From assembly GCA_014879445.1 (NCBI GenBank), contig JACSSC010000039.1, positions 1-64,000 on the forward strand: a DNA stretch of 64,000 bases, read 5' to 3'. The first letter of the stretch is position 1; each line of letters starts with the position of its first letter. The position numbers and the translations under genes were made by a program. Below the pieces are notes generated by a model. The model saw only the letters and a program-made list of their open reading frames with translations. It searched no databases and was not told where the DNA came from. Shown one piece after another: positions 1 through 64,000 of this stretch. Source of the stretch: Candidatus Competibacteraceae bacterium. GTDB lineage: Bacteria > Bacteroidota > Bacteroidia > CAIKAF01.

Positions 1-2717
1 GTTCCACCGCCTGATGCGGTAAGCGAAGTGCTTTGTCCGTTACAAATTGTAGTAGTTCCAGAGATTGAAACAGTCGGATTTGCATTTACTGTAACTGAAG
101 TTGTAGCAGTTGCTGTACATCCGCTTGCATCAGTTACTGTAACCGTATAGACTCCACCATTCAATAATTGGATATTTGAGATGGAAGGATTTTGAGATGA
201 TGATAGAAAGCCGTTGGGTCCACTCCAGCTATAACTACTTCCTCCACTTGAATTTAGTAATAAAGTTTGTCCCACACATTTAGGGCCATCGTTCCCAGCA
301 GTAGCAGTTGGTGGAGTGCTTGAAACAGTAACAGTAACAGATGCAGTAGCCGTTCCACCACATGCGCTTGTAACGGTAACGGTATAAGTAGTGGTAGTTG
401 CCGGCGAAACAGAGATTGTGCTGCTTGATTCAAAAGTACTCCAATTATATGACACACCACCTGAAGCAGAAAGATTTACACTTGCTCCTGAACAGATTGA
501 AGGGGAAATAGGTGCAATATAAGCACTAACACTATCAGCAGCTGTAAACTGAGTTAGCCAAGCACCATCTGAAGCATTTCCGGTTTGATATGCACCAGAT
601 GTTGCATAACCTGGCCCAGCTCCATTATTCCAGAGACCACCTCCGCTGTTTACTACTCCTGTTGCATAAAAATTACACGTTGAGCTTACTGAAATATCAG
701 TAAGATAGTCATCGCCTGTAGAAGCATAAAATGTTCCGAATATTCTTGTCCCATTCAGATAATTTAATCGTGCAAGAAAGCAATCTCTGTAATCTACTCT
801 GCCCGTTTGTATGGCATTGGGATAGGAGATGTAATTATTTAATTGAACATTGCTACCGGCAGTATTACCTCCAATTATTAATGTGCCTGCGTTGTTAATA
901 TCAATGGCTGTACCCTGATCGTCGCTCCAATTCATTTCTTCATCACCATAATAGGATGCCCAGTTGACAATACCTGTATTAGAGAAGTTTACAACTATAG
1001 CTTCTGAGCCATTATTACTATAGTTTGGTTTAAATGTTCCGGCTGTTCCCAGTCCACTTGAATTGGTAGTTCCAATTACATAGATTCGAGAAACAGCACT
1101 AATAACAGTTGCCGCCAAATCTTCACCTGTTTCATTTCCAGCGCCACCAAAATATCGAGATGTTGTAAGGGTATTTAATAATGTATTGGTTCTGAAAACA
1201 AAAATGTCGGTTCCTCCACTATTAGTAGCAGGCCCTGTTGTTGTTATTAGATTTGTAGATGAAGTTGTACCGCATACCCACACTTCCGTTGAAGCCCCTG
1301 CATTAACCTTAACACTGTTTCCGTAATCATCGCCATTCCCTCCATAGAAAGTACATAGGGATGGCGTGCCGGCAGTATTCATTTTTAGTAATGTTGCATC
1401 ATATGAATTAGATTTGACAGATTGGAAAACAGCGCCCATTGAAACACCAGGTGACGAGTTTGAGTATCCTGAAATATACAAATCTGAACCCGATAAAACG
1501 ATGTCTGTTGCTTTATCGTCACCTGCACCTCCATAATACGTTCCCCACACATGTGACCCACTTGCCACACTATTAAATCGAGCTATAAACATATCGTTTC
1601 CTCCGGCATTGGCGGTTGCATATGCACCTGATGTGGCTAATCCACCTGATCCAATTAATCCGGTAGAGTTGGTATATCCGCATACATAAACGTCGTTTCC
1701 GGTATTCACTACACCTGTAATATAATCATCACCGGTGCCTCCGTAATATGTCCCCCACATACGAGAACCACCTGTTGTAAACATTGCGAGATACCCATCG
1801 ATGCCTCCTGAAATGTTATTAAAAGGTGAAGCCCCTTGTGTTGAAATGATATTACCCGGATTGCTGGATGTGGTGGTTCCAGTTAAACAAACATTTGTTC
1901 CTGAAACGCCAATAGAGGAATGACCTTCATCGCCAACTCCTCCATAGTATGTACTCCAGCTAACCATTGGTGTAGGGTCAATGACTAATGTGTTCATACA
2001 AATACCATCCTCATCTATCCAATTCACGTCGGTTTCTAAAATAAATGAAATTTGTTGAGTCTCATCTAACATAAATTTTACGTCAACCTTCTCTTTTGAT
2101 TCCTGAAGATAGCTTAATGGTATGAACTCATGGAATGATCCTTGATTTACTTCTATGATAATCTTTTCTTCTTGAAGAGATATGGATTTTTCACCTTGAT
2201 AATCCAACACAATATCTTGAATACGACCGCCAGGATGTATGATAAATTGATATTCAAACCAGTTTTTACCATCAACTTCTGTTAGAAAAAACTCAAGATC
2301 AATTTGTGGATAAATGTCTTTATATATTATATTTTCAAAATGCTTAACTCCAGAAACAGCGATATGTGGATAATAATAGTTAATCACATCATTCGCTTCA
2401 CCCGATGCGATTATTGTTGGGTTTGGATTGGCGTTTTGTAATACGATATCCACTCTATGGAATGCGAAATCAATTGCTCCAGTCTTCTCGTATGTATCAT
2501 AACTGAAGCTATTATTTTTAAGTTGCAAATTAAATCCAGGCCTGTTTAGCAAATAACGAACAGAATTATTTATTTCTTGATTTTGGTCAATAATCTGCCC
2601 CCGATTTTCAATGAATCCGTAAAATGGATTATCGCCGCTCCTTTCACTTGTGCTTTGTCCGGTTGCTGATAGGTGCCACCAGAATATTATTAGTAGAAAT
2701 AAAACATGCTTTTTCAT
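1..2717 (-). CDS. SBBP-repeat surface protein, 3' end missing
   Basis: This minus-strand reading frame starts with ATG at 2717 and stays open to the left edge, so about 905 residues are visible and the C-terminus is missing. It begins with a signal peptide (MKKHVLFLLIIFWW, cut near ATGQ). Residues about 30-245 resemble the DUF7948 N-terminal domain of secreted Bacteroidota proteins (motifs ENRGQI and DGKNWFEY). Residues about 250-590 are SBBP-type beta-propeller repeats with recurring WGTYYGG.GDD followed by VYVCGYTNS-like strands. The remainder is Ig/PKD-like repeats (SASGGVSYNW, TYTVTVTSACGG). Proteins of this build usually end in a T9SS sorting domain, which would lie outside the window. 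The role is presumably surface adhesion; the ligand is unknown. Confidence 0.85.
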   Translation of the reverse strand, partial: MKKHVLFLLIIFWWHLSATGQSTSERSGDNPFYGFIENRGQIIDQNQEINNSVRYLLNRPGFNLQLKNNSFSYDTYEKTGAIDFAFHRVDIVLQNANPNPTIIASGEANDVINYYYPHIAVSGVKHFENIIYKDIYPQIDLEFFLTEVDGKNWFEYQFIIHPGGRIQDIVLDYQGEKSISLQEEKIIIEVNQGSFHEFIPLSYLQESKEKVDVKFMLDETQQISFILETDVNWIDEDGICMNTLVIDPTPMVSWSTYYGGVGDEGHSSIGVSGTNVCLTGTTTSSNPGNIISTQGASPFNNISGGIDGYLAMFTTGGSRMWGTYYGGTGDDYITGVVNTGNDVYVCGYTNSTGLIGSGGLATSGAYATANAGGNDMFIARFNSVASGSHVWGTYYGGAGDDKATDIVLSGSDLYISGYSNSSPGVSMGAVFQSVKSNSYDATLLKMNTAGTPSLCTFYGGNGDDYGNSVKVNAGASTEVWVCGTTSSTNLITTTGPATNSGGTDIFVFRTNTLLNTLTTSRYFGGAGNETGEDLAATVISAVSRIYVIGTTNSSGLGTAGTFKPNYSNNGSEAIVVNFSNTGIVNWASYYGDEEMNWSDDQGTAIDINNAGTLIIGGNTAGSNVQLNNYISYPNAIQTGRVDYRDCFLARLNYLNGTRIFGTFYASTGDDYLTDISVSSTCNFYATGVVNSGGGLWNNGAGPGYATSGAYQTGNASDGAWLTQFTAADSVSAYIAPISPSICSGASVNLSASGGVSYNWSTFESSSTISVSPATTTTYTVTVTSACGGTATASVTVTVSSTPPTATAGNDGPKCVGQTLLLNSSGGSSYSWSGPNGFLSSSQNPSISNIQLLNGGVYTVTVTDASGCTATATTSVTVNANPTVSISGTTTICNGQSTSLTASGGG

Positions 2718-2907
2718 ATGATTGTGTTTATTATATTCGATTTTATTTGTAATGGAAAGATACATGATGTTGCTTGTGTATTGTGTTGTTGATTTAGTTA
2801 ATGGCCGAACCTGTTTATTCTTTGTGCATTTTATTGATTTAGCGGTTTTTTTTCTGAGTAAGCGGTTGCGGCTTTGATTTTATGGTCTTTTTATTGATTA
2901 TATGGTC

Positions 2908-5634
2908 TTATCTAATTAGATTCAGCATGCCTGTTTGTTGAAATTCATTCCCGTTTTTTAATACAGCGTTTATCTTGTACACATATACATCCATCTTTGC
3001 TTCTTCATCATGATAGGATCCATTCCAGCCCTTATCTATGCTTTTGCTATGAAAGATTTCCTCTCCCCATCTGTTGAAAATACGTAAATCGTATTCTTTA
3101 ATACCATTTGAATATGCTGTAAAAATGTCGTTTATCCCATCGTTGTTGGGTGTGAATGCGTTAGGAATATAAATGTTAGTTATTATATCAATGATAACCC
3201 ATCCGCTAATCTGACAACCGTTTGCATCTGTTGCTATTACATACAATCCAGTAGAATCGGAAGGATATATCACTTGTTGCTGACATGAAGTGCAGTTTAT
3301 TATTTCGTTTTCTGTCCATTCATATTGATAAGAATACACACCGCCATTTGCCATTGCCCAAAGATTTACAGCTTCGCCCGGATAAATGAGATGATATGTA
3401 TCTAATTGAAGGGTCAATGCTTCGGGTTGAATAATTTCAAATGAACTAGTCGCTGTGCAACCATTTAAATCTTGTACCGTTACTTCATAAATGCCTGCTT
3501 GTATGTGCTGATTTTCTGCACTTGATGGCCCGTTCAACCATTCATAATTGTATGGGGCTATACCTCCATTTGCTGTTACTATTATGCTGCCAGTGTATTC
3601 ACCATAACATTTTACATTGTTAATTTCTCCTATGAGTGTCAATGGTGTTGGCTCGTTTATATCAAATGTTGCTGTTGAAATGCAACCTTGTGAAGTGGTA
3701 ACAGTAACGGTATATAAGCCGGCAGAAATATTCTGTAAAATGGTAGTTGAATCACCAGTACTCCACACTAAAGAGTAATCATCGGTTGTGTTTATTGATA
3801 AGTTTATGCTGCCATTATATTCTCCATTACATAATGGAGAAATAGTTATCCCATTAATTGAAGCAGAAATGGGGGCTTCGTATATTTCTGATGAATAACT
3901 ACTGTCTATGCACCCATTCCCATCAGTTACAGTTAATGAATAAATACCGGGATTTAGATGATTGAGGATAGAACTTTGCAGTGAGTTGCTCCAAAGATAA
4001 TGATATGGAGAAGTTCCTCCTATTACTGAAACTTGAATCTGCCCAGATTGAATTTCATTGCAATTTGGTTGAACTGTTACGCCTGTAATTTGCATTTTAC
4101 TGGGTTCATTAATTTGATAACTTATTATTTCTGAACATCCATTTGCATCTATAATTGTAGCTTCATAAATGCCTGATATCAAATTATATCTTTCTTGATT
4201 GCTGTTGCCATCATCCCACAAAACCTGATAGTTTGGCGTGCCTCCAGTTATGGTAAGTGAAACATATCCTGTATTTGCTCCAAAACATTCAACATGGCGT
4301 AATGAATCCTGAATGGACAAAATGGTAGGCTCAATGATTTCGTATTGTTTTATTATTTGACATCCTGATTCATCTGTAACCGTTACAGTGTACATTCCTG
4401 CAGAAAGCGACGATATAAATTCTGATGAAGATGAATTGCTCCAAATTATATTATATTGATTTGAACCGGATATATTAATATTTATACTTCCATCATCAGC
4501 ACCATGGCAGCTTATTGGTGTTATCACACTATCTATATTCATTGTTGATGATGGGCTTGATATTTGGGCTGAGTATAATTGATGCAAACATCCGTTAGCA
4601 TCTTCAACGGTAAGTTCATATGTGCCATCTGATAGTTGAGCTATGTCTTCTGTTGTACTTCCGTTACTCCACAAGAAGCTGTATGATGGTGTGCCACCTG
4701 TAATGGTAATATCAATTGAGGCATTGTTGGGTTGAGCGCACGAAGTTGAAACATTTGCAATGACATGAATTGAGTCCGGTTCTGTAATTTGAATGGTTTG
4801 TGTTAATGTGCACATATTTATGGCCTGAAATGATATATCGTCAATGGCAAAATCATTGCCTCCTCCTATTGTATTTTGATTGACAATACATATCTCAGCG
4901 GTAGTTTGTACTCCTGAATTCCATGTGCTAGAAAAATTTTGCCACTGACATCCTCCAGAGCTAACATGAAATGGTAGATCTAATAGGTTGTTATTGATTG
5001 AGAATTGAAGTATTGGAGGATTATACCCAAGTACCGGTGTTACCCATGATGAAAACTGATAATCAGTATTGGGGCTAACTGTAATGGTTTGACACCATAT
5101 ACTTACATTAGCTGTTGTAGCTCCATTGAGAAGCATCATATGTCCGTTGGGGCCTCCTGTTGTATGATCATAGCAAGGGTACCAATCGTTCAACATCGAA
5201 TTGCCATTATTGGCAATATAATACATGCCTTCATTCAGTGGTGGTACATCATCATAGCCGTACTGACTATTGAATCCGGTATTACCTTGCTCAAAATTTC
5301 CATTCACAACAAGTTCAATCCCTGATGTTGTGGTACTACCGACATCTGTTACAGTAATCGTGTATGTACCTGCCGATAGATTGTTGATTGATGAGCTGAT
5401 TTCATTGCCCGGACTCCATTCATATTCATATGGCCCGGTTCCACTTAGAATGGAAACAGCAGCATTGCCATCCTGACTTCCATAGCACGAAATGTGATTC
5501 AAATCTATTTGAATGGATAGATCCTGACAATTGTTTTGTGCAATCGTTGATGATGTTGTCAGGATGCACATTACGCAAAGCAATTGAAAATATATGCACT
5601 TGCTATTTCTTTGTGTTATTTTATTTGTATTCAT
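2908..5634 (-). CDS. SprB-repeat T9SS type B adhesin-like protein
   Basis: A secreted protein of 908 residues. I start it at the ATG at 5634 because this puts a signal peptide first (MNTNKITQ through TIAQ); a longer frame from 5661 has none. One SprB-like repeat (about 36-100) is followed by a carbohydrate-binding-like or adhesin domain (about 108-272, ending FAIDDISF). About seven SprB repeats of some 75 residues follow, each with a Cys, a WSNG-like motif and AGTYTVTVTD..GC. The last 89 residues carry a classic type B T9SS sorting domain (NAFTPNNDGIND, IFNRWGEEIF). SprB-family proteins are mobile or anchored surface adhesins. A shorter paralogue lies immediately upstream at 5741-7090. No T9SS machinery gene is in the window. 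Confidence 0.9.
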   Translation of the reverse strand: MNTNKITQRNSKCIYFQLLCVMCILTTSSTIAQNNCQDLSIQIDLNHISCYGSQDGNAAVSILSGTGPYEYEWSPGNEISSSINNLSAGTYTITVTDVGSTTTSGIELVVNGNFEQGNTGFNSQYGYDDVPPLNEGMYYIANNGNSMLNDWYPCYDHTTGGPNGHMMLLNGATTANVSIWCQTITVSPNTDYQFSSWVTPVLGYNPPILQFSINNNLLDLPFHVSSGGCQWQNFSSTWNSGVQTTAEICIVNQNTIGGGNDFAIDDISFQAINMCTLTQTIQITEPDSIHVIANVSTSCAQPNNASIDITITGGTPSYSFLWSNGSTTEDIAQLSDGTYELTVEDANGCLHQLYSAQISSPSSTMNIDSVITPISCHGADDGSININISGSNQYNIIWSNSSSSEFISSLSAGMYTVTVTDESGCQIIKQYEIIEPTILSIQDSLRHVECFGANTGYVSLTITGGTPNYQVLWDDGNSNQERYNLISGIYEATIIDANGCSEIISYQINEPSKMQITGVTVQPNCNEIQSGQIQVSVIGGTSPYHYLWSNSLQSSILNHLNPGIYSLTVTDGNGCIDSSYSSEIYEAPISASINGITISPLCNGEYNGSINLSINTTDDYSLVWSTGDSTTILQNISAGLYTVTVTTSQGCISTATFDINEPTPLTLIGEINNVKCYGEYTGSIIVTANGGIAPYNYEWLNGPSSAENQHIQAGIYEVTVQDLNGCTATSSFEIIQPEALTLQLDTYHLIYPGEAVNLWAMANGGVYSYQYEWTENEIINCTSCQQQVIYPSDSTGLYVIATDANGCQISGWVIIDIITNIYIPNAFTPNNDGINDIFTAYSNGIKEYDLRIFNRWGEEIFHSKSIDKGWNGSYHDEEAKMDVYVYKINAVLKNGNEFQQTGMLNLIR
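3190..4788 (-). repeat. Tandem SprB-repeat coding array
   Basis: About seven consecutive repeat units of roughly 75 codons each inside the SprB-type gene. Each unit has the pattern hydrophobic strand, Cys-x-Gly, DGSI.I.I.GG, Y.WS.G, L.AGTYTVTVTDANGC. The units are diverged in DNA sequence (not a recent exact tandem duplication); the last one has lost the first Cys. Confidence 0.8.
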
Positions 5635-5740
5635 AGTGAATGTTTCTTTATATAGATTCATATTCCTTTTTTGTAGTATTAGATGTTGAGTTTATGATAT
5701 TGCTTATTTATTATTTTTATTGCTTTACTGATTGAATGGC

Positions 5741-7090
5741 TTAGTCGAATATGTTTAAAGTTCCTTTTTGCATTTTTTCTTCTTCAATTTCTAATATGAA
5801 AAAATATGTTCCCGGCGTTAATTTTTCACCCGTTTTTGTATGCCCGTTGAAACAGTGATTGCATGCAAGATCTGGTATATTTTTATTGTTATAGTATTCA
5901 AATACAGATACGCCCCATCGGTTATATATACTTAGATTGAAATCAACACAACTGCTCAATTCAGGGAATACTTCATTCAGATTAATTTGATCATTGCCTA
6001 GTAAACTTGAATACGAAATCACATTAGGAAAATTATTTTGCGTCATTAATGTTGAATCGCCTGTGATATGAATAATCGAATCAATACTACAATAATTGGC
6101 ATCTGTAATCATTATATGATAACTGCCGGGCTTAACATTATTGATTGGTAATATTCCTTCATTATTATTAATGAATATTGAATATGGGGCCAGACCACCC
6201 GATATTTCAATTGATAAACTAGCTCCTCCGTATGGAACACAGGCAGGATATTGTAATGAATAATCAATTGCGAGTTGATTTGTATCGGATATGCTGAAAT
6301 GGACAGTATCGATACAATAGATTATTTCTTTAAATGAGATATCATCAATTGCAAAGTCATTCCCCCCACTTTGAATGTTTTGATTTACAATACATATCTC
6401 TGCTGAAGTGTTTATGCCCGAATACCAACTTGATTGAAATGATGTCCATTGGCATAAGATAGACGATGCTTGTAATGGTACATCCAATAATTCATTATTG
6501 ATTGAGAACTGCAGTAAAGGTGGATTATTGGGATATACTGTCGTTGCCCAAGCAGAAAATTGATAGTATGTTTGCGCATGCACAGATATTTGCTGACACC
6601 ATAACTTAACATTTGCTACAGTTGCTCCATTTACCAACATTAAACTTCCTAAACTTGACCCTGTTGTATGGTCGAAACATGCCGACCAATCATTCAATAA
6701 GCAGTTTCCATTTGAACATATATAATACATACCTTCATTCAATGGAGGTGTACTATCTATCTGATATTCGCTATAAAAATTATATAATTCATTGCTGAAA
6801 TTGCCGTCAGAAACCAATTCAGGGCCGTACCCAATGGGAGCATTCACATTGCTTACAATTACGCTATAATTGCCAGATTCATGAATGTTTATATTGCTTA
6901 TTCCTGTATCTCCAGTACTCCATTGGTATTGATATTGACCTGTTGAAGGCATAACCTGTGCACTGACATTATATTGTTTACAGTCCTTAACGATGCTTAT
7001 TGATACTTGTAATGAGTCGCAATTTGTCAGCTGTGCAAAGGCGACTTCGTGAAGAAGGTAAATTCCAATTAAGCTTATTATTGTTTTCAT
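5741..7090 (-). CDS. Shorter SprB-like secreted paralogue with degenerate type B sorting domain
   Basis: A secreted protein of 449 residues with a clear signal peptide (MKTIISLIGIYLLHEVAFAQ). It has one SprB-like repeat (about 25-82), then a domain at about 92-254 that closely matches the domain of the downstream gene (shared motifs NEGMYYI, NDW..C.DHTTG, LQFSINN.LLD, AEICIVNQN, GGNDFAIDDISF). One further short SprB-like unit and a C-terminal region of about 95 residues follow. The C-terminal part keeps IYNRWGVSVFE and PGTYFFILE of type B T9SS domains but lacks the usual PN.DG.ND loop. It sits 106 bases before the larger gene in the same direction, so the pair looks like an old tandem duplication. 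Confidence 0.85.
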   Translation of the reverse strand: MKTIISLIGIYLLHEVAFAQLTNCDSLQVSISIVKDCKQYNVSAQVMPSTGQYQYQWSTGDTGISNINIHESGNYSVIVSNVNAPIGYGPELVSDGNFSNELYNFYSEYQIDSTPPLNEGMYYICSNGNCLLNDWSACFDHTTGSSLGSLMLVNGATVANVKLWCQQISVHAQTYYQFSAWATTVYPNNPPLLQFSINNELLDVPLQASSILCQWTSFQSSWYSGINTSAEICIVNQNIQSGGNDFAIDDISFKEIIYCIDTVHFSISDTNQLAIDYSLQYPACVPYGGASLSIEISGGLAPYSIFINNNEGILPINNVKPGSYHIMITDANYCSIDSIIHITGDSTLMTQNNFPNVISYSSLLGNDQINLNEVFPELSSCVDFNLSIYNRWGVSVFEYYNNKNIPDLACNHCFNGHTKTGEKLTPGTYFFILEIEEEKMQKGTLNIFD

Positions 7091-7208
7091 ATGTGGTTGT
7101 TTTATAATATCTAATTTGATGCATTACCTCCATTTTCGTTTACCAAAATGATGCTATTGCCCCTGTAAGTTATCCTGTGGTTTGTGTTTTGATTATTCGG
7201 TATAGCTA

Positions 7209-7239
7209 TTTGCTGTTTTTATTATGTAATATATCTTTG
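7209..7239 (+). promoter_or_regulatory. Bacteroidetes-type promoter of ppa
   Basis: TTTG at 7209-7212 and TATCTTTG at 7232-7239 are separated by 19 bases, a good match to the Bacteroidetes -33/-7 consensus (TTTG, N19-20, TAnnTTTG). The ppa start codon lies 22 bases downstream. Confidence 0.75.
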
Positions 7240-7261
7240 CTTACATTTTAATTCAATTTGT

Positions 7262-7801
7262 ATGATTCATCCTTGGCATGATATTTCAAATGCTGATATG
7301 CCTTTAGGTCATGTTACCTGCTTGATAGAAATCCCGAAAGGGAGTAAGGTTAAATATGAATTGTGTAAACAAACCGGATTATTGAAACTGGATCGAGTAC
7401 TATACTCTGCTGTTCATTATCCCGTAAATTACGGCATGATACCTCAAACGCTGGATGGCGATGGTGACCCACTCGACATTCTTGTAATTTGTCAAGAGCG
7501 TATTGAACCCTATTCCTTAGTGCAGGCAAAGATTATTGGTGTAATGAATATGATTGATGGTGGCCAAACCGATCGCAAGATGATTGCAGTTGCAAGTAAT
7601 GATATTGCCGTGAATTATTTGGATTCCATTTCTCAACTGCCACCTCACACGACTGTTGAAATCAAAAAATTCTTTGAGGATTATAAAGTGCTTGAAAATA
7701 AAACCGTTGAAGTTGACTATTTTCATGATTATGCGGATGCTATTGATGTTTTGAATCATTGTCACCAAAACTATTTATCAGCTTTTCCTATTAAACACTA
7801 G
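7262..7801 (+). CDS. ppa: Inorganic pyrophosphatase
   Basis: A family I soluble inorganic pyrophosphatase of 179 residues, a normal length. It hydrolyses the pyrophosphate released by polymerisation and activation reactions, in the cytoplasm. The signature DGDGDPLD at residues 65-72 provides the Mg-binding aspartates. The flanking YPVNYGMIP (53-61) and the earlier EIPKGSKVKYE strand (23-33) are also typical. A well-formed Bacteroidetes promoter precedes the ATG, and the next gene has its own promoter, so it is probably monocistronic. It is divergent from the secreted proteins to the left. Confidence 0.95.
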   Translation: MIHPWHDISNADMPLGHVTCLIEIPKGSKVKYELCKQTGLLKLDRVLYSAVHYPVNYGMIPQTLDGDGDPLDILVICQERIEPYSLVQAKIIGVMNMIDGGQTDRKMIAVASNDIAVNYLDSISQLPPHTTVEIKKFFEDYKVLENKTVEVDYFHDYADAIDVLNHCHQNYLSAFPIKH

Positions 7802-7839
7802 CCAACTAATGTTTAATAATCATTTTTTTTGCAAGGTTC

Positions 7840-7870
7840 TTTGTGAAGTACTTTGTTTGTATTAATTTTG
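7840..7870 (+). promoter_or_regulatory. Bacteroidetes-type promoter of the NarL-family regulator
   Basis: TTTG at 7840-7843 and TAATTTTG at 7863-7870, spacing 19 bases. Transcription would begin near 7875, which rules out the longest reading-frame start at 7853 and makes the ATG at 7877 leaderless. It favours the ATG at 7916 or 7922 as the real start. Confidence 0.7.
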
Positions 7871-7915
7871 TTCTTCATGAGTACAACCCACGTTAAGTCA
7901 TTATCGGAATTAGAG

Positions 7916-8584
7916 ATGCGGATGGGGCGCAAAATCCGCCTCGGTATTGTTGAAGACCACGAAATGTTTCGTGAAGGTATGCAATTGCTGTTGTCGTCCA
8001 TTTCAAGTATTGAAATGATAGGCAGTTTCTCAACAAGCGATGATTTGAAAAAGTACCTGATTCATAACCAGCCGGATTTGTTGTTGATGGATATCAAGCT
8101 TAATGAAGAGTCGGGTATTGACCTTACTGAATTCGTTACCAAGCAATACCCCGAAGTAAAAGTAATAGCACTCTCTATGTATGACACACCTAACATTATT
8201 TTAAAAATGATTTCGTCAGGTGCTTCAGGATATTTGCTTAAAAATGTTTCAAAAGATGAGCTGAAGGAGGCCATTACCAAGGTTATGCAAGGGCAAGAAT
8301 ATTACTGCAGCGAAGCGGCTATGCAGGTTATGCAGAAAGTGGCTCATACCGATCGCAATGTTTCAGTGCCCGGTCTGGATCTTAAAGGGTTTACATTACG
8401 TGAATTGCAGGTAATAAAACTGGTTTGTGACGGAAAAACCAATAAAGAAATTTCAGATAATCTCAATATCAGCACCCGAACTGTAGAAACCCACCGATTA
8501 CGTATTATGAAAAAAATGGGTGTTAATTCATCCACTGAGCTTGTGAAATATGCGATTAGACACGAACTCTATAACATGAGCTAG
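7916..8584 (+). CDS. NarL/LuxR-family response regulator (orphan)
   Basis: A two-component response regulator of about 222 residues. The N-terminal receiver domain has the acidic pair in IVEDH (13-14) and the phospho-acceptor Asp at about 59 (LLLMDIK), with the Lys in YLLKN. The C-terminal LuxR/GerE helix-turn-helix domain contains FTLRELQVIKL, KTNKEIS and STRTVETHRLRIMKK. The start at 7916 is chosen because the promoter at 7840-7870 leaves no leader for earlier ATGs and because family members begin a few residues before the first strand; 7922 is nearly as good. No histidine kinase is adjacent, so its partner and target genes are unknown. Confidence 0.9.
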   Translation: MRMGRKIRLGIVEDHEMFREGMQLLLSSISSIEMIGSFSTSDDLKKYLIHNQPDLLLMDIKLNEESGIDLTEFVTKQYPEVKVIALSMYDTPNIILKMISSGASGYLLKNVSKDELKEAITKVMQGQEYYCSEAAMQVMQKVAHTDRNVSVPGLDLKGFTLRELQVIKLVCDGKTNKEISDNLNISTRTVETHRLRIMKKMGVNSSTELVKYAIRHELYNMS

Positions 8585-8623
8585 CCAAATACTGCCCCTT
8601 ATTGCAATTTTTTTTTTCATTTT

Positions 8624-8653
8624 TTTGGCTAAACAGAATAAATAGTATATTTG
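8624..8653 (+). promoter_or_regulatory. Promoter of tRNA-Lys
   Basis: TTTG at 8624-8627 and TATATTTG at 8646-8653 (spacing 18) lie 18 bases upstream of the tRNA. Both match the Bacteroidetes consensus. Confidence 0.7.
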
Positions 8654-8671
8654 CACTCCCTAAACGGGAAT

Positions 8672-8744
8672 GATTCCGTAGCTCAGTTGGTAGAGCACAA
8701 CACTTTTAATGTTGGGGTCCTGGGTTCGAGCCCCAGCGGGATCA
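8672..8744 (+). tRNA. tRNA-Lys (anticodon TTT)
   Basis: The 73 bases fold as a full cloverleaf. The acceptor stem is GATTCCG/CGGGATC (one G-T pair), the D stem GCTC/GAGC, the anticodon stem CAACA/TGTTG with loop CTTTTAA, the variable loop 5 bases, and the T stem CTGGG/CCCAG with loop TTCGAGC. The anticodon is TTT, for Lys, and the discriminator base is A. The CCA end is not encoded. A promoter precedes it and a strong terminator follows. Confidence 0.96.
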
Positions 8745-8766
8745 CGAATTTTTAAGTTTATACTAT

Positions 8767-8792
8767 AGCCCCCTTGAAAATGGGGGCTTTTT
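8767..8792 (+). terminator. Intrinsic terminator after tRNA-Lys
   Basis: A 7-bp stem, AGCCCCC at 8767-8773 and GGGGGCT at 8782-8788, with an 8-base loop is followed directly by a T run. Confidence 0.85.
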
Positions 8793-8843
8793 CTTTCCTT
8801 TATCTTATATTTTTTTTCTGTACATTGGTCTAAAATCAATCAG

Positions 8844-9326
8844 ATGAAAAGAGTAATTATTTTACTGTTTACCGTTGCTGTTTTTTTGTTTTCGTGTAAT
8901 AGTCCCTCTGATGCTTTATTTCGATATACGCTCGGATCCGGAAATACTTTTCGAGAAACAAATCAGGTGAATTTCTATTATAATGCTACTGACTCTTCAG
9001 CTAATTTGATAGCTGTTTTTGCTAATACTGATACTTTTCATTTAATGTGGGTAACTCCCTTTATCAGCACAAAATCAAATTATCTTTTTGGTGATGTATA
9101 TGGCCTTGATTCGGATATCATGGTAGTGAAAATCGAAGATACTCAGTCAACTTCACCCTATATTGGATTGGATATGTTTAAGTCAGGTTCGCTTACTGTT
9201 ACTCACTTTGATGAAGCTCATATTTCCGGCCAGTTTGATTTTAATGCCAATACTGTAAATCCTATTACACTAAGTACTGCTATTCTAAACTTTAATGGCT
9301 CTTTTGATGGGATTGATGTGCAGTAA
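8844..9326 (+). CDS. Small putative lipoprotein, unknown function
   Basis: A protein of 160 residues beginning with a lipoprotein signal (MKRVIILLFTVAVFLFSC, lipidation Cys at 18). The mature part is rich in Ser, Thr, Asn and beta-strand-like segments such as TLGSGNTFRETNQVNFYYN and alternating hydrophobic strands. I do not recognise the family. It lies between tRNA-Lys and the FGE-like gene, whose start is only about 58 bases downstream in the same direction, so the two may be co-transcribed. An outer-membrane or periplasmic location is inferred from the lipobox only. Confidence 0.75.
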   Translation: MKRVIILLFTVAVFLFSCNSPSDALFRYTLGSGNTFRETNQVNFYYNATDSSANLIAVFANTDTFHLMWVTPFISTKSNYLFGDVYGLDSDIMVVKIEDTQSTSPYIGLDMFKSGSLTVTHFDEAHISGQFDFNANTVNPITLSTAILNFNGSFDGIDVQ

Positions 9327-9384
9327 ATTTTTTAATTTAGCATACGATACAGTTAGCTTTACCGTTTCATTTACCAAACTAGCA

Positions 9385-10185
9385 ATGATGAGAAACCGGA
9401 TTTTGTTATTTTTTGTTTTTGTAGCCCTTGGTGCCCAAGCACAAAAGGTTAAGTTGCCTAAATCATGGAAATTGATTCCTGGTGGTGAGTGGACAGACCG
9501 TTCAGGTAAGAAAATCGAGATTACACCTTTCTATATTTTTGCAACAGAAATTACCAATCAGCAATACAGGGAATTTTTATTTAATTTGGAAAATTCCGGT
9601 CAGAATGAATTGTTAGAGAAATGCAGTGTTCAATCGGCCAATTGGACTAATGGAAATGAAATGAATGCGCCGTATGCCGAGTATTACCACAAGCATCCTG
9701 CATTCAACGATTATCCTGTTGTAAATGTAACTCATGAGGCAGCAGTTCAGTATTGCATATTTATTGAAGCCACATTTGAGAAGAGTTTTCCCGGATTTGA
9801 TTTTCATGTTCGGTTGCCGTCTGAATCAGAGTGGATGTTTGCTGCTACCGGTGGCAATCCTCACCAAACATTTGCATGGGCAGGTAGTGAATTGAAAAAC
9901 AAGAAAGGAGTTTTTTTGGCTAATTTTCGTAGAGGTGTGCAAGAAAATATAGCAGGAAATTTAAGTGAAGATTTGATGGCCCCATCGATTTCTTATTTCC
10001 CGAATGCATATAAATTATATAATATGTGTGGGAATGTAGCCGAAATGATTGATACAAGAGGAATTTCAAAGGGTGGCAGTTATAGATCACCGCCAGATAT
10101 GTTGAAGGTTTCTCATCGCGAAAAGTATGAGAATAGTGCTATTCATATTGGCTTTAGGCCGGTGCTTACCTATACTAAAAAGTAA
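9385..10185 (+). CDS. Secreted FGE/SUMF1-like domain protein lacking catalytic cysteines
   Basis: A protein of about 266 residues with a signal peptide (MMRNRILLFFVFVALGAQAQ). The rest matches the formylglycine-generating-enzyme fold: IPGGEWTDRSGK near the start, FYIFATEITNQQYREFL, YPVVNVTHEAAVQYC, VRLPSESEWMFAA, LYNMCGNVAEM, KGGSYRS and HIGFRP at the end. True FGEs carry catalytic Cys residues near the C-terminal GGS region; here that stretch (LKVSHREKYENSA) has none. The protein is therefore more likely structural or sugar-binding, as are GldJ/GldK-type members of the family in Bacteroidota. I start at 9385 because a longer frame from 9295 overlaps the upstream gene and lacks a leader. Confidence 0.85.
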   Translation: MMRNRILLFFVFVALGAQAQKVKLPKSWKLIPGGEWTDRSGKKIEITPFYIFATEITNQQYREFLFNLENSGQNELLEKCSVQSANWTNGNEMNAPYAEYYHKHPAFNDYPVVNVTHEAAVQYCIFIEATFEKSFPGFDFHVRLPSESEWMFAATGGNPHQTFAWAGSELKNKKGVFLANFRRGVQENIAGNLSEDLMAPSISYFPNAYKLYNMCGNVAEMIDTRGISKGGSYRSPPDMLKVSHREKYENSAIHIGFRPVLTYTKK

Positions 10186-10241
10186 ATACTCATTTTTTTA
10201 TCCATGCACTCAATTTCATAAATGCGAACTTATGGATATTG

Positions 10242-11138
10242 TTATGATGTCGAACCTTTTGAGTTTTTCGATTTTATCATTTCTTCAACCCGATCCCACA
10301 TGTCAGGCGAAATCATATCTCCAATCCATGAAAATTCGCCACCATTTCGCATCCATTCACCTCCATCAATGGTAATTACGTCACCATTGATATATGCAGA
10401 ATAATCACTCATAAGATATGCGGCTAAGTTGGCTAATTCCTGATGCTCGCCAACACGACCTACGGGTATGCGTTGCTCAATTTCAAGTTTGTCAAGAAAA
10501 TCCTGAGGGAATAATCGGTCCCAAGCACCGGGCGTAGGAAATGGCCCGGGCGCAATGGCATTAAATCGAATGCCGTATTTGCCCCATTCAACAGCAAGAG
10601 AGCGCGTAAGCGCTAATACGCCCGACTTGGCACATGCTGATGGCACTACATATCCCGAACCTACCCACGAATATGTTGTAACAATATTTAGTACGTTGGC
10701 TTTGATATTATTTGCGATCCAATATTTGCCAAATGAAAGTGAGCAATTATAAGTGCCTTTCAATACGATATCTACAATCGTATCAAATGCTCTATGACTA
10801 AGACGTTCGGTGGGGCTAATAAAATTTCCGGCAGCATTATTAACCAATCCATTCACCTGGCCAAAGGTCGCAACTGCTTGTTGAAGTATCGACTCAACTT
10901 CTTCATATTTTCTTACATCGCATGGAAGTCCTAAACAACGGCCACCTGTTTCTTTTTCAAGCGTTAAAGCTGCTTCCTCAATAACATCTTTTTTGCGGCT
11001 GCAAATGACTACCTGAGCACCCAACTCAAGAAAATATTTTGACATGGAACGACCAAGACCTGTTCCGCCTCCGGTTACAACAAATGTTTTTCCTTTAAGG
11101 GAGCCGTCTCTGAGCATTGGTTCTTTGTATTGTGACAT
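10242..11138 (-). CDS. SDR oxidoreductase, 2,4-dienoyl-CoA reductase-like
   Basis: A short-chain dehydrogenase of 298 residues, probably NADP(H)-dependent, that reduces 2,4-dienoyl-CoA during unsaturated fatty acid beta-oxidation. The Rossmann motif TGGGTGLG is at 22-29, followed by NNAAGNFISPTE. The active-site segment GSGYVVPSACAKSGV resembles mitochondrial DECR1: the canonical YxxxK Tyr is absent at its usual place and Lys is kept. WGKYGIRFNAIAPGP and the C-terminal IDGGEWM support the DECR branch. The protein is cytoplasmic. It lies downstream of trmN6 in the same direction but has a promoter-like box of its own at 11177-11184. Confidence 0.88.
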   Translation of the reverse strand: MSQYKEPMLRDGSLKGKTFVVTGGGTGLGRSMSKYFLELGAQVVICSRKKDVIEEAALTLEKETGGRCLGLPCDVRKYEEVESILQQAVATFGQVNGLVNNAAGNFISPTERLSHRAFDTIVDIVLKGTYNCSLSFGKYWIANNIKANVLNIVTTYSWVGSGYVVPSACAKSGVLALTRSLAVEWGKYGIRFNAIAPGPFPTPGAWDRLFPQDFLDKLEIEQRIPVGRVGEHQELANLAAYLMSDYSAYINGDVITIDGGEWMRNGGEFSWIGDMISPDMWDRVEEMIKSKNSKGSTS

Positions 11139-11176
11139 ATTTAATGATATTAGAATTTGTACAAAATGAATGATAG

Positions 11177-11184
11177 CAAAGATA
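11177..11184 (-). promoter_or_regulatory. -7 promoter element of the SDR gene
   Basis: On the minus strand this reads TATCTTTG, a perfect TAnnTTTG, about 38 bases before the SDR start codon. No clear -33 element was seen. Confidence 0.5.
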
Positions 11185-11194
11185 TAATATTGTG

Positions 11195-11902
11195 CTATAA
11201 GTAAAAATCCTTTGTTAGTTGCAAATATGCTTCAGTAGGCGTTTGGTCATTATTGAATAGTGTGAATGTGGAGATTTCGGGTTTTTGTTTTTTAAGCGTA
11301 AATTCTGCCATGCATCGCTTTGGATTTTTATTGGCAGTATGTTTTATGAAACATATTCGTTGTGGATACATACGATGAATATAGGCATCATTCATGAAGA
11401 TTTTCATTTCATCCACAGGTAGTATCAGTGCTATAATTCCTTCAGGTAATAAAATGTTATTGGCAATTTGTATAATATCTAAATTAGATAGAGAATCATT
11501 ATGGCGTGCTTTGCTTTTTCGGATATCAGAATTTCTGAGAGATTGTGAAAAGTATGGTGGATTGGATATCATATATCCATATTCTCTAGTTTGAATCTTA
11601 GCCCATTTTTTGGCGTCATCACGCACCATTTTTATTCGATGATTCCATGGCGAATGTTCAAAATTATAGGCCGCATCCTTTAAAGATAATGGGTCGCAGT
11701 CAATAGCTGTGAGTGCAGATTGTGTTCTTTGTGCCATCATGAGAGTAAGAATTCCTGTGCCACAACCTATATCTACGATAGGTTTGTCTGATTGGGGTTG
11801 CCCCCATGCACCCAACAATACTGAATCCGTTCCAATCTTGAAAGCAGCATATTGTTGACGAATGAAAAAGTGTTTAAAAATAAATGGCGTAAATGATGAC
11901 AT
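11195..11902 (-). CDS. trmN6: tRNA1(Val) (adenine(37)-N6)-methyltransferase
   Basis: A class I SAM-dependent N6-adenine methyltransferase of 235 residues, the YfiC/TrmN6 family. It methylates A37 of tRNA-Val. The SAM-binding motif VDIGCGTGIL is at about residues 43-52 and the catalytic NPPY (MISNPPYF) at about 114-117, the hallmark of N6-adenine enzymes. The N-terminus FKHFFIRQQYAAFKIGTDSVLLGAW is characteristic of YfiC. The start lies 15 bases after the stop of the DAHP synthase fusion, so the two are probably co-transcribed. The protein is cytoplasmic. Confidence 0.9.
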   Translation of the reverse strand: MSSFTPFIFKHFFIRQQYAAFKIGTDSVLLGAWGQPQSDKPIVDIGCGTGILTLMMAQRTQSALTAIDCDPLSLKDAAYNFEHSPWNHRIKMVRDDAKKWAKIQTREYGYMISNPPYFSQSLRNSDIRKSKARHNDSLSNLDIIQIANNILLPEGIIALILPVDEMKIFMNDAYIHRMYPQRICFIKHTANKNPKRCMAEFTLKKQKPEISTFTLFNNDQTPTEAYLQLTKDFYL

Positions 11903-11917
11903 GATAGAATGATAAAT

Positions 11918-13048
11918 TCATTCAGGTTTTGGTGAGTCAGAAGATATCGAGGGGAGAATCTTAATTTGGTCGGTTTGTATTTGAATTGATTCTTTATGTA
12001 TTTCTTGCATGATTTGTTCTGCAAATTCCCTGTTGAGTCCGTAGTTTTTTGCGTGCTGTCTGCAAGTGTCCATAATTTCGTTCCATCGTTCTAATTGAAA
12101 AATCGTGATGTTGTTTTCTTTTTTGTTATGGCCTATTTGTTCTACAATTTGCATGCGTTTGGATAGTACTTGAATCAGTTCTTCATCAATACTGTCAATC
12201 ATCCTGCGAAGTTGAACCAATTCTTGATTTATCTGATGACGTCCTGTCTTATCATCGGGCATTCTCAATGATCTCATAAGCTCATATAGGGCTTTCGGTG
12301 TGATTTGTTGATCGGCATCACTCCATGCATGATTGGGCGAAATATGCGTTTCAATCATGAGCCCGTGCATTCCCATTCCTAAAGCTTTTTGAGAAATCTC
12401 ATGCACCCATTCACTTCGACCGCCTATATGACTGGGATCGCAAAATATCGGAAGCCCAGGATGCATAGCCATCAATTGGATTGGGATTTCCCAACGTGGC
12501 TGATTGCGATAGTGTGATGACTGATAATTTGAGAATCCTCTATGTACGGCAATAATTTTATTAATTCCTGATTTGTTGATTCTTTCGAGTGCTCCTACCC
12601 ATAAGTTGAGATCAGGGCTCACAGGATTTTTTACTAATACAGGAAGATTTGACCCTTTTAAAGCATCTGCAATTTCTTGTACGGCAAACGGACTTACGGT
12701 TGTTCTGGCGCCTATCCATACGATATCAATATTGTACTTTAATGCCAGTTGCACATGCTCAGCATTGGCAACTTCGATGGCTACCTTCATCCCGGTTTTC
12801 TGCTGAATGCGATTTAGCCATGGAAGGGCTTTGATGCCCGATCCTTCAAATGCATTGGGGCGTGTACGGGGCTTCCATACTCCGGCACGAAATATTCCTG
12901 TTAGCCCCATTGACGCAAGCAATTGGGCGGTTTGCATAACCTGTTCTTCCGTCTCGGCACTACATGGGCCGGCAATTAATGGTATTTTTCCATGATTGTC
13001 AAACCATGTTTCTAAAGGTGCTAATTCTAATTCTCGAATATGTGACAT
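11918..13048 (-). CDS. Bifunctional DAHP synthase / chorismate mutase
   Basis: A fusion of 376 residues. The N-terminal part (about 1-265) is a type I-beta, KDO8P-synthase-like DAHP synthase, which joins phosphoenolpyruvate and erythrose-4-phosphate as the first step of the shikimate pathway. Motifs include AGPCSAET, GVWKPRTRPNAFEG, VWIGARTT and FCDPSHIGGR. The C-terminal part (about 275-360) is an AroQ-type chorismate mutase helical bundle (LVQLRRMIDSIDEELIQVLSKRM), diverting chorismate to prephenate. The fusion probably lets prephenate or an aromatic product inhibit the first step, as known for this class. Chorismate synthase lies nearby at 14359 on the other strand. Confidence 0.95.
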   Translation of the reverse strand: MSHIRELELAPLETWFDNHGKIPLIAGPCSAETEEQVMQTAQLLASMGLTGIFRAGVWKPRTRPNAFEGSGIKALPWLNRIQQKTGMKVAIEVANAEHVQLALKYNIDIVWIGARTTVSPFAVQEIADALKGSNLPVLVKNPVSPDLNLWVGALERINKSGINKIIAVHRGFSNYQSSHYRNQPRWEIPIQLMAMHPGLPIFCDPSHIGGRSEWVHEISQKALGMGMHGLMIETHISPNHAWSDADQQITPKALYELMRSLRMPDDKTGRHQINQELVQLRRMIDSIDEELIQVLSKRMQIVEQIGHNKKENNITIFQLERWNEIMDTCRQHAKNYGLNREFAEQIMQEIHKESIQIQTDQIKILPSISSDSPKPE

Positions 13049-13065
13049 GCCCTATGAAATGTTAA

Positions 13066-13073
13066 CAAATGTA
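13066..13073 (-). promoter_or_regulatory. Possible -7 element of the DAHP synthase gene
   Basis: The minus strand reads TACATTTG, about 18 bases before the start codon. The -33 element is not evident, so this is a motif match only. Confidence 0.4.
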
Positions 13074-13121
13074 TGAAATAATACGCTTTCATAATTTGAG
13101 ATATACGAAATGGTTTATTTG

Positions 13122-13129
13122 TATGTTTG
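13122..13129 (+). promoter_or_regulatory. Possible -7 element of the 13172 gene
   Basis: TATGTTTG matches TAnnTTTG and lies 42 bases before the ATG at 13172. The nearest upstream TTTG (13095-13098) is 23 bases away, wider than usual. Confidence 0.4.
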
Positions 13130-13171
13130 TATGAGATACTGAATAATTTTATCATCCAAACTCATGCTGCT

Positions 13172-14272
13172 ATGAAAAGGTTTATTATAATTCTGCTTCC
13201 TATCTTTTATGCTTTTCAAAGTTTTGCCAATATGGCGTCACCTGTTTTGATAGGTGCATTGCCAGGCACAGTTTTTTCTAGTCGTAATGTGGATATACTG
13301 AAAGAAAAACTCTTTATCCAAATTCGACCGGATATTCAAAAGGCACTGATTAGAGCAGAATATCACATTAAATCGGATAGCGTAGGTAAACAAATCCCTC
13401 TCTTGTTTCATGCTGCTGATTATACAGATGGATTTCAACTTTGGGTGGATGGCGTACCTGTAAATGTACTTCCTGTGCCTGCTCAATATGCCGAAATGCC
13501 AGGAAACCCTATGTCTCTATTTTCAAATGCTTTTATAGTGTCTGAATCACTCGGCGAGCATAGAGTGAGTATAAATTGGAGCAATGATGAGAGAAAGGTG
13601 TATGCGCTTTCAGAGTTGCATTATGTAGAAGTAGATTGGGAGCAGGGAGAACATATCATTACGGTTTCATATGAGGCAAGTGCATGGGAAAATCGTTCTG
13701 ATTGGGTGAGTGCATACAAGTTTCGTTATTCTTTATCTCCGGCTAAGTATTGGCGTTCTTTTGGTGGGTTAGAATTGGAGATTTCATCACCCGGTATCGC
13801 AGCCAATTTTTACTCAAATTTGGGCAATCCTATGTCGGGCTCATGGGATAAATCAGCTTACTGGTCTTTTAAGGAAATACCGGCTGAATATATCGAAATT
13901 AATGTATTCCCTCATGTTTCAAAATTTGCCTCCATACTTATTCAAATTGGCCCGGGTGGAATGTTTTATATTTTATCTGCGATTCTTGTTGCTCTGCATA
14001 TTATGATTTTGATCAAATATCGAAAGGCCAATCCATTGGTGCGTTTCTCATCTGTATTAATTATTGGCGTATTTTTGGTTCCGCTACTGGCTATTCTAGG
14101 CCTTAATTTTTCATATTCACTTATTGATGTAGCAATTGGTATGCATGCTGCACGTTTTCATGGTTATTTTTTCTTGTCTATCTTTCTTTATCCCATCATT
14201 CTTCCTTTCTATGGTTTATTTGTATGGTTTATTGATTGGGCATTGAAACGAAGGTTGAAAAGTAAGATGTAG
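13172..14272 (+). CDS. Secreted N-domain membrane protein, unknown function
   Basis: A protein of 366 residues from the ATG at 13172. I chose this start because it opens a signal peptide (MKRFIIILLPIFYAFQSFA); the longer frame from 13127 adds 15 polar residues in front of it. The mature N-terminal part of about 240 residues looks like an extracytoplasmic beta-rich domain (VDILKEKLFIQIRP, ALIRAEYHI, WEQGEHIITVSYEAS), reminiscent of DUF4424-type proteins, though I cannot assign it. The C-terminal 110 residues form three hydrophobic segments (MFYILSAILVALHIMIL, VLIIGVFLVPLLAILGL, FFLSIFLYPIILPFYGLF) and end in a basic tail. Function is unknown. Confidence 0.75.
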   Translation: MKRFIIILLPIFYAFQSFANMASPVLIGALPGTVFSSRNVDILKEKLFIQIRPDIQKALIRAEYHIKSDSVGKQIPLLFHAADYTDGFQLWVDGVPVNVLPVPAQYAEMPGNPMSLFSNAFIVSESLGEHRVSINWSNDERKVYALSELHYVEVDWEQGEHIITVSYEASAWENRSDWVSAYKFRYSLSPAKYWRSFGGLELEISSPGIAANFYSNLGNPMSGSWDKSAYWSFKEIPAEYIEINVFPHVSKFASILIQIGPGGMFYILSAILVALHIMILIKYRKANPLVRFSSVLIIGVFLVPLLAILGLNFSYSLIDVAIGMHAARFHGYFFLSIFLYPIILPFYGLFVWFIDWALKRRLKSKM

Positions 14273-14358
14273 CTTGTTAATCCCAGCTAGCCCTTCTTTA
14301 GCATAAAAATTTGGCAAATGCCCATGAAATACAGAAATTAGCACAGATAATTGATGGC

Positions 14359-15468
14359 ATGGGAGCAAATACATTGGGTCATATTTTGCAATTAACAAGT
14401 TTTGGCGAGTCGCATGGCGCTGCTATCGGAGGCGTTATTTCCGGATTTCCCGCCGGTGTTTCTGTTAGTTTAGATTTTATTCAGCAGGAGTTGGACAAAC
14501 GTCGCCCTGGACAATCTGACCTCACAACATCGCGTCAGGAGAATGATCGTATCGAAATTCTTTCAGGTGTAATGGATGGTATTTCACTGGGCACACCCAT
14601 CGGGTTTATTGTTAGAAATACAAATCAGCGAAGCGAGGATTATGAACATCTTAAATCTGTTTTCAGACCCTCTCACGCCGATTATACATATGATGCGAAG
14701 TATGGCATTCGCGATTATCGAGGAGGAGGTAGGGCATCGGCACGCGAAACGATTAGCAGAGTGGCGATGGGTGCATTTGCGAAATTATTGCTCCGCTCTT
14801 TTGATGTTCATTGCTATGCTTGGGTTTCTCAAATCGGTCAAACATCTATGAATAGGTTGCCCAATGAATTTGAATTGCATCAGATTTATGAAAATGAAGT
14901 GCGTTGTCCTGATTCCATAACTGCAAAAGCGATGCGACATGAAATTGAAGCAGCTAGAAATGATGGTGATACACTGGGAGGCATAGTAAGCGGATTGATA
15001 AATTCTGTACCTGTGGGTATTGGGCAGCCCGTATTTGCCAAGCTACATGCCGACTTGGGCGCTGCCATGCTTAGTATTAATGCTGTGAAAGGATTTGAAT
15101 ACGGTGGCGGTTTTGAAATGTCTTCACGTAAGGGCTCAGAAGTATTAGATAAATTTATTCATAACACGAAAAATAACTTGCTTGAAACTGCAACCAACTA
15201 TTCAGGTGGTATTCAAGGTGGTATTAGTAATGGTCAATCGGTTTATTTTCGGGTAGCATTCAAACCCGTTGCCACATTACAACAACCATTGGATATAATG
15301 ACTAAAGAAGGCAACGAAAAAACGATTCTTCCCGGTGGGCGTCATGATGCTTGTGTGCTTCCACGCGCCGCTATCATTGTTGAATCAATGGCGGCCTGGA
15401 TAATTGCCGATCATCTATTATGGAGTGGATTAGATACCATTGATAAAATTCGTAAAGCGCAATCATGA
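14359..15468 (+). CDS. aroC: Chorismate synthase
   Basis: The last enzyme of the shikimate pathway: it converts EPSP to chorismate using reduced FMN, in the cytoplasm. The protein has 369 residues from the ATG at 14359, where the conserved start MGANTLGHILQLTSFGESHG begins; an in-frame codon at 14311 would add 16 residues with no family support. Signatures include FGESHGAAIGG, RRPGQSDLTTSR, DYRGGGRASARET and the C-terminal LPGGRHDACVLPRA. The stop overlaps the start of the symporter gene (ATGA at 15465), so translation is probably coupled to it although the functions are unrelated. Confidence 0.97.
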   Translation: MGANTLGHILQLTSFGESHGAAIGGVISGFPAGVSVSLDFIQQELDKRRPGQSDLTTSRQENDRIEILSGVMDGISLGTPIGFIVRNTNQRSEDYEHLKSVFRPSHADYTYDAKYGIRDYRGGGRASARETISRVAMGAFAKLLLRSFDVHCYAWVSQIGQTSMNRLPNEFELHQIYENEVRCPDSITAKAMRHEIEAARNDGDTLGGIVSGLINSVPVGIGQPVFAKLHADLGAAMLSINAVKGFEYGGGFEMSSRKGSEVLDKFIHNTKNNLLETATNYSGGIQGGISNGQSVYFRVAFKPVATLQQPLDIMTKEGNEKTILPGGRHDACVLPRAAIIVESMAAWIIADHLLWSGLDTIDKIRKAQS

Positions 15469-16796
15469 AAAAAAAATTACGTCTCCCATTATATGTGCAG
15501 ATTCTTGCAGGAATCTTCTTGGGAGTACTGCTCGGTATTTTGTCAATCGAAATGGGATTTGAAACAGGTATAAAGAACTGGATTAAACCATTTGGCACAA
15601 TATTCATGAAACTACTTAAACTCATTGCCATGCCGCTTGTTTTGGCATCATTGGTGGTAGGTGTTTCTTCTATTCGTAATATCCAGAAATTGTCAAGAAT
15701 TGGAGGCCGTACTTTTATTATTTATATTTTTACAACGATCACAGCCATATCAGTAGGATTATTGATAGTTAATATTATCCAGCCAGGACAATCATTATCT
15801 GTTGAAACACGTGATACGCTTAGGGCTAAGTATGCCCCTGACTTGGATGCTAAAATTAATCAAACCCAACAATTTCAAGAATCGGGCCCTTTAAAATTCT
15901 TGGAAGATATGGTGCCTGATAATATTGTTGCTGCGGCTTCTGATACCCGAATGATGTTGCAAGTTATATTTTTTGCATTGTTGTTAGGTGTTTCATTAAT
16001 TCTTATCCCCGAGAATAAATCAAAACCGTTGATTGCATTTTTCAATTCACTGAATGAAGCTATTTTGAAAATGGTAGATATCATTATGCTTTTTGCACCG
16101 ATTGGTGTTATGGCATTGATTGCCGGTGTATTGGTTGACATAGCCGGTGATGATCCTTCTTCGGTTTGGCAACTTCTCTATTCGCTCTTGCTCTATTCTA
16201 TTACAGTTGTTTTGGGGCTATTGGCAATGCTTATCTTTTTCTATCCTACTTTACTTTGGATTTTTGCCAAGCGATTTTCTCCTATTCGTTTTTTTAAAGC
16301 GATTTCTCCTGCCCAACTCATGGCCTTTTCTACAAGTTCAAGTGCTGCGACATTGCCTGTTACCATTGAAAGAGCCGAACAACATCTTGGTGTATCAAAA
16401 GAAGTTTCTGGTTTTGTACTCCCACTTGGCGCTACCATGAATATGGATGGTACGAGCTTGTATCAAGCAGTTGCTGCCGTTTTTATTGCTCAGGCCTATG
16501 GTATTGATCTTTCATTTACCCAACAGATTACCATTATTCTTACTGCTACACTTGCTTCAATAGGTTCGGCAGCAGTGCCGGGTGCAGGATTAGTTATGCT
16601 CATTATTGTACTTAATTCTGTAGGTCTGGATCCTGCCGGTATTGCTTTAGTGATGGCCCCCGACAGATTGTTGGATATGCTCCGCACTACCGTAAATGTA
16701 ACTAGCGACTGTACTGTGGCAACAATCGTTGCTTCGGGAGAAGGACAACTCAAAGATATTTCTACCAACCAATCTCTCAAAAACGAAGAAGTATAA
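15465..16796 (+). CDS. Dicarboxylate/amino acid:cation symporter (DAACS family)
   Basis: An inner-membrane Na+- or H+-coupled importer of 443 residues for glutamate, aspartate or C4-dicarboxylates, the GltP/DctA family. The first segment begins LPLYVQILAGIFLGVLLGIL. The family core is present: the serine-rich reentrant loop FSTSSSAATLPVT, then LPLGATMNMDGTSLY with the cation-binding NMDGT, and later AAVPGAGLVML and PDRLLDMLRTTVNVTSDC. The length is usual. It overlaps aroC by four bases and is followed three bases later by the next gene, so it belongs to the plus-strand run 14359-19663. The substrate cannot be decided from sequence. Confidence 0.93.
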   Translation: MKKKLRLPLYVQILAGIFLGVLLGILSIEMGFETGIKNWIKPFGTIFMKLLKLIAMPLVLASLVVGVSSIRNIQKLSRIGGRTFIIYIFTTITAISVGLLIVNIIQPGQSLSVETRDTLRAKYAPDLDAKINQTQQFQESGPLKFLEDMVPDNIVAAASDTRMMLQVIFFALLLGVSLILIPENKSKPLIAFFNSLNEAILKMVDIIMLFAPIGVMALIAGVLVDIAGDDPSSVWQLLYSLLLYSITVVLGLLAMLIFFYPTLLWIFAKRFSPIRFFKAISPAQLMAFSTSSSAATLPVTIERAEQHLGVSKEVSGFVLPLGATMNMDGTSLYQAVAAVFIAQAYGIDLSFTQQITIILTATLASIGSAAVPGAGLVMLIIVLNSVGLDPAGIALVMAPDRLLDMLRTTVNVTSDCTVATIVASGEGQLKDISTNQSLKNEEV

Positions 16797-16798
16797 AT

Positions 16799-17140
16799 AT
16801 GTTGAACTTTCTGAACTATCAGACACATCCTCATTATCGCGATAAAATAGTTTTTTATTATCGCTATCACGATATTTATACATCCATGCAGAATGAATTA
16901 AAAAATCATCATAAATCATTTGAAACAACTGAGGAGGATGATGGGTCGAAAACCTATTATGTAATAGTGAAAGCTTCTGATTTCGATACAGCAAGCGCAT
17001 GTAATGTTACAGCTCTATCTTCTCATAAAAAACCATTTTTGGCAGATAAGGCGCTTCGAATATTTATTATGACTATCTTTATATTGGCTACGTTGTTTGC
17101 CCTAACAGGATATATTGTTACTCATTTTTTTAATCCGTGA
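16799..17140 (+). CDS. Small protein with C-terminal membrane segment
   Basis: A protein of 113 residues that I cannot assign. The N-terminal 70-80 residues are soluble and rich in Tyr and acidic residues (YRDKIVFYYRYHD, TTEEDDGSKTYYVIVKASDFD), somewhat like DUF2007-type small signalling domains. Residues about 84-110 form a single transmembrane helix (FIMTIFILATLFALTGYIVTHFF) with the C-terminus just after it. It starts three bases after the symporter gene and its stop overlaps the GTG start of the VanX-like gene. The coupling argues that it is real and co-expressed. Confidence 0.7.
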   Translation: MLNFLNYQTHPHYRDKIVFYYRYHDIYTSMQNELKNHHKSFETTEEDDGSKTYYVIVKASDFDTASACNVTALSSHKKPFLADKALRIFIMTIFILATLFALTGYIVTHFFNP

Positions 17141-17934
17141 AGAACCGTAATCTCATAGCATTTTTTTCTATCATTTTTTCACTCATTTTATTTTGGGGCT
17201 TGTTCTATTTGCTTGGTCATTATCTTTCATACCAAAATTGGTTTTCACTATATGGTAAAGCACATCAATCTTTTGATATTAAACATAATTTGCAACGGCC
17301 AACGGCTAATAGATTTTTAAATTTTGTTTATTCTCCTCTTGAAGCCCATATGCGCAGATACGGAATGATTTCATTAGAGGATAGTGTAGCCGGTATTTTT
17401 GTTGACCTTAAATACTCTTCTATCGATAATTTTGCAGAAACTGATATGTATGGCACTCTAAACAAAGCCATGGCGCATCCATTATTAGCAAGCCGACTCA
17501 GAAGAGCAAGGGCTTTGCTTAAAATTCGAAGACCTGATTTGGAGTTTATTGTTTTTGATGTAGCACGCCCTAAATCTATTCAATTCAAATTGTGGGAAAA
17601 ATTAAAAGACCATCCTGATAGAAAAAAATATGTGTCAAGTCCTGATAATGGTTCTTACCATAATTTGGGTTTGGCTATTGACCTTTCATTGGCTGATACC
17701 TCAGGTAATCTGATTGATATGGGATGCCGATATGATTATTTTGGGGAGGAAGCACACATTACATATGAGGAATTGCTTGTAAAAAAGACATTGATTAAGG
17801 AACATGCACTTGAAAATAGACGATTACTTCGAGAGATCATGGTAATCAGTGGATTTAAAACATTATCCAGCGAATGGTGGCATTTTTATCTGAACGAGAA
17901 AGGATCTTTACCTACACTCACTATTATCCCATGA
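17137..17934 (+). CDS. D-Ala-D-Ala dipeptidase, VanX/DdpX family (M15D)
   Basis: A zinc D,D-dipeptidase of 265 residues that hydrolyses D-Ala-D-Ala or related cell-wall dipeptides. An N-terminal membrane anchor or uncleaved signal (IAFFSIIFSLILFWGLFYLL) suggests periplasmic action. The Zn ligands and catalytic residues are visible: His175 and Asp182 in SYHNLGLAIDL, and Glu246 with His249 in SEWWHFYL; the substrate-side motif DVARP is at 141-145. Translation starts with GTG, overlapping the previous stop. The end overlaps the DUF819 permease gene by four bases. No VanA or VanH gene is present, so a recycling or nutrient role is more likely than glycopeptide resistance. Confidence 0.9.
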   Translation: MKNRNLIAFFSIIFSLILFWGLFYLLGHYLSYQNWFSLYGKAHQSFDIKHNLQRPTANRFLNFVYSPLEAHMRRYGMISLEDSVAGIFVDLKYSSIDNFAETDMYGTLNKAMAHPLLASRLRRARALLKIRRPDLEFIVFDVARPKSIQFKLWEKLKDHPDRKKYVSSPDNGSYHNLGLAIDLSLADTSGNLIDMGCRYDYFGEEAHITYEELLVKKTLIKEHALENRRLLREIMVISGFKTLSSEWWHFYLNEKGSLPTLTIIP

Positions 17935-19082
17935 TGAATATTTTGTTGATTTGTTTGATTATTATTCTACCTTTTTTTATACAACGCCTGTGCCGGAATG
18001 TGAAAGCTTTTCGTTTTATTGGTAGCGTAATTACATGTTTCCTTGTTGGGTTAGCGTTGGGCAACTTGATACCGACATCATTTATGAATCACAAACTGAT
18101 AAAATCTTTCTATGAAATTCTTGTTCCATTAGGTATTGTACTTATGCTGCTCAGTACTGATATTAAGCAATGGTTGAAAGCATCTGTTAGAATTCTCTTT
18201 GCCTATGCATTGCAAATTCTGTCGGTTATTCTTGCCTCATTAGCTGCTTTTTTTGTTTTACGTGATATGCTGACTGATGCTCCCGCTCTTACAGCCATGA
18301 TTTCTGCAACATATATTGGTGGTACACCTAACATGTCTGCTGTTAAGCTGGCAATTGGTGCTTCTGAGGAACTTTTTGCAGGTGTTTTTCTCAGCGACCT
18401 TGTTGCAAGTATCTTGTATATCATATTTATTATGGTTTTTGCAGGGCGATTTTTTCGAAAATTTCTACCACCATATTCTTCAAAAGATTCTCTTCAAAAA
18501 AAAATTAATAACGAAATTATTTCTTTTTATTCGTTGCCTATTAGTAAAAGATTTATCAATATAATTATTGGATTTATCTTGGCTATTATCATTACAGCTA
18601 TTGCCATGACCATGCATTATTTATTCTTCAGAACGATAGATTCCATCAATATGATGTTCATAATTTTAACAATTACGTCTATCGCTATTATATTTTCATT
18701 TATTAAATCTATTCGAACATTGCCAGGACATTTTGAGGCAGGAGATTATCTTTTTAATACATTTTTTCTTTGTGTCGGAGCATTGGCTTCTTTTAAGGAG
18801 ATTATTTCTGTTAATCTAACTTTATTACTTTATGTCTCTTGTATTTTGTACGGTTCCTTTTTTATACATTTTGTCTTTGCAAAAATTTTTCGCCTCGATC
18901 GTGATACATTCATTTTAACTTCAGTTGCCGGTGTTATGAGCTCTCCTTTTATCCCCGCAGTGGCTGCTACTCTTAAAAATAAAGATATCATTGTGCCGGC
19001 CATCGCTGCCTCAATTGGCGGGCTGGCAATTGGAAATTTTATTGGTATTACTTTAGCAACAATTTTATCAAGTTTTTTATGA
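17931..19082 (+). CDS. DUF819 (YjcL-like) family membrane protein
   Basis: A polytopic inner-membrane protein of 383 residues with about ten hydrophobic segments, the DUF819 family. Recognisable parts are LVGLALGNL and the conserved inner loop SATYIGGTPNMSAVK, followed by the second-half counterpart SSPFIPAVAATLKNKDIIVPAIAASIGGLAIGNF; the two inverted halves are typical of secondary transporters. The family has no firmly known substrate. The start at 17931 overlaps the VanX-like stop (ATGATGA); 17934 is an equally good ATG. An upstream frame opening at 17874 lies inside the VanX gene and is rejected. Coupling to the dipeptidase suggests transport of a peptide or amino acid, as an inference. 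Confidence 0.85.
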   Translation: MMNILLICLIIILPFFIQRLCRNVKAFRFIGSVITCFLVGLALGNLIPTSFMNHKLIKSFYEILVPLGIVLMLLSTDIKQWLKASVRILFAYALQILSVILASLAAFFVLRDMLTDAPALTAMISATYIGGTPNMSAVKLAIGASEELFAGVFLSDLVASILYIIFIMVFAGRFFRKFLPPYSSKDSLQKKINNEIISFYSLPISKRFINIIIGFILAIIITAIAMTMHYLFFRTIDSINMMFIILTITSIAIIFSFIKSIRTLPGHFEAGDYLFNTFFLCVGALASFKEIISVNLTLLLYVSCILYGSFFIHFVFAKIFRLDRDTFILTSVAGVMSSPFIPAVAATLKNKDIIVPAIAASIGGLAIGNFIGITLATILSSFL

Positions 19083-19663
19083 TCTTAGATGAACATTTTT
19101 GGACTCAGCGATACGAAAATCTGGAAATAGGTTGGGATATTGGTGGCATTAGCAATCCTATTAAAGAATTTGCCGACACCCTCACTTCTTATGATCTTCG
19201 AATTTTAATTCCCGGTGCAGGTAATGCTTATGAAGCAGAATATCTTTTTAAAAAAGGTTTCAACCATGTTTTTGTAGTAGATATTGCCCGACCACCTTTG
19301 GATTCTTTTATTCGCAGAGTACCCGATTTCCCATCTAATCAGCTTATTCATGTTGATTTCTTTCAACACCATGGGAAGTATGATCTAATAATAGAACAAA
19401 CATTTTTTTGTGCGATTGATCCTTCACTCAGGCCTGCTTATGCTACTAAAATGCACGAATTACTTGTCGAAAACGGTATGCTTTGCGGATTATTGTTTGA
19501 TGATCCAATGAATGCAACTTCTCCGCCATTTGGTGGCTCAATGGATGAATACCGAACATACTTTGAACCTTTTTTCTTTTTCGATAAATTTCAGAAATGT
19601 AACAATAGTATTCTACCTCGGAAAGGTAAAGAAATGTGGATGGAACTTAGGCGTAAAGGATAA
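19079..19663 (+). CDS. SAM-dependent methyltransferase, TPMT-like
   Basis: A class I methyltransferase of 194 residues of the thiopurine S-methyltransferase-like group. The beginning HFWTQRYENLEIGWDIG is typical of this group, followed by the SAM-binding motif ILIPGAGNAYEAEYL and, further on, LIIEQTFFCAIDPSLRPAYATKM and GMLCGLLFD. The substrate is unknown; homologues act on thiols, selenium or small metabolites. The ATG overlaps the DUF819 stop (ATGA at 19079), so it closes the translationally coupled run that starts at aroC. The protein is cytoplasmic. Confidence 0.85.
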   Translation: MILDEHFWTQRYENLEIGWDIGGISNPIKEFADTLTSYDLRILIPGAGNAYEAEYLFKKGFNHVFVVDIARPPLDSFIRRVPDFPSNQLIHVDFFQHHGKYDLIIEQTFFCAIDPSLRPAYATKMHELLVENGMLCGLLFDDPMNATSPPFGGSMDEYRTYFEPFFFFDKFQKCNNSILPRKGKEMWMELRRKG

Positions 19664-19665
19664 TT

Positions 19666-19673
19666 TATTTTTG
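19666..19673 (+). promoter_or_regulatory. -7 promoter element of hisH
   Basis: TATTTTTG matches TAnnTTTG and ends six bases before the hisH ATG at 19679. If used, the mRNA would have almost no leader. Confidence 0.45.
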
Positions 19674-19678
19674 TTCAG

Positions 19679-20323
19679 ATGTTAAATGATAAAATTGTTG
19701 TAGTGGATTATGGGATGGGGAACCTTCATTCCGTTGTAAAGAGCTTGTCACGCTTGGGGGGGGAAGTTCTATCATCTTCTGATGCTGATATTATTCTTTC
19801 AGCATCCAAACTTATTTTACCTGGTGTGGGGCATTTTGCCAAAGCCATGGAAAATATACAATCTTTATCGCTTGATGCTGTTTTGCACCAGGCCGTTCTT
19901 GAAAATAAGATTCCTGTATTAGGTATTTGTTTGGGAATGCAGCTAATGTCGCAATATAGTGAAGAGGGGCAGCAAAAGGGTTTGGGCTGGTTCGATGCTA
20001 ATGTCGTTCGATTCGATTTTCGTAGTACTGATCATCTTCGTATTCCTCATATGGGATGGAATCAATTATCATTTTCAGATCCACACCCGATGCTGATTGA
20101 TGTTGATTTATCTGATGAATTTTATTTTGTGCATGCATATCATTGGCAATGTAATAATGCTGCTTATACTGTAGCTAATACAAATTACAGTTATCCTTTT
20201 GCCTCGGCGGTTGCCCGTTCACATATTTGGGGCGTTCAGTTTCACCCTGAAAAGAGTCGTATGGGGGGAGAGAAAATTCTTAGAAATTTTCTTTTTCATC
20301 GGTTTGAAGATGTGACGGAGTAA
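19679..20323 (+). CDS. hisH: Glutamine amidotransferase HisH (imidazole glycerol phosphate synthase subunit)
   Basis: A class I glutaminase of 214 residues. With HisF it makes imidazole glycerol phosphate and AICAR; related HisH2 proteins supply ammonia for surface-sugar acetamidino groups. The nucleophile Cys84 lies in GICLGMQLM; the catalytic His and Glu are in VQFHPEKS near residue 193. VVDYGMGNLHS at the N-terminus and the oxyanion loop LPGVGHF (47-53) are typical. No other histidine gene is nearby, so whether it serves histidine or sugar synthesis is open. Its 3' end overlaps the convergent FkbM gene by 44 bases. Confidence 0.9.
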   Translation: MLNDKIVVVDYGMGNLHSVVKSLSRLGGEVLSSSDADIILSASKLILPGVGHFAKAMENIQSLSLDAVLHQAVLENKIPVLGICLGMQLMSQYSEEGQQKGLGWFDANVVRFDFRSTDHLRIPHMGWNQLSFSDPHPMLIDVDLSDEFYFVHAYHWQCNNAAYTVANTNYSYPFASAVARSHIWGVQFHPEKSRMGGEKILRNFLFHRFEDVTE

Positions 20324-21041
20324 GAAACAAATAATTGACACCATTTTCTTTTCCTATTGAAGCCCGTATCTTATTATTATCGAAATAGTACATTGAATAT
20401 CCCCATTCCATGAGTTGTTTTCGAACCTTTTCACCGATTGATCCTGCATCAAAACCATCATTTATTTCTATCATGATAGGAGGGGAGTATGTGGTAATCA
20501 ATTTTCTGGCACCAGCCAATGCCTGCGGTTCGTGTCCCTCTACATCCATCTTGATAAAATGGATATTTTCAATCGAAACATTCCATTCATCCAAACGGAT
20601 AGCTTGGATCTCAATTCCTTTTTTGTTTTCAGAGATGGATAATGATGCTTCATAATAATTCTCGCTACCATCTTCATATGTTGGAATGTGGATGGTTGCT
20701 TTCCCGGATTTGTCGGATACTGCCAATTCAACGACATTTACTTGGGTTAATTCCATTTGGATTACATTGTATTGCAGGGTTTGAAACATATCGGGCACAG
20801 GTTCAAAACTGTAAACTTTTCCCTGAGCCCCCGTTAGCTCTGCCATGAATCGCGTGTATAACCCAAAATTGGCTCCAATATCTATAACAGTATTTCCTGG
20901 ATGAATAAAGTATTTAAGGACTGATAAATCTTTCTCATCATCCCAACTTGCTGATTTGAATTTTTTCAAATAGTATAAATTGCGAACTTTATCCCGAACT
21001 TTATTCGGCAGAATGTGGTATATTTTTTTTATCAGCGTCAT
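20280..21041 (-). CDS. FkbM family methyltransferase
   Basis: A SAM-dependent methyltransferase of 253 residues of the FkbM group, which often O-methylates sugars of surface polysaccharides. The motifs are VIDIGANFGLYTRFMA (SAM motif I), VYSFEPVPDMFQTLQYNV and HFIKMDVEGHEPQALAGARKLI, the last being the family hallmark. A basic N-terminus (KKIYHILPNKVRDKVRNLYYLKKF) may contact membrane or nucleotide-sugar partners. The final 44 bases run antiparallel through the end of hisH. The rnhB gene diverges from it 25 bases away. The acceptor substrate is unknown. Confidence 0.88.
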   Translation of the reverse strand: MTLIKKIYHILPNKVRDKVRNLYYLKKFKSASWDDEKDLSVLKYFIHPGNTVIDIGANFGLYTRFMAELTGAQGKVYSFEPVPDMFQTLQYNVIQMELTQVNVVELAVSDKSGKATIHIPTYEDGSENYYEASLSISENKKGIEIQAIRLDEWNVSIENIHFIKMDVEGHEPQALAGARKLITTYSPPIMIEINDGFDAGSIGEKVRKQLMEWGYSMYYFDNNKIRASIGKENGVNYLFLTPSHLQTDEKENF

Positions 21042-21066
21042 GCAAATATTTTCTCAAAGGTAAAAA

Positions 21067-21666
21067 ATGCTGGCAATTAATTATTCGGGTAGTGAAAAGG
21101 AAGTAGGATGCGACGAAGCAGGACGTGGTTGTTTGGCAGGTCCTGTACATGCTGCTGCCGTTATTCTGCCATTAGATTTTTATCATCCGAATTTGAACGA
21201 TTCCAAACAATTATCTGAAAAAAAACGACTGATATTACGTGATTACATCATTGAGCATGCCGTTGCATGGTCAGTTGCTTTTGTTACACATGAAGAAATT
21301 GATAAAATTAATATTCTAAAGGCATCATTTTTGGCCATGCATAAAGCAATAGATACGCTTAAAATCGTGCCCGATTTGATTGCTGTTGATGGGAACCGAT
21401 TTACCCCATACTCTTCCATCCCTCATTATTGTTTTGTGAAGGGAGATGCACGATATATGCATATTGCTGCGGCCTCAATTTTGGCTAAAACGTCGAGAGA
21501 TCAGTTTATGCTGGATATTCATACTTATTATCCTCAATATAATTGGGAGCAGAATAAAGGATATCCTACAAAGGATCATCGAGAGGCCATTCGGCATTAC
21601 GGACTCTCACCCTATCATCGTCTTTCATTTGGTAGAAAAAGCAGACAGTTGCCTATAACATTTTAA
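21067..21666 (+). CDS. rnhB: Ribonuclease HII
   Basis: A cytoplasmic endonuclease of 199 residues that removes ribonucleotides from DNA and cuts RNA in RNA-DNA hybrids. The catalytic residues are Asp16 and Glu17 in GCDEAGRG and Asp108 in IAVDGN; the segment [19 protein letters not shown] carries the further conserved part of the active site, and [11 protein letters not shown] is typical near the C-terminus. The length is normal. An intrinsic terminator shared with the convergent T9SS gene follows four bases later. Confidence 0.96.
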
Positions 21667-21669
21667 AAA

Positions 21670-21696
21670 AAAAGGGCAGCTTATCGCTACCCTTTT
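21670..21696. terminator. Bidirectional intrinsic terminator between rnhB and the T9SS gene
   Basis: The stem AAAAGGG (21670-21676) / CCCTTTT (21690-21696) is extended by AGC/GCT around a short loop. An A run on the left and a T run on the right let it serve both convergent genes. Confidence 0.75.
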
Positions 21697-21714
21697 CTGT
21701 GATATTCTCAATTT

Positions 21715-23700
21715 TTATTTTTCAACTATAAGCTTGCGTGTAGCTTTGATGCCACCGGCATTAATCGTGTATAGATAAACGCCATTGCTAAGCGTAGAGA
21801 GGTCAACAGTAACTTGATTTAAGCCGGAGTGGGCCTGACCCAACTGGCGGAACAAAACCTGTTTTCCTGAGAGGTCAGAAATCGTTAATGTAGCTTCTGC
21901 ATTTTCATTCAATGAATAAACAATGGTTGTTGACTGCTGGGCAGGATTAGGATAGTTGCTCAGCATGAATGTTTCATCCATTTGATCTTCGGTACTGAAA
22001 GGATAAAAATGGGCAAAGTTCAGACGGATTACAGCACATACGCCGGTATAAAAAGCCCACATGGGAGTAGCAGACGGACGCTTAATCATGGTGCCGTATG
22101 GCATGTTGTTATAATATCGTATGCTTAAATCTTTTACGCCAGTTGTATTATCAACAATTGAAACTACAGCATAATATCGGCTTGCAGGCAAAATTCGCTC
22201 ATTAAGAGGAACTGAATAGAACGGCACTGTAATCCATCCATTGGTAAGGTCTTGTGATTTAACGGTATATTCTACCCCATCGGGAAAGCTGGAAAACCAA
22301 GGGTTCTGCTGGTAGTCAAGTATATTAACACTCAATAAAGCTCCAACACGGGTTTCAGCTGGATCAATACGGAATGTTATAGAAGTTACTGTATCTCCTG
22401 AGGGGAGGTCAACCAAATTAGCAATGCTAAAATATTCTGAACCCTGGTTAGCAAAATCAGGGGAACCTTCATCATCTAGTCCACTGGTAACAAGCCCTGA
22501 GGTTACAGGATACCATTCACGGGCATACACAGAATCAGTAATGACTATGCTGTCGCGTCCTATATTGTTGAGCAAATTCACATCTGTTTCAGATTGTGTA
22601 ATGGTGTAAGTGAAAATATGTTTTCCTTTTTGAGTGGGCTTCCATGTATCTGTTAATCCAAGTAAACCACTGCTAAATACGGGGGCTGAGATGCCGGTGC
22701 TGGATCCCGCATAAATTACAGCGGAATTTAAGGAGACCTCCACATTGGTTTTAACATTAGTTTGAGTGGCAGAACCTAAATTTTGATAATCTTGATAGAA
22801 GCCAAATCCGACAACGGAGTCGAATGCATTCAGATGAATCATGGTGGGTTGGGTTGTGGATGAGTCACCACCGGTAAATAGTAGGTAACTCCAGAAGTCA
22901 TCAATCAGAAATTCAGTTGCAGTTGATTTAAGGTCGTTAGCGTTAGGCACAACGATCATAATATCATCCAACATCCAGGCGTAGTAGTTCCCATCATACA
23001 CAAAGCGAATCATAAAGTTAGGATTATTGCCTGCTGCAGCTGGCAAAAGCACTTCGGCCTTTGCACTCAATGCAGATTGTCCGTTGGCTTGTAATCCTGC
23101 TTCCCAAACACTCGTCCAGGTGCCACCGCCATTCGTACTAATCTCGGCTCTTTGTTCTCCGCTAAAGTCGCGGATGTAGTAATTGAAAACTAACATAACT
23201 GAAGGATATCCTACAGTACTGATAATATCACTCGTCAGATTGCTTTTATGAGGCGCTGGAGCCGGTCCGCTTCCGATACCGCCGGCACAGGTACTTCCTT
23301 GATCATCTAGATAGTTGGAGTCGAAAATAAAAAAGCCATTCGAAACGGTTGGAGAATTCAAAACAGTTGCGGCATTCATACAAGCACCACGACTGCCGGT
23401 TGAATTTGAGGGCGTAGTGAGTAGGCCACGGTATTCCCAAAGGGCATTGGCGTGACTCACGCCGGTATTTGTCCATCCTGCAGGTAGCCACGAAGATGAA
23501 GCGCTACCTCCACCAAAATCTTCAACATAAACGGTGTCGGGATATGATTCGGATGTGCGAATAGAAGCTGTGGTATGAATATCATTACCGGGCAAAGTTG
23601 CTATGCCAGCTTTTGCATTGTTTGGCTCAACCGGTATTTGGGCAAATACGAAACCCGTAGAGAATAAACAGGCAAGCGTAGCTAAATAATGTTTTTTCAT
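21715..23700 (-). CDS. Secreted T9SS type A protein with choice-of-anchor-like domain
   Basis: A protein of 661 residues with signal peptide MKKHYLATLACLFSTGFVFAQ. After a short linker comes a jelly-roll region (VEDFGGGSASSSWLPAGWTNTG to WMLDDIMI) like the cleaved-adhesin or choice-of-anchor-J domains of secreted Bacteroidota proteins. Two or more beta-sandwich regions follow. The last 80 residues are a typical type A T9SS sorting domain: LSNYPNPAQQSTTIVYSL, LTISDLSGKQV and LSNGVYLYTI, ending KLIVEK. It is predicted to be exported across the outer membrane and anchored or released after cleavage of the C-terminal domain. The substrate is unknown. Confidence 0.88.
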   Translation of the reverse strand: MKKHYLATLACLFSTGFVFAQIPVEPNNAKAGIATLPGNDIHTTASIRTSESYPDTVYVEDFGGGSASSSWLPAGWTNTGVSHANALWEYRGLLTTPSNSTGSRGACMNAATVLNSPTVSNGFFIFDSNYLDDQGSTCAGGIGSGPAPAPHKSNLTSDIISTVGYPSVMLVFNYYIRDFSGEQRAEISTNGGGTWTSVWEAGLQANGQSALSAKAEVLLPAAAGNNPNFMIRFVYDGNYYAWMLDDIMIVVPNANDLKSTATEFLIDDFWSYLLFTGGDSSTTQPTMIHLNAFDSVVGFGFYQDYQNLGSATQTNVKTNVEVSLNSAVIYAGSSTGISAPVFSSGLLGLTDTWKPTQKGKHIFTYTITQSETDVNLLNNIGRDSIVITDSVYAREWYPVTSGLVTSGLDDEGSPDFANQGSEYFSIANLVDLPSGDTVTSITFRIDPAETRVGALLSVNILDYQQNPWFSSFPDGVEYTVKSQDLTNGWITVPFYSVPLNERILPASRYYAVVSIVDNTTGVKDLSIRYYNNMPYGTMIKRPSATPMWAFYTGVCAVIRLNFAHFYPFSTEDQMDETFMLSNYPNPAQQSTTIVYSLNENAEATLTISDLSGKQVLFRQLGQAHSGLNQVTVDLSTLSNGVYLYTINAGGIKATRKLIVEK

Positions 23701-23758
23701 AATTAAAATATTTGCAACGAATATAATGAATTTTGGAATTGGTGATAAAACAAAAACA

Positions 23759-24136
23759 CTATTTTTTTTCTATTGGCATTACCCTTAGGCCTAATATTCC
23801 AATAAACAAAATTAAAGCAAAAATCCCTTGACTTAGTGAGAATTGCACATCAAAAATCGAATAATCTACCACTGTGTTTCCCACTATGGCCAATCCTGTC
23901 CAAATACCAAAAGCAGCTGAGGCCGGTATCTTTTTTAATGAAGCAGAGAATAATAACACATTGGCTATACCAAATCCGGCATAACCCAGTAGGGCAACAA
24001 TCAGTATCCAACCATCTTTTAGATGAATAAATGAAAAGGTCGAAATTTCCTGAATATTGAATTGATTCAGATAGCGAATGCAATAAAGCCAACATACTTC
24101 ACAAACAGAGGCGAGAAATAGTAGAATCCAGTGCAT
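23759..24136 (-). CDS. SMR-type membrane protein, subunit keeping the key Glu
   Basis: A four-helix inner-membrane protein of 125 residues of the small multidrug resistance type. The first helix has SVCEVCWLY with Glu13 at the place of the proton- and substrate-binding Glu14 of EmrE. GYAGFGIANVLLFSASLKKIP and AFGIWTGLAIVGNTVVD match SMR helices 2 and 3. It follows a homologous gene with only three bases between them; that partner has Gln at the same position. Paired SMR genes form heterodimers. The position behind NeuB-like and KdsC-like genes suggests a lipid-linked sugar or metabolite carrier rather than drug efflux, as an inference. Confidence 0.85.
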   Translation of the reverse strand: MHWILLFLASVCEVCWLYCIRYLNQFNIQEISTFSFIHLKDGWILIVALLGYAGFGIANVLLFSASLKKIPASAAFGIWTGLAIVGNTVVDYSIFDVQFSLSQGIFALILFIGILGLRVMPIEKK

Positions 24137-24139
24137 GTT

Positions 24140-24511
24140 TTATTTGGTTGAGAAGTTTAAACCAATAACACCTATAGCAATACAAACCAAAAATATGTAT
24201 TGTAAAACAGAGAATCGAAGTTTGAAGAAAATTTGATCAACGAATGCGGCTAATGCAATGACCATACCCGACCAAAGTGCGTAAGTAACTGATGGCGGCA
24301 TTTTTTTCATGGCTAATGTGAGCATAACAACATTGGAAATGCCAAAAACAAAATATCCGATGAGTGGGAGTAATGCCAAAGTAGCATTTTTAGAAAAAAT
24401 ATGATTGATTTGAATGGCAGATAATTTTTTTCGGTCAATAGCTTTTACGGTATATAGCCAACAGACCTGAATAACGGCAGCGACGACAAGGTATAATGAG
24501 GCAAGCGACAA
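24140..24511 (-). CDS. SMR-type membrane protein, subunit with Gln at the key site
   Basis: A four-helix membrane protein of 123 residues, homologous to the gene that follows it. Helix 1 reads AAVIQVCWLYTVKA, so Gln15 replaces the otherwise almost invariant SMR glutamate. GYFVFGISNVVMLTLAMKKMP and VTYALWSGMVIALAAFVDQIFF match helices 2 and 3. As I recall, the lipid-sugar flippase subunits ArnE and ArnF also lack the Glu, and such a pair makes a polar cavity without a proton site on one side. Two bases separate it from the NeuB-like stop, indicating co-transcription. Confidence 0.85.
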   Translation of the reverse strand: MSLASLYLVVAAVIQVCWLYTVKAIDRKKLSAIQINHIFSKNATLALLPLIGYFVFGISNVVMLTLAMKKMPPSVTYALWSGMVIALAAFVDQIFFKLRFSVLQYIFLVCIAIGVIGLNFSTK

Positions 24512-24513
24512 TG

Positions 24514-25398
24514 CTATGGATTTAGTTTCACACGACGGAGACGTTTGATGGGTTCCAACTCACTATCATATACTTTTTTGATACCATCGCCTAATGCAGT
24601 TTCAATATCTCGTATGTTTCGTACCATGCGTTTCATGCCTTCCGGCTCAACAGATGCGGCATGATCAGTTCCCCACATTGCACGGTCGAGTGTAAAATGG
24701 CGTTCGATAAAATTTGCTCCCAGCGGAATGGTGGCTTCTGTGGTTGACAGCCCAGTTTCGTGACCTGAATAACCGATCGGTGTATTGGGATACATTTCGC
24801 GAAGTGTAACAATCATACGCAGATTTAATTCTTTTGGGTCGCATGGATATGCAGATGTGGAATGAGCAATCATCAACTTATCAAAACCAATATGATTGAT
24901 TACGGTAGTTATCTCATCCATGGTGCTCATTCCTGTTGATATCATAAGGGGTTTCCCGGTAGATTTAACCTTGTCAAGCAAAGGCAAATCGGTAAGTGAT
25001 GCTGAGGCCATTTTGTACATAACGGGATTAAATTGTTCCATAAAATCAACAGATGGTTCATCCCAGCATGAAGCAAACCAGTCAATATTATTTTCTTTGC
25101 AGTAGGCATCAACTGCTGCAAATTCTTCGGTACCAAATTCAATTTTGTGTTTGTATTCGATATATGTCATTCTGCCCCAAGGTGTATCGCGCTCTTTATC
25201 CCACTGGTCACGCGGAACACAGATTTCGGGTGTTCGTTTTTGAAACTTAACGGCATCGCAACCCGCAGCTACAGCAGCATCAATTAATTTTTTTGCAATA
25301 TCAACAGAGCCATTGTGATTAATGCCTATCTCTGCAATGATATATGCAGGGTAACCGTCTCCAATAAATCGGTCTTTTCCAATCGCTACTTTTCTCAT
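24514..25398 (-). CDS. N-acetylneuraminate synthase family protein without SAF domain
   Basis: A NeuB-family TIM-barrel synthase of 294 residues that condenses phosphoenolpyruvate with an N-acetylhexosamine or hexose phosphate to give a nonulosonate. Motifs are AEIGINHNGSVDIAKKLID, DAVKFQKRTPE, KMASASLTDLPLL, PLMISTGMST, HSTSAYPC, IGYSGHETG and ERHFTLDR. NeuB enzymes normally have about 340 residues with a C-terminal SAF (antifreeze-like) domain that closes the partner active site; this protein ends directly after the barrel (LEPIKRLRRVKLNP). Shortened forms are known in Bacteroidota. The KdsC-like phosphatase precedes it by 11 bases, which favours a phosphorylated substrate (Neu5Ac-9-P or KDN-9-P type). 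Confidence 0.9.
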   Translation of the reverse strand: MRKVAIGKDRFIGDGYPAYIIAEIGINHNGSVDIAKKLIDAAVAAGCDAVKFQKRTPEICVPRDQWDKERDTPWGRMTYIEYKHKIEFGTEEFAAVDAYCKENNIDWFASCWDEPSVDFMEQFNPVMYKMASASLTDLPLLDKVKSTGKPLMISTGMSTMDEITTVINHIGFDKLMIAHSTSAYPCDPKELNLRMIVTLREMYPNTPIGYSGHETGLSTTEATIPLGANFIERHFTLDRAMWGTDHAASVEPEGMKRMVRNIRDIETALGDGIKKVYDSELEPIKRLRRVKLNP

Positions 25399-25409
25399 AA
25401 CTATATTTT

Positions 25410-25940
25410 CTACAGGGGATCAAATAATTTAGCAAAGATAATAAACTCGGCAAATTCGCGAAATGCACCATAACCACCCTTTTCTTTGCATATATAATCT
25501 GCTTTTATAGCAGTAAAGGGTGTGCTATCAGCAGGGGTTGCTGTGATACCGACAATGCTCATCACATCAATATCGTTTGTGTCATCACCAATATATGCAA
25601 TATGTTGTGATTCTAACCCCGATTCTTTCATCCATTGCAAAAGATATTCTTTCTTGTTTTTTATACCTAAAAACACATGATTTAGTTTGAGTTTTTCAGC
25701 CCGTTTTGCTACTGGTCCGGAAGTTTCTCCGGTCATAATGGCTGTGTCAACTTCAACCAAATTTCGAAGTCGCTCAACACCCATTCCATCGCGTATGGAG
25801 AATCTTTTCATGGCTTCTCCTTTTTCTGTATAATATACACCATTGTCGGTTAGAACACCGTCACAATCTGTAATTAATATTTTTACATCTTTTGCCTTTT
25901 TAAGCAGAGTGGGGCTTATGTTTTGAAAATGTGAATACAT
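25410..25940 (-). CDS. KdsC-like HAD phosphatase (KDO-8-P or nonulosonate-9-P)
   Basis: A C0-type HAD phosphatase of 176 residues with no cap domain, acting as a tetramer in the known family. The nucleophile and acid are Asp25 and Asp27 in ITDCDGVLTDNG; IMTGETSG provides motif II, and YIGDDTNDIDVMSIVG motif IV. KdsC removes phosphate from KDO-8-P; close relatives in Bacteroides act on KDN-9-P beside a NeuB-type synthase, which is the situation here. It is the first gene of the run 25940-23759 and has a -7 box only eight bases before its ATG. There is no kdsA, kdsB or CMP-sugar synthetase in the window. Confidence 0.9.
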   Translation of the reverse strand: MYSHFQNISPTLLKKAKDVKILITDCDGVLTDNGVYYTEKGEAMKRFSIRDGMGVERLRNLVEVDTAIMTGETSGPVAKRAEKLKLNHVFLGIKNKKEYLLQWMKESGLESQHIAYIGDDTNDIDVMSIVGITATPADSTPFTAIKADYICKEKGGYGAFREFAEFIIFAKLFDPL

Positions 25941-25947
25941 AATACAG

Positions 25948-25955
25948 CAAAGATA
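25948..25955 (-). promoter_or_regulatory. -7 element of the phosphatase/NeuB/SMR operon
   Basis: The minus strand reads TATCTTTG, a perfect TAnnTTTG, ending eight bases before the ATG at 25940. The four-gene run would have its own, nearly leaderless, transcript separate from rnc. Confidence 0.5.
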
Positions 25956-25988
25956 TTTATTCCTTTGGTAAAGTGTTAGATAAATGAT

Positions 25989-26711
25989 TTAATTCTGACG
26001 GTTGATGTTCAATTTACTACAGGCGTTACGTGACGCCATATGTTCGGCTTTCTTTTTGGATATTCCTTCGCCGGTCCCCGATACCTTGCCGTTTACTAAT
26101 ACGTTTATGATGTATTTTCTTTTGCTCATGCTTCCTTTATCTCCAACGGTTTCAAACCGAATAGATTTTTTGTTGCGCTGTGCCCACATAAATAATTCGC
26201 TCTTGTAATCTCTATTTTCTGAGAGGAGTTCTTTTAGATTAACGTGCTTCTCTATGATGTTTTTGTGAATGTATTTTTGGCAAAATTGAAAACCCTTGTC
26301 AAGGTATATGGCACCAATTAGTGCTTCAAGTGTATTCCCTTTCACATCTTCAGGTAAAATATTTTTAACAAAATTTCCAATAATGAGTTTGTATAGGCCT
26401 AATGTTTCTGCTATTCGATTGAGTTGGGTGCGGTTTACGATAATGGCTCTGATGCGTGTTAGCTCCCCTTCATTCTTATCAGGAAACTTTTCATAAACAA
26501 TGGCAGCTACAACTAAATCCAATACGGAATCACCCAAAAATTCAAGTCGCTCATTGTGTCCGTTGATTCCTTTTTTTTGTGATTTTGATGCAGAGCTGTG
26601 CAGGAATGCCATCTCGTAAAAAGAATAATTACCCGCCCTAAACCCAAGTACTTTATCAATTTTCTTTTGATATAACTTGTGTTCTTTATCGGTTTTGAAA
26701 ACCTTTATCAG
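25989..26711 (-). CDS. rnc: Ribonuclease III, non-canonical start
   Basis: A double-strand-specific endoribonuclease that processes rRNA and mRNA. The signature NERLEFLGDSVLDL, the catalytic DKNEGELTRIRA region and the C-terminal dsRBD (DYKSELFMWAQRNKK to KKKAEHMASRNACSKL) are present. The first in-frame ATG is at 26612, but conserved family sequence lies upstream in the same open frame (KLYQKKIDKVLGFRAGNYSFYE). Between the in-frame stop at 26748-26750 and 26612 there is no ATG, GTG or TTG. I place the start at CTG 26711 (giving MIKVFKTDKEH); ATC at 26735 is the alternative. The gene follows acpP and fabF, the usual Bacteroidota order. Confidence 0.85.
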   Translation of the reverse strand: MIKVFKTDKEHKLYQKKIDKVLGFRAGNYSFYEMAFLHSSASKSQKKGINGHNERLEFLGDSVLDLVVAAIVYEKFPDKNEGELTRIRAIIVNRTQLNRIAETLGLYKLIIGNFVKNILPEDVKGNTLEALIGAIYLDKGFQFCQKYIHKNIIEKHVNLKELLSENRDYKSELFMWAQRNKKSIRFETVGDKGSMSKRKYIINVLVNGKVSGTGEGISKKKAEHMASRNACSKLNINRQN

Positions 26712-26774
26712 ATTATGTAATAATTCTGCTGCGATAGGATAATCGAATTATTGTTGACTAAGATAAAGAAATAT

Positions 26775-28028
26775 TTAACCGTTGTATTTGGCAAAAATCA
26801 CGGATGCGTTGTGCCCGCCAAATCCAAATGTATTTGAAAGGAATGCATTTATATCTTTTTTTACAGCATGGTTAAAGGTGAGATTGAGTGTATTATCAAT
26901 GTCAGGATCATCGGTAAAGTGGTTGATAGTAGGTGGTACAAGTTGGTGCTGTATTGCCATGATGCCGGCGACGGCTTCTATAACGCCTGTGGCACCCAGC
27001 AAATGCCCGGTCATAGATTTGGTAGAACTGATTTGAATAGATGATGCGTAATTCCCAAAAACTTGCCGAATGGCTTTTAGTTCGGCTAAATCGCCTAATG
27101 GTGTGGAAGTCCCATGAACATTAATGTAATCAATATCAGCAGGGGATAGTCCTGCATCTTCCAATGATAGCTTCATTACATTGGCAGCACCAAGTCCTTC
27201 AGGATGAGGTGCAGTGAGATGGTAAGCATCAGCTGTGGCAGCTCCGCCTTTCATTTCGGCATAAATTTTTGCGCCACGGGCAATAGCATGTTCCAAACTT
27301 TCGAGCACAATAGCACCTGCACCTTCACCCATAACAAAGCCATCACGATCTTTATCAAAAGGACGTGATGCAGTTTGTGGATCATCATTACGGGTTGATA
27401 AGGCATGCAACGCATTAAAACCACCAATTCCGGGTTCATTAACAGTAGCTTCCGACCCGCCACAAAGTATCACATCTGCTTTGTTTAGTCGAATGAGATT
27501 AAAAGCGTCAATTAATGAATGATTGGATGATGCACATGCCGAAACGGTAGCATAGTTTGCACCTCTAAATCCATATCGCATGGAAATATGACCAGCAGCG
27601 ATGTCAACAATAACGCGTGGAATGAAGAAAGGACTGTATCTGGGTGTTCCATCTCCTTTTGTCTGTTCAACAATTTCATGATAAAATGAGGTGATTCCAC
27701 CGATGCCTGATGCCCATACTACACCTATTCTGTCAGCTTCGATGTTTTCAATAGAAATGTTGGCATCAGCAACCGCCTCGTCGGTACACGCAAGCGCATA
27801 CTGAACAAAAGGATCTAATCTTTTGATTTCTTTCTTGTCAATGAATTGTGTAGGATCGAAGTTTTTAAGTTCGCAGGCAAATTGTGTTTTGAATTTTGAA
27901 GCATCAAAGCGGGTAATTGGAGCAGCTCCACTTACTCCGTTCGACAAAGATGTCCAGTAATCGGATACATTATTGCCGATGGGTGTAAGTGCACCAAGAC
28001 CTGTTACAACTACACGCTTTAATCCCAT
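26775..28028 (-). CDS. fabF: Beta-ketoacyl-ACP synthase II
   Basis: A thiolase-fold condensing enzyme of 417 residues that elongates acyl-ACP with malonyl-ACP in fatty acid synthesis, active as a cytoplasmic homodimer. The catalytic Cys165 is in TVSACASSNHS; the two histidines are in YINVHGTSTPLGD and SMTGHLLGATGVIEA. The N-terminus MGLKRVVVTGLGALTPIG and C-terminus SNTFGFGGHNASVIF are typical. It starts 14 bases after acpP and is followed by rnc. Its length and motifs are standard. Confidence 0.97.
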   Translation of the reverse strand: MGLKRVVVTGLGALTPIGNNVSDYWTSLSNGVSGAAPITRFDASKFKTQFACELKNFDPTQFIDKKEIKRLDPFVQYALACTDEAVADANISIENIEADRIGVVWASGIGGITSFYHEIVEQTKGDGTPRYSPFFIPRVIVDIAAGHISMRYGFRGANYATVSACASSNHSLIDAFNLIRLNKADVILCGGSEATVNEPGIGGFNALHALSTRNDDPQTASRPFDKDRDGFVMGEGAGAIVLESLEHAIARGAKIYAEMKGGAATADAYHLTAPHPEGLGAANVMKLSLEDAGLSPADIDYINVHGTSTPLGDLAELKAIRQVFGNYASSIQISSTKSMTGHLLGATGVIEAVAGIMAIQHQLVPPTINHFTDDPDIDNTLNLTFNHAVKKDINAFLSNTFGFGGHNASVIFAKYNG

Positions 28029-28042
28029 ACTACATTGACAAG

Positions 28043-28282
28043 TTATGCCTTAGCGTTTTCTTCAATGTACTTAATGGCTTCTCCAACAGTGCTGATTTTT
28101 TCAGCTTGATCATCGGGTATGGCAATGTTGAATTCTTTTTCAAATTCCATAATCAACTCAACTGTATCCAAAGAGTCGGCTCCTAAATCATTGGTGAAAT
28201 TTGCTTGTGGTGTTACTTCCGCTTCGTCAACTCCGAGTTTGTCAACAATAATTGCTTTTACACGTGATGCGATGTCTGACAT
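28043..28282 (-). CDS. acpP: Acyl carrier protein
   Basis: An acidic four-helix protein of 79 residues that carries growing acyl chains on a 4'-phosphopantetheine attached to Ser37 in [11 protein letters not shown]. It starts [20 protein letters not shown]. It is the first gene of acpP-fabF-rnc. Upstream, a weak TTACTTTG-like box (minus strand, 28310-28317) may be the -7 element. High expression is expected from its role. Confidence 0.97.
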
Positions 28283-28521
28283 ATTAAAGTGTTTTTAGGT
28301 TTAACGCTGCAAAGTAAATAAAATTAGGACAATAACTATCAAACTTTTTTTAGATAAATTCCGATATTTTTGATTTTTTTTATTCATATCGTCGGATAAT
28401 GTGTATGTTAGGATTCGTTTAGGGGTGATTTGCTTTATCTTTTTTCGTTAAAAATGGGTTAACTTTTGATAGAAACATAAAATTCCTATAACTTAGCACA
28501 AAATCATCAAATATTTTTATT

Positions 28522-28851
28522 ATGAAAAGAGCCATTGCCTTTCTTCTTGTATTGTTTTTTTCTTTATCATTGAGTACAGTTCAACATTCATATGCATCTC
28601 GTGATATGGATTGTCTTGTTGCTGCTGACATTCAGTTTAAAGTTATCAATGATACCAATGCTGAATTCATTTATTTTGTAAACGATGAAAAGAATGTGAT
28701 TCAAAAAGGTCAGTCAGTTGGTTTTAGCTATGCTGAAAATACAGTAGTATATCACTGGGTTAATGGTCAAAAAGGTAATGCCTGGTTTACTGTATCGGCT
28801 GATATGCATGGTAAAAGTTTTCAGCTTAGCAGCTTGCTATCTAATCAATAA
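28522..28851 (+). CDS. Small secreted protein, unknown function
   Basis: A protein of 109 residues with a signal peptide (MKRAIAFLLVLFFSLSLSTVQHSYA). The mature 84 residues look like a small beta-sandwich (IQFKVINDTNAEFIYFVNDEKN, VGFSYAENTVVYHWVNGQKGNAWFTV) and contain one Cys. I do not recognise a family. The intergenic stretch upstream (28283-28521) shows no other gene. Another small secreted protein follows 73 bases later in the same direction; the two share no obvious similarity. Confidence 0.7.
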   Translation: MKRAIAFLLVLFFSLSLSTVQHSYASRDMDCLVAADIQFKVINDTNAEFIYFVNDEKNVIQKGQSVGFSYAENTVVYHWVNGQKGNAWFTVSADMHGKSFQLSSLLSNQ

Positions 28852-28924
28852 TCAGTTATATTCCTCCCTCTCTGCAAAGCTTAATGTCGAATTATTTTCG
28901 AGATTTTAATTTATTATTATTTTT

Positions 28925-29344
28925 ATGAAAGCTCTGTCTTTGTTTTTTGTGTTATCACTTATGCTTATTGTGCCTTCTGCTTTTTCTGCTCATTGCATTT
29001 ATCCTTCAGATACTACGGTTTTTGAAGCACAGGGTGAAGTAACAAAGCGATTTGGTGTATTTATAACCATCCGCATTGACAATGTGGATGAACTGGAGGA
29101 ATACCCGCAGCCAAAAACAAAACTTAATCTTCTTTATTATATTGATAAGAAGGGGCCGAAAGGGAAAGCCAAAGGTTGGGTAACTGCTGTCGAGGCCGAA
29201 GTGTATAAAGTGAATGAAGAAAATCACACGATTGAATTTAAAATTTTGCAGGATTTTGCTGACAAACTTAAAAAAGAGGGAGTTGACCAACCTGTTAAAG
29301 CTGGTGCAAAAATTAAGTTTCAGTACTACGCCATCGGATATTAA
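28925..29344 (+). CDS. Small secreted protein, unknown function
   Basis: A protein of 139 residues with signal peptide MKALSLFFVLSLMLIVPSAFSA. The mature part is lysine-rich with a beta pattern (VTKRFGVFITIRIDNVDELEEYPQPKTKLNLLYYID) and ends in AGAKIKFQYYAIGY. No family recognised. It ends three bases before the end of the convergent HmuY-like gene. A periplasmic or surface location is inferred from the signal peptide alone. Confidence 0.7.
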   Translation: MKALSLFFVLSLMLIVPSAFSAHCIYPSDTTVFEAQGEVTKRFGVFITIRIDNVDELEEYPQPKTKLNLLYYIDKKGPKGKAKGWVTAVEAEVYKVNEENHTIEFKILQDFADKLKKEGVDQPVKAGAKIKFQYYAIGY

Positions 29345-29347
29345 TTC

Positions 29348-30358
29348 TTAGAATCTTCCTACTTCAAATTTCGGATAGCCTTTTATTCCTTGCTCATTTG
29401 TAAATGAAATGAATCTGAATTTGTAATAAAAACCTTCTACCTCTTTTATCATGTAGCTATTGTTGGGCTCTATGGTGTATGCTGAGAGATTAAAATCAAA
29501 AGTTTTCCAGTCATATCCAATGATGTCTCTTTGTTGAGTAAAAGTGTATTGGCCAATATCGCTGTACATGAGTTGTGAGTATGGTTTGTCAAAACTGCGA
29601 CATGCCTCAACTTGGTAGGGATTTAATAAAACACCATTTACTGAGTAGTTCTCTACAATTCCAGTACTTTGTTGCAAAACTCGTGTGGTATATTGGGTAA
29701 AAACTAAATCCCAACTGTGTTTGGGTGGTTCAACCTGTACTTGTCCCTGATCGAAGGAGAGAAATACAAAGTTATATGCAGGGTCTTTAGAAATCTGAAT
29801 GGTTTGTTCCTGACTGCCGTCAAGATTGGCAAATCGTATCGTATAAGTTTGGTTATTCAACGATAGAATCTGAAGCTTTTTTATTCCGATATTGGATCCT
29901 GATGTTGAAAATCCGCGGTCAATGAGGTAAACGAATTGATGACTCATAATGTTTTGATCGTTAGGGCTACCCCAGCTACCAATGGCTGTACTGTCGGGCC
30001 ACCCACTGCTATGATCATATTGCCATTCCAAACCGGAAGTTGAATAGGTTTGAGAATAATCAGTAGAGCCGGTATGAGCAACTTTCATCAATTTGGAACT
30101 GTTGATGAATATGGCATGTTGGTTGGAAGCCGATGAAAATGCGATATCCCATGATTCTCTATGAACAACACTTATGAAAGAATCAGTTTCTAAGTCATAG
30201 AATAATTGTTTGTCGTAAAGAGGTCCCATGGATGCAACATTGGTAGTAATACCTGGAGGCGAAACGTATGGTTGCAAGGGTTCGTCCTCTTGAAAACATG
30301 CAGTGTGTATGATACTGAAAGTAAATACGACAATGATATGTATAATGTGATTTCTCAT
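29348..30358 (-). CDS. HmuY-like heme-binding lipoprotein (putative)
   Basis: A protein of 336 residues with a probable lipoprotein signal (MRNHIIHIIVVFTFSIIHTAC, lipid Cys at 21). The mature part shows the HmuY-family pattern: paired WDIAF and SWDLVFTQY strands, VFLSFDQGQ, TIRFANLDG, and DWKTFDFN before YYKFRFISF. In Porphyromonas, HmuY is a heme-binding lipoprotein that hands heme to the TonB receptor HmuR. Here the TonB receptor gene immediately precedes it (one base between), and a homologous T9SS-exported protein precedes that. Heme binding itself is not shown by the sequence. Confidence 0.8.
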   Translation of the reverse strand: MRNHIIHIIVVFTFSIIHTACFQEDEPLQPYVSPPGITTNVASMGPLYDKQLFYDLETDSFISVVHRESWDIAFSSASNQHAIFINSSKLMKVAHTGSTDYSQTYSTSGLEWQYDHSSGWPDSTAIGSWGSPNDQNIMSHQFVYLIDRGFSTSGSNIGIKKLQILSLNNQTYTIRFANLDGSQEQTIQISKDPAYNFVFLSFDQGQVQVEPPKHSWDLVFTQYTTRVLQQSTGIVENYSVNGVLLNPYQVEACRSFDKPYSQLMYSDIGQYTFTQQRDIIGYDWKTFDFNLSAYTIEPNNSYMIKEVEGFYYKFRFISFTNEQGIKGYPKFEVGRF

Positions 30359-30359
30359 A

Positions 30360-32600
30360 TCAATGATGAATGATGAAGTTGTATTTAACAGAAACAGCTA
30401 CTGTTGCACCCCATTGCGTAGGTAAAGACGAAGAGCCGGAAGCATGTGCGCTGCCTGATGAAATGCCACTTGTTTGTTGTATATTGGTTACATTAAGCAG
30501 ATTTTTTCCATATAACCCTATCTGTAATCTTTTCTTCAGAAAGCTTTGCACATATGAAATGTCAAGTATAGCAAATCCGTCAATGAATCCTTCTTTTATA
30601 ATATCTTTTTTCAATTCGCTATCATATTGTGTAAAGAGTACGGGCTGTTTACCATTGTATTTGACAAGGGTTGTTATTGTGCCCCCCCATTTGGCAAAAT
30701 GGTAAGATGTTTGCCCTTGTATTTCTGGATAAAATACAAAATTATTTTCCCCTTCTGCGTTATCATAAATACCATTCAGTATGCCGGTGTATGCAAACGA
30801 TATGCCTGCTTTAAAATTTTTATATCCTACTTCTCCCTGCAACTGCACACCAGTACTTTGGAAATGCGTTATGTTCTCATTTCTATAAACATTAGAATCG
30901 GGAGTAATAGCTACTGCTACGCTACGAATTTGGTCGTTAATCTGGTTATAAAATCCAGAGGTTGAGAAAGCAAAATCTAGATTATTTTTACGCCCTTCAT
31001 ACCCTATGCTTAGTCCGGCATGATTGGCATGTTCGGCACGAAGCATAGGATTGCCATGTACATTATGATTGGCATCTACAAATTCAAAGAAAAGTTCTTT
31101 GAGCGAAGGGGCTCTAAAACCCCGTGAGTAAGTTGCCCTGATATCCATGCCTTTTAAAGGTGTGTATTTGATATGTATGGAAGGTATAACAGGCATGAGA
31201 AAACGACTATTGTATCCATATCGGATACCGGGTTTTATGACTAAATTTTTGATGGGAATAATGTCAATACTTCCAAATAAGGCCATATCTGTAACCCACT
31301 GAAATTGGTTTGCTATTCGTGGTCCTTCTGCTGTTTCAGTAGTTGTTTCGTATCCAGCTAAGATAGCAATTCTTGAGCCCTCTTTTCGGTAATTATATAT
31401 TCCCCGGCTCATCCATGTTTGGAAGATATCTATGTTTTCGTCGAACATGTTTTTTTCAAGCGATACCAAATCTTTTCGAAACGATTGTCGCCTACGATGA
31501 TAATAGTTGTAGGATGCTGTAATATCAATATGATGATTTTTCTTGAAAAATCCTGTTAGAAAAAATGACTGTTGAGTACGAATGGTACGGAAGTATTGAT
31601 CAGTTGCTGTAATATAAAATGGTGCTTCTGGAATTCCTTTGCTTTCTAATAATTCATGAAAGAAATTTCCGGCATATCGTATATTTAATTTCCCAATTCC
31701 GCGATTGTATTGTATTTCTGAGAAGTATTGCTCTTTGGGCTTCCATTGCAAGTATCTTTTGATAGTGTCAGCGGTAGTAAATCCATCAAAGAAGTACCGA
31801 CCTCCTGAGAGCTGAATATTGTTTTTCCCAAATTGAAATCCCATTCTTCCGTCCAAATTGTATTGCCCAACTGATTCATAATATCCATTTAGATTTCCTT
31901 CCACCATGTGGTTGGCATTTTTTTTTGTAATGAGATTGATAACGCCGGCCAGAGCATTGGTGCCATAGTTTACGGATGAAGGTCCGTCAATGATTTCTAT
32001 TCTTTCAATGTTGTTGAGAATAATTTGACTTAGGTCAATATTGCCGTCTAATCTGCCGATTACGGGCACACCATCAATCATGATTTTTACATTCTCACCA
32101 CCAATTCCTTGCATGCGAATTCCACTGCCTAAGGCAGCATCTTGCGTGATGCGAATATTAATTTGTTGTGTTAGCAGATCTCGCAGATTCATGGCGCCTT
32201 GAGCTTGAATTTGTTGTTGCGTGATAACGCGAATTTTAAAAACAGATTCCTCAATTCGTGTTGGTACAGCATGTGATGTAACAACAAATCCACTTAGAGA
32301 AACAGGGTCCTCTTGTAAAATAAATTGTATTGATTGACCTTCGACTATCGTGTCGGTGTGCGATTGGTAACCGAGATGAGCAATGTGTACGATAGCCCAA
32401 CCTGACGCTAAAGGGTTTTTAGTTTCGCCATTTACATTGGTAATAGAATATATTTTTTTTCCGTCGGGTTGTGTAATGATTACATGTGCCCCGTATAGAG
32501 GGTTGTTTGTTGTTCCGCCATATATGTGTATAAAAGGGGCTTGGGCATAAAATTCAGCCCAAACCCCAATCATAAATCCGATGAATATACCGGCTCTCAA
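30360..32600 (-). CDS. TonB-dependent outer-membrane receptor (HmuR-like context)
   Basis: A TonB-dependent receptor of 746 residues. A signal peptide is followed by a carboxypeptidase-regulatory-like domain (GGTTNNPLYGAHVIITQPDG to IVHIAHLGYQS). The plug domain follows (LRDLLTQQINIRI, IRMQGIGGENVKIMIDGVP, IEIIDGPSSVNYGTNALAGVINLIT), then a 22-strand barrel with FRAPSLKELFFEF and a C-terminal VAVSVKYNFIIHH. The start appears to be TTG at 32600, just nine bases after the upstream stop; ATG at 32573 would cut the signal peptide. Placed between two HmuY-like genes, it is probably a heme or hemoprotein uptake receptor. Confidence 0.9.
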   Translation of the reverse strand: MRAGIFIGFMIGVWAEFYAQAPFIHIYGGTTNNPLYGAHVIITQPDGKKIYSITNVNGETKNPLASGWAIVHIAHLGYQSHTDTIVEGQSIQFILQEDPVSLSGFVVTSHAVPTRIEESVFKIRVITQQQIQAQGAMNLRDLLTQQINIRITQDAALGSGIRMQGIGGENVKIMIDGVPVIGRLDGNIDLSQIILNNIERIEIIDGPSSVNYGTNALAGVINLITKKNANHMVEGNLNGYYESVGQYNLDGRMGFQFGKNNIQLSGGRYFFDGFTTADTIKRYLQWKPKEQYFSEIQYNRGIGKLNIRYAGNFFHELLESKGIPEAPFYITATDQYFRTIRTQQSFFLTGFFKKNHHIDITASYNYYHRRRQSFRKDLVSLEKNMFDENIDIFQTWMSRGIYNYRKEGSRIAILAGYETTTETAEGPRIANQFQWVTDMALFGSIDIIPIKNLVIKPGIRYGYNSRFLMPVIPSIHIKYTPLKGMDIRATYSRGFRAPSLKELFFEFVDANHNVHGNPMLRAEHANHAGLSIGYEGRKNNLDFAFSTSGFYNQINDQIRSVAVAITPDSNVYRNENITHFQSTGVQLQGEVGYKNFKAGISFAYTGILNGIYDNAEGENNFVFYPEIQGQTSYHFAKWGGTITTLVKYNGKQPVLFTQYDSELKKDIIKEGFIDGFAILDISYVQSFLKKRLQIGLYGKNLLNVTNIQQTSGISSGSAHASGSSSLPTQWGATVAVSVKYNFIIHH

Positions 32601-32609
32601 GAATATGTA

Positions 32610-33887
32610 TTATTGAATAATCAGTTTTTGTACTTGTGTACTATTTCCGGCGGAAAGAGTAATAATGTAAACGCCTGCCTTCAATCCAATTTCGTACGGT
32701 GAAAACCCTAAGGTAGATAATTGACCGGAAGTTGAAGGTAGAATTCTTGAATGTATCATGCGACCATTCAAATCAGTTATTAGCATTTGTGCATTAATGC
32801 CTTGTTCCGTGGAGTAAATAAGGTTCACTATATCAGATGCCGGATTAGGGAATATCGTAATCTTGGCTATAGGATGATTGTTTTCTTCAATGTTTGACCA
32901 TGCCAACTGTCGTTTGTTGAAATAATACTTTCCGGTAGAAGTGCCGGAGAATCCAGTAAACCAAATTTGATATACATTATTGCCTAAGTCAGGCGAAATA
33001 ATATATGATAATGAATCAACCATTGTCCATGCAGGTGGTGGTTGAATTTTCCAGTCATGACCAATGATGGTCATATTGGACGATGTAAGGTCATAAATAT
33101 TTGACATTTCATTCACGGCATCATCAACATGTGTGTTCCTTACTTCGTGTACTGTTGTGTTTTGATTCAGACGCACACCCGTAACAGGCCAGTATTGGCC
33201 GGGAGGATTGATATAGGCCAAATATCTGTCGAAAATCAAATCATAAGAAAAGCGTTCGGGCTCAGGGTCCATTAAAGCCATGTCGGCCAAAGAGAAGTAG
33301 ATGTAGTTTTTAGTATTGTAATTTTTACTGAAAATAACCGTAGTGTCAGCAGAATTATCCAAATTTGCTACACGTATTGTCATTGTATTCCCAACAGCTT
33401 TTTGGTTTTTTATCCATACTTTTTTGTAAGGGCCGAGGTGTGTTTTCATTACAAATAGAGCAACTCCGTTTACATCGTGTGTTATAGGGTTATATTCTCC
33501 CCAGCCATAATTGTAAGGATATACCATGCCATATTCAAATGCGCTGGCTTCAAATGCGGTATCCTGATCAAAACATTCAAGCCAACCTGTTTGTGTGCCC
33601 AAACCTGTTGTGTCTAATGCGTTCCAGCTGGTTGTGTCGCCGGCGGAATAACGCCATAAGCGCACCCCAAAGCCACCATTGATTCTCACCGATGCCGTTA
33701 TGACTGTGTAAGTTGCAACAGAGATATCCCAATTGTTATTAGGCATGGTGCCTACCGTGCCGTTGCTTAAGCTGTAAAAAGCTTTGTTTGCATAACCATT
33801 ACCTATCACAACTGAATCTGAAATGGTGATTTGAGCAAATGAGGGAATGGTAAGAGCGATAGTAATTAAGAATATAATTCGCTTCAT
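32610..33887 (-). CDS. T9SS type A protein with HmuY-like domain
   Basis: A secreted protein of 425 residues. I start at ATG 33887, which opens a signal peptide (MKRIIFLITIALTIPSFAQ); a frame from 33923 adds 12 polar residues. The body parallels the HmuY-like lipoprotein downstream: NWDISVA, TIRVANLDNS, FSYDLIFDRY, PVTGVRLNQ, IIGHDWK and IWFTGFSG correspond to SWDIAFS, TIRFANLDGS, SWDLVFTQY, VNGVLLNP, IIGYDWK and FRFISF. The last 80 residues are a type A T9SS sorting domain (IFPNPASDIVNLIY, DLNGRMIHS, AGVYIITLS, QKLIIQ). It is first in the operon with the TonB receptor. Confidence 0.88.
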   Translation of the reverse strand: MKRIIFLITIALTIPSFAQITISDSVVIGNGYANKAFYSLSNGTVGTMPNNNWDISVATYTVITASVRINGGFGVRLWRYSAGDTTSWNALDTTGLGTQTGWLECFDQDTAFEASAFEYGMVYPYNYGWGEYNPITHDVNGVALFVMKTHLGPYKKVWIKNQKAVGNTMTIRVANLDNSADTTVIFSKNYNTKNYIYFSLADMALMDPEPERFSYDLIFDRYLAYINPPGQYWPVTGVRLNQNTTVHEVRNTHVDDAVNEMSNIYDLTSSNMTIIGHDWKIQPPPAWTMVDSLSYIISPDLGNNVYQIWFTGFSGTSTGKYYFNKRQLAWSNIEENNHPIAKITIFPNPASDIVNLIYSTEQGINAQMLITDLNGRMIHSRILPSTSGQLSTLGFSPYEIGLKAGVYIITLSAGNSTQVQKLIIQ

Positions 33888-33920
33888 AATTTGTGTATTT
33901 TGATTATTGAAAATTTTGGT

Positions 33921-33928
33921 CAAAGGTA
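33921..33928 (-). promoter_or_regulatory. -7 element of the heme-uptake-like operon
   Basis: The minus strand reads TACCTTTG, a perfect TAnnTTTG, about 33 bases before the ATG at 33887. No Fur-like box was recognised. Confidence 0.5.
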
Positions 33929-34005
33929 CTTCATCTCAACAGGAGGATGCAATCCCGTATTATAGGTAATTTATCTACCTAATTTTAGGTATGTAGCTAT
34001 GAGAA

Positions 34006-35208
34006 TTAGAGTTGATAAAAAACAGGCGGAGCATTAAGTTCATTTAGTTGGCTGTCGGCAAAATATTTGGTAGCCCAATTAGGAAATCCAAATGGTTCAT
34101 AGCGCCCCCAAAGAGGAAACGATCCGGGCAATGCACCATGATATGGCTTTGATGGATTGGTTGTATGACGGGCAATATAACAGAGTTGATGATTCATTTT
34201 AATAGAAGCAATTTTGTATTTTTCATCGCCCGTGTAACACCATAATTGATGCCAAACGATGGCTATCTGTGCCATTCCTGTGCATATCATAAATTGTTCG
34301 GGTTGCCAATTCTCGTTATAGCGACCTTGCAGATAACCATTTTTTTCAAATAAAGATAGAAGGACATCGGCTGGTTTTTTGGCCGCCAAAATATAGCTAT
34401 CTTCTTGAAGGATCAATCCGCACTGAAGCAAGCCGTCGATCGTGTATGCGATAGTATGTAATATGGGTCTGCTGTTGTGTTTGGTGGTATTGTCACAGTT
34501 GGCAAACCAGCCGTTCTCTTTTTGTTGGGTGAGAATCCAGTTCAGATTGCGAATCGCAGTATGCTTATATCGCTCTATACCGGTTTCAAGATGAAGGACC
34601 AGCAAAGGGTGATCTACATAACTGTCATATACTCTTTCGGCTTGCATAAAGGCATTTTTTTTCCAAAATCCTTTTTTATCTTGCGTTTTACATAGCCAAT
34701 CACATGCCCGTATGCTTGATTGTATGTATTTCTCTTCTCCTGTGTTTTTATAAAGTGCATAGAGGCCACGTATCACCTGTCCGGTATTGAAAACGACTTC
34801 ATTTTTGTCTTCATCTACATACCCCGATTGCCAACCTCCTGATTCTTTCTGAATATCTACTAACCAGTTGCCTGCATCTTTACATATTTGAATCCATTTA
34901 TCCTCACCCGAATATTGGGCATAACGAAGCAATGTGGGTATTATATATCCTGTTGTTTCGGGATAAGAGGATGTCCAACCGTTAAGATAGTAATAGGTTC
35001 TGAATCCGTGTGCTGATGGATTGATAGATTTTTGCAGCCATTCGCATGCGTCTTTTAGCTGTCTTTTTTGCTCTGATGGACTTATGTTTGAATTGCGGAA
35101 TTTTTTTGAAAAATAAAATGACCATTTGTCCCTGATAAGGTGAGTGATTCCGGGCGAAATTAATAGGTATAAAAAATTGATTAGATATCGAAAGACAGAA
35201 CGTATCAT
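34006..35208 (-). CDS. Alpha/alpha-toroid protein linked to surface polysaccharide genes
   Basis: A protein of 400 residues. A short N-terminal hydrophobic stretch (YLINFLYLLISPGITHLI) is followed by about six repeated helical hairpins (W.....D.GNWLVDIQKESGGWQSGY, GLYALYKNTGEEKYIQSSIRACDWLCKTQDKKGFW, NWILTQQKENGWFANCD). These make an alpha/alpha toroid like that of terpene cyclases, GH88/GH105 and cellobiose epimerases. No catalytic set is clear enough to name an activity. Its ATG overlaps the wecB stop by four bases, which ties it to surface-sugar metabolism. Confidence 0.8.
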   Translation of the reverse strand: MIRSVFRYLINFLYLLISPGITHLIRDKWSFYFSKKFRNSNISPSEQKRQLKDACEWLQKSINPSAHGFRTYYYLNGWTSSYPETTGYIIPTLLRYAQYSGEDKWIQICKDAGNWLVDIQKESGGWQSGYVDEDKNEVVFNTGQVIRGLYALYKNTGEEKYIQSSIRACDWLCKTQDKKGFWKKNAFMQAERVYDSYVDHPLLVLHLETGIERYKHTAIRNLNWILTQQKENGWFANCDNTTKHNSRPILHTIAYTIDGLLQCGLILQEDSYILAAKKPADVLLSLFEKNGYLQGRYNENWQPEQFMICTGMAQIAIVWHQLWCYTGDEKYKIASIKMNHQLCYIARHTTNPSKPYHGALPGSFPLWGRYEPFGFPNWATKYFADSQLNELNAPPVFYQL

Positions 35209-36353
35209 TTTAAACTCTTTTGCAATTGCGTTAGTATCATTTGTGCAGCATTTCCGTCACCATATAGCAGCGGAAAATCACCGTGTAGCATAGTGATTGC
35301 TTGTTGGCAGGCATTAAGCAATAGCAAAGGGCTGTCATCAACCAGCCAGCCATTGCCGGTTTCAATGATCTCAGTCCATTCGGTTACGTTTCTCAATATG
35401 GCCACCGGTTTACGTAAAAAGTAGGCCTCCTTTTGTAATCCCCCTGAATCAGTTATAACCATTTCACATTCACTCACCAATCTGATTATGTCGAAATATG
35501 AAACAGGGTTGCAGAGTATAATGTTTTTATGTTTTGATAAAGATTGTTTCAATTCTCGGAATTCCTTTTTGTTGAGCATGGCATTGGTACGAGGATGCAG
35601 AGGTACAATGATTTTATGCTGAAAAGTATTGGCAATGCCAATCAATCCTTTCAGGATGTTTTGTAATCGCAATTCGTTGTCGGTATTAAAATCTCGGTGA
35701 ATTGTACACAAAATAATTTTTTCTTGTTCTAATCCCAACTGCTGTATGATACTTGATTGTTCTTGTGCCATTTGTTGAAAATGTAAAACATTGTCGTACA
35801 TCACATCTCCAGAATTGATAATAATGGGATTGTCTGGCGAAACAGGTTGACCGATATTGTGCACAAGCCCTTCACGTTGCAAATTTATGTATGCCTGATG
35901 GGTTGGAGTAAATAAAAATGTTGAAAGATGATCAGTGATAATGCGATTAATTTCTTCTGGCATCTTTTTGTTATAAGAGCGAAGACCGGCTTCAATATGG
36001 GCAATGGGTATATGAAGCTTGGCTGCCGCTAACGCTGCACTTATGGTTGAATTAGTATCGCCATAAAGAAGTATAAGGTGAGGTGCATATTTAATTGCAA
36101 CTGTTTCTACACCTTGTAAAATATCAGCAGTTTGTTTGGCATGGGTTGATGATCCGACATGCAAATGATATGCAGGTTCGGGTATGTTAAGCTGTCTGAA
36201 AAATATGTCACTCAAAAGCGAATCGTAGTGCTGGCCGGTATGTAATAACTTTTCTTCAAAACAATCCGAAAAATGATTTTTTATGCAACGACTGACAGCC
36301 GATGCTTTTATAAACTGAGGTCTGGCGCCTACTACAGTAAGGATGCGCAGCAT
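35205..36353 (-). CDS. wecB: UDP-N-acetylglucosamine 2-epimerase (non-hydrolysing)
   Basis: A GT-B-fold epimerase of 382 residues that interconverts UDP-GlcNAc and UDP-ManNAc for polysaccharide synthesis. Motifs are VVGARPQFIKASAV at the start, HTGQHYD, LLYGDTNSTISAALAA, HIEAGLRSYNKKMPEEINR, PLHPRTN, and TDSGGLQKEAYFLRKP. It starts five bases after adk and overlaps the toroid gene by four bases, so hpt-adk-wecB-toroid form one transcription unit. Unlike NeuC, it has no feature suggesting the hydrolysing form, but that distinction is hard by eye. Confidence 0.93.
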   Translation of the reverse strand: MLRILTVVGARPQFIKASAVSRCIKNHFSDCFEEKLLHTGQHYDSLLSDIFFRQLNIPEPAYHLHVGSSTHAKQTADILQGVETVAIKYAPHLILLYGDTNSTISAALAAAKLHIPIAHIEAGLRSYNKKMPEEINRIITDHLSTFLFTPTHQAYINLQREGLVHNIGQPVSPDNPIIINSGDVMYDNVLHFQQMAQEQSSIIQQLGLEQEKIILCTIHRDFNTDNELRLQNILKGLIGIANTFQHKIIVPLHPRTNAMLNKKEFRELKQSLSKHKNIILCNPVSYFDIIRLVSECEMVITDSGGLQKEAYFLRKPVAILRNVTEWTEIIETGNGWLVDDSPLLLLNACQQAITMLHGDFPLLYGDGNAAQMILTQLQKSLK

Positions 36354-36358
36354 AATAT

Positions 36359-36943
36359 TCAGAGAATCGTACTGTGTTTATCAATTATTTGGCAAAGTCG
36401 TTCGAATATGTCTTCAATAGTACCTATACCGTCAATCTGATGGTATTTATTCTGCATCTCATAATAATTGGCTGCTACAGCTGTTTGTTCATTATATACT
36501 CGAATGCGGTTTCTGATAATGTTTTCGTCGGTATCATCTGATCGACCACTTTCTTTTCCTCTTAGCAATAATCGCTTGATGAGCTCTTCTTCAGGAACAT
36601 GCAAAGATAACATCATAGTGATTGACGAACCCTTTGATATCATATGTTTGTCAAGCGCATCTGCTTGGGTTGTAGTACGTGGAAATCCATCAAAAATAAA
36701 TCCATTCGGGTTTACTTGCTTTTCAACTTCAGCATTCAGCATATCAATGGTAACCTGGTCAGGCACCAATTCTCCTTTGTCAATATAAGATTTGGCTAAT
36801 TTCCCTAAATCGGTTTCTTGCTTGATGTTGTATCTGAAAATATCGCCGGTGGATAAATGTACTAGCTTGTATTTGTTTACTATTCGTTCTGATTGAGTTC
36901 CTTTGCCTGCCCCGGGTGGGCCAAATAATACAATATTCAACAT
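36359..36943 (-). CDS. adk: Adenylate kinase
   Basis: A cytoplasmic enzyme of 194 residues that interconverts ATP + AMP and 2 ADP. The P-loop GPPGAGKGTQ is at 8-17, the AMP-binding LSTGDIFR follows, then the signature FDGFPRTTTQAD. The LID is short and lacks Zn ligands, as in other short Bacteroidota Adk proteins (RLLLRGKESGRSDDTDENI). It lies 16 bases after hpt, a conserved pairing in the phylum. Confidence 0.96.
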   Translation of the reverse strand: MLNIVLFGPPGAGKGTQSERIVNKYKLVHLSTGDIFRYNIKQETDLGKLAKSYIDKGELVPDQVTIDMLNAEVEKQVNPNGFIFDGFPRTTTQADALDKHMISKGSSITMMLSLHVPEEELIKRLLLRGKESGRSDDTDENIIRNRIRVYNEQTAVAANYYEMQNKYHQIDGIGTIEDIFERLCQIIDKHSTIL

Positions 36944-36959
36944 TTCGATTTTAATTTAA

Positions 36960-37487
36960 TTATACAACCTGATAAATTTCCGGCCAATTTCTGCCGAATC
37001 CGTCTAAATCTAATCCATATCCTACCACAAAACGATTAGGAATGGCGAAGCCAAGGTAGTTAATTTTTATTTTACCCCGATACACATCTTCTTTTAGTAG
37101 CAATGATGCAACTTCTATTGATGCCGGTTGTTGCTCTATGAGTTGATTATGAATCTCAGCTATGGTAAGACCTGTATCTATTATATCTTCAATTACCAAT
37201 ACGTGTTTATCTTTAATGGCACCTGTCAGTCCCAAAATCTGAGTTACCTTTCCGCTGGACTGTTCTGATTGATAAGACGAGACCCTTATGAACCTTAAAT
37301 CAACAGGTATTTCAATTTGCCTTACCAAATCGGCAGTAAATATAAATGAACCGTTGAGTACCGAGATAATAACCAGTTCTTTTCCTTCATAGGCAATGTT
37401 AATTTCATTTCCCAGCTCAGCAATGCGTTGCTGTATTTTGTTGCAGGATATATAGGGCAGAAACTTGCGATCGCCGAGTTGTTTCAT
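36960..37487 (-). CDS. hpt: Hypoxanthine phosphoribosyltransferase
   Basis: A purine salvage enzyme of 175 residues that makes IMP or GMP from base and PRPP. The PRPP-binding motif VLVIEDIIDTGLTIAE is clear, as are VISVLNGSFIFTADLVRQI and the C-terminal RFVVGYGLDLDG. I start at ATG 37487. A frame opens further up at 37502 with TTG, but a -7 box occupies 37500-37507 and would place transcription start inside it. First gene of hpt-adk-wecB-toroid. Confidence 0.95.
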   Translation of the reverse strand: MKQLGDRKFLPYISCNKIQQRIAELGNEINIAYEGKELVIISVLNGSFIFTADLVRQIEIPVDLRFIRVSSYQSEQSSGKVTQILGLTGAIKDKHVLVIEDIIDTGLTIAEIHNQLIEQQPASIEVASLLLKEDVYRGKIKINYLGFAIPNRFVVGYGLDLDGFGRNWPEIYQVV

Positions 37488-37499
37488 GCTTTTTTTTTG

Positions 37500-37507
37500 C
37501 AAAGCTA
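37500..37507 (-). promoter_or_regulatory. -7 element of hpt
   Basis: The minus strand reads TAGCTTTG, a perfect TAnnTTTG, 13 bases before the ATG at 37487. It decides the hpt start. Confidence 0.55.
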
Positions 37508-37644
37508 TAAGTACTATAGATTATTAATGCACTTTCTTAGATGTTTTTTGTACTAAGTATTACATTTCTCAATAGATTGCTTTAAATGAAATGGTTAATG
37601 AGTTAGCTGATTCGAAGGCGTTATCAGATTCTTGGGCTGGCAAT

Positions 37645-38385
37645 TTAGCATGATGCCTCATCGGTGCCTTGGTTTTTAGTTCTGAGTTGTAAGTATTGCA
37701 TAAGCATGCGTTTTGCTATTGGGAAATAACAGGCACGAAATGGCAATTCAATCGCCGAATCAAAAGAAAAAACGGCAGGATTAGGCAAGTCAGGATTGTT
37801 TTTAACCAAATCATATTTGATGTGAGAATAAGTGTTTTGCAGCGATTGTGGATAAGTGCTTATATACTCTGTTCGAATACTACGCATCGAGACGGATGAA
37901 ACGGTAAATAATGTTTGTTCATATTTAAAGACAAATGTCTCAGATTTTCGATTAATCAACATATATCCTTCATGAAATTTTAAAGGAATGATGCCAACAG
38001 ATGATACTCGTATTTGTTGCTCTACTTCATCATAAATTTCTCTTCCCATTTGTATTTTTTCTTCAATAACAGGAATCGAGAATTCGATAGTTTTCCATAT
38101 CTCTTCTAATAGAGCATTATCGTCAACGAGTTTATTATATAAAATTTCTGCAGTTTGCATGTTGATACCAGTAATTTGTTTGGGAAATAAATCTTTCATC
38201 CATTCGGATGAGTGGCGAAGATGATATAACGTGCTGTAATGTTCTATTAAATCGGAAAGTGCAGGATATAAGTTCTTCTGTTCGAATAAACGACTAGTGC
38301 GTTGCAAGTATGCCAATAATATGTAGCTTTTGTATTCGGCATCAATGTGCGGATCGGTAAGCCAGGTTTTACTTAATTTGCTCAT
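37645..38385 (-). CDS. Conserved-looking protein, unknown function
   Basis: A soluble protein of 246 residues without signal peptide or membrane segment. The N-terminal half is helical (DAEYKSYILLAYLQRTSRLFEQ, LEEIWKTIEFSIPVIEEKIQMGREIYDEVEQQIRV). The second half is mixed, with IIPLKFHEGYMLINRKSETFVFKYEQTLF resembling beta strands. It ends in ACYFPIAKRMLMQYLQLR and a polar tail. I do not recognise the family. It is divergent from the OmpA-like gene and stands alone. Confidence 0.75.
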   Translation of the reverse strand: MSKLSKTWLTDPHIDAEYKSYILLAYLQRTSRLFEQKNLYPALSDLIEHYSTLYHLRHSSEWMKDLFPKQITGINMQTAEILYNKLVDDNALLEEIWKTIEFSIPVIEEKIQMGREIYDEVEQQIRVSSVGIIPLKFHEGYMLINRKSETFVFKYEQTLFTVSSVSMRSIRTEYISTYPQSLQNTYSHIKYDLVKNNPDLPNPAVFSFDSAIELPFRACYFPIAKRMLMQYLQLRTKNQGTDEASC

Positions 38386-38467
38386 ATGTAAAATATTGAA
38401 ATGGTTATACGCAATTTGATGTTAAAAAGTTGCTTGTTCTCTTAGCCCGTCCTTGTAATCACAATCA

Positions 38468-38475
38468 TACTTTTG
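38468..38475 (+). promoter_or_regulatory. -7 element of the OmpA-like gene
   Basis: TACTTTTG matches TAnnTTTG and ends 17 bases before the ATG at 38493. Confidence 0.45.
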
Positions 38476-38492
38476 TATAAAATAGAAATGTT

Positions 38493-39452
38493 ATGAAGCA
38501 TTGGGTTTTTTTTATGGCACTTATTGTCATATTTTTCACATCATGTGTTACTTCAAAGCGATACAATGAATTGGACGCACTCAAAAACAAATTGATACAT
38601 GAAAATGATAGCATGCGTGCCCAATGCCTTTCGTTGGAAGGAGCATTAGCTGATGCATCAGCTGAGAATGTTCTTTTGCGAAATCAACGAGCTGGACTGA
38701 TTGAAGACACCACACAAATGGGCACTCGAATGCGTTATCTAACAGGGAAGAATAAAGAGCTTAATGAATTGAATGTATTATTGGAAAAGAATTATAAAAA
38801 TCTTTTGGCCGGAAGTGAAACAGAAACCAAAAGAATACTCTCAGAGCTTAGAGACGCACAGGCCGCCTTGCAAAAGCGAGAAGACGAATTGAATATGATA
38901 CAGCACACACTAGAGGAAAAGAGTCGTCGCTTGGAAGAGCTGGAAAGAAAACTTGCTGAAAAGGATGCTCAAGTACAATTGTTAAAGAATAAAGTAATGG
39001 AGGCCTTAAAAGGATTTAAAGATAGTGGGTTGACGGTTGAAGTTAAAAATGGTAAAGTGTACGTGTCTATGTCTGAAAAGCTTTTGTTTGCCTCAGGTAG
39101 TACTGAAGTTGACCAAAAGGGAAAGGATGCGTTGAGAGAATTGGCTAAAGTGCTGGAAAAAGAACCTGATATCAATGTTATGATCGAAGGCCATACGGAT
39201 AACGTACCCTTAAGAGGAACAGGATGCAACAAAGATAATTGGGATTTAAGTGTTACAAGAGCTACTGCAGTTACACGCATTCTTCTGGCAAGTGCTCGTA
39301 TCGAACCTTCACGCATAACAGCGTCAGGAAGAGGTGAGTTTATGCCTTTGGTAAATAATGATACCCCAGATAATAAAGCCCGTAATAGGCGTACTGAAAT
39401 TATTCTGACACCAAAGCTTGATGAGCTCTTTAAAATAATCGAAAGTAATTAA
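38493..39452 (+). CDS. OmpA-family lipoprotein with coiled coil
   Basis: A protein of 319 residues. The lipoprotein signal is MKHWVFFMALIVIFFTSC (lipid Cys at 18). Residues about 25-165 form a long heptad-rich coiled coil (LRDAQAALQKREDELNMIQHTLEEK, LEELERKLAEKDAQVQLLKNKV). The C-terminal 130 residues are an OmpA domain that binds peptidoglycan (LLFASGSTEVDQKGKDAL, NVMIEGHTDNVP, WDLSVTRATAVTRIL, NRRTEIIL). It probably tethers the outer membrane to the wall. A -7 box lies just upstream. Confidence 0.92.
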   Translation: MKHWVFFMALIVIFFTSCVTSKRYNELDALKNKLIHENDSMRAQCLSLEGALADASAENVLLRNQRAGLIEDTTQMGTRMRYLTGKNKELNELNVLLEKNYKNLLAGSETETKRILSELRDAQAALQKREDELNMIQHTLEEKSRRLEELERKLAEKDAQVQLLKNKVMEALKGFKDSGLTVEVKNGKVYVSMSEKLLFASGSTEVDQKGKDALRELAKVLEKEPDINVMIEGHTDNVPLRGTGCNKDNWDLSVTRATAVTRILLASARIEPSRITASGRGEFMPLVNNDTPDNKARNRRTEIILTPKLDELFKIIESN

Positions 39453-39482
39453 TTTTCCTAACATGCTCTGTTTATTTTTCTG

Positions 39483-39490
39483 TATGTTTG
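39483..39490 (+). promoter_or_regulatory. Possible -7 element of the 39509 gene
   Basis: TATGTTTG matches TAnnTTTG and ends 18 bases before the ATG at 39509. Confidence 0.4.
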
Positions 39491-39508
39491 TATCCTGATT
39501 TTTGGGAT

Positions 39509-39856
39509 ATGATTAAGCCCGATTTTATAGAAAGTTTACAGAAGCATATTGTATTATATAAAGATGCTATTCACGATGCTTCTGAATCCATTTTAAAGGA
39601 TGGGGTATCGGATTATCCTGTTTTTATTATGCATAAAGTACCTGTCCCTTTTGGCGAATTGCTGATATCTCATGAAGAAGTAGAAACCGAATGGTCGCTT
39701 AGCGCCACAACAGCCGAAGATTTGATTAAGTTGGGAATTATTCAGGTTGAAAAAGCTAAGTATTTTGTTTCTAATTTCAATTCTCATGAAGAACAAATAT
39801 GCGTTTTCGCCATTCCCGACGAAAACAATGCAAGATTTATCTTTACACCTTACTGA
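39509..39856 (+). CDS. Small cytoplasmic protein, unknown function
   Basis: A protein of 115 residues without signal or membrane segment. I begin at ATG 39509 rather than the upstream TTG at 39488, which lies within a -7 box. The sequence is mixed alpha/beta and acidic (HEEVETEWSLSATTAEDLIKLGIIQVEKAKYFV, ICVFAIPDENNARFIF). Similar small proteins are common in Bacteroidota, but I cannot name a function. The start of the next gene, a membrane protein, is two bases after its stop, so the two are co-transcribed. Confidence 0.75.
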   Translation: MIKPDFIESLQKHIVLYKDAIHDASESILKDGVSDYPVFIMHKVPVPFGELLISHEEVETEWSLSATTAEDLIKLGIIQVEKAKYFVSNFNSHEEQICVFAIPDENNARFIFTPY

Positions 39857-39858
39857 TT

Positions 39859-40239
39859 ATGTCTGTTAATTATACTTCGCCTCACAAATTTCGAATCTTA
39901 GGTTTCTTGATTTCAAATGGCTTTTACCTTTTAATTTTTGCACTGCTGTATATCCCTTTTTCTTTTGCTGATACTGAAAGTGCCGATATCTCTTTAATTA
40001 TCTTGGCTCATATTCTTATCACTACTCTGATGTCGGCAATTGCAGGATATTTTTGGATAAAATCGACCATGTCTGAGCGATTATCACATCGTTTGGCCCC
40101 TCTCAATGCCCTGATTACTTTACTCCCTTTTCTTGTTCATCCTGGATTGAGAACAACCTTCTTCCTTGTGTTTGCTGTTGTTGTATGCTTTCTATGTGCC
40201 AACCTAGGGGTATGGTTTTCACGTAGATTTTTTGTTTAA
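39859..40239 (+). CDS. Small four-helix membrane protein, unknown function
   Basis: A protein of 126 residues from ATG 39859, directly after the previous stop. Four hydrophobic helices are visible (ILGFLISNGFYLLIFALLYIPF, LIILAHILITTLMSAIAGYFW, LNALITLLPFLV, FFLVFAVVVCFLCANLGVWF). No family recognised. Frames starting at 39799 overlap the upstream gene and are not needed. The 225-base gap that follows (40240-40463) contains only the pfkA promoter-like box. Confidence 0.7.
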   Translation: MSVNYTSPHKFRILGFLISNGFYLLIFALLYIPFSFADTESADISLIILAHILITTLMSAIAGYFWIKSTMSERLSHRLAPLNALITLLPFLVHPGLRTTFFLVFAVVVCFLCANLGVWFSRRFFV

Positions 40240-40449
40240 TTCTTTTTCTCATATAATTATTGAGCACTAAATGCTTACTGTCTTCATCTGTTATCCGTAA
40301 TCAGAGAATGCGGTGGTTCTATCGCTACGTTATTTAATTTTGAATGATGGGAGGAATATTTTGCTAGGTTACACCCCAATATATAACGCCTGCCAAAAAG
40401 TCGAATTATTTTATCTATCAAAGGTATAAAAAATCATTCCAATCTTCTG

Positions 40450-40457
40450 TATCTTTG
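40450..40457 (+). promoter_or_regulatory. -7 element of pfkA
   Basis: TATCTTTG, a perfect TAnnTTTG, ends seven bases before the pfkA ATG at 40464, implying an almost leaderless mRNA if used. Confidence 0.5.
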
Positions 40458-40463
40458 TTGGTC

Positions 40464-41447
40464 ATGAAAGATATACGAAAAATTGCAGTATTTACATCAG
40501 GAGGAGATGCCCCAGGCATGAATGCAGCAATAAGAGCAGTAGTTCGAAATGGTATTGCTAACGGGCTTAGTGTAGTAGGTATTAAAAAGGGCTATCAAGG
40601 AATGATTGATAAAGATTTTGTTGATCTTTATTCGACATCCGTTAGTAATATTATTCAGCGTGGTGGAACAATTCTTAAAACAGCTCGATGTGAAGAGTTT
40701 CATGATGCAGAAGGACGAAGAAAAGCATACGAACACCTTGTTTCTAATCATATTGATGCTATAGTAGCCATTGGTGGTGATGGTACTTTTACAGGCGCTC
40801 ATATTTTTATGCAGGAGTATCCTGATATCTCTATTGTGGGCATCCCAGGTACAATTGATAATGATTTGGTGGGTACTGATTATACAATCGGTTTCGATAC
40901 GGCTGTGAATACAGTTATTGATGCAGTTGATAAATTGCGTGATACCGCTGCAAGCCACGACCGATTGTTTTTTGTTGAAGTAATGGGTCGCGATTCAGGA
41001 ATGATAGCTTTACATTCAGGTATAGCAGTTGGAGCTGAGGCGATTCTTATACCTGAAACGGTTACTTATGTCGATCAACTAATACGTCAATTGGAAAGGG
41101 GATGGCTTAGAAACAAATCTTCTTGTATCATTATCGTAGCCGAAGGCGATGATACTGGAGGTGCTACACAAATTGCCGAACGAGTTAAAATGAAGTTCTC
41201 CAACTATGATACCAGGGTATCGGTATTAGGTCATATACAACGAGGAGGGAACCCTTCAGCCAATGACCGATTGCTTGCTACTCGTTTAGGTTATGAGGCC
41301 GTTGAAGCTTTAGCAAAAGGTAAAGAGGGTGTTATGGTTGGTCTTGAGCATGAGAAAATCAAATACACCCCATTTGCTCTGGCCATCAAAGACAAAGCGA
41401 AACTCAATCTTAACTTAGTAAAGATTGCCGAAATCTTAGCAATGTAA
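40464..41447 (+). CDS. pfkA: 6-phosphofructokinase
   Basis: The ATP-dependent phosphofructokinase of glycolysis, 327 residues, cytoplasmic tetramer in the known family. Motifs: GGDAPGMNAAIRAVV near residue 14 (ATP site), AIGGDGTFTGAH, GIPGTIDNDLVGTDYTIGFDTA (catalytic Asp region), EVMGRDSGMIALHSG, and GHIQRGGNPSANDR. I start at ATG 40464; in-frame TTG codons at 40455 and 40458 overlap the -7 box. Its stop directly abuts the priA ATG. Confidence 0.97.
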   Translation: MKDIRKIAVFTSGGDAPGMNAAIRAVVRNGIANGLSVVGIKKGYQGMIDKDFVDLYSTSVSNIIQRGGTILKTARCEEFHDAEGRRKAYEHLVSNHIDAIVAIGGDGTFTGAHIFMQEYPDISIVGIPGTIDNDLVGTDYTIGFDTAVNTVIDAVDKLRDTAASHDRLFFVEVMGRDSGMIALHSGIAVGAEAILIPETVTYVDQLIRQLERGWLRNKSSCIIIVAEGDDTGGATQIAERVKMKFSNYDTRVSVLGHIQRGGNPSANDRLLATRLGYEAVEALAKGKEGVMVGLEHEKIKYTPFALAIKDKAKLNLNLVKIAEILAM

Positions 41448-43922
41448 ATGAATATCTTTCATGAATCATACGCATTATGGGCTGAGGTTATTGTGCCTAT
41501 TGCCTTGCCTAAGCCGCTTACATATGCTGTGCCTGAAAGATATGTCACAAATCTTAAACCCGGATGCAGGGTTGTGGTAAGTGTTGGTAAGCAAAAAATT
41601 TATACTGCTATTGTATATCGAATACTAAAAAATCCACCTGATGGATTTGATGTAAAATCTATCCTTGAAAGAATTGATGAATATCCTGTCGTTACAGAGC
41701 GACAAATTGAATTTTGGAAATGGATTGCTGAATATTATATGTGTACTATTGGTGAAGTGATGAGTGTTGCACTTCCATCCGCACTTCGATTAAGCGGTGA
41801 GACACATTTTTTTTCGGCTCATCCTGTTCCTGAAGTAGTCCTCTCTGACCGTGAAAATGCTATCATGCTGATGTTTCAATCCAAGCCATATCTTACGATT
41901 GATGATGTGGCGAAATTATTAGGAATTAAAACTGTTCAACCTGTTTTAAATGGATTGATACAGAAGAAATGCATCATTGCCGAACAGGAGATGAAAAAGG
42001 GATTTATTCCTAAAACAGAATCATATATATCGCTTACATCTGATTCGGATAACGAAGATGTGTTGAAACAGGTTTTTGATGATTTAGTTAAAGCCCCAGC
42101 CCAACTTGAAACGCTTATGCGATTCATTCATCTGTCTGGACGCTATACCGGTAAACCACGTAACGTAAAAAAAACTGAATTGCTTGCCTGTGAAAAAGTT
42201 TCATATCAAACAATTCGGGAACTTATAAAGAAAAATGTGTTTGAGGAAAAATTGATTGAGGTAGGGCGATTTCATATGTCAGGAAAAGACGAAAGCGCTC
42301 CTTATGCTTTAACAGATGAACAGCTACAAGCATATTCCAACATTCAGCAGGCCTTTTTGCAAAAGAAAACAGTTTTGTTGTATGGTGTTACTTCAAGTGG
42401 TAAAACAGAAGTATATGTTTCGTTAATCCGTGATTGCATAAAAGAGGGGAAACAGGTTTTATATTTATTGCCGGAGATTGCACTAACTTCGCAATTGATT
42501 CAACGACTGGAAAAATTTTTTCCTGATCAAATTGGCGTTTATCATTCAAGATTTAATGATCATGAGAGGGTTGAAATATGGAATACTGTTCTTTGCAATG
42601 AATCTCGTTTCAAAATTATTTTGGGCGCACGTTCTGCACTTTTTTTACCCTATCAAAACCTGGGCTTAATTATTGTTGATGAAGAACATGATGCTTCATA
42701 CAAACAACAAGACCCTGCTCCACGTTATAATGCTCGTGACGCTTCCATTGTGTTGTCTAAAATGTTTGATGCAAGGGTATTGCTTGGATCTGCTACACCA
42801 TCTATCGAATCGTTTTTCAACTCTCAAACTGGTAAGTATGTTAGGGTTGAATTAAATAAGCGTTTTGGAAGTATCGAGTTGCCTCAAATTACTGTCGTTG
42901 ATTTGAAGAAAGAGCATCAGCATAAAAGAATGCAATCTTTTTTTTCAACTACACTTATTTCAGAAATTCAACAAGCGCTTGAAAGAAGAGAACAAGTTAT
43001 CCTTTTTCAAAACCGACGCGGATATTCACTTGTTGTTCAATGTAGTGATTGCGGATGGATACCATCTTGCAAAAACTGTGATATTTCATTGATTTATCAT
43101 AAATCTTCTTCTCAGCTTAGATGCCATTACTGTGGATATGCTGAGCCCATGCCGGATGCGTGTATAAGTTGTGGTAGTGTTGTTGTTGATCAAAAGGGAT
43201 TTGGTACAGAAAAAATTGAAGATGATTTGCAGCAAATTTTTCCTACGGCTCGTATAGCCCGCCTCGATTTAGATACTACAAGAAAGAAAAATGCATACCA
43301 ACAATTGCTGCAACACTTTTCTGATGGAACGGTTGATATCCTTGTTGGTACACAGATGGTTACTAAAGGATTGGATTTTGACAGGGTGTCATTAGTAGGT
43401 ATTCTTCATGCAGATAATTTATTGCACTTTCCTGATTTTAGAGCTCATGAGAGAGCTTTTCAATTAATGGAACAAGTAAGCGGTAGAGCTGGAAGGCGCG
43501 ATAAACAAGGTCGTGTACTGATTCAAACGTATCATCCCACACATCAAGTAATATCGCAGGTGCTTCGTCATGATTATCTTTCTCTTTATGCTCAGGAGTT
43601 GAATGAACGCCAACAGTTCCATTATCCTCCATTCTATAAACTGATTGAGATTGTATTAAAGGCACGTGATTACAACGAGGTTAAAGATGCCGCTAAACAA
43701 TTTGCCTTTAATCTCCAGCAACAATCACTTATGATTTATGGACCTGAAGTGCCTCCTGTTGGAAGAATCCGTAATCAGTTTCTATTTCGCTTGTTGATTA
43801 AAATGGAAACGGGGATATCGTATCAATTAGTGAAAGAAATGATTTCAAATGCAATTATAGCAACTCGTAAAAATGAAGCAGCACGCAGAGTGAGTTTTCA
43901 TATTGATGTTGACCCATGCTGA
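41448..43922 (+). CDS. priA: Primosomal protein N' (replication restart helicase)
   Basis: A 3'-5' DNA helicase of 824 residues that reloads the replisome at stalled forks. The N-terminal DNA-binding domain is followed by the helicase core: Walker A GVTSSGKTEVY, the DEEHD Walker B box, GSATPSIESF and, in the second lobe, VSGRAGRRDKQGRV. Between them lies the zinc-binding region with two groups of paired cysteines (CSDCGWIPSCKNC and CHYCGYAEPMPDACISC). The length is a little above usual. The start directly follows pfkA with no gap, so both may share a transcript. Confidence 0.96.
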   Translation: MNIFHESYALWAEVIVPIALPKPLTYAVPERYVTNLKPGCRVVVSVGKQKIYTAIVYRILKNPPDGFDVKSILERIDEYPVVTERQIEFWKWIAEYYMCTIGEVMSVALPSALRLSGETHFFSAHPVPEVVLSDRENAIMLMFQSKPYLTIDDVAKLLGIKTVQPVLNGLIQKKCIIAEQEMKKGFIPKTESYISLTSDSDNEDVLKQVFDDLVKAPAQLETLMRFIHLSGRYTGKPRNVKKTELLACEKVSYQTIRELIKKNVFEEKLIEVGRFHMSGKDESAPYALTDEQLQAYSNIQQAFLQKKTVLLYGVTSSGKTEVYVSLIRDCIKEGKQVLYLLPEIALTSQLIQRLEKFFPDQIGVYHSRFNDHERVEIWNTVLCNESRFKIILGARSALFLPYQNLGLIIVDEEHDASYKQQDPAPRYNARDASIVLSKMFDARVLLGSATPSIESFFNSQTGKYVRVELNKRFGSIELPQITVVDLKKEHQHKRMQSFFSTTLISEIQQALERREQVILFQNRRGYSLVVQCSDCGWIPSCKNCDISLIYHKSSSQLRCHYCGYAEPMPDACISCGSVVVDQKGFGTEKIEDDLQQIFPTARIARLDLDTTRKKNAYQQLLQHFSDGTVDILVGTQMVTKGLDFDRVSLVGILHADNLLHFPDFRAHERAFQLMEQVSGRAGRRDKQGRVLIQTYHPTHQVISQVLRHDYLSLYAQELNERQQFHYPPFYKLIEIVLKARDYNEVKDAAKQFAFNLQQQSLMIYGPEVPPVGRIRNQFLFRLLIKMETGISYQLVKEMISNAIIATRKNEAARRVSFHIDVDPC

Positions 43923-43975
43923 CGAATCAACAATTATTTTCTTATCCACATTCCTGACTGATTTCAATAAAAAGG

Positions 43976-43983
43976 TACATTTG
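43976..43983 (+). promoter_or_regulatory. -7 element of the 44004 epimerase gene
   Basis: TACATTTG matches TAnnTTTG and ends 20 bases before the GTG start codon. Confidence 0.5.
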
Positions 43984-44003
43984 TAGATAATATCATCAGA
44001 ATT

Positions 44004-45014
44004 GTGATTGCAGTTACAGGCGGTTCGGGTTTCTTAGGTGCGCATTTACTAGTCATGCTCACTCAAACTAATGATAATATCAGAGCATCACGTCGTGTTG
44101 ATACTGATTTGCGTTATGCTCGAAGAGTATTCGAGATTTTTGCTGAGCACCCCGAGCAACAATGGAACCGTATTCATTGGGTCGAAATGGACTTGTTTGA
44201 TATGTTTGAATTGGCCTCATTTCTGAATGGCATTTCTCAGTTGTATCATTGCGCAGGAGAGGTTTCATTTCATCCACGCAAGCGTTATCAACTCATGCAT
44301 TCAAATGCTCATCTTACAGCTTCTATTGTTAACCAATGTTTGTTGATCCCCGGCATACGTCTTTGCTATGTAAGTAGTATTGCAGCTATTGGACGCTCTC
44401 GTTTGGATGAGCCAATTTCTGAAGACAGGTTTTGGAAAAATGATCCTAATAATTCGTGGTATGCAGTTACTAAATATTTCGCCGAACGCGAAGTTTGGAG
44501 AGGCATTGAGGAGGGCCTTGACGCATTTATAGTAAATCCGGCTGTTATTATTGGGTATTGTTTATGGCATGAAGGTACCGGCAAGTTTTTTTCAAGAATT
44601 TGGAAGGGTAGTTCATTTTACACCGATGGCGTAACGGGATGGGTAGATGTGAATGATGTTGCTACTGCTATGATTTGGCTTATGTCGCAACCTATTTCGG
44701 CAGAACGGTATATACTGAGTGAAGGCAATCATTCATATCAAGAAATTATGGATATGATGGCAGATGCACTTCATAAACATAGAAGTAAAAGGAATGCCCC
44801 AAAATGGTTGTCTGCCTTAGCATGGCGAATGGAATGGATTAGAAATAGTTTTTCAGGGAAAGAACCTCTGATTACACGAGAAACAGCAAGAACAGCCACT
44901 TTGAAATGCTATTATGAGAATAAAAAAATTTTACAAATATTTCCTTTTACTTTTACACCTATAGATACAACGATTCGGCATGTGGCTGGTTTATTCCTAA
45001 AGGAAAATCAATAA
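44004..45014 (+). CDS. NAD-dependent epimerase/dehydratase family protein
   Basis: An extended SDR of 336 residues. The NAD(P)-binding TGGSGFLGAHLL is at residues 5-16; LYHCAGEVSFHPRKR and the active-site SWYAVTKYFAE (YxxxK) follow, then VNPAVIIGYCLWHEGTGKFF. It resembles dihydroflavonol-4-reductase or 3-beta-HSD-like members; the substrate cannot be told. Translation starts with GTG. It ends five bases from the convergent M28 peptidase gene. Confidence 0.85.
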   Translation: MIAVTGGSGFLGAHLLVMLTQTNDNIRASRRVDTDLRYARRVFEIFAEHPEQQWNRIHWVEMDLFDMFELASFLNGISQLYHCAGEVSFHPRKRYQLMHSNAHLTASIVNQCLLIPGIRLCYVSSIAAIGRSRLDEPISEDRFWKNDPNNSWYAVTKYFAEREVWRGIEEGLDAFIVNPAVIIGYCLWHEGTGKFFSRIWKGSSFYTDGVTGWVDVNDVATAMIWLMSQPISAERYILSEGNHSYQEIMDMMADALHKHRSKRNAPKWLSALAWRMEWIRNSFSGKEPLITRETARTATLKCYYENKKILQIFPFTFTPIDTTIRHVAGLFLKENQ

Positions 45015-45019
45015 TCTTG

Positions 45020-46687
45020 TCAGAAAGTTATCTCCGACGATTGTTCGGATCCGTTACGTAAATATATTATTGTAGTTGTTTGACCTTTGCTAAAATGTGA
45101 TAATGAACCCATGTAAGCATAAATATCTTTTATTTTATGCTCTCCAATTTGTATGATAATATCACCGGCTTTAAGACCTCCAATTTGTGCTGGTTTTCCT
45201 TCACTAACACCATCAATACGCATACCTTGTCCTTCATAAGCATAGTCAGGAACAACGCCCAACGTAACTTTAAAAGAACTTACTTTTCCGTTTTCAGGTT
45301 CTTTGGTTTTTGTAAATGCAAGTTTGCTCTCTACTGCACTTAAGTTGATTAATTCAATCATATAGTTGCCGATATCCACGATACCATCCATGTTTACTTT
45401 TTCCCAGTCATCTGAGGGCTTGTGATAATCGCTGTGTGTGCCGGTAAAGAAGTGCAATACAGGAATATCTTTAAGATAGAATGATGTATGATCGGATGGG
45501 CCGATACCACTTTCTGTGGTTTTTATGTGCAGATTACCTGCTTTAATAGCTGTTGCGTTTGTTTGCCAAAATGGAGAAGTGCCAACACCATTTACAAGTA
45601 ATGTGCGACTTGATGAATCGAGGCGACCGACCATATCCATATTGAACATATAATTAATAGAATAATTTGAAAATAACGGGCTTTTAGTAAAAGATGAAGA
45701 ACCCAATAATCCCAATTCTTCACCTGAAAATGCAATTAGTAAATAATTAAAATTCCGTTTGCCCGATTTTTTTAGATATCGCCCTAATTCAATCAGTAAT
45801 GCAGTTCCGCTTGCATTGTCATCAGCTCCGTTATGAATAGCCCTCTCCCCTTTATACAGCGAACCGTCATCACCATATCCTAAATGATCGTAATGTGCTC
45901 CGATTGCAATGGTATGCGATGCTTTGTTGTCAATAAATCCAATTACATTGTGTCCAGTTCGTTGAATGCGGTTAAGTTTAATATTCATCTTAATCAAAAA
46001 TCCATCCTCCTTGAAGAGAGTATGATTGCTCGAAAATACAACAGGGATAGACGTTGATAAAACTCTTGTTGATAATGTTTGTGATGGTTCTTCGCCTTTG
46101 CCTGATGGATTAATAAATATGATCGCAGATGCCCCTTTTTCAATGGCTTTGGATATCCGTGTTTGCAGGGTGTAATCACTATATGAAGAATGGGAGTGTC
46201 CGCCATCGGGATCACTTATGTCAATTATAAATACTTTGCCATCAAGATAAACATGCCCTGCATAATCATCATGTCTTTTATCAGATGTTTGAATCCCGTA
46301 TCCCACTTTAATACAGTCGGCTTCCACATAACCATTTCCTGAGCCTGAAACGGGATAATAGCTTAAATCGCTAAATGAAGGATTAGAACTTTCTTTGTTA
46401 CCTGTTTTAACATAATTACTAGCATCGGCTTCGATACGATATGTGAAGTCAAATGATTGCGAGTAACCAAAAACACCGGCTTGTGTTATTTTCGCTTTTT
46501 TCCATTGAGAAGCAATATAATCTAATGCTTTTTGTTCTCCATCAGTTCCCGTTAATCGCCCTTCTAATTCGTCGGATGATAAATATATCACATGTGATTC
46601 AATTCTTTTTCTGGAGTCATTGGTTAGATATTGAGCAAAGAGTGAGTTGTAGCTAACAATAAATAGTAAGAAAAAGATTTTACGCAT
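45020..46687 (-). CDS. Secreted M28 family zinc aminopeptidase with PA and PDZ domains
   Basis: A protein of 555 residues from ATG 46687, where a signal peptide begins (MRKIFFLLFIVSYNSLFAQ); the longer frame from 46750 has none. A PA insert (about 100-220) precedes the M28 catalytic domain, in which two Zn ions are bound: IGAHYDHLG, NGADDNASGTALLIE, FSGEELGLLGS, NMDMVGRL and DYHKPSDDW. A C-terminal PDZ domain (MRIDGVSEGKPAQIGGLKAGDIII) completes it. It probably digests peptides in the periplasm or outside. It diverges from the M61 peptidase gene, and both have their own -7 boxes. Confidence 0.92.
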   Translation of the reverse strand: MRKIFFLLFIVSYNSLFAQYLTNDSRKRIESHVIYLSSDELEGRLTGTDGEQKALDYIASQWKKAKITQAGVFGYSQSFDFTYRIEADASNYVKTGNKESSNPSFSDLSYYPVSGSGNGYVEADCIKVGYGIQTSDKRHDDYAGHVYLDGKVFIIDISDPDGGHSHSSYSDYTLQTRISKAIEKGASAIIFINPSGKGEEPSQTLSTRVLSTSIPVVFSSNHTLFKEDGFLIKMNIKLNRIQRTGHNVIGFIDNKASHTIAIGAHYDHLGYGDDGSLYKGERAIHNGADDNASGTALLIELGRYLKKSGKRNFNYLLIAFSGEELGLLGSSSFTKSPLFSNYSINYMFNMDMVGRLDSSSRTLLVNGVGTSPFWQTNATAIKAGNLHIKTTESGIGPSDHTSFYLKDIPVLHFFTGTHSDYHKPSDDWEKVNMDGIVDIGNYMIELINLSAVESKLAFTKTKEPENGKVSSFKVTLGVVPDYAYEGQGMRIDGVSEGKPAQIGGLKAGDIIIQIGEHKIKDIYAYMGSLSHFSKGQTTTIIYLRNGSEQSSEITF

Positions 46688-46705
46688 ATCTATACATGTT
46701 TGAAG

Positions 46706-46713
46706 CAAATGTA
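46706..46713 (-). promoter_or_regulatory. -7 element of the M28 peptidase gene
   Basis: The minus strand reads TACATTTG about 18 bases before the ATG at 46687. Confidence 0.45.
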
Positions 46714-46829
46714 CAATCTTTTTATCAGATACTTCTTTAATTTTCTTCATATTGCTTCATGGAATACCTAAGAATTGTTAATGTGATTATACGTCTAAGA
46801 TGGGTTATTAATATGCTGAATTTTTTTTC

Positions 46830-46837
46830 TAAATTTG
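46830..46837 (+). promoter_or_regulatory. -7 element of the M61 peptidase gene
   Basis: TAAATTTG matches TAnnTTTG, 21 bases before the ATG at 46859. Divergent from the M28 promoter. Confidence 0.45.
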
Positions 46838-46858
46838 CCAACTTAATAATATCCAGGT

Positions 46859-48700
46859 ATGAGAATGAGAGTATTGTTTTTATTTTCGCTGATAATGGTT
46901 TTGAATGCGAATGCAACCTCGCATCCTACCCGTTATTCTATTAATCTTAATCAGGTTGAAAATGATCAATTAAAGGTTTTTGTCCATCCGTCTTCTCATT
47001 TGAAAGGAGATGTGTTGTTCAGAATGCCTAAGATTATTCCCGGCACATATAGCATATATGATTTTGGTCGTTTTGTTTCTAATTTTAAAGTTACATCTAA
47101 GCCAGGTAAATTATCCAAGATTGAAAAGATAGATGTAAATACTTGGAAAATTGCGACAGTTGAGAATGTGCTATCCCTGGAATATATAGTTGATGATACA
47201 TGGGATACAGACGATAAATCAAATTGGGTTTTTGAGCCGGCCGGAACCAATTTTGAAGCGGGGAAAAATTTTGTACTTAACAATCACGGAATTTTTGGAT
47301 ATTTTGAGGGCACTACATCTCAGCCCATTGAGATCGAAGTATTACGTCCTGCAAATTTTTACGGATCAACGGGCTTGCAATACATTCGAAATGACGAAAA
47401 AGATGTTTATAAAATCACTGATTATCACACCCTGGTAGATTCGCCTATTATGTATTGCGAACCCGATACTACAGTATTGAAGATTGGGAATACATCGGTT
47501 CTTGTTTCTGTTTTTAATGATAATAAAACAGTTACTTCTGCTTTTATCTCAAACCAAATCGAACCTATTTTGCAAGCAATTAAAGTATATTTAGGAGGGG
47601 AATTACCGGTTGATAAGTATGCGTTTATTTTGTATTTGCCAACTTCATTTATCTCTTTTGGATTTGGTGCTCTTGAGCATAATAATTCATCCATGTATTT
47701 TCTTCCTGCTTTTGGTGGAGATTATCTTGGTCAGATGGTTAAGGATGTTTCCGCACATGAATTTTTTCATATTGTTACACCGCTTACTATTCATTCTGAA
47801 GAAATTCATTATTTTGATTATAATAACCCTACGATGTCGAAACATCTTTGGCTGTATGAGGGCGTTACCGAATATTCAGCTCACTTAGTTCAAGTACGAC
47901 ATGGGCTTATCACTTTAGATCAGTTTCTGCAAGTTATTCAAGATAAGATTTCAACAGCCAAAAATTTTAATGATACACTTCCTTTTACGGTTATGAGTGA
48001 GGGATGTCTTACTACCTATAAAAATCAATATTTGAATGTTTACCAAAAAGGCGCATTAATCGGTATGTGTTTAGACCTAACGCTTCTTCATCTATCTAAT
48101 GGAGCAATGGATTTATCCGTATTGTTGAAAAAACTTTCGAATGAGTATGGCCATAATAAGCCATTTAAAGATGATGAGCTTTTTACTGTGATGGCACAAC
48201 ATTCTTTTCCGGCTGTGCTCAATTTTCTTGAAACCTATGTTTCTGGAAATAAGCCATTGCCATTATTACAAACATTATTATTTGCGGGCATAGAATTCTC
48301 AGAAGGTGGTATGCAAGAAATTACCGACTTCGGTATTAACTTTGAATATGCAGGATATGATGAGAAAATAAACCGTTTTTATATTATCAGCGATGCTGAT
48401 TTAAGTGCTGTCGGTAAATCAATGGGATTGCGTTCGGGTGATGTGATACAAAAAGTAAATGGGAAGGAACTATCAATGGATACAGCTTTAGAAGTATATC
48501 TTGATTTGTACACAAATGCAAAACCATCCGACCCTATGGAATATGAGATTAGTCGCCCACTTAAGAAAGATAAATTTAAGAAGTTGGTATTGAAAGGTCG
48601 TGTTGGAACACAATCGGTGCCCTATGATGGTGGTTTGTCGCTTGTATCAGCTCCTACAGTGGCACAACGTAATATTTTAAGAGCTTGGACGGGTAATTAA
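46859..48700 (+). CDS. Secreted M61 family peptidase (glycyl aminopeptidase) with PDZ domain
   Basis: A protein of 613 residues with a signal peptide (MRMRVLFLFSLIMVLNANA). The N-terminal beta domain of M61 peptidases is followed by a zinc site, AHEFFHIVTPL (HExxH), and the third ligand in LWLYEGVTEYSAH. A C-terminal PDZ domain lies at about 505-580 (GKSMGLRSGDVIQKVNGKEL). Known relatives cleave N-terminal Gly or Ala. It is convergent with the FadL-like gene (four bases apart). Confidence 0.93.
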   Translation: MRMRVLFLFSLIMVLNANATSHPTRYSINLNQVENDQLKVFVHPSSHLKGDVLFRMPKIIPGTYSIYDFGRFVSNFKVTSKPGKLSKIEKIDVNTWKIATVENVLSLEYIVDDTWDTDDKSNWVFEPAGTNFEAGKNFVLNNHGIFGYFEGTTSQPIEIEVLRPANFYGSTGLQYIRNDEKDVYKITDYHTLVDSPIMYCEPDTTVLKIGNTSVLVSVFNDNKTVTSAFISNQIEPILQAIKVYLGGELPVDKYAFILYLPTSFISFGFGALEHNNSSMYFLPAFGGDYLGQMVKDVSAHEFFHIVTPLTIHSEEIHYFDYNNPTMSKHLWLYEGVTEYSAHLVQVRHGLITLDQFLQVIQDKISTAKNFNDTLPFTVMSEGCLTTYKNQYLNVYQKGALIGMCLDLTLLHLSNGAMDLSVLLKKLSNEYGHNKPFKDDELFTVMAQHSFPAVLNFLETYVSGNKPLPLLQTLLFAGIEFSEGGMQEITDFGINFEYAGYDEKINRFYIISDADLSAVGKSMGLRSGDVIQKVNGKELSMDTALEVYLDLYTNAKPSDPMEYEISRPLKKDKFKKLVLKGRVGTQSVPYDGGLSLVSAPTVAQRNILRAWTGN

Positions 48701-48704
48701 TAGA

Positions 48705-50186
48705 TTATCGTTTGATGTAATAAGTGTATCCCAGCACAATGCCAATGGAGTGCACATTGGCTTTCATAGTTTCCTGACGTTCGCCCTGAAATGATATAAA
48801 CGGATTGCCATAGAATCCGGGGTATAAAGAGATTTGAGGTTCAGCAATATTGAAAGGTTGACGTTGAATATTGGTAATGCCGAGCCCATAATTTAGACCA
48901 AAGGTAACATCACTACTTCCTTTTTTATATCGTACGCCGGCTGAAAAATGAACATAATGCCAAAATGTTGAATTTATACTGTTTGTTCCATATGGTTTTG
49001 ATGTAAGTACATCTTGCGTATTATTCATATCTGAACGTACACCCATGCAAAGCATCCATTTGTCATGCAATCGCTGTTCGTATCCTAAGCCCACATTAAT
49101 AACTCCTGCCGAAAATGTTGTTTCAACTAAAAAGTCAGGAACAGCAATGTTTTGATAGCTTCCAAAAGGCCGGATATCTGTTAAGCTATCATATCGTGCT
49201 ACCGTATATTCACTCATTGGGAAGAAATATTCGCCGGTAAGCATAATTCTTGTGCCTGATTTGGGGAGATTTAATTCTAGCCCTAACGCGATAGAGCCGG
49301 GTGTGCGAAATCGTGCATTTAGTCCGCGTTGCTCTTCCGAAACAATAAAACTTGGGAATTTTCCAATCACTAATGAGTCGTCTAAATACACATGTTGGTT
49401 AAAGCTTTCTAAAGACCTTTCCAATCGGGCAAAACCAAATAAATCAACAGATGGTATAGTGCCTGTAATTCCCATTTTGAATTTGCCGAAATCAAAGGCA
49501 GCTCCAATCTTCCAGTTCATGCTTACAGCATCAATTACGGATACAGATGATTCATATACCCGAGTGATGTAATAGGTGCTTTCCATCACATCAATGCTTG
49601 TATTATTTGAAAGTCGGTCGTCAAGATGCATGTAATTTAAAAACTGCGTAAAGCCCAATGATACTTTATTAGATATCTTGTAGCTGATGCCTAATCCGCC
49701 CCATTGCGATATGTTGTTGATTTCGTAATTGATATTGGCATAATAATAATCTAAGCCACCTGAAGATGGAATAATTTCATAAAATCCTTTATGTTGGGCA
49801 TAAGTTTTTATATCATTCCTGTGGCGAGTTAGTAATCCATATGCCATTTTTAATTTGGGAACTTTTTTGAAACTGATAAATCCTGAAACTAATTGTGGGT
49901 AAATTAAAGGACGTATTGAATTCAAATCAATTTGATTTCCGGCACCATTTTTCAGATTTACATAATCAAGTTGATAAATGTTGGCATTGATGCTTAATGT
50001 GGGATGTTCAATAAAGCCAAGCGCTGCAGGATTATAATACAGTGCCGAATTATCGCGAACACCTGCCACAACGGCTCCTCCCAGCAGTGATGATTGCGCT
50101 CCATATTGTTGTGTCCAGTAATTGTTTTGTGCTTGTAGTTGATGTTGTAATAACATTAACATCAGTATCCACTTTGTATGTTTCAT
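48705..50186 (-). CDS. FadL/OmpP1-like outer-membrane porin
   Basis: A protein of 493 residues with signal peptide MKHTKWILMLMLLQHQLQAQ. The mature N-terminus (GAQSSLLGGAVVAGVRDNSALYYNPAALGF) is the typical FadL-family start, followed by many amphipathic beta strands and a terminal VLGYTYYIKR ending in an aromatic-rich strand. It is probably a 14-strand barrel for hydrophobic or other small molecules. ATG 50186 is preferred over 50192. It follows the lamin-tail gene with a gap of about 17 bases, so they are co-transcribed. Confidence 0.85.
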   Translation of the reverse strand: MKHTKWILMLMLLQHQLQAQNNYWTQQYGAQSSLLGGAVVAGVRDNSALYYNPAALGFIEHPTLSINANIYQLDYVNLKNGAGNQIDLNSIRPLIYPQLVSGFISFKKVPKLKMAYGLLTRHRNDIKTYAQHKGFYEIIPSSGGLDYYYANINYEINNISQWGGLGISYKISNKVSLGFTQFLNYMHLDDRLSNNTSIDVMESTYYITRVYESSVSVIDAVSMNWKIGAAFDFGKFKMGITGTIPSVDLFGFARLERSLESFNQHVYLDDSLVIGKFPSFIVSEEQRGLNARFRTPGSIALGLELNLPKSGTRIMLTGEYFFPMSEYTVARYDSLTDIRPFGSYQNIAVPDFLVETTFSAGVINVGLGYEQRLHDKWMLCMGVRSDMNNTQDVLTSKPYGTNSINSTFWHYVHFSAGVRYKKGSSDVTFGLNYGLGITNIQRQPFNIAEPQISLYPGFYGNPFISFQGERQETMKANVHSIGIVLGYTYYIKR

Positions 50187-50203
50187 TATCATATGTTACA
50201 AAA

Positions 50204-53200
50204 TTAAAGCCGGGTGGCAACTACACACGGAGCTTTGAATGATTCTATCTTTCCATCTGGTGTGATGATCTCAAACAAAATCACATGAATGCCGGTTCGT
50301 GCTTTATTCCCCTGAAAATTTGTTCCATCCCATGTAAAATATCCTTCCGTACCTATTAGCTGATTATTGGCCAATGTTTGAACATACTTACCGGTTGCGT
50401 CATATATCTTAACTGTAGCTATATATCCTGGATTATTCAGATTATACTGTATAAATAATAAATCGTCCCATCCATCCTGATCAGGCGAAAATACTTCAGG
50501 CGTAATGGAGAATTTTTGAGCAATAGGCGATAATGAAACGAACTGAGAGTTCTTATATCCAGGTGTTCCAAATCCAGTAGTTTGTGAAGCCGAATGCCAA
50601 TTGGTTTTATCAAGTGATGGGCCGACGGGATTGACTCGTTCAAGCGAGACACCATCTGTGCTGTTAAGTAGTGCAAAATGCCAATCTTCTTCATAGTTTA
50701 CCCAGTCAATGATTTGTTGTGAAATGTTTGATAGCGTAACAGTGCCACTGCTGTTATTATAGGATGGGATGGATGTAAGATTGATAAATGATAATAGATT
50801 GTCTGTTTTATAATTTTGTAATACGATATCCATGTCGGTTGAAAGAAGACGATAACTTCCCGGTTCCATAATGATAGATGTAGTGCTAATCGGTTTTGGG
50901 TTAGTTATGAATCCTGTTGTCGTATCGCCTGTGCCCAAATACAAATCCTTTAGATCAAAAAACTGGTTGGTTTTGTTGTAAATTTCAATATAATCAATCC
51001 CATTGGCAGGGGGATCTGATAATATCTCATTGATGACGATATCATGAGATTGCACAGCAACAGGTATGGCAACTGTAAATGTATCATGCTTCCATACATT
51101 TCCGCTACAGTCAGAAGTGTATCCTGATATGTAAATGGAATAGATACTATCTGCTGAAAGCATTGATGGTAGTTTTAGTATAAGTTTATTGAGCGTTGGT
51201 TCCTCAAGATTAATTTGAGAAGGATTTCCAATTCCTCCTGAAATAAAAACAGAACTTGGAGTGGGGGCTTGCACAATGCTTTCACGCAGATAAATAAAGA
51301 TGCTATCGGGCGCAGAAATACCAATCGCAAAAGCATATGGAGCAGTTGTGTCGGCTAATGATTGATATACTGAATTTCTGAATCCGGGTGTGCCTCCTTT
51401 TATATGAACGGATGCATTCCAGTTTGTTTTTTCTAAACAGGGTAGGGATGGGTCAATCTGCTCTAGCGACCATCCTCCATTAGATTTAGAAGATTGTCGA
51501 TACCACTTGTCGGTATATGAAACATTATGTAATAATGTTCCGTTTTTATGACGCAATGTTACTGTAGCTCCTGTATTGGTAAAGCTAGGAAATGATGACA
51601 TACCAACTATTGAAATACCATCAAATTCAGATTCCCAACCCGATTTTACTAGCACTATAAAACTATCGGGTTGGAGAATACATGATGGTATAGTATATGA
51701 TGAGTTATTTACTATTAACTGATAATTTTTTAGTTGAACAGGAAAATCTTTTCGGTTATGTAGTTCAATATATTCGGTGAGAGGAAGCCCAACAGCAGGG
51801 CTTTCATCTACCATGATTTCGTTTATCACAATATCAAAAAGAGAAGCTACATAATACATCAATGTTTCTGAAATGTCCATTGATAAAGAATTGCCTGCAC
51901 AATCGTTTATCCCCGCATAGCAAGTAATGATGTATGGAATATTGATGCTAAGAGGTGTTGATGTGGTAAGAAGCACGCTATTGCTACTTGTTGGAATAAC
52001 TTGAGAAGGCGAACCAACAGATCCTGAGATAAAAAAATTGGAGGGATGAATGGATGATGTATCAATAGATTTAGTAAATTCCACAAGCATACTGTCAGCC
52101 GATATTACTTCGATTTGCTTGAATGTAAATGGCAACGGGTTATTAGAATGGATGCTATTGATTGAGCCAGGTGTACCTCCGTTGATGTTAAGGGTTGCAG
52201 CCCAGTTGTTAATGCCTCCGCAGCGTTCTGTAGGGTTCATTTTTTCAATAGAAAAACCGCCAGTACTTACATTGGGGTTGTTATACCATGCTATTGTAAA
52301 ACTAACTTCGTTTATCAGCATATTTGAGCCATCTTGTATCCGAATGGTAGCCCCACTGTTATTTATGGAAGGGAATGACGATATACCGATAGCCGGATAC
52401 ATAGAAAATTCACTTAGGCCATTTTCGTGAAGTAGAATTACAAATTCTCCAGGTAATAGAGTATAAGTCGGCAGCGTCTTTGTTGTTGTATTTACAGTAA
52501 ATTTCCATCCATCAAGACGTATAGGCAAGTTGGTTGTATTGTATAGTTCCACATATTCATATTCTGGTAGATTAGCAGGCGGGGTTGGATCAGCCATAAT
52601 TTCATTAATCACTACATCGCCTAAAACTGCCTGATAGTCGGCAAAATGAAGGACGGTGTCGGTCATGATGTTGGATTGGTAGTCGGAAACTTGTTGCACA
52701 GAAATTGTGTATGCTGTGGCGTATGATAAAGGCGTTCCTAATGTAATATCAATCTTTTTATTATCTGTCATATTGATGTTGGCAGTAGAAGGATTCCCTA
52801 TCCCACCTGAAATAAGATAATTTGTTGTTATCGAAGCTGAAGCCGGTAGGGGAGGTTCATTAAAATGAAGTTGGATTTGTGTAGGAGAAATCAATGTTAA
52901 TCCGCTAATAAATGGACCCGTTCCATCATTATGTGGATTACCATTTACAATGAAATCATCAAAGAAAAATTTATCCGAGCGGGTAGAGGTATATGTGCAA
53001 CAAACACCTGAAAACAATGATTGAAGATGATTAACATCATTCACATTTCCATAGTGGATGAAACTGTTTCCGCCAAGGGTGTCTGCTTCTAATGTCCAGT
53101 CGCCAGCAGCGTTTCGGGTAGCCCGTATTCGTGACTGAACGGCTGCTGAATTTAAAACGCCATCGGGGCCGTCAATAATTTTTGTGACGGTGCTGCCTGT

Positions 53201-53581
53201 TTGACGATATAGGCAAATATCATCTTCGGTACTACCTACTTGAATAAAATATCCATTGAGAGGAGAGAGCAAATTGGATTGGTCTGATACTAAATAATAT
53301 CTGGCATAGTTGGTGCTTGAAGGATTAAAATTTAATCTGACAAGGCATTCCCAAGAAGCATCATGTATCGCTTGCGAAAAGGTATATAAGTATGCCTGAT
53401 CGTTTACAACGGGTGCATTAAGCCACAGCTCAAAACTTCCATTGATTTGAAATTTATCGGTACTTCCATCCCATGTTGGATTGTTTGTATAATCGCCATC
53501 CGTAAATGAATCACTATACTGAGCAAAGGATGCAGTACAAAGCGTAAGCAAAAAAAGCCACATCAGATTTTTTCTCAGCAT
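50204..53581 (-). CDS. Large secreted lamin-tail-domain protein with T9SS-like C-terminus
   Basis: A protein of 1125 residues with signal peptide MLRKNLMWLFLLTLCTASFAQ. An N-terminal jelly-roll-like domain (about 25-210) is followed by alternating Big_5-like Ig domains (LISPTQIQLHFNEPPLPA) and lamin-tail domains (VINEIMADPTPPANLPEYEYVELYN, VINEIMVDESPAVGLP, VINEILSDPPANGIDYIEIYN). Three LTD copies are visible. The C-terminus (FSPDQDGWDDLLFIQYNL, VKIYDATGKYV, TWDGTNFQGNKARTGIHVILFE) resembles FlgD/gliding-associated sorting domains. Lamin-tail proteins of this kind are exported by T9SS and may bind DNA or be tied to nucleases, but no nuclease domain is seen here. Confidence 0.88.
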   Translation of the reverse strand: MLRKNLMWLFLLTLCTASFAQYSDSFTDGDYTNNPTWDGSTDKFQINGSFELWLNAPVVNDQAYLYTFSQAIHDASWECLVRLNFNPSSTNYARYYLVSDQSNLLSPLNGYFIQVGSTEDDICLYRQTGSTVTKIIDGPDGVLNSAAVQSRIRATRNAAGDWTLEADTLGGNSFIHYGNVNDVNHLQSLFSGVCCTYTSTRSDKFFFDDFIVNGNPHNDGTGPFISGLTLISPTQIQLHFNEPPLPASASITTNYLISGGIGNPSTANINMTDNKKIDITLGTPLSYATAYTISVQQVSDYQSNIMTDTVLHFADYQAVLGDVVINEIMADPTPPANLPEYEYVELYNTTNLPIRLDGWKFTVNTTTKTLPTYTLLPGEFVILLHENGLSEFSMYPAIGISSFPSINNSGATIRIQDGSNMLINEVSFTIAWYNNPNVSTGGFSIEKMNPTERCGGINNWAATLNINGGTPGSINSIHSNNPLPFTFKQIEVISADSMLVEFTKSIDTSSIHPSNFFISGSVGSPSQVIPTSSNSVLLTTSTPLSINIPYIITCYAGINDCAGNSLSMDISETLMYYVASLFDIVINEIMVDESPAVGLPLTEYIELHNRKDFPVQLKNYQLIVNNSSYTIPSCILQPDSFIVLVKSGWESEFDGISIVGMSSFPSFTNTGATVTLRHKNGTLLHNVSYTDKWYRQSSKSNGGWSLEQIDPSLPCLEKTNWNASVHIKGGTPGFRNSVYQSLADTTAPYAFAIGISAPDSIFIYLRESIVQAPTPSSVFISGGIGNPSQINLEEPTLNKLILKLPSMLSADSIYSIYISGYTSDCSGNVWKHDTFTVAIPVAVQSHDIVINEILSDPPANGIDYIEIYNKTNQFFDLKDLYLGTGDTTTGFITNPKPISTTSIIMEPGSYRLLSTDMDIVLQNYKTDNLLSFINLTSIPSYNNSSGTVTLSNISQQIIDWVNYEEDWHFALLNSTDGVSLERVNPVGPSLDKTNWHSASQTTGFGTPGYKNSQFVSLSPIAQKFSITPEVFSPDQDGWDDLLFIQYNLNNPGYIATVKIYDATGKYVQTLANNQLIGTEGYFTWDGTNFQGNKARTGIHVILFEIITPDGKIESFKAPCVVATRL

Positions 53582-53622
53582 GTTGGATTCTTAAAGTTAG
53601 CAAAAGCTAAAGTAAATATATG

Positions 53623-53630
53623 TAATTTTG
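53623..53630 (+). promoter_or_regulatory. -7 element of asd
   Basis: TAATTTTG matches TAnnTTTG, 30 bases before the ATG at 53661. It overlaps the upstream TTG (53628) of a longer frame, arguing against that start. Confidence 0.45.
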
Positions 53631-53660
53631 AAACCTAAATCAAATGATTGTTTTTTTGTT

Positions 53661-54659
53661 ATGAATGTCGCAGTTGTAGGTTGTACCGGATTAGTGGGTT
53701 CGGTTATGCTCAAAATACTTGATGAACGCAAGTTCCCTGTAACTAATCTGATACCGGTAGCTTCTGAGAAATCAAGAGGGAAGTCGCTGTTGTATGCCGG
53801 TAAATCGTATGATATCATCTCAGCTGTTGATGCATTGCAATCAAAAGTTGACTTGGCTCTTTTTTCTGCGGGGAGTCAAGTTTCCATAGAATTAGCTCCT
53901 CTTTTTGCAAAAAAGGGTACTGTGGTAATTGATAATTCTTCGTGTTGGCGAATGGATCCTGATGTGCCACTTATAGTTCCTGAGGTGAATGCAGATAAGC
54001 TTACATCCAATCATAAAATTATTGCTAATCCGAATTGCTCTACCATACAGATGGTTGTTGCACTAAAGCCACTTCATGATTTGTATGGAATAAAACGTAT
54101 TGTAGTTTCAACTTATCAATCGGTAACAGGCACCGGCGTGAAAGCCGTGAATCAGTTGATGAATGAACGTAATGGCATTTCAGGCGAAATGGCTTATCGT
54201 TACCCAATTGATTTGAACGTGATTCCGCAGATTGATGTTTTTCTTCCGAATGGTTATACCAAAGAGGAAATGAAGATGGTGAATGAAACCAGAAAAATCT
54301 TGGATATTCCTGATTTGCCTATTACAGCTACCACAGTTCGTATTCCGGTTATGGGTGGACATTCTGAATCAGTGAATGTGGAGTTTCAAAAACAACCTGA
54401 TGTGAATGAAATCAGAGACGTGTTGTCAAAATCTCCGGGTGTTATGGTGCTTGATAATCCAGCAGAGCAGCTTTATCCTATGCCTTTGGTGCATGCACAA
54501 GATCGTGATCAGGTTTTTGTGGGTCGTATCCGAATAGATGAATCCCACTCCCATGCTCTCAATTTATGGATTGTTTCAGATAACCTAAGAAAGGGAGCTG
54601 CTACCAATGCCGTACAAATAGCAACTTATTTATTGGAGCAAGGATTCTTGTTAGCTTAA
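53661..54659 (+). CDS. asd: Aspartate-semialdehyde dehydrogenase
   Basis: NADPH-dependent enzyme of 332 residues that reduces aspartyl phosphate to aspartate semialdehyde for lysine, threonine, methionine and cell-wall DAP. The N-terminus MNVAVVGCTGLVGSVML is the dinucleotide site; the nucleophile is Cys126 in ANPNCSTIQM; the substrate region RIPVMGGHSESVNVEF follows. I start at ATG 53661; the 11 residues before it in the open frame lie over the promoter. The end overlaps the convergent rimO stop by nine bases. Confidence 0.95.
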   Translation: MNVAVVGCTGLVGSVMLKILDERKFPVTNLIPVASEKSRGKSLLYAGKSYDIISAVDALQSKVDLALFSAGSQVSIELAPLFAKKGTVVIDNSSCWRMDPDVPLIVPEVNADKLTSNHKIIANPNCSTIQMVVALKPLHDLYGIKRIVVSTYQSVTGTGVKAVNQLMNERNGISGEMAYRYPIDLNVIPQIDVFLPNGYTKEEMKMVNETRKILDIPDLPITATTVRIPVMGGHSESVNVEFQKQPDVNEIRDVLSKSPGVMVLDNPAEQLYPMPLVHAQDRDQVFVGRIRIDESHSHALNLWIVSDNLRKGAATNAVQIATYLLEQGFLLA

Positions 54660-55958
54660 TCTTCCTATAAGCTCGTATTCTCTGGCTTCGGTAATCGTTA
54701 CATTCACAAATTCGCCAGGATTAAGTACCTTATCAGATTCAACCCAAACTTCCTGGTCTACTTCAGGTGAGTCGAATTCGGTTCGGCAGATATAATATTT
54801 GCTTTCTCTTCTGTCAACAATCACGCTGTATGATTGTCCAATTTTTTTTTGATTAAGTTCTGAAGAAATTCTTTGTTGTAGTTCCATGATACGAGCCACA
54901 CGTTCTTGTTTTACTTCGTAAGGCACATCATCTTTTAAATGGAAAGCTGTTGTGTCTTCTTCGTGAGAATATGCAAAAACGCCTAATCTGTCGAAACGAA
55001 TATCTTCAACAAAGTGAAATAATTCATCAAAGTCCTCTTCTGTTTCGCCGGGATATCCGCAAATCAATGTGGTTCGCAGAGCAATACCTGGTACTTGTTG
55101 TCTGATTTTATTGATGAGGGCATACGTTTTTTCTCGTGTTGTGCCCCGTCTCATAGAATGTAGAATAGGATTTGAGATATGTTGAAGTGGCATATCAAGA
55201 TATCTGCAAACTTTGGGATTGTTTGCAATAATGCTGAGAATATCTTCAGGAAATCCATGCGGGAAAGCGTAATGAATACGAATCCACTCTATGCCCTGGA
55301 TGCTTGAAAGAGATTCGAGCAATTGTCCTAATTCACGGTTGCCGTATAAATCCAAGCCGTAATATGTAGTGTCTTGAGCAATGAGCAGAAGTTCTTTAGT
55401 GCCATTGGATGCTAATTTTTCTGCTTGCAAAATCAATTGTTCAATTGCGAACGAAATATGTTTGCCACGCATAAGCGGAATGGCACAGAAAGAACAGGGA
55501 CGGTCGCATCCCTCTGAAATTTTCAGATAGGCATAATGCGAAGGTGTCGCCAATAATCTTTCTCCTAAAAGCTCCTGCTTATAATCGGCACGCAATGCTT
55601 TGAGCAGATTGGGAAGTTCTCGTGTTCCAAAAAATGCATCTACTTCAGGTATCTCATTTTGCAAATCATGCCTGTATCGCTCACTAAGGCAGCCGGCAAC
55701 GTATAGTTTGTCAATTTTTCCTGATGAACGTAAGTGGGCATAATGCAGTATGGTATCTATGCTCTCTTGCTTGGCTGATTCAATAAATCCACAAGTGTTG
55801 ATTACAATGATATTGGAAGATTTGTCTTTTTCTTCGTGCCCCGCGTCAATATGATTGGCTTTTAATTGCCCGAGTAATACTTCACTATCATATAGGTTCT
55901 TTGAACAACCTAAGGTTACAACATTTACTTTGTTTTGTTTTGCTGATCTGACTTTCAT
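54651..55958 (-). CDS. rimO: Ribosomal protein S12 methylthiotransferase RimO
   Basis: A radical SAM enzyme of 435 residues that methylthiolates Asp88 of ribosomal protein S12. The N-terminal MTTase domain begins VNVVTLGCSKNLYDSE; the radical SAM cluster is CDRPCSFCAIP, preceded by KISEG; a TRAM domain ends the protein. I start at ATG 55958 (MKVRSAKQNK), 19 bases after ftsY; the longer frame from 56123 overlaps ftsY. The ftsY-rimO pairing is seen in other Bacteroidota. Confidence 0.95.
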   Translation of the reverse strand: MKVRSAKQNKVNVVTLGCSKNLYDSEVLLGQLKANHIDAGHEEKDKSSNIIVINTCGFIESAKQESIDTILHYAHLRSSGKIDKLYVAGCLSERYRHDLQNEIPEVDAFFGTRELPNLLKALRADYKQELLGERLLATPSHYAYLKISEGCDRPCSFCAIPLMRGKHISFAIEQLILQAEKLASNGTKELLLIAQDTTYYGLDLYGNRELGQLLESLSSIQGIEWIRIHYAFPHGFPEDILSIIANNPKVCRYLDMPLQHISNPILHSMRRGTTREKTYALINKIRQQVPGIALRTTLICGYPGETEEDFDELFHFVEDIRFDRLGVFAYSHEEDTTAFHLKDDVPYEVKQERVARIMELQQRISSELNQKKIGQSYSVIVDRRESKYYICRTEFDSPEVDQEVWVESDKVLNPGEFVNVTITEAREYELIGRLS

Positions 55959-55977
55959 GGATGAGTCAATACTAATA

Positions 55978-56922
55978 TCAGTTTCCAAAAAGCGAATCAA
56001 CGAATTGCTTCTTGTCAAAGTCCTGAAGGTCTTCCATTTTTTCACCAACACCAATATATCGAACAGGGATTTTAAATTGGTCTGAAATGCCGATAACCAC
56101 GCCACCTTTAGCAGTTCCATCAAGTTTTGTAATAGCTAAAGCCGTAACTTCTGTGGCTGCAGTAAATTGCTTGGCTTGTTCAAATGCATTTTGTCCGGTT
56201 GATCCGTCCAAAACCAATAGTATTTCGTGTGGGGCATCGGCCACTACTTTCTTCATAACCTGCTTAATTTTGCTAAGCTCGTTCATCAGGTTTATTTTGT
56301 TATGAAGACGACCTGCCGTATCAATTAGAACTACGTCAGAACCTTTTGCTACAGCCGAATTAAGAGTGTCGAAAGCAACAGAACCCGGATCGGCCTGCAT
56401 GCCTTTTTCAACGATCGGAACATCTACTCGCTGTGCCCATATTTTAAGCTGGTCAACAGCAGCAGCTCTAAATGTATCGGCTGCGCCAAGCATAACTGTT
56501 TTACCTTCTTGTTTAAATCGATGAGCCAGCTTGCCAATGGTGGTAGTTTTTCCAACACCGTTAACACCTACAACCATTATAACATACGGTTTTTCTTTAG
56601 ATGTATGCAGTAATGACGATAATTCATTTTCTTCCAATAAGGCAGTGATTTCTTCTTTCAGAATTTGGTCTAATTCTTCAGTTGATACATATTTATCACG
56701 TGATACACGCTTTTGAATTCGTTCAATGATAGATAAAGTAGTTTGAACACCTACATCACTGCTTATGAGTATTTCCTCAAGTTCGTCGAGTACCGTATCA
56801 TCAACAGATGAACGACCGGCAACAGCACGACGGATTTTACCAAACAGCGATTCTTTGGTTTTTGACAGTCCCTGATCCAGCGCTTGCTTTTTTTCTTTGT
56901 TGAAAAATCCAAATAAGGCCAT
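55978..56922 (-). CDS. ftsY: Signal recognition particle receptor FtsY
   Basis: An SRP GTPase of 314 residues that receives ribosome-SRP complexes at the inner membrane. The N-domain is helical; the G motifs are GVNGVGKTTTIGKL (P loop), GAADTFRAAAVDQL, LIDTAGRLHNK and TKLDGTAKGG. ATG 56922 (MALFGFFNKEKK) is the likely start; 56928 is possible. An A-domain is nearly absent, as is usual in this phylum. A probable terminator lies between it and the upstream DUF4295 gene. Confidence 0.95.
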   Translation of the reverse strand: MALFGFFNKEKKQALDQGLSKTKESLFGKIRRAVAGRSSVDDTVLDELEEILISSDVGVQTTLSIIERIQKRVSRDKYVSTEELDQILKEEITALLEENELSSLLHTSKEKPYVIMVVGVNGVGKTTTIGKLAHRFKQEGKTVMLGAADTFRAAAVDQLKIWAQRVDVPIVEKGMQADPGSVAFDTLNSAVAKGSDVVLIDTAGRLHNKINLMNELSKIKQVMKKVVADAPHEILLVLDGSTGQNAFEQAKQFTAATEVTALAITKLDGTAKGGVVIGISDQFKIPVRYIGVGEKMEDLQDFDKKQFVDSLFGN

Positions 56923-56933
56923 AATCAATTATA

Positions 56934-56966
56934 AACAAAAAAAGCTCCCTTACATAAAGAAGCTTT
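56934..56966 (-). terminator. Probable intrinsic terminator after DUF4295
   Basis: On the minus strand AAAGCT (56966-56961) pairs with AGCTTT (56946-56941), with further pairing of CTT and AAG inside the loop, and a T run follows. It may partly insulate ftsY from rpmG-DUF4295. Confidence 0.55.
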
Positions 56967-56989
56967 AAAAAAAAATTCGAAATTCACTT

Positions 56990-57145
56990 CTATTTGGATG
57001 CGAAAAAATCTTTAACATGATCCTTATGCACCACCTCTTCTTTAAACTGGTATGCGCCGGTTTTTTCAGAACGAACCATTTTAATCACCTTGGTGAAATC
57101 TTTTCCCGAACCGGTACGCAGCGTTGCTACTACTTTCTTTGCCAT
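56990..57145 (-). CDS. DUF4295 family small basic protein
   Basis: A short gene of 51 residues, MAKKVVATLRTGSGKDFTK to the end KDFFASK, basic and without a signal or membrane segment. In Bacteroidota a DUF4295 gene regularly stands between rpmG (L33) and ftsY, exactly as here, and is thought to be ribosome associated, although no function has been proved. The start codon lies eight bases after the rpmG stop, so the two are co-transcribed. Confidence 0.9.
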   Translation of the reverse strand: MAKKVVATLRTGSGKDFTKVIKMVRSEKTGAYQFKEEVVHKDHVKDFFASK

Positions 57146-57153
57146 GGCTTATA

Positions 57154-57336
57154 TTATTTAATTTCTTTATGAACGGTAACTTTTTTCAGAATCGGATTGA
57201 ACTTCTTCAATTCAATACGCTCGGTGGTGTTCTTTTTGTTTTTGGTGGTAATGTAACGCGACGTGCCGGGCTTACCGCTATTCTTATGCTCGGTGCACTC
57301 TAAAATTACCTGAACACGATTTCCTTTCTTTGCCAT
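57154..57336 (-). CDS. rpmG: Ribosomal protein L33
   Basis: A 60-residue basic protein of the 50S subunit: [49 protein letters not shown]. It lacks the Zn-binding Cys pairs of the CXXC form (one Cys only), so it is the zinc-independent (C-) type. rpmB (L28), often just upstream in this phylum, is not here; instead tRNA-Leu lies upstream. A -7 box at 57365-57372 precedes it. Confidence 0.95.
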
Positions 57337-57364
57337 TTTTTCTGATTTTTTTAAAACAGGACTG

Positions 57365-57372
57365 CAAAATTA
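57365..57372 (-). promoter_or_regulatory. -7 element of rpmG
   Basis: The minus strand reads TAATTTTG, about 28 bases before the rpmG ATG. Confidence 0.5.
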
Positions 57373-57412
57373 AGTAACTTTTTGTAATCAAACAACATTT
57401 ATGCTAAAAAAG

Positions 57413-57494
57413 TGCCCGGAACAGGAGTCGAACCTGCACAGCTCTCGCCACACGCCCCTGAAACGTGCGTGTCTACCAATTTCACCATCCGGGC
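57413..57494 (-). tRNA. tRNA-Leu (anticodon CAG)
   Basis: The minus strand gives an 82-base tRNA: acceptor GCCCGGA/TCCGGGC with discriminator A, D arm GTG/CAC, anticodon stem CACGT/GCGTG with loop TTCAGGG (anticodon CAG, reads CUG), a long variable arm typical of Leu, and T stem GCAGG/CCTGT with loop TTCGACT. The CCA end is not encoded. Confidence 0.94.
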
Positions 57495-57516
57495 ATTGCC
57501 TTCTATAAAAGGGATG

Positions 57517-57548
57517 CAAAGTTATGTTATAGGTCTGTATTTTACAAA
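57517..57548 (-). promoter_or_regulatory. Promoter of tRNA-Leu
   Basis: The minus strand has TTTG (57548-57545) and TAACTTTG (57524-57517), spacing 20, ending 22 bases before the tRNA. Confidence 0.7.
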
Positions 57549-57566
57549 ACCATGCAGCAATTTGTG

Positions 57567-57574
57567 TAATTTTG
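57567..57574 (+). promoter_or_regulatory. -7 element of the Na/Pi cotransporter gene
   Basis: TAATTTTG matches TAnnTTTG; the preferred ATG is 57617, with 57605 also available. Divergent from tRNA-Leu. Confidence 0.45.
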
Positions 57575-57616
57575 CCACTATATCGCTTGTATTACCTATC
57601 ACTAATGCCATTTATT

Positions 57617-59212
57617 ATGGATTTTGATTTTAATAGTATATGGTTTCTATTGGCAGGCCTCAGCTTGTTTCTCTTTGGTATGTATATCATGGAAGATGCT
57701 CTAAAATTGCTTATTGGCCGATCTTTTAAAAAATTTCTTCATCGTTTCACCAAATATCCTTTGCCTGCTATTCTTACCGGTGTGAGCATTACTGCCATGC
57801 TCCAAAGTAGCTCAATGGTTATTTTACTTGTTATGTCTTTTGCTGGTGCCGGTATTATGGGATTAAATAATGGCATTGGCGTAATTCTTGGCGCTAATTT
57901 GGGAACTACTTTCACCGGATGGCTCGTTACGCTTCTTGGATTTAAACTAAATATCGAGCTAATAGTGCTGCCTTTGCTCGGAGGTAGCGGGCTTGCTTTT
58001 GTTTTTATTAAGCATACTCGAATTAATCAAATTTTTCACTTTTTGCTTGGATTCAGTTTGCTCTTTTTAGGTTTAAGTTACATGAAGGATAGTTTTTCTG
58101 CTATTGCCCAAAATGTTGATTTAACCATATTGGCCAATCGTCCATTGATTCTTTTCTTCTTGTTTGGCTTTGTGCTTACTGCACTTATTCAGTCCAGCTC
58201 GGCATCAATGTTGATTTTCTTATCTTCTCTCTCAGCCGGTATCATTGATTATCAACAAGTCATGTACCTTGTGGTGGGAAGCAATTTGGGAACATCTGTT
58301 ACAGCTATTATCGGAACCATCAAAGGAAATACTATTAAAAAAAGAATCGGATGGTCACAGTTTATATTTAATTTTTTTTCATCAGGTATGGCATTGCTGA
58401 TGATTCCTCTATATTATAAATTGATTGTTCATCATCTTCGCATGGATGACCCACTTTTTGCTACCGTTACTTTTCACTCGGTTTTTAATCTCGTCGGAAT
58501 AATCTGTGTAGCACCATTTTTAAAGTACTTTACTCAACTCATCATATTTCTTGTACCTGAGAAATCACAATACCAATCTAAATTTATTGTCCATGTTAAT
58601 CCTCAGGAAACGCATGCCGCAATTCAGGCGTTACACAAAGAAGTGCTTCGTTTCTTATATCAGAGCATTTCAGTAAATCGAAAAATGATGCATATTGAAC
58701 ATTCTCCCATTCCTCATATTGAGAGCTATATGCATTTAAAAAGTTATGAATCAGAAATTACTTCTTTTTACAGGAAAATGGTTACGCCTGTTATTTCCGA
58801 ACAAGAAGGAGTGCTCATTAATTCTTTGATAACAGTGGTTAGAAATGCTACTTTATCTGTTAAAGATATGAAGGATATAAGCCATACAATAGATGAACTG
58901 TCGAATAGTGGTAACGATACAAAATATTCTTTATTTATTGAAATTCGCCAGAAACAGCAACGCTTTTATTCTGACATTCAAAGATGCATAGATACAGACG
59001 GCTTATTAAATGATAAATCGCTGAAAATTTTCGAATCCCAAATCAAAGAATCACATCTGTCAGAAAATCAACAAGTAATTACAGCCAAGGATGACAAGTT
59101 TTTAGATTTGCCCTCACTTTTTAATCTTATCCGAGAAATCAGTAATTCAAATGAATCTATTTTGCGGTCACTTACTCATTTGATGCTGTATATTGACGAG
59201 TTTGACAAATAG
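57617..59212 (+). CDS. Na/Pi cotransporter family protein with PhoU-like domain
   Basis: An inner-membrane protein of 531 residues. The N-terminal part has two inverted repeats of the NptA/YjbB family, each with a QSSS motif (AMLQSSSMVILLVMSF and LIQSSSASMLIFLSSL) and an NLGT.FT/NLGTSVTA partner. The C-terminal 200 residues are cytoplasmic and helical, PhoU-like. It probably moves phosphate with sodium, often outward in bacteria. Start at ATG 57617 because the first hydrophobic segment follows at once (FNSIWFLLAGLSLFLFGMYIM). Confidence 0.92.
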   Translation: MDFDFNSIWFLLAGLSLFLFGMYIMEDALKLLIGRSFKKFLHRFTKYPLPAILTGVSITAMLQSSSMVILLVMSFAGAGIMGLNNGIGVILGANLGTTFTGWLVTLLGFKLNIELIVLPLLGGSGLAFVFIKHTRINQIFHFLLGFSLLFLGLSYMKDSFSAIAQNVDLTILANRPLILFFLFGFVLTALIQSSSASMLIFLSSLSAGIIDYQQVMYLVVGSNLGTSVTAIIGTIKGNTIKKRIGWSQFIFNFFSSGMALLMIPLYYKLIVHHLRMDDPLFATVTFHSVFNLVGIICVAPFLKYFTQLIIFLVPEKSQYQSKFIVHVNPQETHAAIQALHKEVLRFLYQSISVNRKMMHIEHSPIPHIESYMHLKSYESEITSFYRKMVTPVISEQEGVLINSLITVVRNATLSVKDMKDISHTIDELSNSGNDTKYSLFIEIRQKQQRFYSDIQRCIDTDGLLNDKSLKIFESQIKESHLSENQQVITAKDDKFLDLPSLFNLIREISNSNESILRSLTHLMLYIDEFDK

Positions 59213-59274
59213 TATTTTGAAAGATAGAATTCGTTAAAAAAATCCCAAATGTCATTTTTTCTACTCTGTCTGAC

Positions 59275-59282
59275 TATATTTG
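59275..59282 (+). promoter_or_regulatory. -7 element of the bacilliredoxin gene
   Basis: TATATTTG matches TAnnTTTG, 18 bases before ATG 59301. It covers the TTG (59280) of a longer frame, arguing against that start. Confidence 0.5.
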
Positions 59283-59300
59283 TTTTCTAAAATTAATTGT

Positions 59301-59714
59301 ATGTATCCAGAAGAAATTGTTATACCCTGTCGCGACCAATTAGTTAACGAGGGATTTCGATCGCTTACTACATCTGAAGAGGTTGATGCCCTCTTGAAAG
59401 ACAATTCCGGCTCTATATTGTTAGTGATTAATTCGGTTTGTGGATGTGCTGCTCGTGGCGCACGGCCTGGAGTAATCAAATCGTTACAAAACGAAAAAAA
59501 ACCGGATGTGTTGGCAACGGTTTTTGCCGGTGTTGACCATGAAGCTGTAGCAAGGGCGCGTGAATATCTTATGCCATATCCGCCATCATCGCCTTCGATT
59601 GCTTTATTTAATCAAGGCAAATTAGTTCATTTTATAGAGCGATATCAGATTGAAGGTGCTATGGATGAGTCACTGGCTCAACATTTGCAAAAGGTTTATA
59701 ACGAATTGCTCTAA
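59301..59714 (+). CDS. BrxA/BrxB family bacilliredoxin
   Basis: A thioredoxin-fold protein of 137 residues of the YphP/YqiW family. It starts MYPEEIVIPCRDQLVNEGF as relatives do. The active site is Cys47-Gly-Cys49 (INSVCGCAARGARPG). In Bacillus these proteins remove bacillithiol from modified proteins; the same role in Bacteroidota is inferred. It is cytoplasmic and monocistronic with a strong terminator. Confidence 0.92.
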   Translation: MYPEEIVIPCRDQLVNEGFRSLTTSEEVDALLKDNSGSILLVINSVCGCAARGARPGVIKSLQNEKKPDVLATVFAGVDHEAVARAREYLMPYPPSSPSIALFNQGKLVHFIERYQIEGAMDESLAQHLQKVYNELL

Positions 59715-59718
59715 AAAA

Positions 59719-59758
59719 AAACAGCCATGCGGTATTTACAACATGGCTGTTTTTTTTT
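59719..59758. terminator. Bidirectional intrinsic terminator
   Basis: AAACAGCCATG (59719-59729) and CATGGCTGTTT (59742-59752) form an 11-bp stem, flanked by A and T runs. It serves the bacilliredoxin gene and the convergent U32-family gene. Confidence 0.9.
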
Positions 59759-59771
59759 ATTCGGTTAGATC

Positions 59772-61301
59772 TTATTTTTCTGGTACCATTTCTTCAGGCA
59801 TCGGGCCTTCGTTTCCAACACTTACTGCATTTTCGGGCTTAGGGTTGGCACATGCCCAACCTTTAGGAAATACCGGCTGATTATCTAACATGCGATTTTG
59901 TGCGTTAGGCAATGCCTCTCCACCTATGATACGTTGATTTTCGATCGCTTCTTCTGCATTTTTTCCTTTGATTTTGTTGGCAACCATTCGCCTTACAGAT
60001 GTAAAGTAAGGTTCCCATAATGATCCTGAATGCAAGTCATCTAAGAGGTTGTCGAATGTTTCGCTCATGTTTTTTCTCCATGCAGGGTCAAAGTGAACGG
60101 ATTTATCAGCCCAATTGTGGCAGTAGCGACACGCTTCACAGTCGAGTTCTTCGCATCCCAGCTTTTCAAATCTTTCTAAGAACCCATCCAACTTTCGGTT
60201 GTCAATATATACTGGATTGTCACCCTCACGTGGATAGAGCATTGAGGCCAGTTTCCCGTATTGAACTATTTCTGGAAATTTGGTAAGATTAACTTGTGTG
60301 GGTTTAAAGAAATATTTGGCCATTCTTTTTACAGAGAAGTAATCTTTTTCTTGCTTGGTTTTGAACGATGAAGCGGGATAAGCATAGTTTTGAACTATAT
60401 CTAACAAATTCCCATCATAGCGTTGATTGTTGTATGCCCTAACTCGCATCGCTAAAATGTCAGTTGGAGTATTTCTCTCAACAATCTTAAAGTTAGTATA
60501 ACCCATATCAATATAGTAATGCAAATCTTCAGGTCGAATCCAGTTGGCGCGTATATAATTCACGGGCTCTTCCAAACGGTAAGCATTGCAATAAACAGAG
60601 CAATAATCTAATGGGAAATTTTGTTTGCCTCTTCGTGATGCATTTGATAATAACACAGCGTGATTAGAGGCAATGGCGCAATCCTGACGACACCAGTTGT
60701 TTACAATCAGCGATAGGTCAATTTTTACGGCATCCCGCATGGCTTGAAGTATCTTAAATTCGCGGTGAATGGTCGTTTCGGAGATTACTACACAATCGGC
60801 ACCATTGTCTTCCCAAAATCTTACTTTTCGGGCATTATCCGTTTCGCGATGTGCCGAAATACGAACCTTGAAATGAGGATAGTTCTTCTTGATGGCACGC
60901 AGGAAAAATAGATTAGAAACGGTAATGCTATCCACTTCAATCTCTGTCAGCCAATCCAGTAATTTGGCTAATTGACGTTGCCCTTCAGTTGTAAACTCCA
61001 CATTGTTCATGCTGGATGAGTTCAACAAATAGTTAAACTCCATACCTTGATCATGCATTTGTTTTACGTATGAAGCAAGTGCCGGCTTATCTACTTTGGG
61101 CAAATAAAATGATGGACGCCCACCTCCAAAATAATCGGTAGTTAACTTACCATATAACTCATATACCGGATATGGAGAAACTTTTGTGATGAGTTCCGGC
61201 TCAAAGTTGCAGGCAACTGAAAAACGGATGGGACGATCCTTAATGGGCATCTCATTTACATTCCCAAATTTCCTCGTCTTCTTGTTTGCTGATTCTTGCA
61301 T
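59772..61301 (-). CDS. U32 family (collagenase-like) Fe-S protein
   Basis: A protein of 509 residues of the U32 TIM-barrel family. The core motifs are VYELYGKLTTDYFGGGRP, VRISAHRETDNARKVRFW and CVVISETTIHREF. Four cysteines in NNWCRQDC (204, 208) and DYCSVYC (234, 238) fit the 4Fe-4S site known from UbiU/UbiV-type members, although the spacing differs. A second Cys cluster lies near 397-406 (CEELDCEACRYC). The C-terminal 100 residues are unlike TrhP or UbiU. No ubiquinone gene is near. Its substrate is unknown. The start is divergent from the ArsR gene. Confidence 0.85.
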   Translation of the reverse strand: MQESANKKTRKFGNVNEMPIKDRPIRFSVACNFEPELITKVSPYPVYELYGKLTTDYFGGGRPSFYLPKVDKPALASYVKQMHDQGMEFNYLLNSSSMNNVEFTTEGQRQLAKLLDWLTEIEVDSITVSNLFFLRAIKKNYPHFKVRISAHRETDNARKVRFWEDNGADCVVISETTIHREFKILQAMRDAVKIDLSLIVNNWCRQDCAIASNHAVLLSNASRRGKQNFPLDYCSVYCNAYRLEEPVNYIRANWIRPEDLHYYIDMGYTNFKIVERNTPTDILAMRVRAYNNQRYDGNLLDIVQNYAYPASSFKTKQEKDYFSVKRMAKYFFKPTQVNLTKFPEIVQYGKLASMLYPREGDNPVYIDNRKLDGFLERFEKLGCEELDCEACRYCHNWADKSVHFDPAWRKNMSETFDNLLDDLHSGSLWEPYFTSVRRMVANKIKGKNAEEAIENQRIIGGEALPNAQNRMLDNQPVFPKGWACANPKPENAVSVGNEGPMPEEMVPEK

Positions 61302-61430
61302 ATACGTTCTTTTTTGTTTGTCTTATTGTGAAAATTTTAACACGACACCGATTTTGCAATTTACATGCCAAAAAATGTTAATTCACAATTTCATCCTGAT
61401 GCAGTGTTTAATCCCTATTTTTTATTTTAG

Positions 61431-61461
61431 TTTGAATTTTATTTAAAAGTTCATATATTTG
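61431..61461 (+). promoter_or_regulatory. Promoter of the ArsR operon
   Basis: TTTG at 61431-61434 and TATATTTG at 61454-61461 are separated by exactly 19 bases, a near-ideal Bacteroidetes promoter. The ArsR ATG lies 20 bases downstream. Confidence 0.8.
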
Positions 61462-61467
61462 TGAACT
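61448..61467 (+). promoter_or_regulatory. Probable ArsR operator over the -7 box
   Basis: AGTTCA (61448-61453) and TGAACT (61462-61467) are a perfect 6-bp inverted repeat whose 8-base spacer is exactly the -7 element. ArsR/SmtB repressors bind TTCA...TGAA-like dyads over promoters, so autoregulation is likely. Confidence 0.7.
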
Positions 61468-61481
61468 AATAAACCGGTATA

Positions 61482-61811
61482 ATGAGTGAGGAGAAAAAAA
61501 TATTTCAACTTCATGCGGATGTTTGCAAAGCGCTCGGACATCCTTTACGCATTCAGATTATTGATTTGCTTCAGCATAAGTCCTACTGTTTTACGGAATT
61601 GATGGCCTTGACAGGTGAGCAGAAATCGAATCTGTCGCAACATCTTTCTGTTATGACCCAAAAAGGTATCCTGAAGGTTTCTCGAAAAGGCGCATTCAAT
61701 TATTATGCACTTTCGTCGCCCAAAGTAGCAAAGGCATGCAGATTGATGCGTGAAGTTTTGATTGAAAACTTAAAAAAAAATCACATATTAATTACGATGC
61801 TAAACTCATGA
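61482..61811 (+). CDS. ArsR/SmtB family transcriptional repressor
   Basis: A winged-helix regulator of 109 residues: CKALGHPLRIQIIDLL, FTELMALTGEQKSNLSQHLSVMTQKGILKVSRKGAFNYYAL. The ELCVCDL metal site of ArsR is absent. Cysteines are at 15, 36 and 86; two of them (36 near helix 3 and 86 in the last helix) could make a thiol switch as in the persulfide sensors SqrR and BigR, which would suit the sulfur-handling genes that follow. It has an operator-like dyad in front and leads the operon to 63958. Confidence 0.93.
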   Translation: MSEEKKIFQLHADVCKALGHPLRIQIIDLLQHKSYCFTELMALTGEQKSNLSQHLSVMTQKGILKVSRKGAFNYYALSSPKVAKACRLMREVLIENLKKNHILITMLNS

Positions 61812-61849
61812 TAAATGCTCATAAGATGATAAACAATACAAATATATAT

Positions 61850-62275
61850 ATGAAAAATTTTGCTTTTTTACTCTTCTTTTTTGCTTCGCTTTCTTTTTCT
61901 ACTTATCAAGGAACTGACCCATGGACGCAAAAGCAGTTGATGGAGCCGGTAGAATTGGCGGATATTATTAACAAAGGCACTACCGGATATTATATTTATG
62001 GAATCGGGCCTGCGGCTTTTATTAAAAATTCGGTTGAAATAGGCGAAGGACGCGATAAGAAAAATATACAGAAATTAAAGAAAGCGGTTATAGATTTGCC
62101 TAAAGATGCTAACATCGTTATTTATTGCGGATGTTGCCCTTTTGCCGACTGCCCCAATGTGCGCCCTGCTTTTGAATTATTGAATCAAATGAAGTTTACT
62201 AATCATAAATTATTGAACTTGTCACAAAACTTCAAAGTGGATTGGTTAGATAAAGGTTATCCTGTAAATGAATAA
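61850..62275 (+). CDS. Exported rhodanese-like protein
   Basis: A protein of 141 residues from ATG 61850, where a signal peptide begins (MKNFAFLLFFFASLSFSTYQ). The earlier ATG at 61808 overlaps the ArsR stop and adds 14 polar residues. The mature part has a rhodanese-like fold: VIYCGCCPFADCPNVRPAFELL, with Cys at 93, 95, 96 and 101 in and after the active-site loop, more than usual. It may carry persulfide or a metal in the periplasm. The next gene starts two bases after its stop. Confidence 0.85.
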   Translation: MKNFAFLLFFFASLSFSTYQGTDPWTQKQLMEPVELADIINKGTTGYYIYGIGPAAFIKNSVEIGEGRDKKNIQKLKKAVIDLPKDANIVIYCGCCPFADCPNVRPAFELLNQMKFTNHKLLNLSQNFKVDWLDKGYPVNE

Positions 62276-62277
62276 TT

Positions 62278-62961
62278 ATGAAAAATATTTCTTTACTTTT
62301 TGTTATGTTGATTTTAATACCTGTATGGGTGTTTTTCTCTCCACAATCTTCTTCATCATCTTGTAGTGTTTTGCAAACAGACCATAATCAAATTGCTGTA
62401 TTGCCTGGTATTTCTACTTTGCATGCATATCCTCCTGCAGTTGGGATCTTGTCTAATGCCGTCAACTGTTTGAATTGTCATATTGATAACGGCCCATGGA
62501 AAGATAATGATAATTTGATTATTGACATTATAGATAAACAAACCCAAAAGTCATTTAAGCAGCCCGATGGTAGTTTCTTGATTGATGCAAGGCGTGGTGA
62601 AAAAACATCATTACTTACGGTTATCGGATATAAAAAGGATGTCGAGCAACCAATGCCTGAACGGAATGCTTGGTTGTATATTGATCCTGCCACGATTGGC
62701 AATAACGCATTGTCGAAATTTGCCCCCGGCTGGGATGTGGACTTGCCAATGTCATGTAGAATTACAGGTGATAATCTTTCGGGATATGAGAATGCCAAGA
62801 TTACATGTTTACCAATGACCATTCTACCTTTGGAGTCTGCCCGTAACGCACAGATTGATTTGCAAGTGATGCTTACAAGTGGCGAATCTGTAAAAGCAAT
62901 TCCATCTCAGGGCATGCTTGGAAATTATTTTGTTAGAAAAGTAACACTTCGAGTGCAATGA
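62278..62961 (+). CDS. Exported protein with one c-type heme motif
   Basis: A protein of 227 residues with an N-terminal hydrophobic signal (MKNISLLFVMLILIPVWVFF). One CLNCH motif at residues 64-68 offers covalent heme c attachment (Cys64, Cys67, axial His68). The rest (IDARRGEKTSLLTVIGYKKD, WLYIDPATIGNNAL, CRITGDNLSGYENAKITCLPM) is beta-rich and not a standard cytochrome domain; I do not recognise it. It could move electrons for the thiol chemistry of its neighbours. The stop overlaps the methyltransferase ATG. Confidence 0.75.
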   Translation: MKNISLLFVMLILIPVWVFFSPQSSSSSCSVLQTDHNQIAVLPGISTLHAYPPAVGILSNAVNCLNCHIDNGPWKDNDNLIIDIIDKQTQKSFKQPDGSFLIDARRGEKTSLLTVIGYKKDVEQPMPERNAWLYIDPATIGNNALSKFAPGWDVDLPMSCRITGDNLSGYENAKITCLPMTILPLESARNAQIDLQVMLTSGESVKAIPSQGMLGNYFVRKVTLRVQ

Positions 62962-63590
62962 ACGAATCTGCAATGATATTTGATCGGCATGCACAGGAAT
63001 ACGATCGTTGGTTCGATTTACATGATGCTGCGTTTCAATCTGAACTCTTAGCGCTTCGCAAAGTAATGCCGGATGGCGGCCATGCTTTGGAAATAGGTGT
63101 TGGGACAGGTCGGTTTGCACTTGCGCTGAATATCCAAACAGGATTAGAACCCGCAGAAGGTATGGCTGAAATTGCACGTAGCAGAGGCATTCACGTTATA
63201 AATGGTTTTGCAGAACAATTACCATTTCATGACTCTTCTTTTGATACTGTGGTTATGATAACCGTGCTTTGTTTTTTAAAGGATCCTGAAAACGCTCTTG
63301 CCGAAATTAAACGTATTATTAAGCCCAATGGTGTTTTTGTTTTAGCGATATTGGATAAAGAAAGTCCTTTGGGCAAAATGTATCAACAAACGAAAGAAAG
63401 CAACGAGTACTTTCGGAACGCAAATTTTTTTTCGGCAGAAGCATGTGTTAAACTTCTTGATAAAGCCGGTTTTGCCATCGAAGAATCCTGGCAAACACTT
63501 TTTGGTCTTACTGCAGAGGATGTTCAACAACCTCAACCAGGGTATGGCCAGGGTGGGTTTGTGGTATTTAAAACTATATGTAAATATTAA
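62958..63590 (+). CDS. Class I SAM-dependent methyltransferase
   Basis: A UbiE-like methyltransferase of 210 residues. SAM motif I is ALEIGVGTGRFA, followed by GLEPAEGMAEIARSRGI and FDTVVMITVLCFLKDPENALAEIKRIIKPNGVFVLAI. The substrate is unknown; relatives in thiol or metalloid operons act on As, S or Se compounds. The ATG overlaps the previous stop (ATGA), and the DsrE gene follows 11 bases later. Cytoplasmic. Confidence 0.88.
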   Translation: MNESAMIFDRHAQEYDRWFDLHDAAFQSELLALRKVMPDGGHALEIGVGTGRFALALNIQTGLEPAEGMAEIARSRGIHVINGFAEQLPFHDSSFDTVVMITVLCFLKDPENALAEIKRIIKPNGVFVLAILDKESPLGKMYQQTKESNEYFRNANFFSAEACVKLLDKAGFAIEESWQTLFGLTAEDVQQPQPGYGQGGFVVFKTICKY

Positions 63591-63601
63591 ATGATACCAT
63601 C

Positions 63602-63958
63602 ATGAAATCTATTCTTATTCTTATCAATGATGCACCTTATGGAACCGAAAAAGCTTATAACGGTTTGAGAATAGCCAACCAGATAGCTAAAGATTATCCT
63701 GAAGCGGAAGTGAGAATCTTTTTGATGGCTGATGCGGTTGGCTGTGCCATGAAATCGCAGGTAACTCCTAATGGCTATTATAACATAGAAAGAATGGTGC
63801 ATTTCTCTATTCAAAAAGGTGCCAAAGTGAAATTATGCGGAACTTGTGCCCAGGCAAGAGGAATACATGCACATATGTTAATTGAAGGCGCAGAGATGGG
63901 AACGCTTGCTCAACTTACACAATGGGTGGCCGAAAGCGAAAAACAGCTGGTTTTCTAA
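63602..63958 (+). CDS. DsrE family sulfur-relay-like protein
   Basis: A protein of 118 residues with the DsrE/YchN fold (MKSILILINDAPYGTEKAYNGLRIANQ, VRIFLMADAVGCAMKSQ). CGTCAQARGI carries two Cys, the conserved site that accepts sulfur in this family. It probably transfers persulfide sulfur in the cytoplasm. It ends the operon in the window; the remaining 42 bases show no further gene. Confidence 0.9.
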   Translation: MKSILILINDAPYGTEKAYNGLRIANQIAKDYPEAEVRIFLMADAVGCAMKSQVTPNGYYNIERMVHFSIQKGAKVKLCGTCAQARGIHAHMLIEGAEMGTLAQLTQWVAESEKQLVF

Positions 63959-64000
63959 TGAATTATTATCTGCTCATCGTTTGATTTTTTACCTTTGGCA

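Follow-up and report, generated by a model that had tools for sequence, protein, structure and literature searches.

Five closely packed genes in the window (the whole stretch of 64,000 nt of DNA that was analysed) form an operon that probably handles reactive sulfur, i.e., sulfide and sulfane-sulfur products, under the control of an ArsR-family regulator; we put the probability of this reading at roughly 0.6. The novelty lies in the third gene product, an exported protein with a CxxCH heme-c motif which, judged by sequence comparison, founds an undescribed protein family at the core of a conserved sulfide-linked gene set. This sulfur reading is well supported by gene context, and the link is strong because relatives of the operon add a flavoprotein related to SQR and flavocytochrome c sulfide dehydrogenase (FCSD), a persulfide-dioxygenase-like protein or a cysteine desulfurase.

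Organization of the operon

An ORF check of the window confirmed five intact frames on the + strand, tightly spaced at the positions that the first-pass annotation had given them (Table 1). The intergenic spacings from the ArsR gene to the DsrE gene are, in order, -4, +2, -4 and +11 bp, and both 4-bp overlaps (ArsR/rhodanese-like and CxxCH/methyltransferase) consist of the sequence ATGA, in which stop and start codons are shared. Upstream, the operon is bordered by an unrelated U32-peptidase gene on the opposite strand (59772-61301); downstream, the DsrE gene is the last of the operon and thiL starts 56 bp further, just outside the window. A bacilliredoxin gene is located 1.7 kb upstream of the operon. 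The five genes are a real operon, and their arrangement is beyond chance because CxxCH relatives elsewhere have these same neighbours on the same strand.

Table 1. Genes and candidate regulatory site of the operon.
Feature	Position	Strand	Basis and remarks
Candidate ArsR operator AGTTCATATATTTGTGAACT	61448..61467	+	20-bp palindrome: 6-bp perfect arms, 8-bp spacer
ArsR-family regulator, 109 aa	61482..61811	+	Pfam HTH_5, NCBIfam NF033788; Cys15/Cys36/Cys86, without metal motif
Exported rhodanese-like protein, CGCC-PFADC loop	61808..62275	+	AF2 model and Foldseek; Pfam Rhodanese below cut-off
Exported CLNCH (CxxCH) protein, Cys64-His68	62278..62961	+	No family match; predicted Ig-like beta-sandwich
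Class I SAM-dependent methyltransferase, 210 aa	62958..63590	+	Methyltransf_11; Cys105 invariant among relatives
DsrE/YchN-family protein, 118 aa	63602..63958	+	Pfam DsrE; conserved Cys48, Cys79, Cys82 (CGxC)

An undescribed family of exported CxxCH proteins

The CLNCH protein matched none of 24,736 Pfam and 18,950 NCBIfam models and no PDB entry by sequence or profile, in agreement with its first-pass description as a protein of no known family. While the single protein recovered no relatives from genome contigs, a three-sequence alignment used as query of the genomes retrieved 49 loci, almost all of them in metagenome-assembled genomes. These loci are spread over about a dozen phyla and carry the labels Bacteroidota, Ignavibacteriota, Chlorobiota, Zixibacteria, Aminicenantes, KSB1, Armatimonadota, Calditrichota, Acidobacteriota, Schekmanbacteria, Omnitrophota and Verrucomicrobiota, plus one gammaproteobacterial bin, bin labels being prone to error. 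The gene has an infrequent, scattered distribution: it is present in 9 of 395 genomes sampled from the window's class and in 19 of 391 from an ignavibacterial class, and a search of a plasmid collection returned no match. Cys64, Cys67 and His68 of the CxxCH motif, Cys160 and Tyr51-Pro52-Pro53 are invariant in all 43 aligned members; a second invariant histidine is absent from this alignment. The window's protein groups with Bacteroidota homologues and forms the longest branch in the family tree.

The protein had been annotated as a heme electron carrier, a proposal that the invariance of the motif makes plausible but that the modelled fold complicates. CxxCH is conserved in 43/43 members, as expected of a c-type cytochrome, the window's genome encodes cytochrome c assembly genes, and the protein probably carries heme outside the inner membrane. 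Matches to the Pfam cytochrome families are at chance level at most across the 43 members. An AF2 model built from 43 sequences has a pLDDT of 81, with the confident part starting at about residue 70, and shows a beta-sandwich. The VIA-align matches listed for it are Ig-like domains of macroglobulin/complement and pilus proteins, with Z reaching 7.8, a score that may reflect a common arrangement alone. The CxxCH protein is consequently predicted to adopt an Ig-like beta-sandwich and not the classical cytochrome c fold.

In 29 of the 43 members, the end of a short signal peptide lies 4 to 9 residues ahead of Tyr51. The residue preceding Tyr51 is nearly always small (A in 32, S in 9, G in 1 and N in 1 of 43) and position -3 is mostly A. 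Because the signal peptide ends just ahead and is followed by small residues at -1, the mature protein should begin with Tyr-Pro-Pro in most relatives. In cytochrome f, the N-terminal amine ligates the heme. Like cytochrome f, the CxxCH proteins have a heme-c motif close to the expected mature N-terminus, are modelled as a beta-sandwich and, in most relatives, have a Tyr-Pro (within the invariant Tyr-Pro-Pro) behind the signal-peptidase site, but their genes do not occur in a cytochrome b6f setting. Sequence homology was rejected: hhalign gave a probability of 3.9%, with an aligned part of ten heme-motif columns. Cytochrome f is not among the 50 structure matches listed for the model, an absence that by itself proves nothing. 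We regard the resemblance as an analogy and not as membership, because the profile match is limited to the heme motif and because, in the clade of the window's protein, 21-32 residues separate the end of the hydrophobic stretch from the Tyr, an unusual signal-peptide geometry. Alternatively, the invariant Cys160 may serve as heme ligand; His/Cys hemes occur in SoxAX and TsdA.

Conserved neighbourhood of the CxxCH genes

Neighbours up to 8 genes away from CxxCH were counted in 48 loci. ArsR genes were found in 27 loci (27 on the same strand), DsrE genes in 24 (23), SQR-like flavoprotein genes in 16 (16), window-type methyltransferase genes in 9 (9) and rhodanese genes in 6 (6), and 32 of the 48 loci contain at least one of these five. 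The fullest locus, L037, reads ArsR-SQR-rhodanese-CxxCH-methyltransferase-SAM synthetase-DsrE. Others bring additional sulfur genes: L032 encodes a rhodanese/metallo-beta-lactamase protein similar to persulfide dioxygenases, and L045 encodes a cysteine desulfurase. An out-of-sample check covered 20 more regions, 8 of them outside the first set and five of these from Bacteroidia, the window's class. In all five Bacteroidia the DsrE gene adjoins the CxxCH gene or is one gene away, while SQR and ArsR genes were each found in three; one locus of this set, L079 (ArsR-SQR-rhodanese domain-CxxCH-MTase-DsrE), reproduces the window order with SQR added. Distances among the DsrE, SQR and methyltransferase proteins track those among the CxxCH proteins (Mantel r 0.38, 0.45 and 0.59, respectively), and those among the ArsR proteins do not (r 0.17, p 0.14). 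The CxxCH gene lies amid unrelated genes in Zixibacteria, Aminicenantes, KSB1, Calditrichota and others. Free variation of the neighbours, which would speak against the grouping made in the first-pass annotation, was not seen, and the set is conserved though not rigid.

The neighbouring flavoprotein resembles both SQR and FCSD. As in FCSD, composed of FccB and the cytochrome c subunit FccA, the SQR/FccB-like flavoprotein gene of the relatives directly precedes that of an exported heme-c-motif protein. Unlike FccA, the CxxCH protein belongs to cytochrome c neither by predicted fold nor by family, and the flavoprotein was not found in the window's genome. A search of the open-access literature found no description of this gene set.

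The gene set in the window's lineage

A search that was positive in both control genomes detected no SQR-like flavoprotein of this type in the window's genome, and the CxxCH and DsrE genes occur in none of 15 other genomes of the organism's family. In a genome of the same genus (G002), the same site reads U32-rhodanese-methyltransferase-thiL, without ArsR, CxxCH, DsrE or operator; G001 has thiL elsewhere. The set is therefore neither complete nor stable in this lineage. It shrinks and grows within one genus, in which rhodanese and methyltransferase can stand alone. A recent one-step gain of the whole island is unsupported, given the rhodanese and methyltransferase genes at the same U32-thiL site in G002, a GC content like that of the window and the grouping of the CxxCH protein with Bacteroidota homologues.

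The ArsR regulator and its operator

The regulator scores above the cut-offs of Pfam HTH_5 (39.9 versus 22 bits) and NCBIfam NF033788 (70.3 versus 55 bits), which places it among the winged-helix ArsR proteins, and phmmer matches it to SqrR (6o8l) and BigR (3pqj). The methyltransferase and DsrE assignments likewise exceed their Pfam cut-offs, and all three first-pass identities stand. As annotated, the regulator has no ELCVCDL-type metal motif: its only cysteines are 15, 36 and 86, and the helix-3 motif region holds a single one, Cys36.

The first-pass annotation had put forward Cys36 and Cys86 as a thiol switch. Conservation was counted in stand-alone ArsRs, 16 in the first set and 19 with three from the later set (for L045, the stand-alone ArsR heading the operon was used); in Ignavibacteria, ArsR is fused to a rhodanese domain. 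Cys86 is kept in 18 of 19 proteins. Cys36 varies, being retained by 5 of the 16 first-set proteins and, once the later set is counted, by 6 of 19, and Cys36-Cys86 was rejected as the conserved switch. The conserved pair is instead Cys86 with Cys15, kept in 19 of 19 and previously overlooked.

SqrR, BigR, SoxR and sHdrR are sulfane-sulfur-sensing ArsR repressors with their own operons (PMC10451225, PMC12423496), and the cysteine pair of SoxR/SqrR is 66 residues apart (PMC10451225). The window's regulator resembles them in being an ArsR-family repressor with two conserved cysteines whose gene comes first in a sulfur operon (SQR-like, rhodanese, DsrE), but its conserved cysteines are placed elsewhere. 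Cys15 lies in helix 1, 71 residues from Cys86, whereas the first cysteine of SqrR is in helix 2 and aligns with Asp28 of the window's protein, i.e., with neither Cys15 nor Cys36; SqrR-like cysteine positions were rejected, and no pair in the regulator has the 66-residue spacing of SqrR Cys50/Cys116. It is also far below the NCBIfam equivalog cut-off for BigR (36.7 versus 155 bits). If this ArsR is a thiol switch, its geometry would differ from that of SoxR/SqrR.

The palindrome AGTTCATATATTTGTGAACT, overlooked in the first-pass annotation, ends 14 bp ahead of the ArsR start codon. It recurs 27-39 nt ahead of the ArsR gene in seven loci (L034, L035, L037, L038, L041, L045 and L053) and ahead of ArsR in one locus of the later set (L081). 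The pattern TTCA-N6-10-TGAA occurs in 10 of 26 upstream regions, where 0.6 would be expected and none of 500 shuffles exceeded 4. A wide regulon was rejected: the window's genome contains one perfect copy of the operator, and the other operator-like sites carry 3 mismatches and are as numerous as in a reversed control. The regulator is therefore probably restricted to its own operon.

The rhodanese-like protein, methyltransferase and DsrE

The likely translation start of the rhodanese-like gene is the in-frame ATG at 61850, which gives the protein a signal peptide. Its Pfam Rhodanese score (14.7 bits) is under the gathering cut-off of 22.2, but the assignment is right because its AF2 model (pLDDT 83) has only rhodanese domains as its top Foldseek matches (best E 2.5e-5); in the model, the protein has a rhodanese fold. 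Four cysteines (C107, C109, C110 and C115) are found in the active loop, and the C107-G-C-C-P...C115 pattern is invariant across 7 relatives. The loop sequence, predicted signal peptide and modelled fold together uphold the first-pass description of an exported rhodanese with four active-loop cysteines.

The methyltransferase scores 72.6 bits against Methyltransf_11, and its closest solved structure, 1vlm (E 1.8e-57), is annotated merely as a SAM-dependent methyltransferase. Directly behind CxxCH and ahead of DsrE, nine loci carry a methyltransferase of the window type, two (L032 and L053) another methyltransferase and one (L014) a TrmO-type methyltransferase. Four further loci (L013, L016, L020 and L025) have a gene for a PEMT/ICMT-type membrane methyltransferase 30-33 bp upstream of CxxCH, and the operon of L037 includes SAM synthetase. 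That methyltransferases unrelated to one another have been recruited suggests that methylation is important in these gene sets. MddA, MddH and MddM are bacterial SAM-dependent S-methyltransferases that detoxify H2S and methanethiol (PMC12904073). These enzymes set a precedent for the presence of a methyltransferase in an operon for sulfide. In the relatives, the methyltransferase beside CxxCH is either soluble or of the PEMT/ICMT membrane type, and the membrane type is far under the MddA cut-off (21.8 versus 270 bits).

The DsrE protein scores 70.1 bits against Pfam DsrE (cut-off 22.7), and E. coli YchN (1jx7, E 3.2e-25) is its closest solved structure. Cys79 and Cys82 of the CGxC motif are present in 23 of 23 relatives, and Cys48 is conserved too. 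The protein thus shares fold family and CGxC motif with the YchN/DsrE sulfur carriers, but it is under the NCBIfam equivalog cut-off for TusD/DsrE (33.6 versus 89.25 bits), which leaves it outside TusD of the TusBCD complex.

Proposed function and alternatives

We infer the following scheme, including its biochemical steps, the attachment of heme, the direction of sulfur flow and the substrate of the methyltransferase. Bound to the palindrome at 61448-61467, the ArsR repressor would shut off its own operon until a thiol-reactive sulfur signal at Cys15/Cys86 leads to derepression. Outside the inner membrane, the CGCC loop of the rhodanese-like protein would take or hand on sulfane sulfur, and the CxxCH beta-sandwich protein would exchange electrons through a single heme, in most relatives with the sulfide-oxidising SQR/FCSD-like flavoprotein. 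In the cytoplasm, DsrE would carry sulfur on its CGxC cysteines and the methyltransferase may convert a thiol or sulfide into a less toxic methylated product. The first-pass annotation had envisaged a periplasm-to-cytoplasm path for reactive sulfur; its sulfur link is strong, while the path itself is a guess, the operon being devoid of a transporter.

An ArsR-family protein alongside a methyltransferase could also point to detoxification of a metalloid (arsenic, selenium or tellurium), with thiol sensing by ArsR, a volatile methylated product, and rhodanese, DsrE and CxxCH proteins reducing or carrying the element. Heavy-metal RND efflux genes do lie near some relatives, and the methyltransferase weakly matches arsenite methyltransferase (ArsM) models. 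Yet every NCBIfam model of ArsM is far from its cut-off (e.g., 32.7 versus 510 bits), no arsC, arsB or acr3-type gene is present among the neighbourhoods listed, and the commonest partner after ArsR and DsrE is the SQR-like flavoprotein; we consider a metalloid unlikely. Quite unlikely, in our view, is an operon for thiol/disulfide stress (e.g., repair of oxidised periplasmic thiols) in which sulfide is not the natural substrate and CxxCH is a redox or metal-binding CxxC instead of a heme site. Such a role would accommodate the third invariant cysteine, Cys160, the upstream bacilliredoxin gene and the TlpA-type thioredoxin genes that adjoin CxxCH in 5 loci, but a thioredoxin-like CxxC has no need of the histidine that is invariant in all 43 members, and the modelled fold is not thioredoxin-like.

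The operon might, finally, be a loose, decaying cassette, the remnant of a former sulfide-oxidation module without joint function in this lineage. The missing SQR-like flavoprotein, the long branch of the window's CxxCH protein and the same-genus genome G002, which lost or never had ArsR, CxxCH and DsrE, would all fit. Five intact frames, tight spacing, a perfect operator and the retention of every invariant family residue by the window protein argue against decay and make it very unlikely.

Within the preferred reading, that of an operon handling reactive sulfur, a more far-reaching and as yet doubtful proposal is that the family represents a new class of periplasmic cytochromes, with one heme each and an Ig-like beta-sandwich as scaffold. 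The second heme ligand would be either the N-terminal Tyr freed by signal-peptide removal, by analogy with cytochrome f, or the invariant Cys160, by analogy with sulfur-converting cytochromes. Across about a dozen phyla, these proteins would exchange electrons with flavoproteins that oxidise sulfide, in a process coupled to the S-methylation of sulfide.

Significance

The operon links an undescribed, widespread family of exported heme-motif proteins to sulfide metabolism in a context that can be tested experimentally. Should the CxxCH protein prove to be a cytochrome, it would be a cytochrome c that departs from the usual fold, and the Tyr-Pro at its N-terminus would permit a direct comparison with cytochrome f. 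Additionally, the recurrence of unrelated SAM-dependent methyltransferases in one slot suggests that methylation is part of sulfide handling.

Genes neighbouring the operon and the CxxCH family

Genes close to the ArsR-rhodanese-CxxCH-methyltransferase-DsrE operon and to CxxCH-family genes in other genomes (L-numbered loci)
Feature	Location	Position and remarks
BrxA/BrxB bacilliredoxin	window 59280-59714	same strand as operon; TIGR04191, 182 bits
thiL (thiamine-monophosphate kinase)	G000:C34:64015-65067 (window's genome)	just beyond window end; 56 bp 3' of DsrE
MFS transporter with C-terminal rhodanese domain	L035:5364-6872	after gene set
MFS transporter	L032:11582-12868	after gene set
MFS transporter	L086:5667-7145	after gene set
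PF01941-type SAM synthetase	L037:9168-10319	between methyltransferase and DsrE; Bacteroidota bin

The bacilliredoxin gene, a second thiol-redox gene close to the operon, lies about 1.8 kb 5' of it; the intervening gene, which encodes the U32 peptidase, has the opposite orientation. In two Aminicenantes loci (L031 and L042), the thiamine genes thiE, thiL and thiM are found close to the CxxCH gene. The SAM synthetase encoded within the L037 gene set is of a type associated with archaea. MFS transporters, encoded downstream of the gene set in several loci, are candidate sulfur-compound transporters.

The CxxCH family also occurs in a second gene context, together with an MMPL-type RND exporter, a LolA-like lipoprotein-sorting protein and a DUF1302/porin-like outer-membrane protein (L036, L043, L049, L057 and L059; Armatimonadota, Aminicenantes and Schekmanbacteria bins). 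In bin G163, the CxxCH gene appears truncated in the assembly because it is split across the ends of contigs C42 and C4.

A membrane protein family of ~175-195 aa is encoded at most 8 genes from the CxxCH gene in L019, L025, L030, L034, L043, L049, L058 and L059. Its members share a single invariant histidine; searches returned no Pfam match above the cut-off and a weak match to cytochrome b561. These proteins are possibly membrane redox partners.
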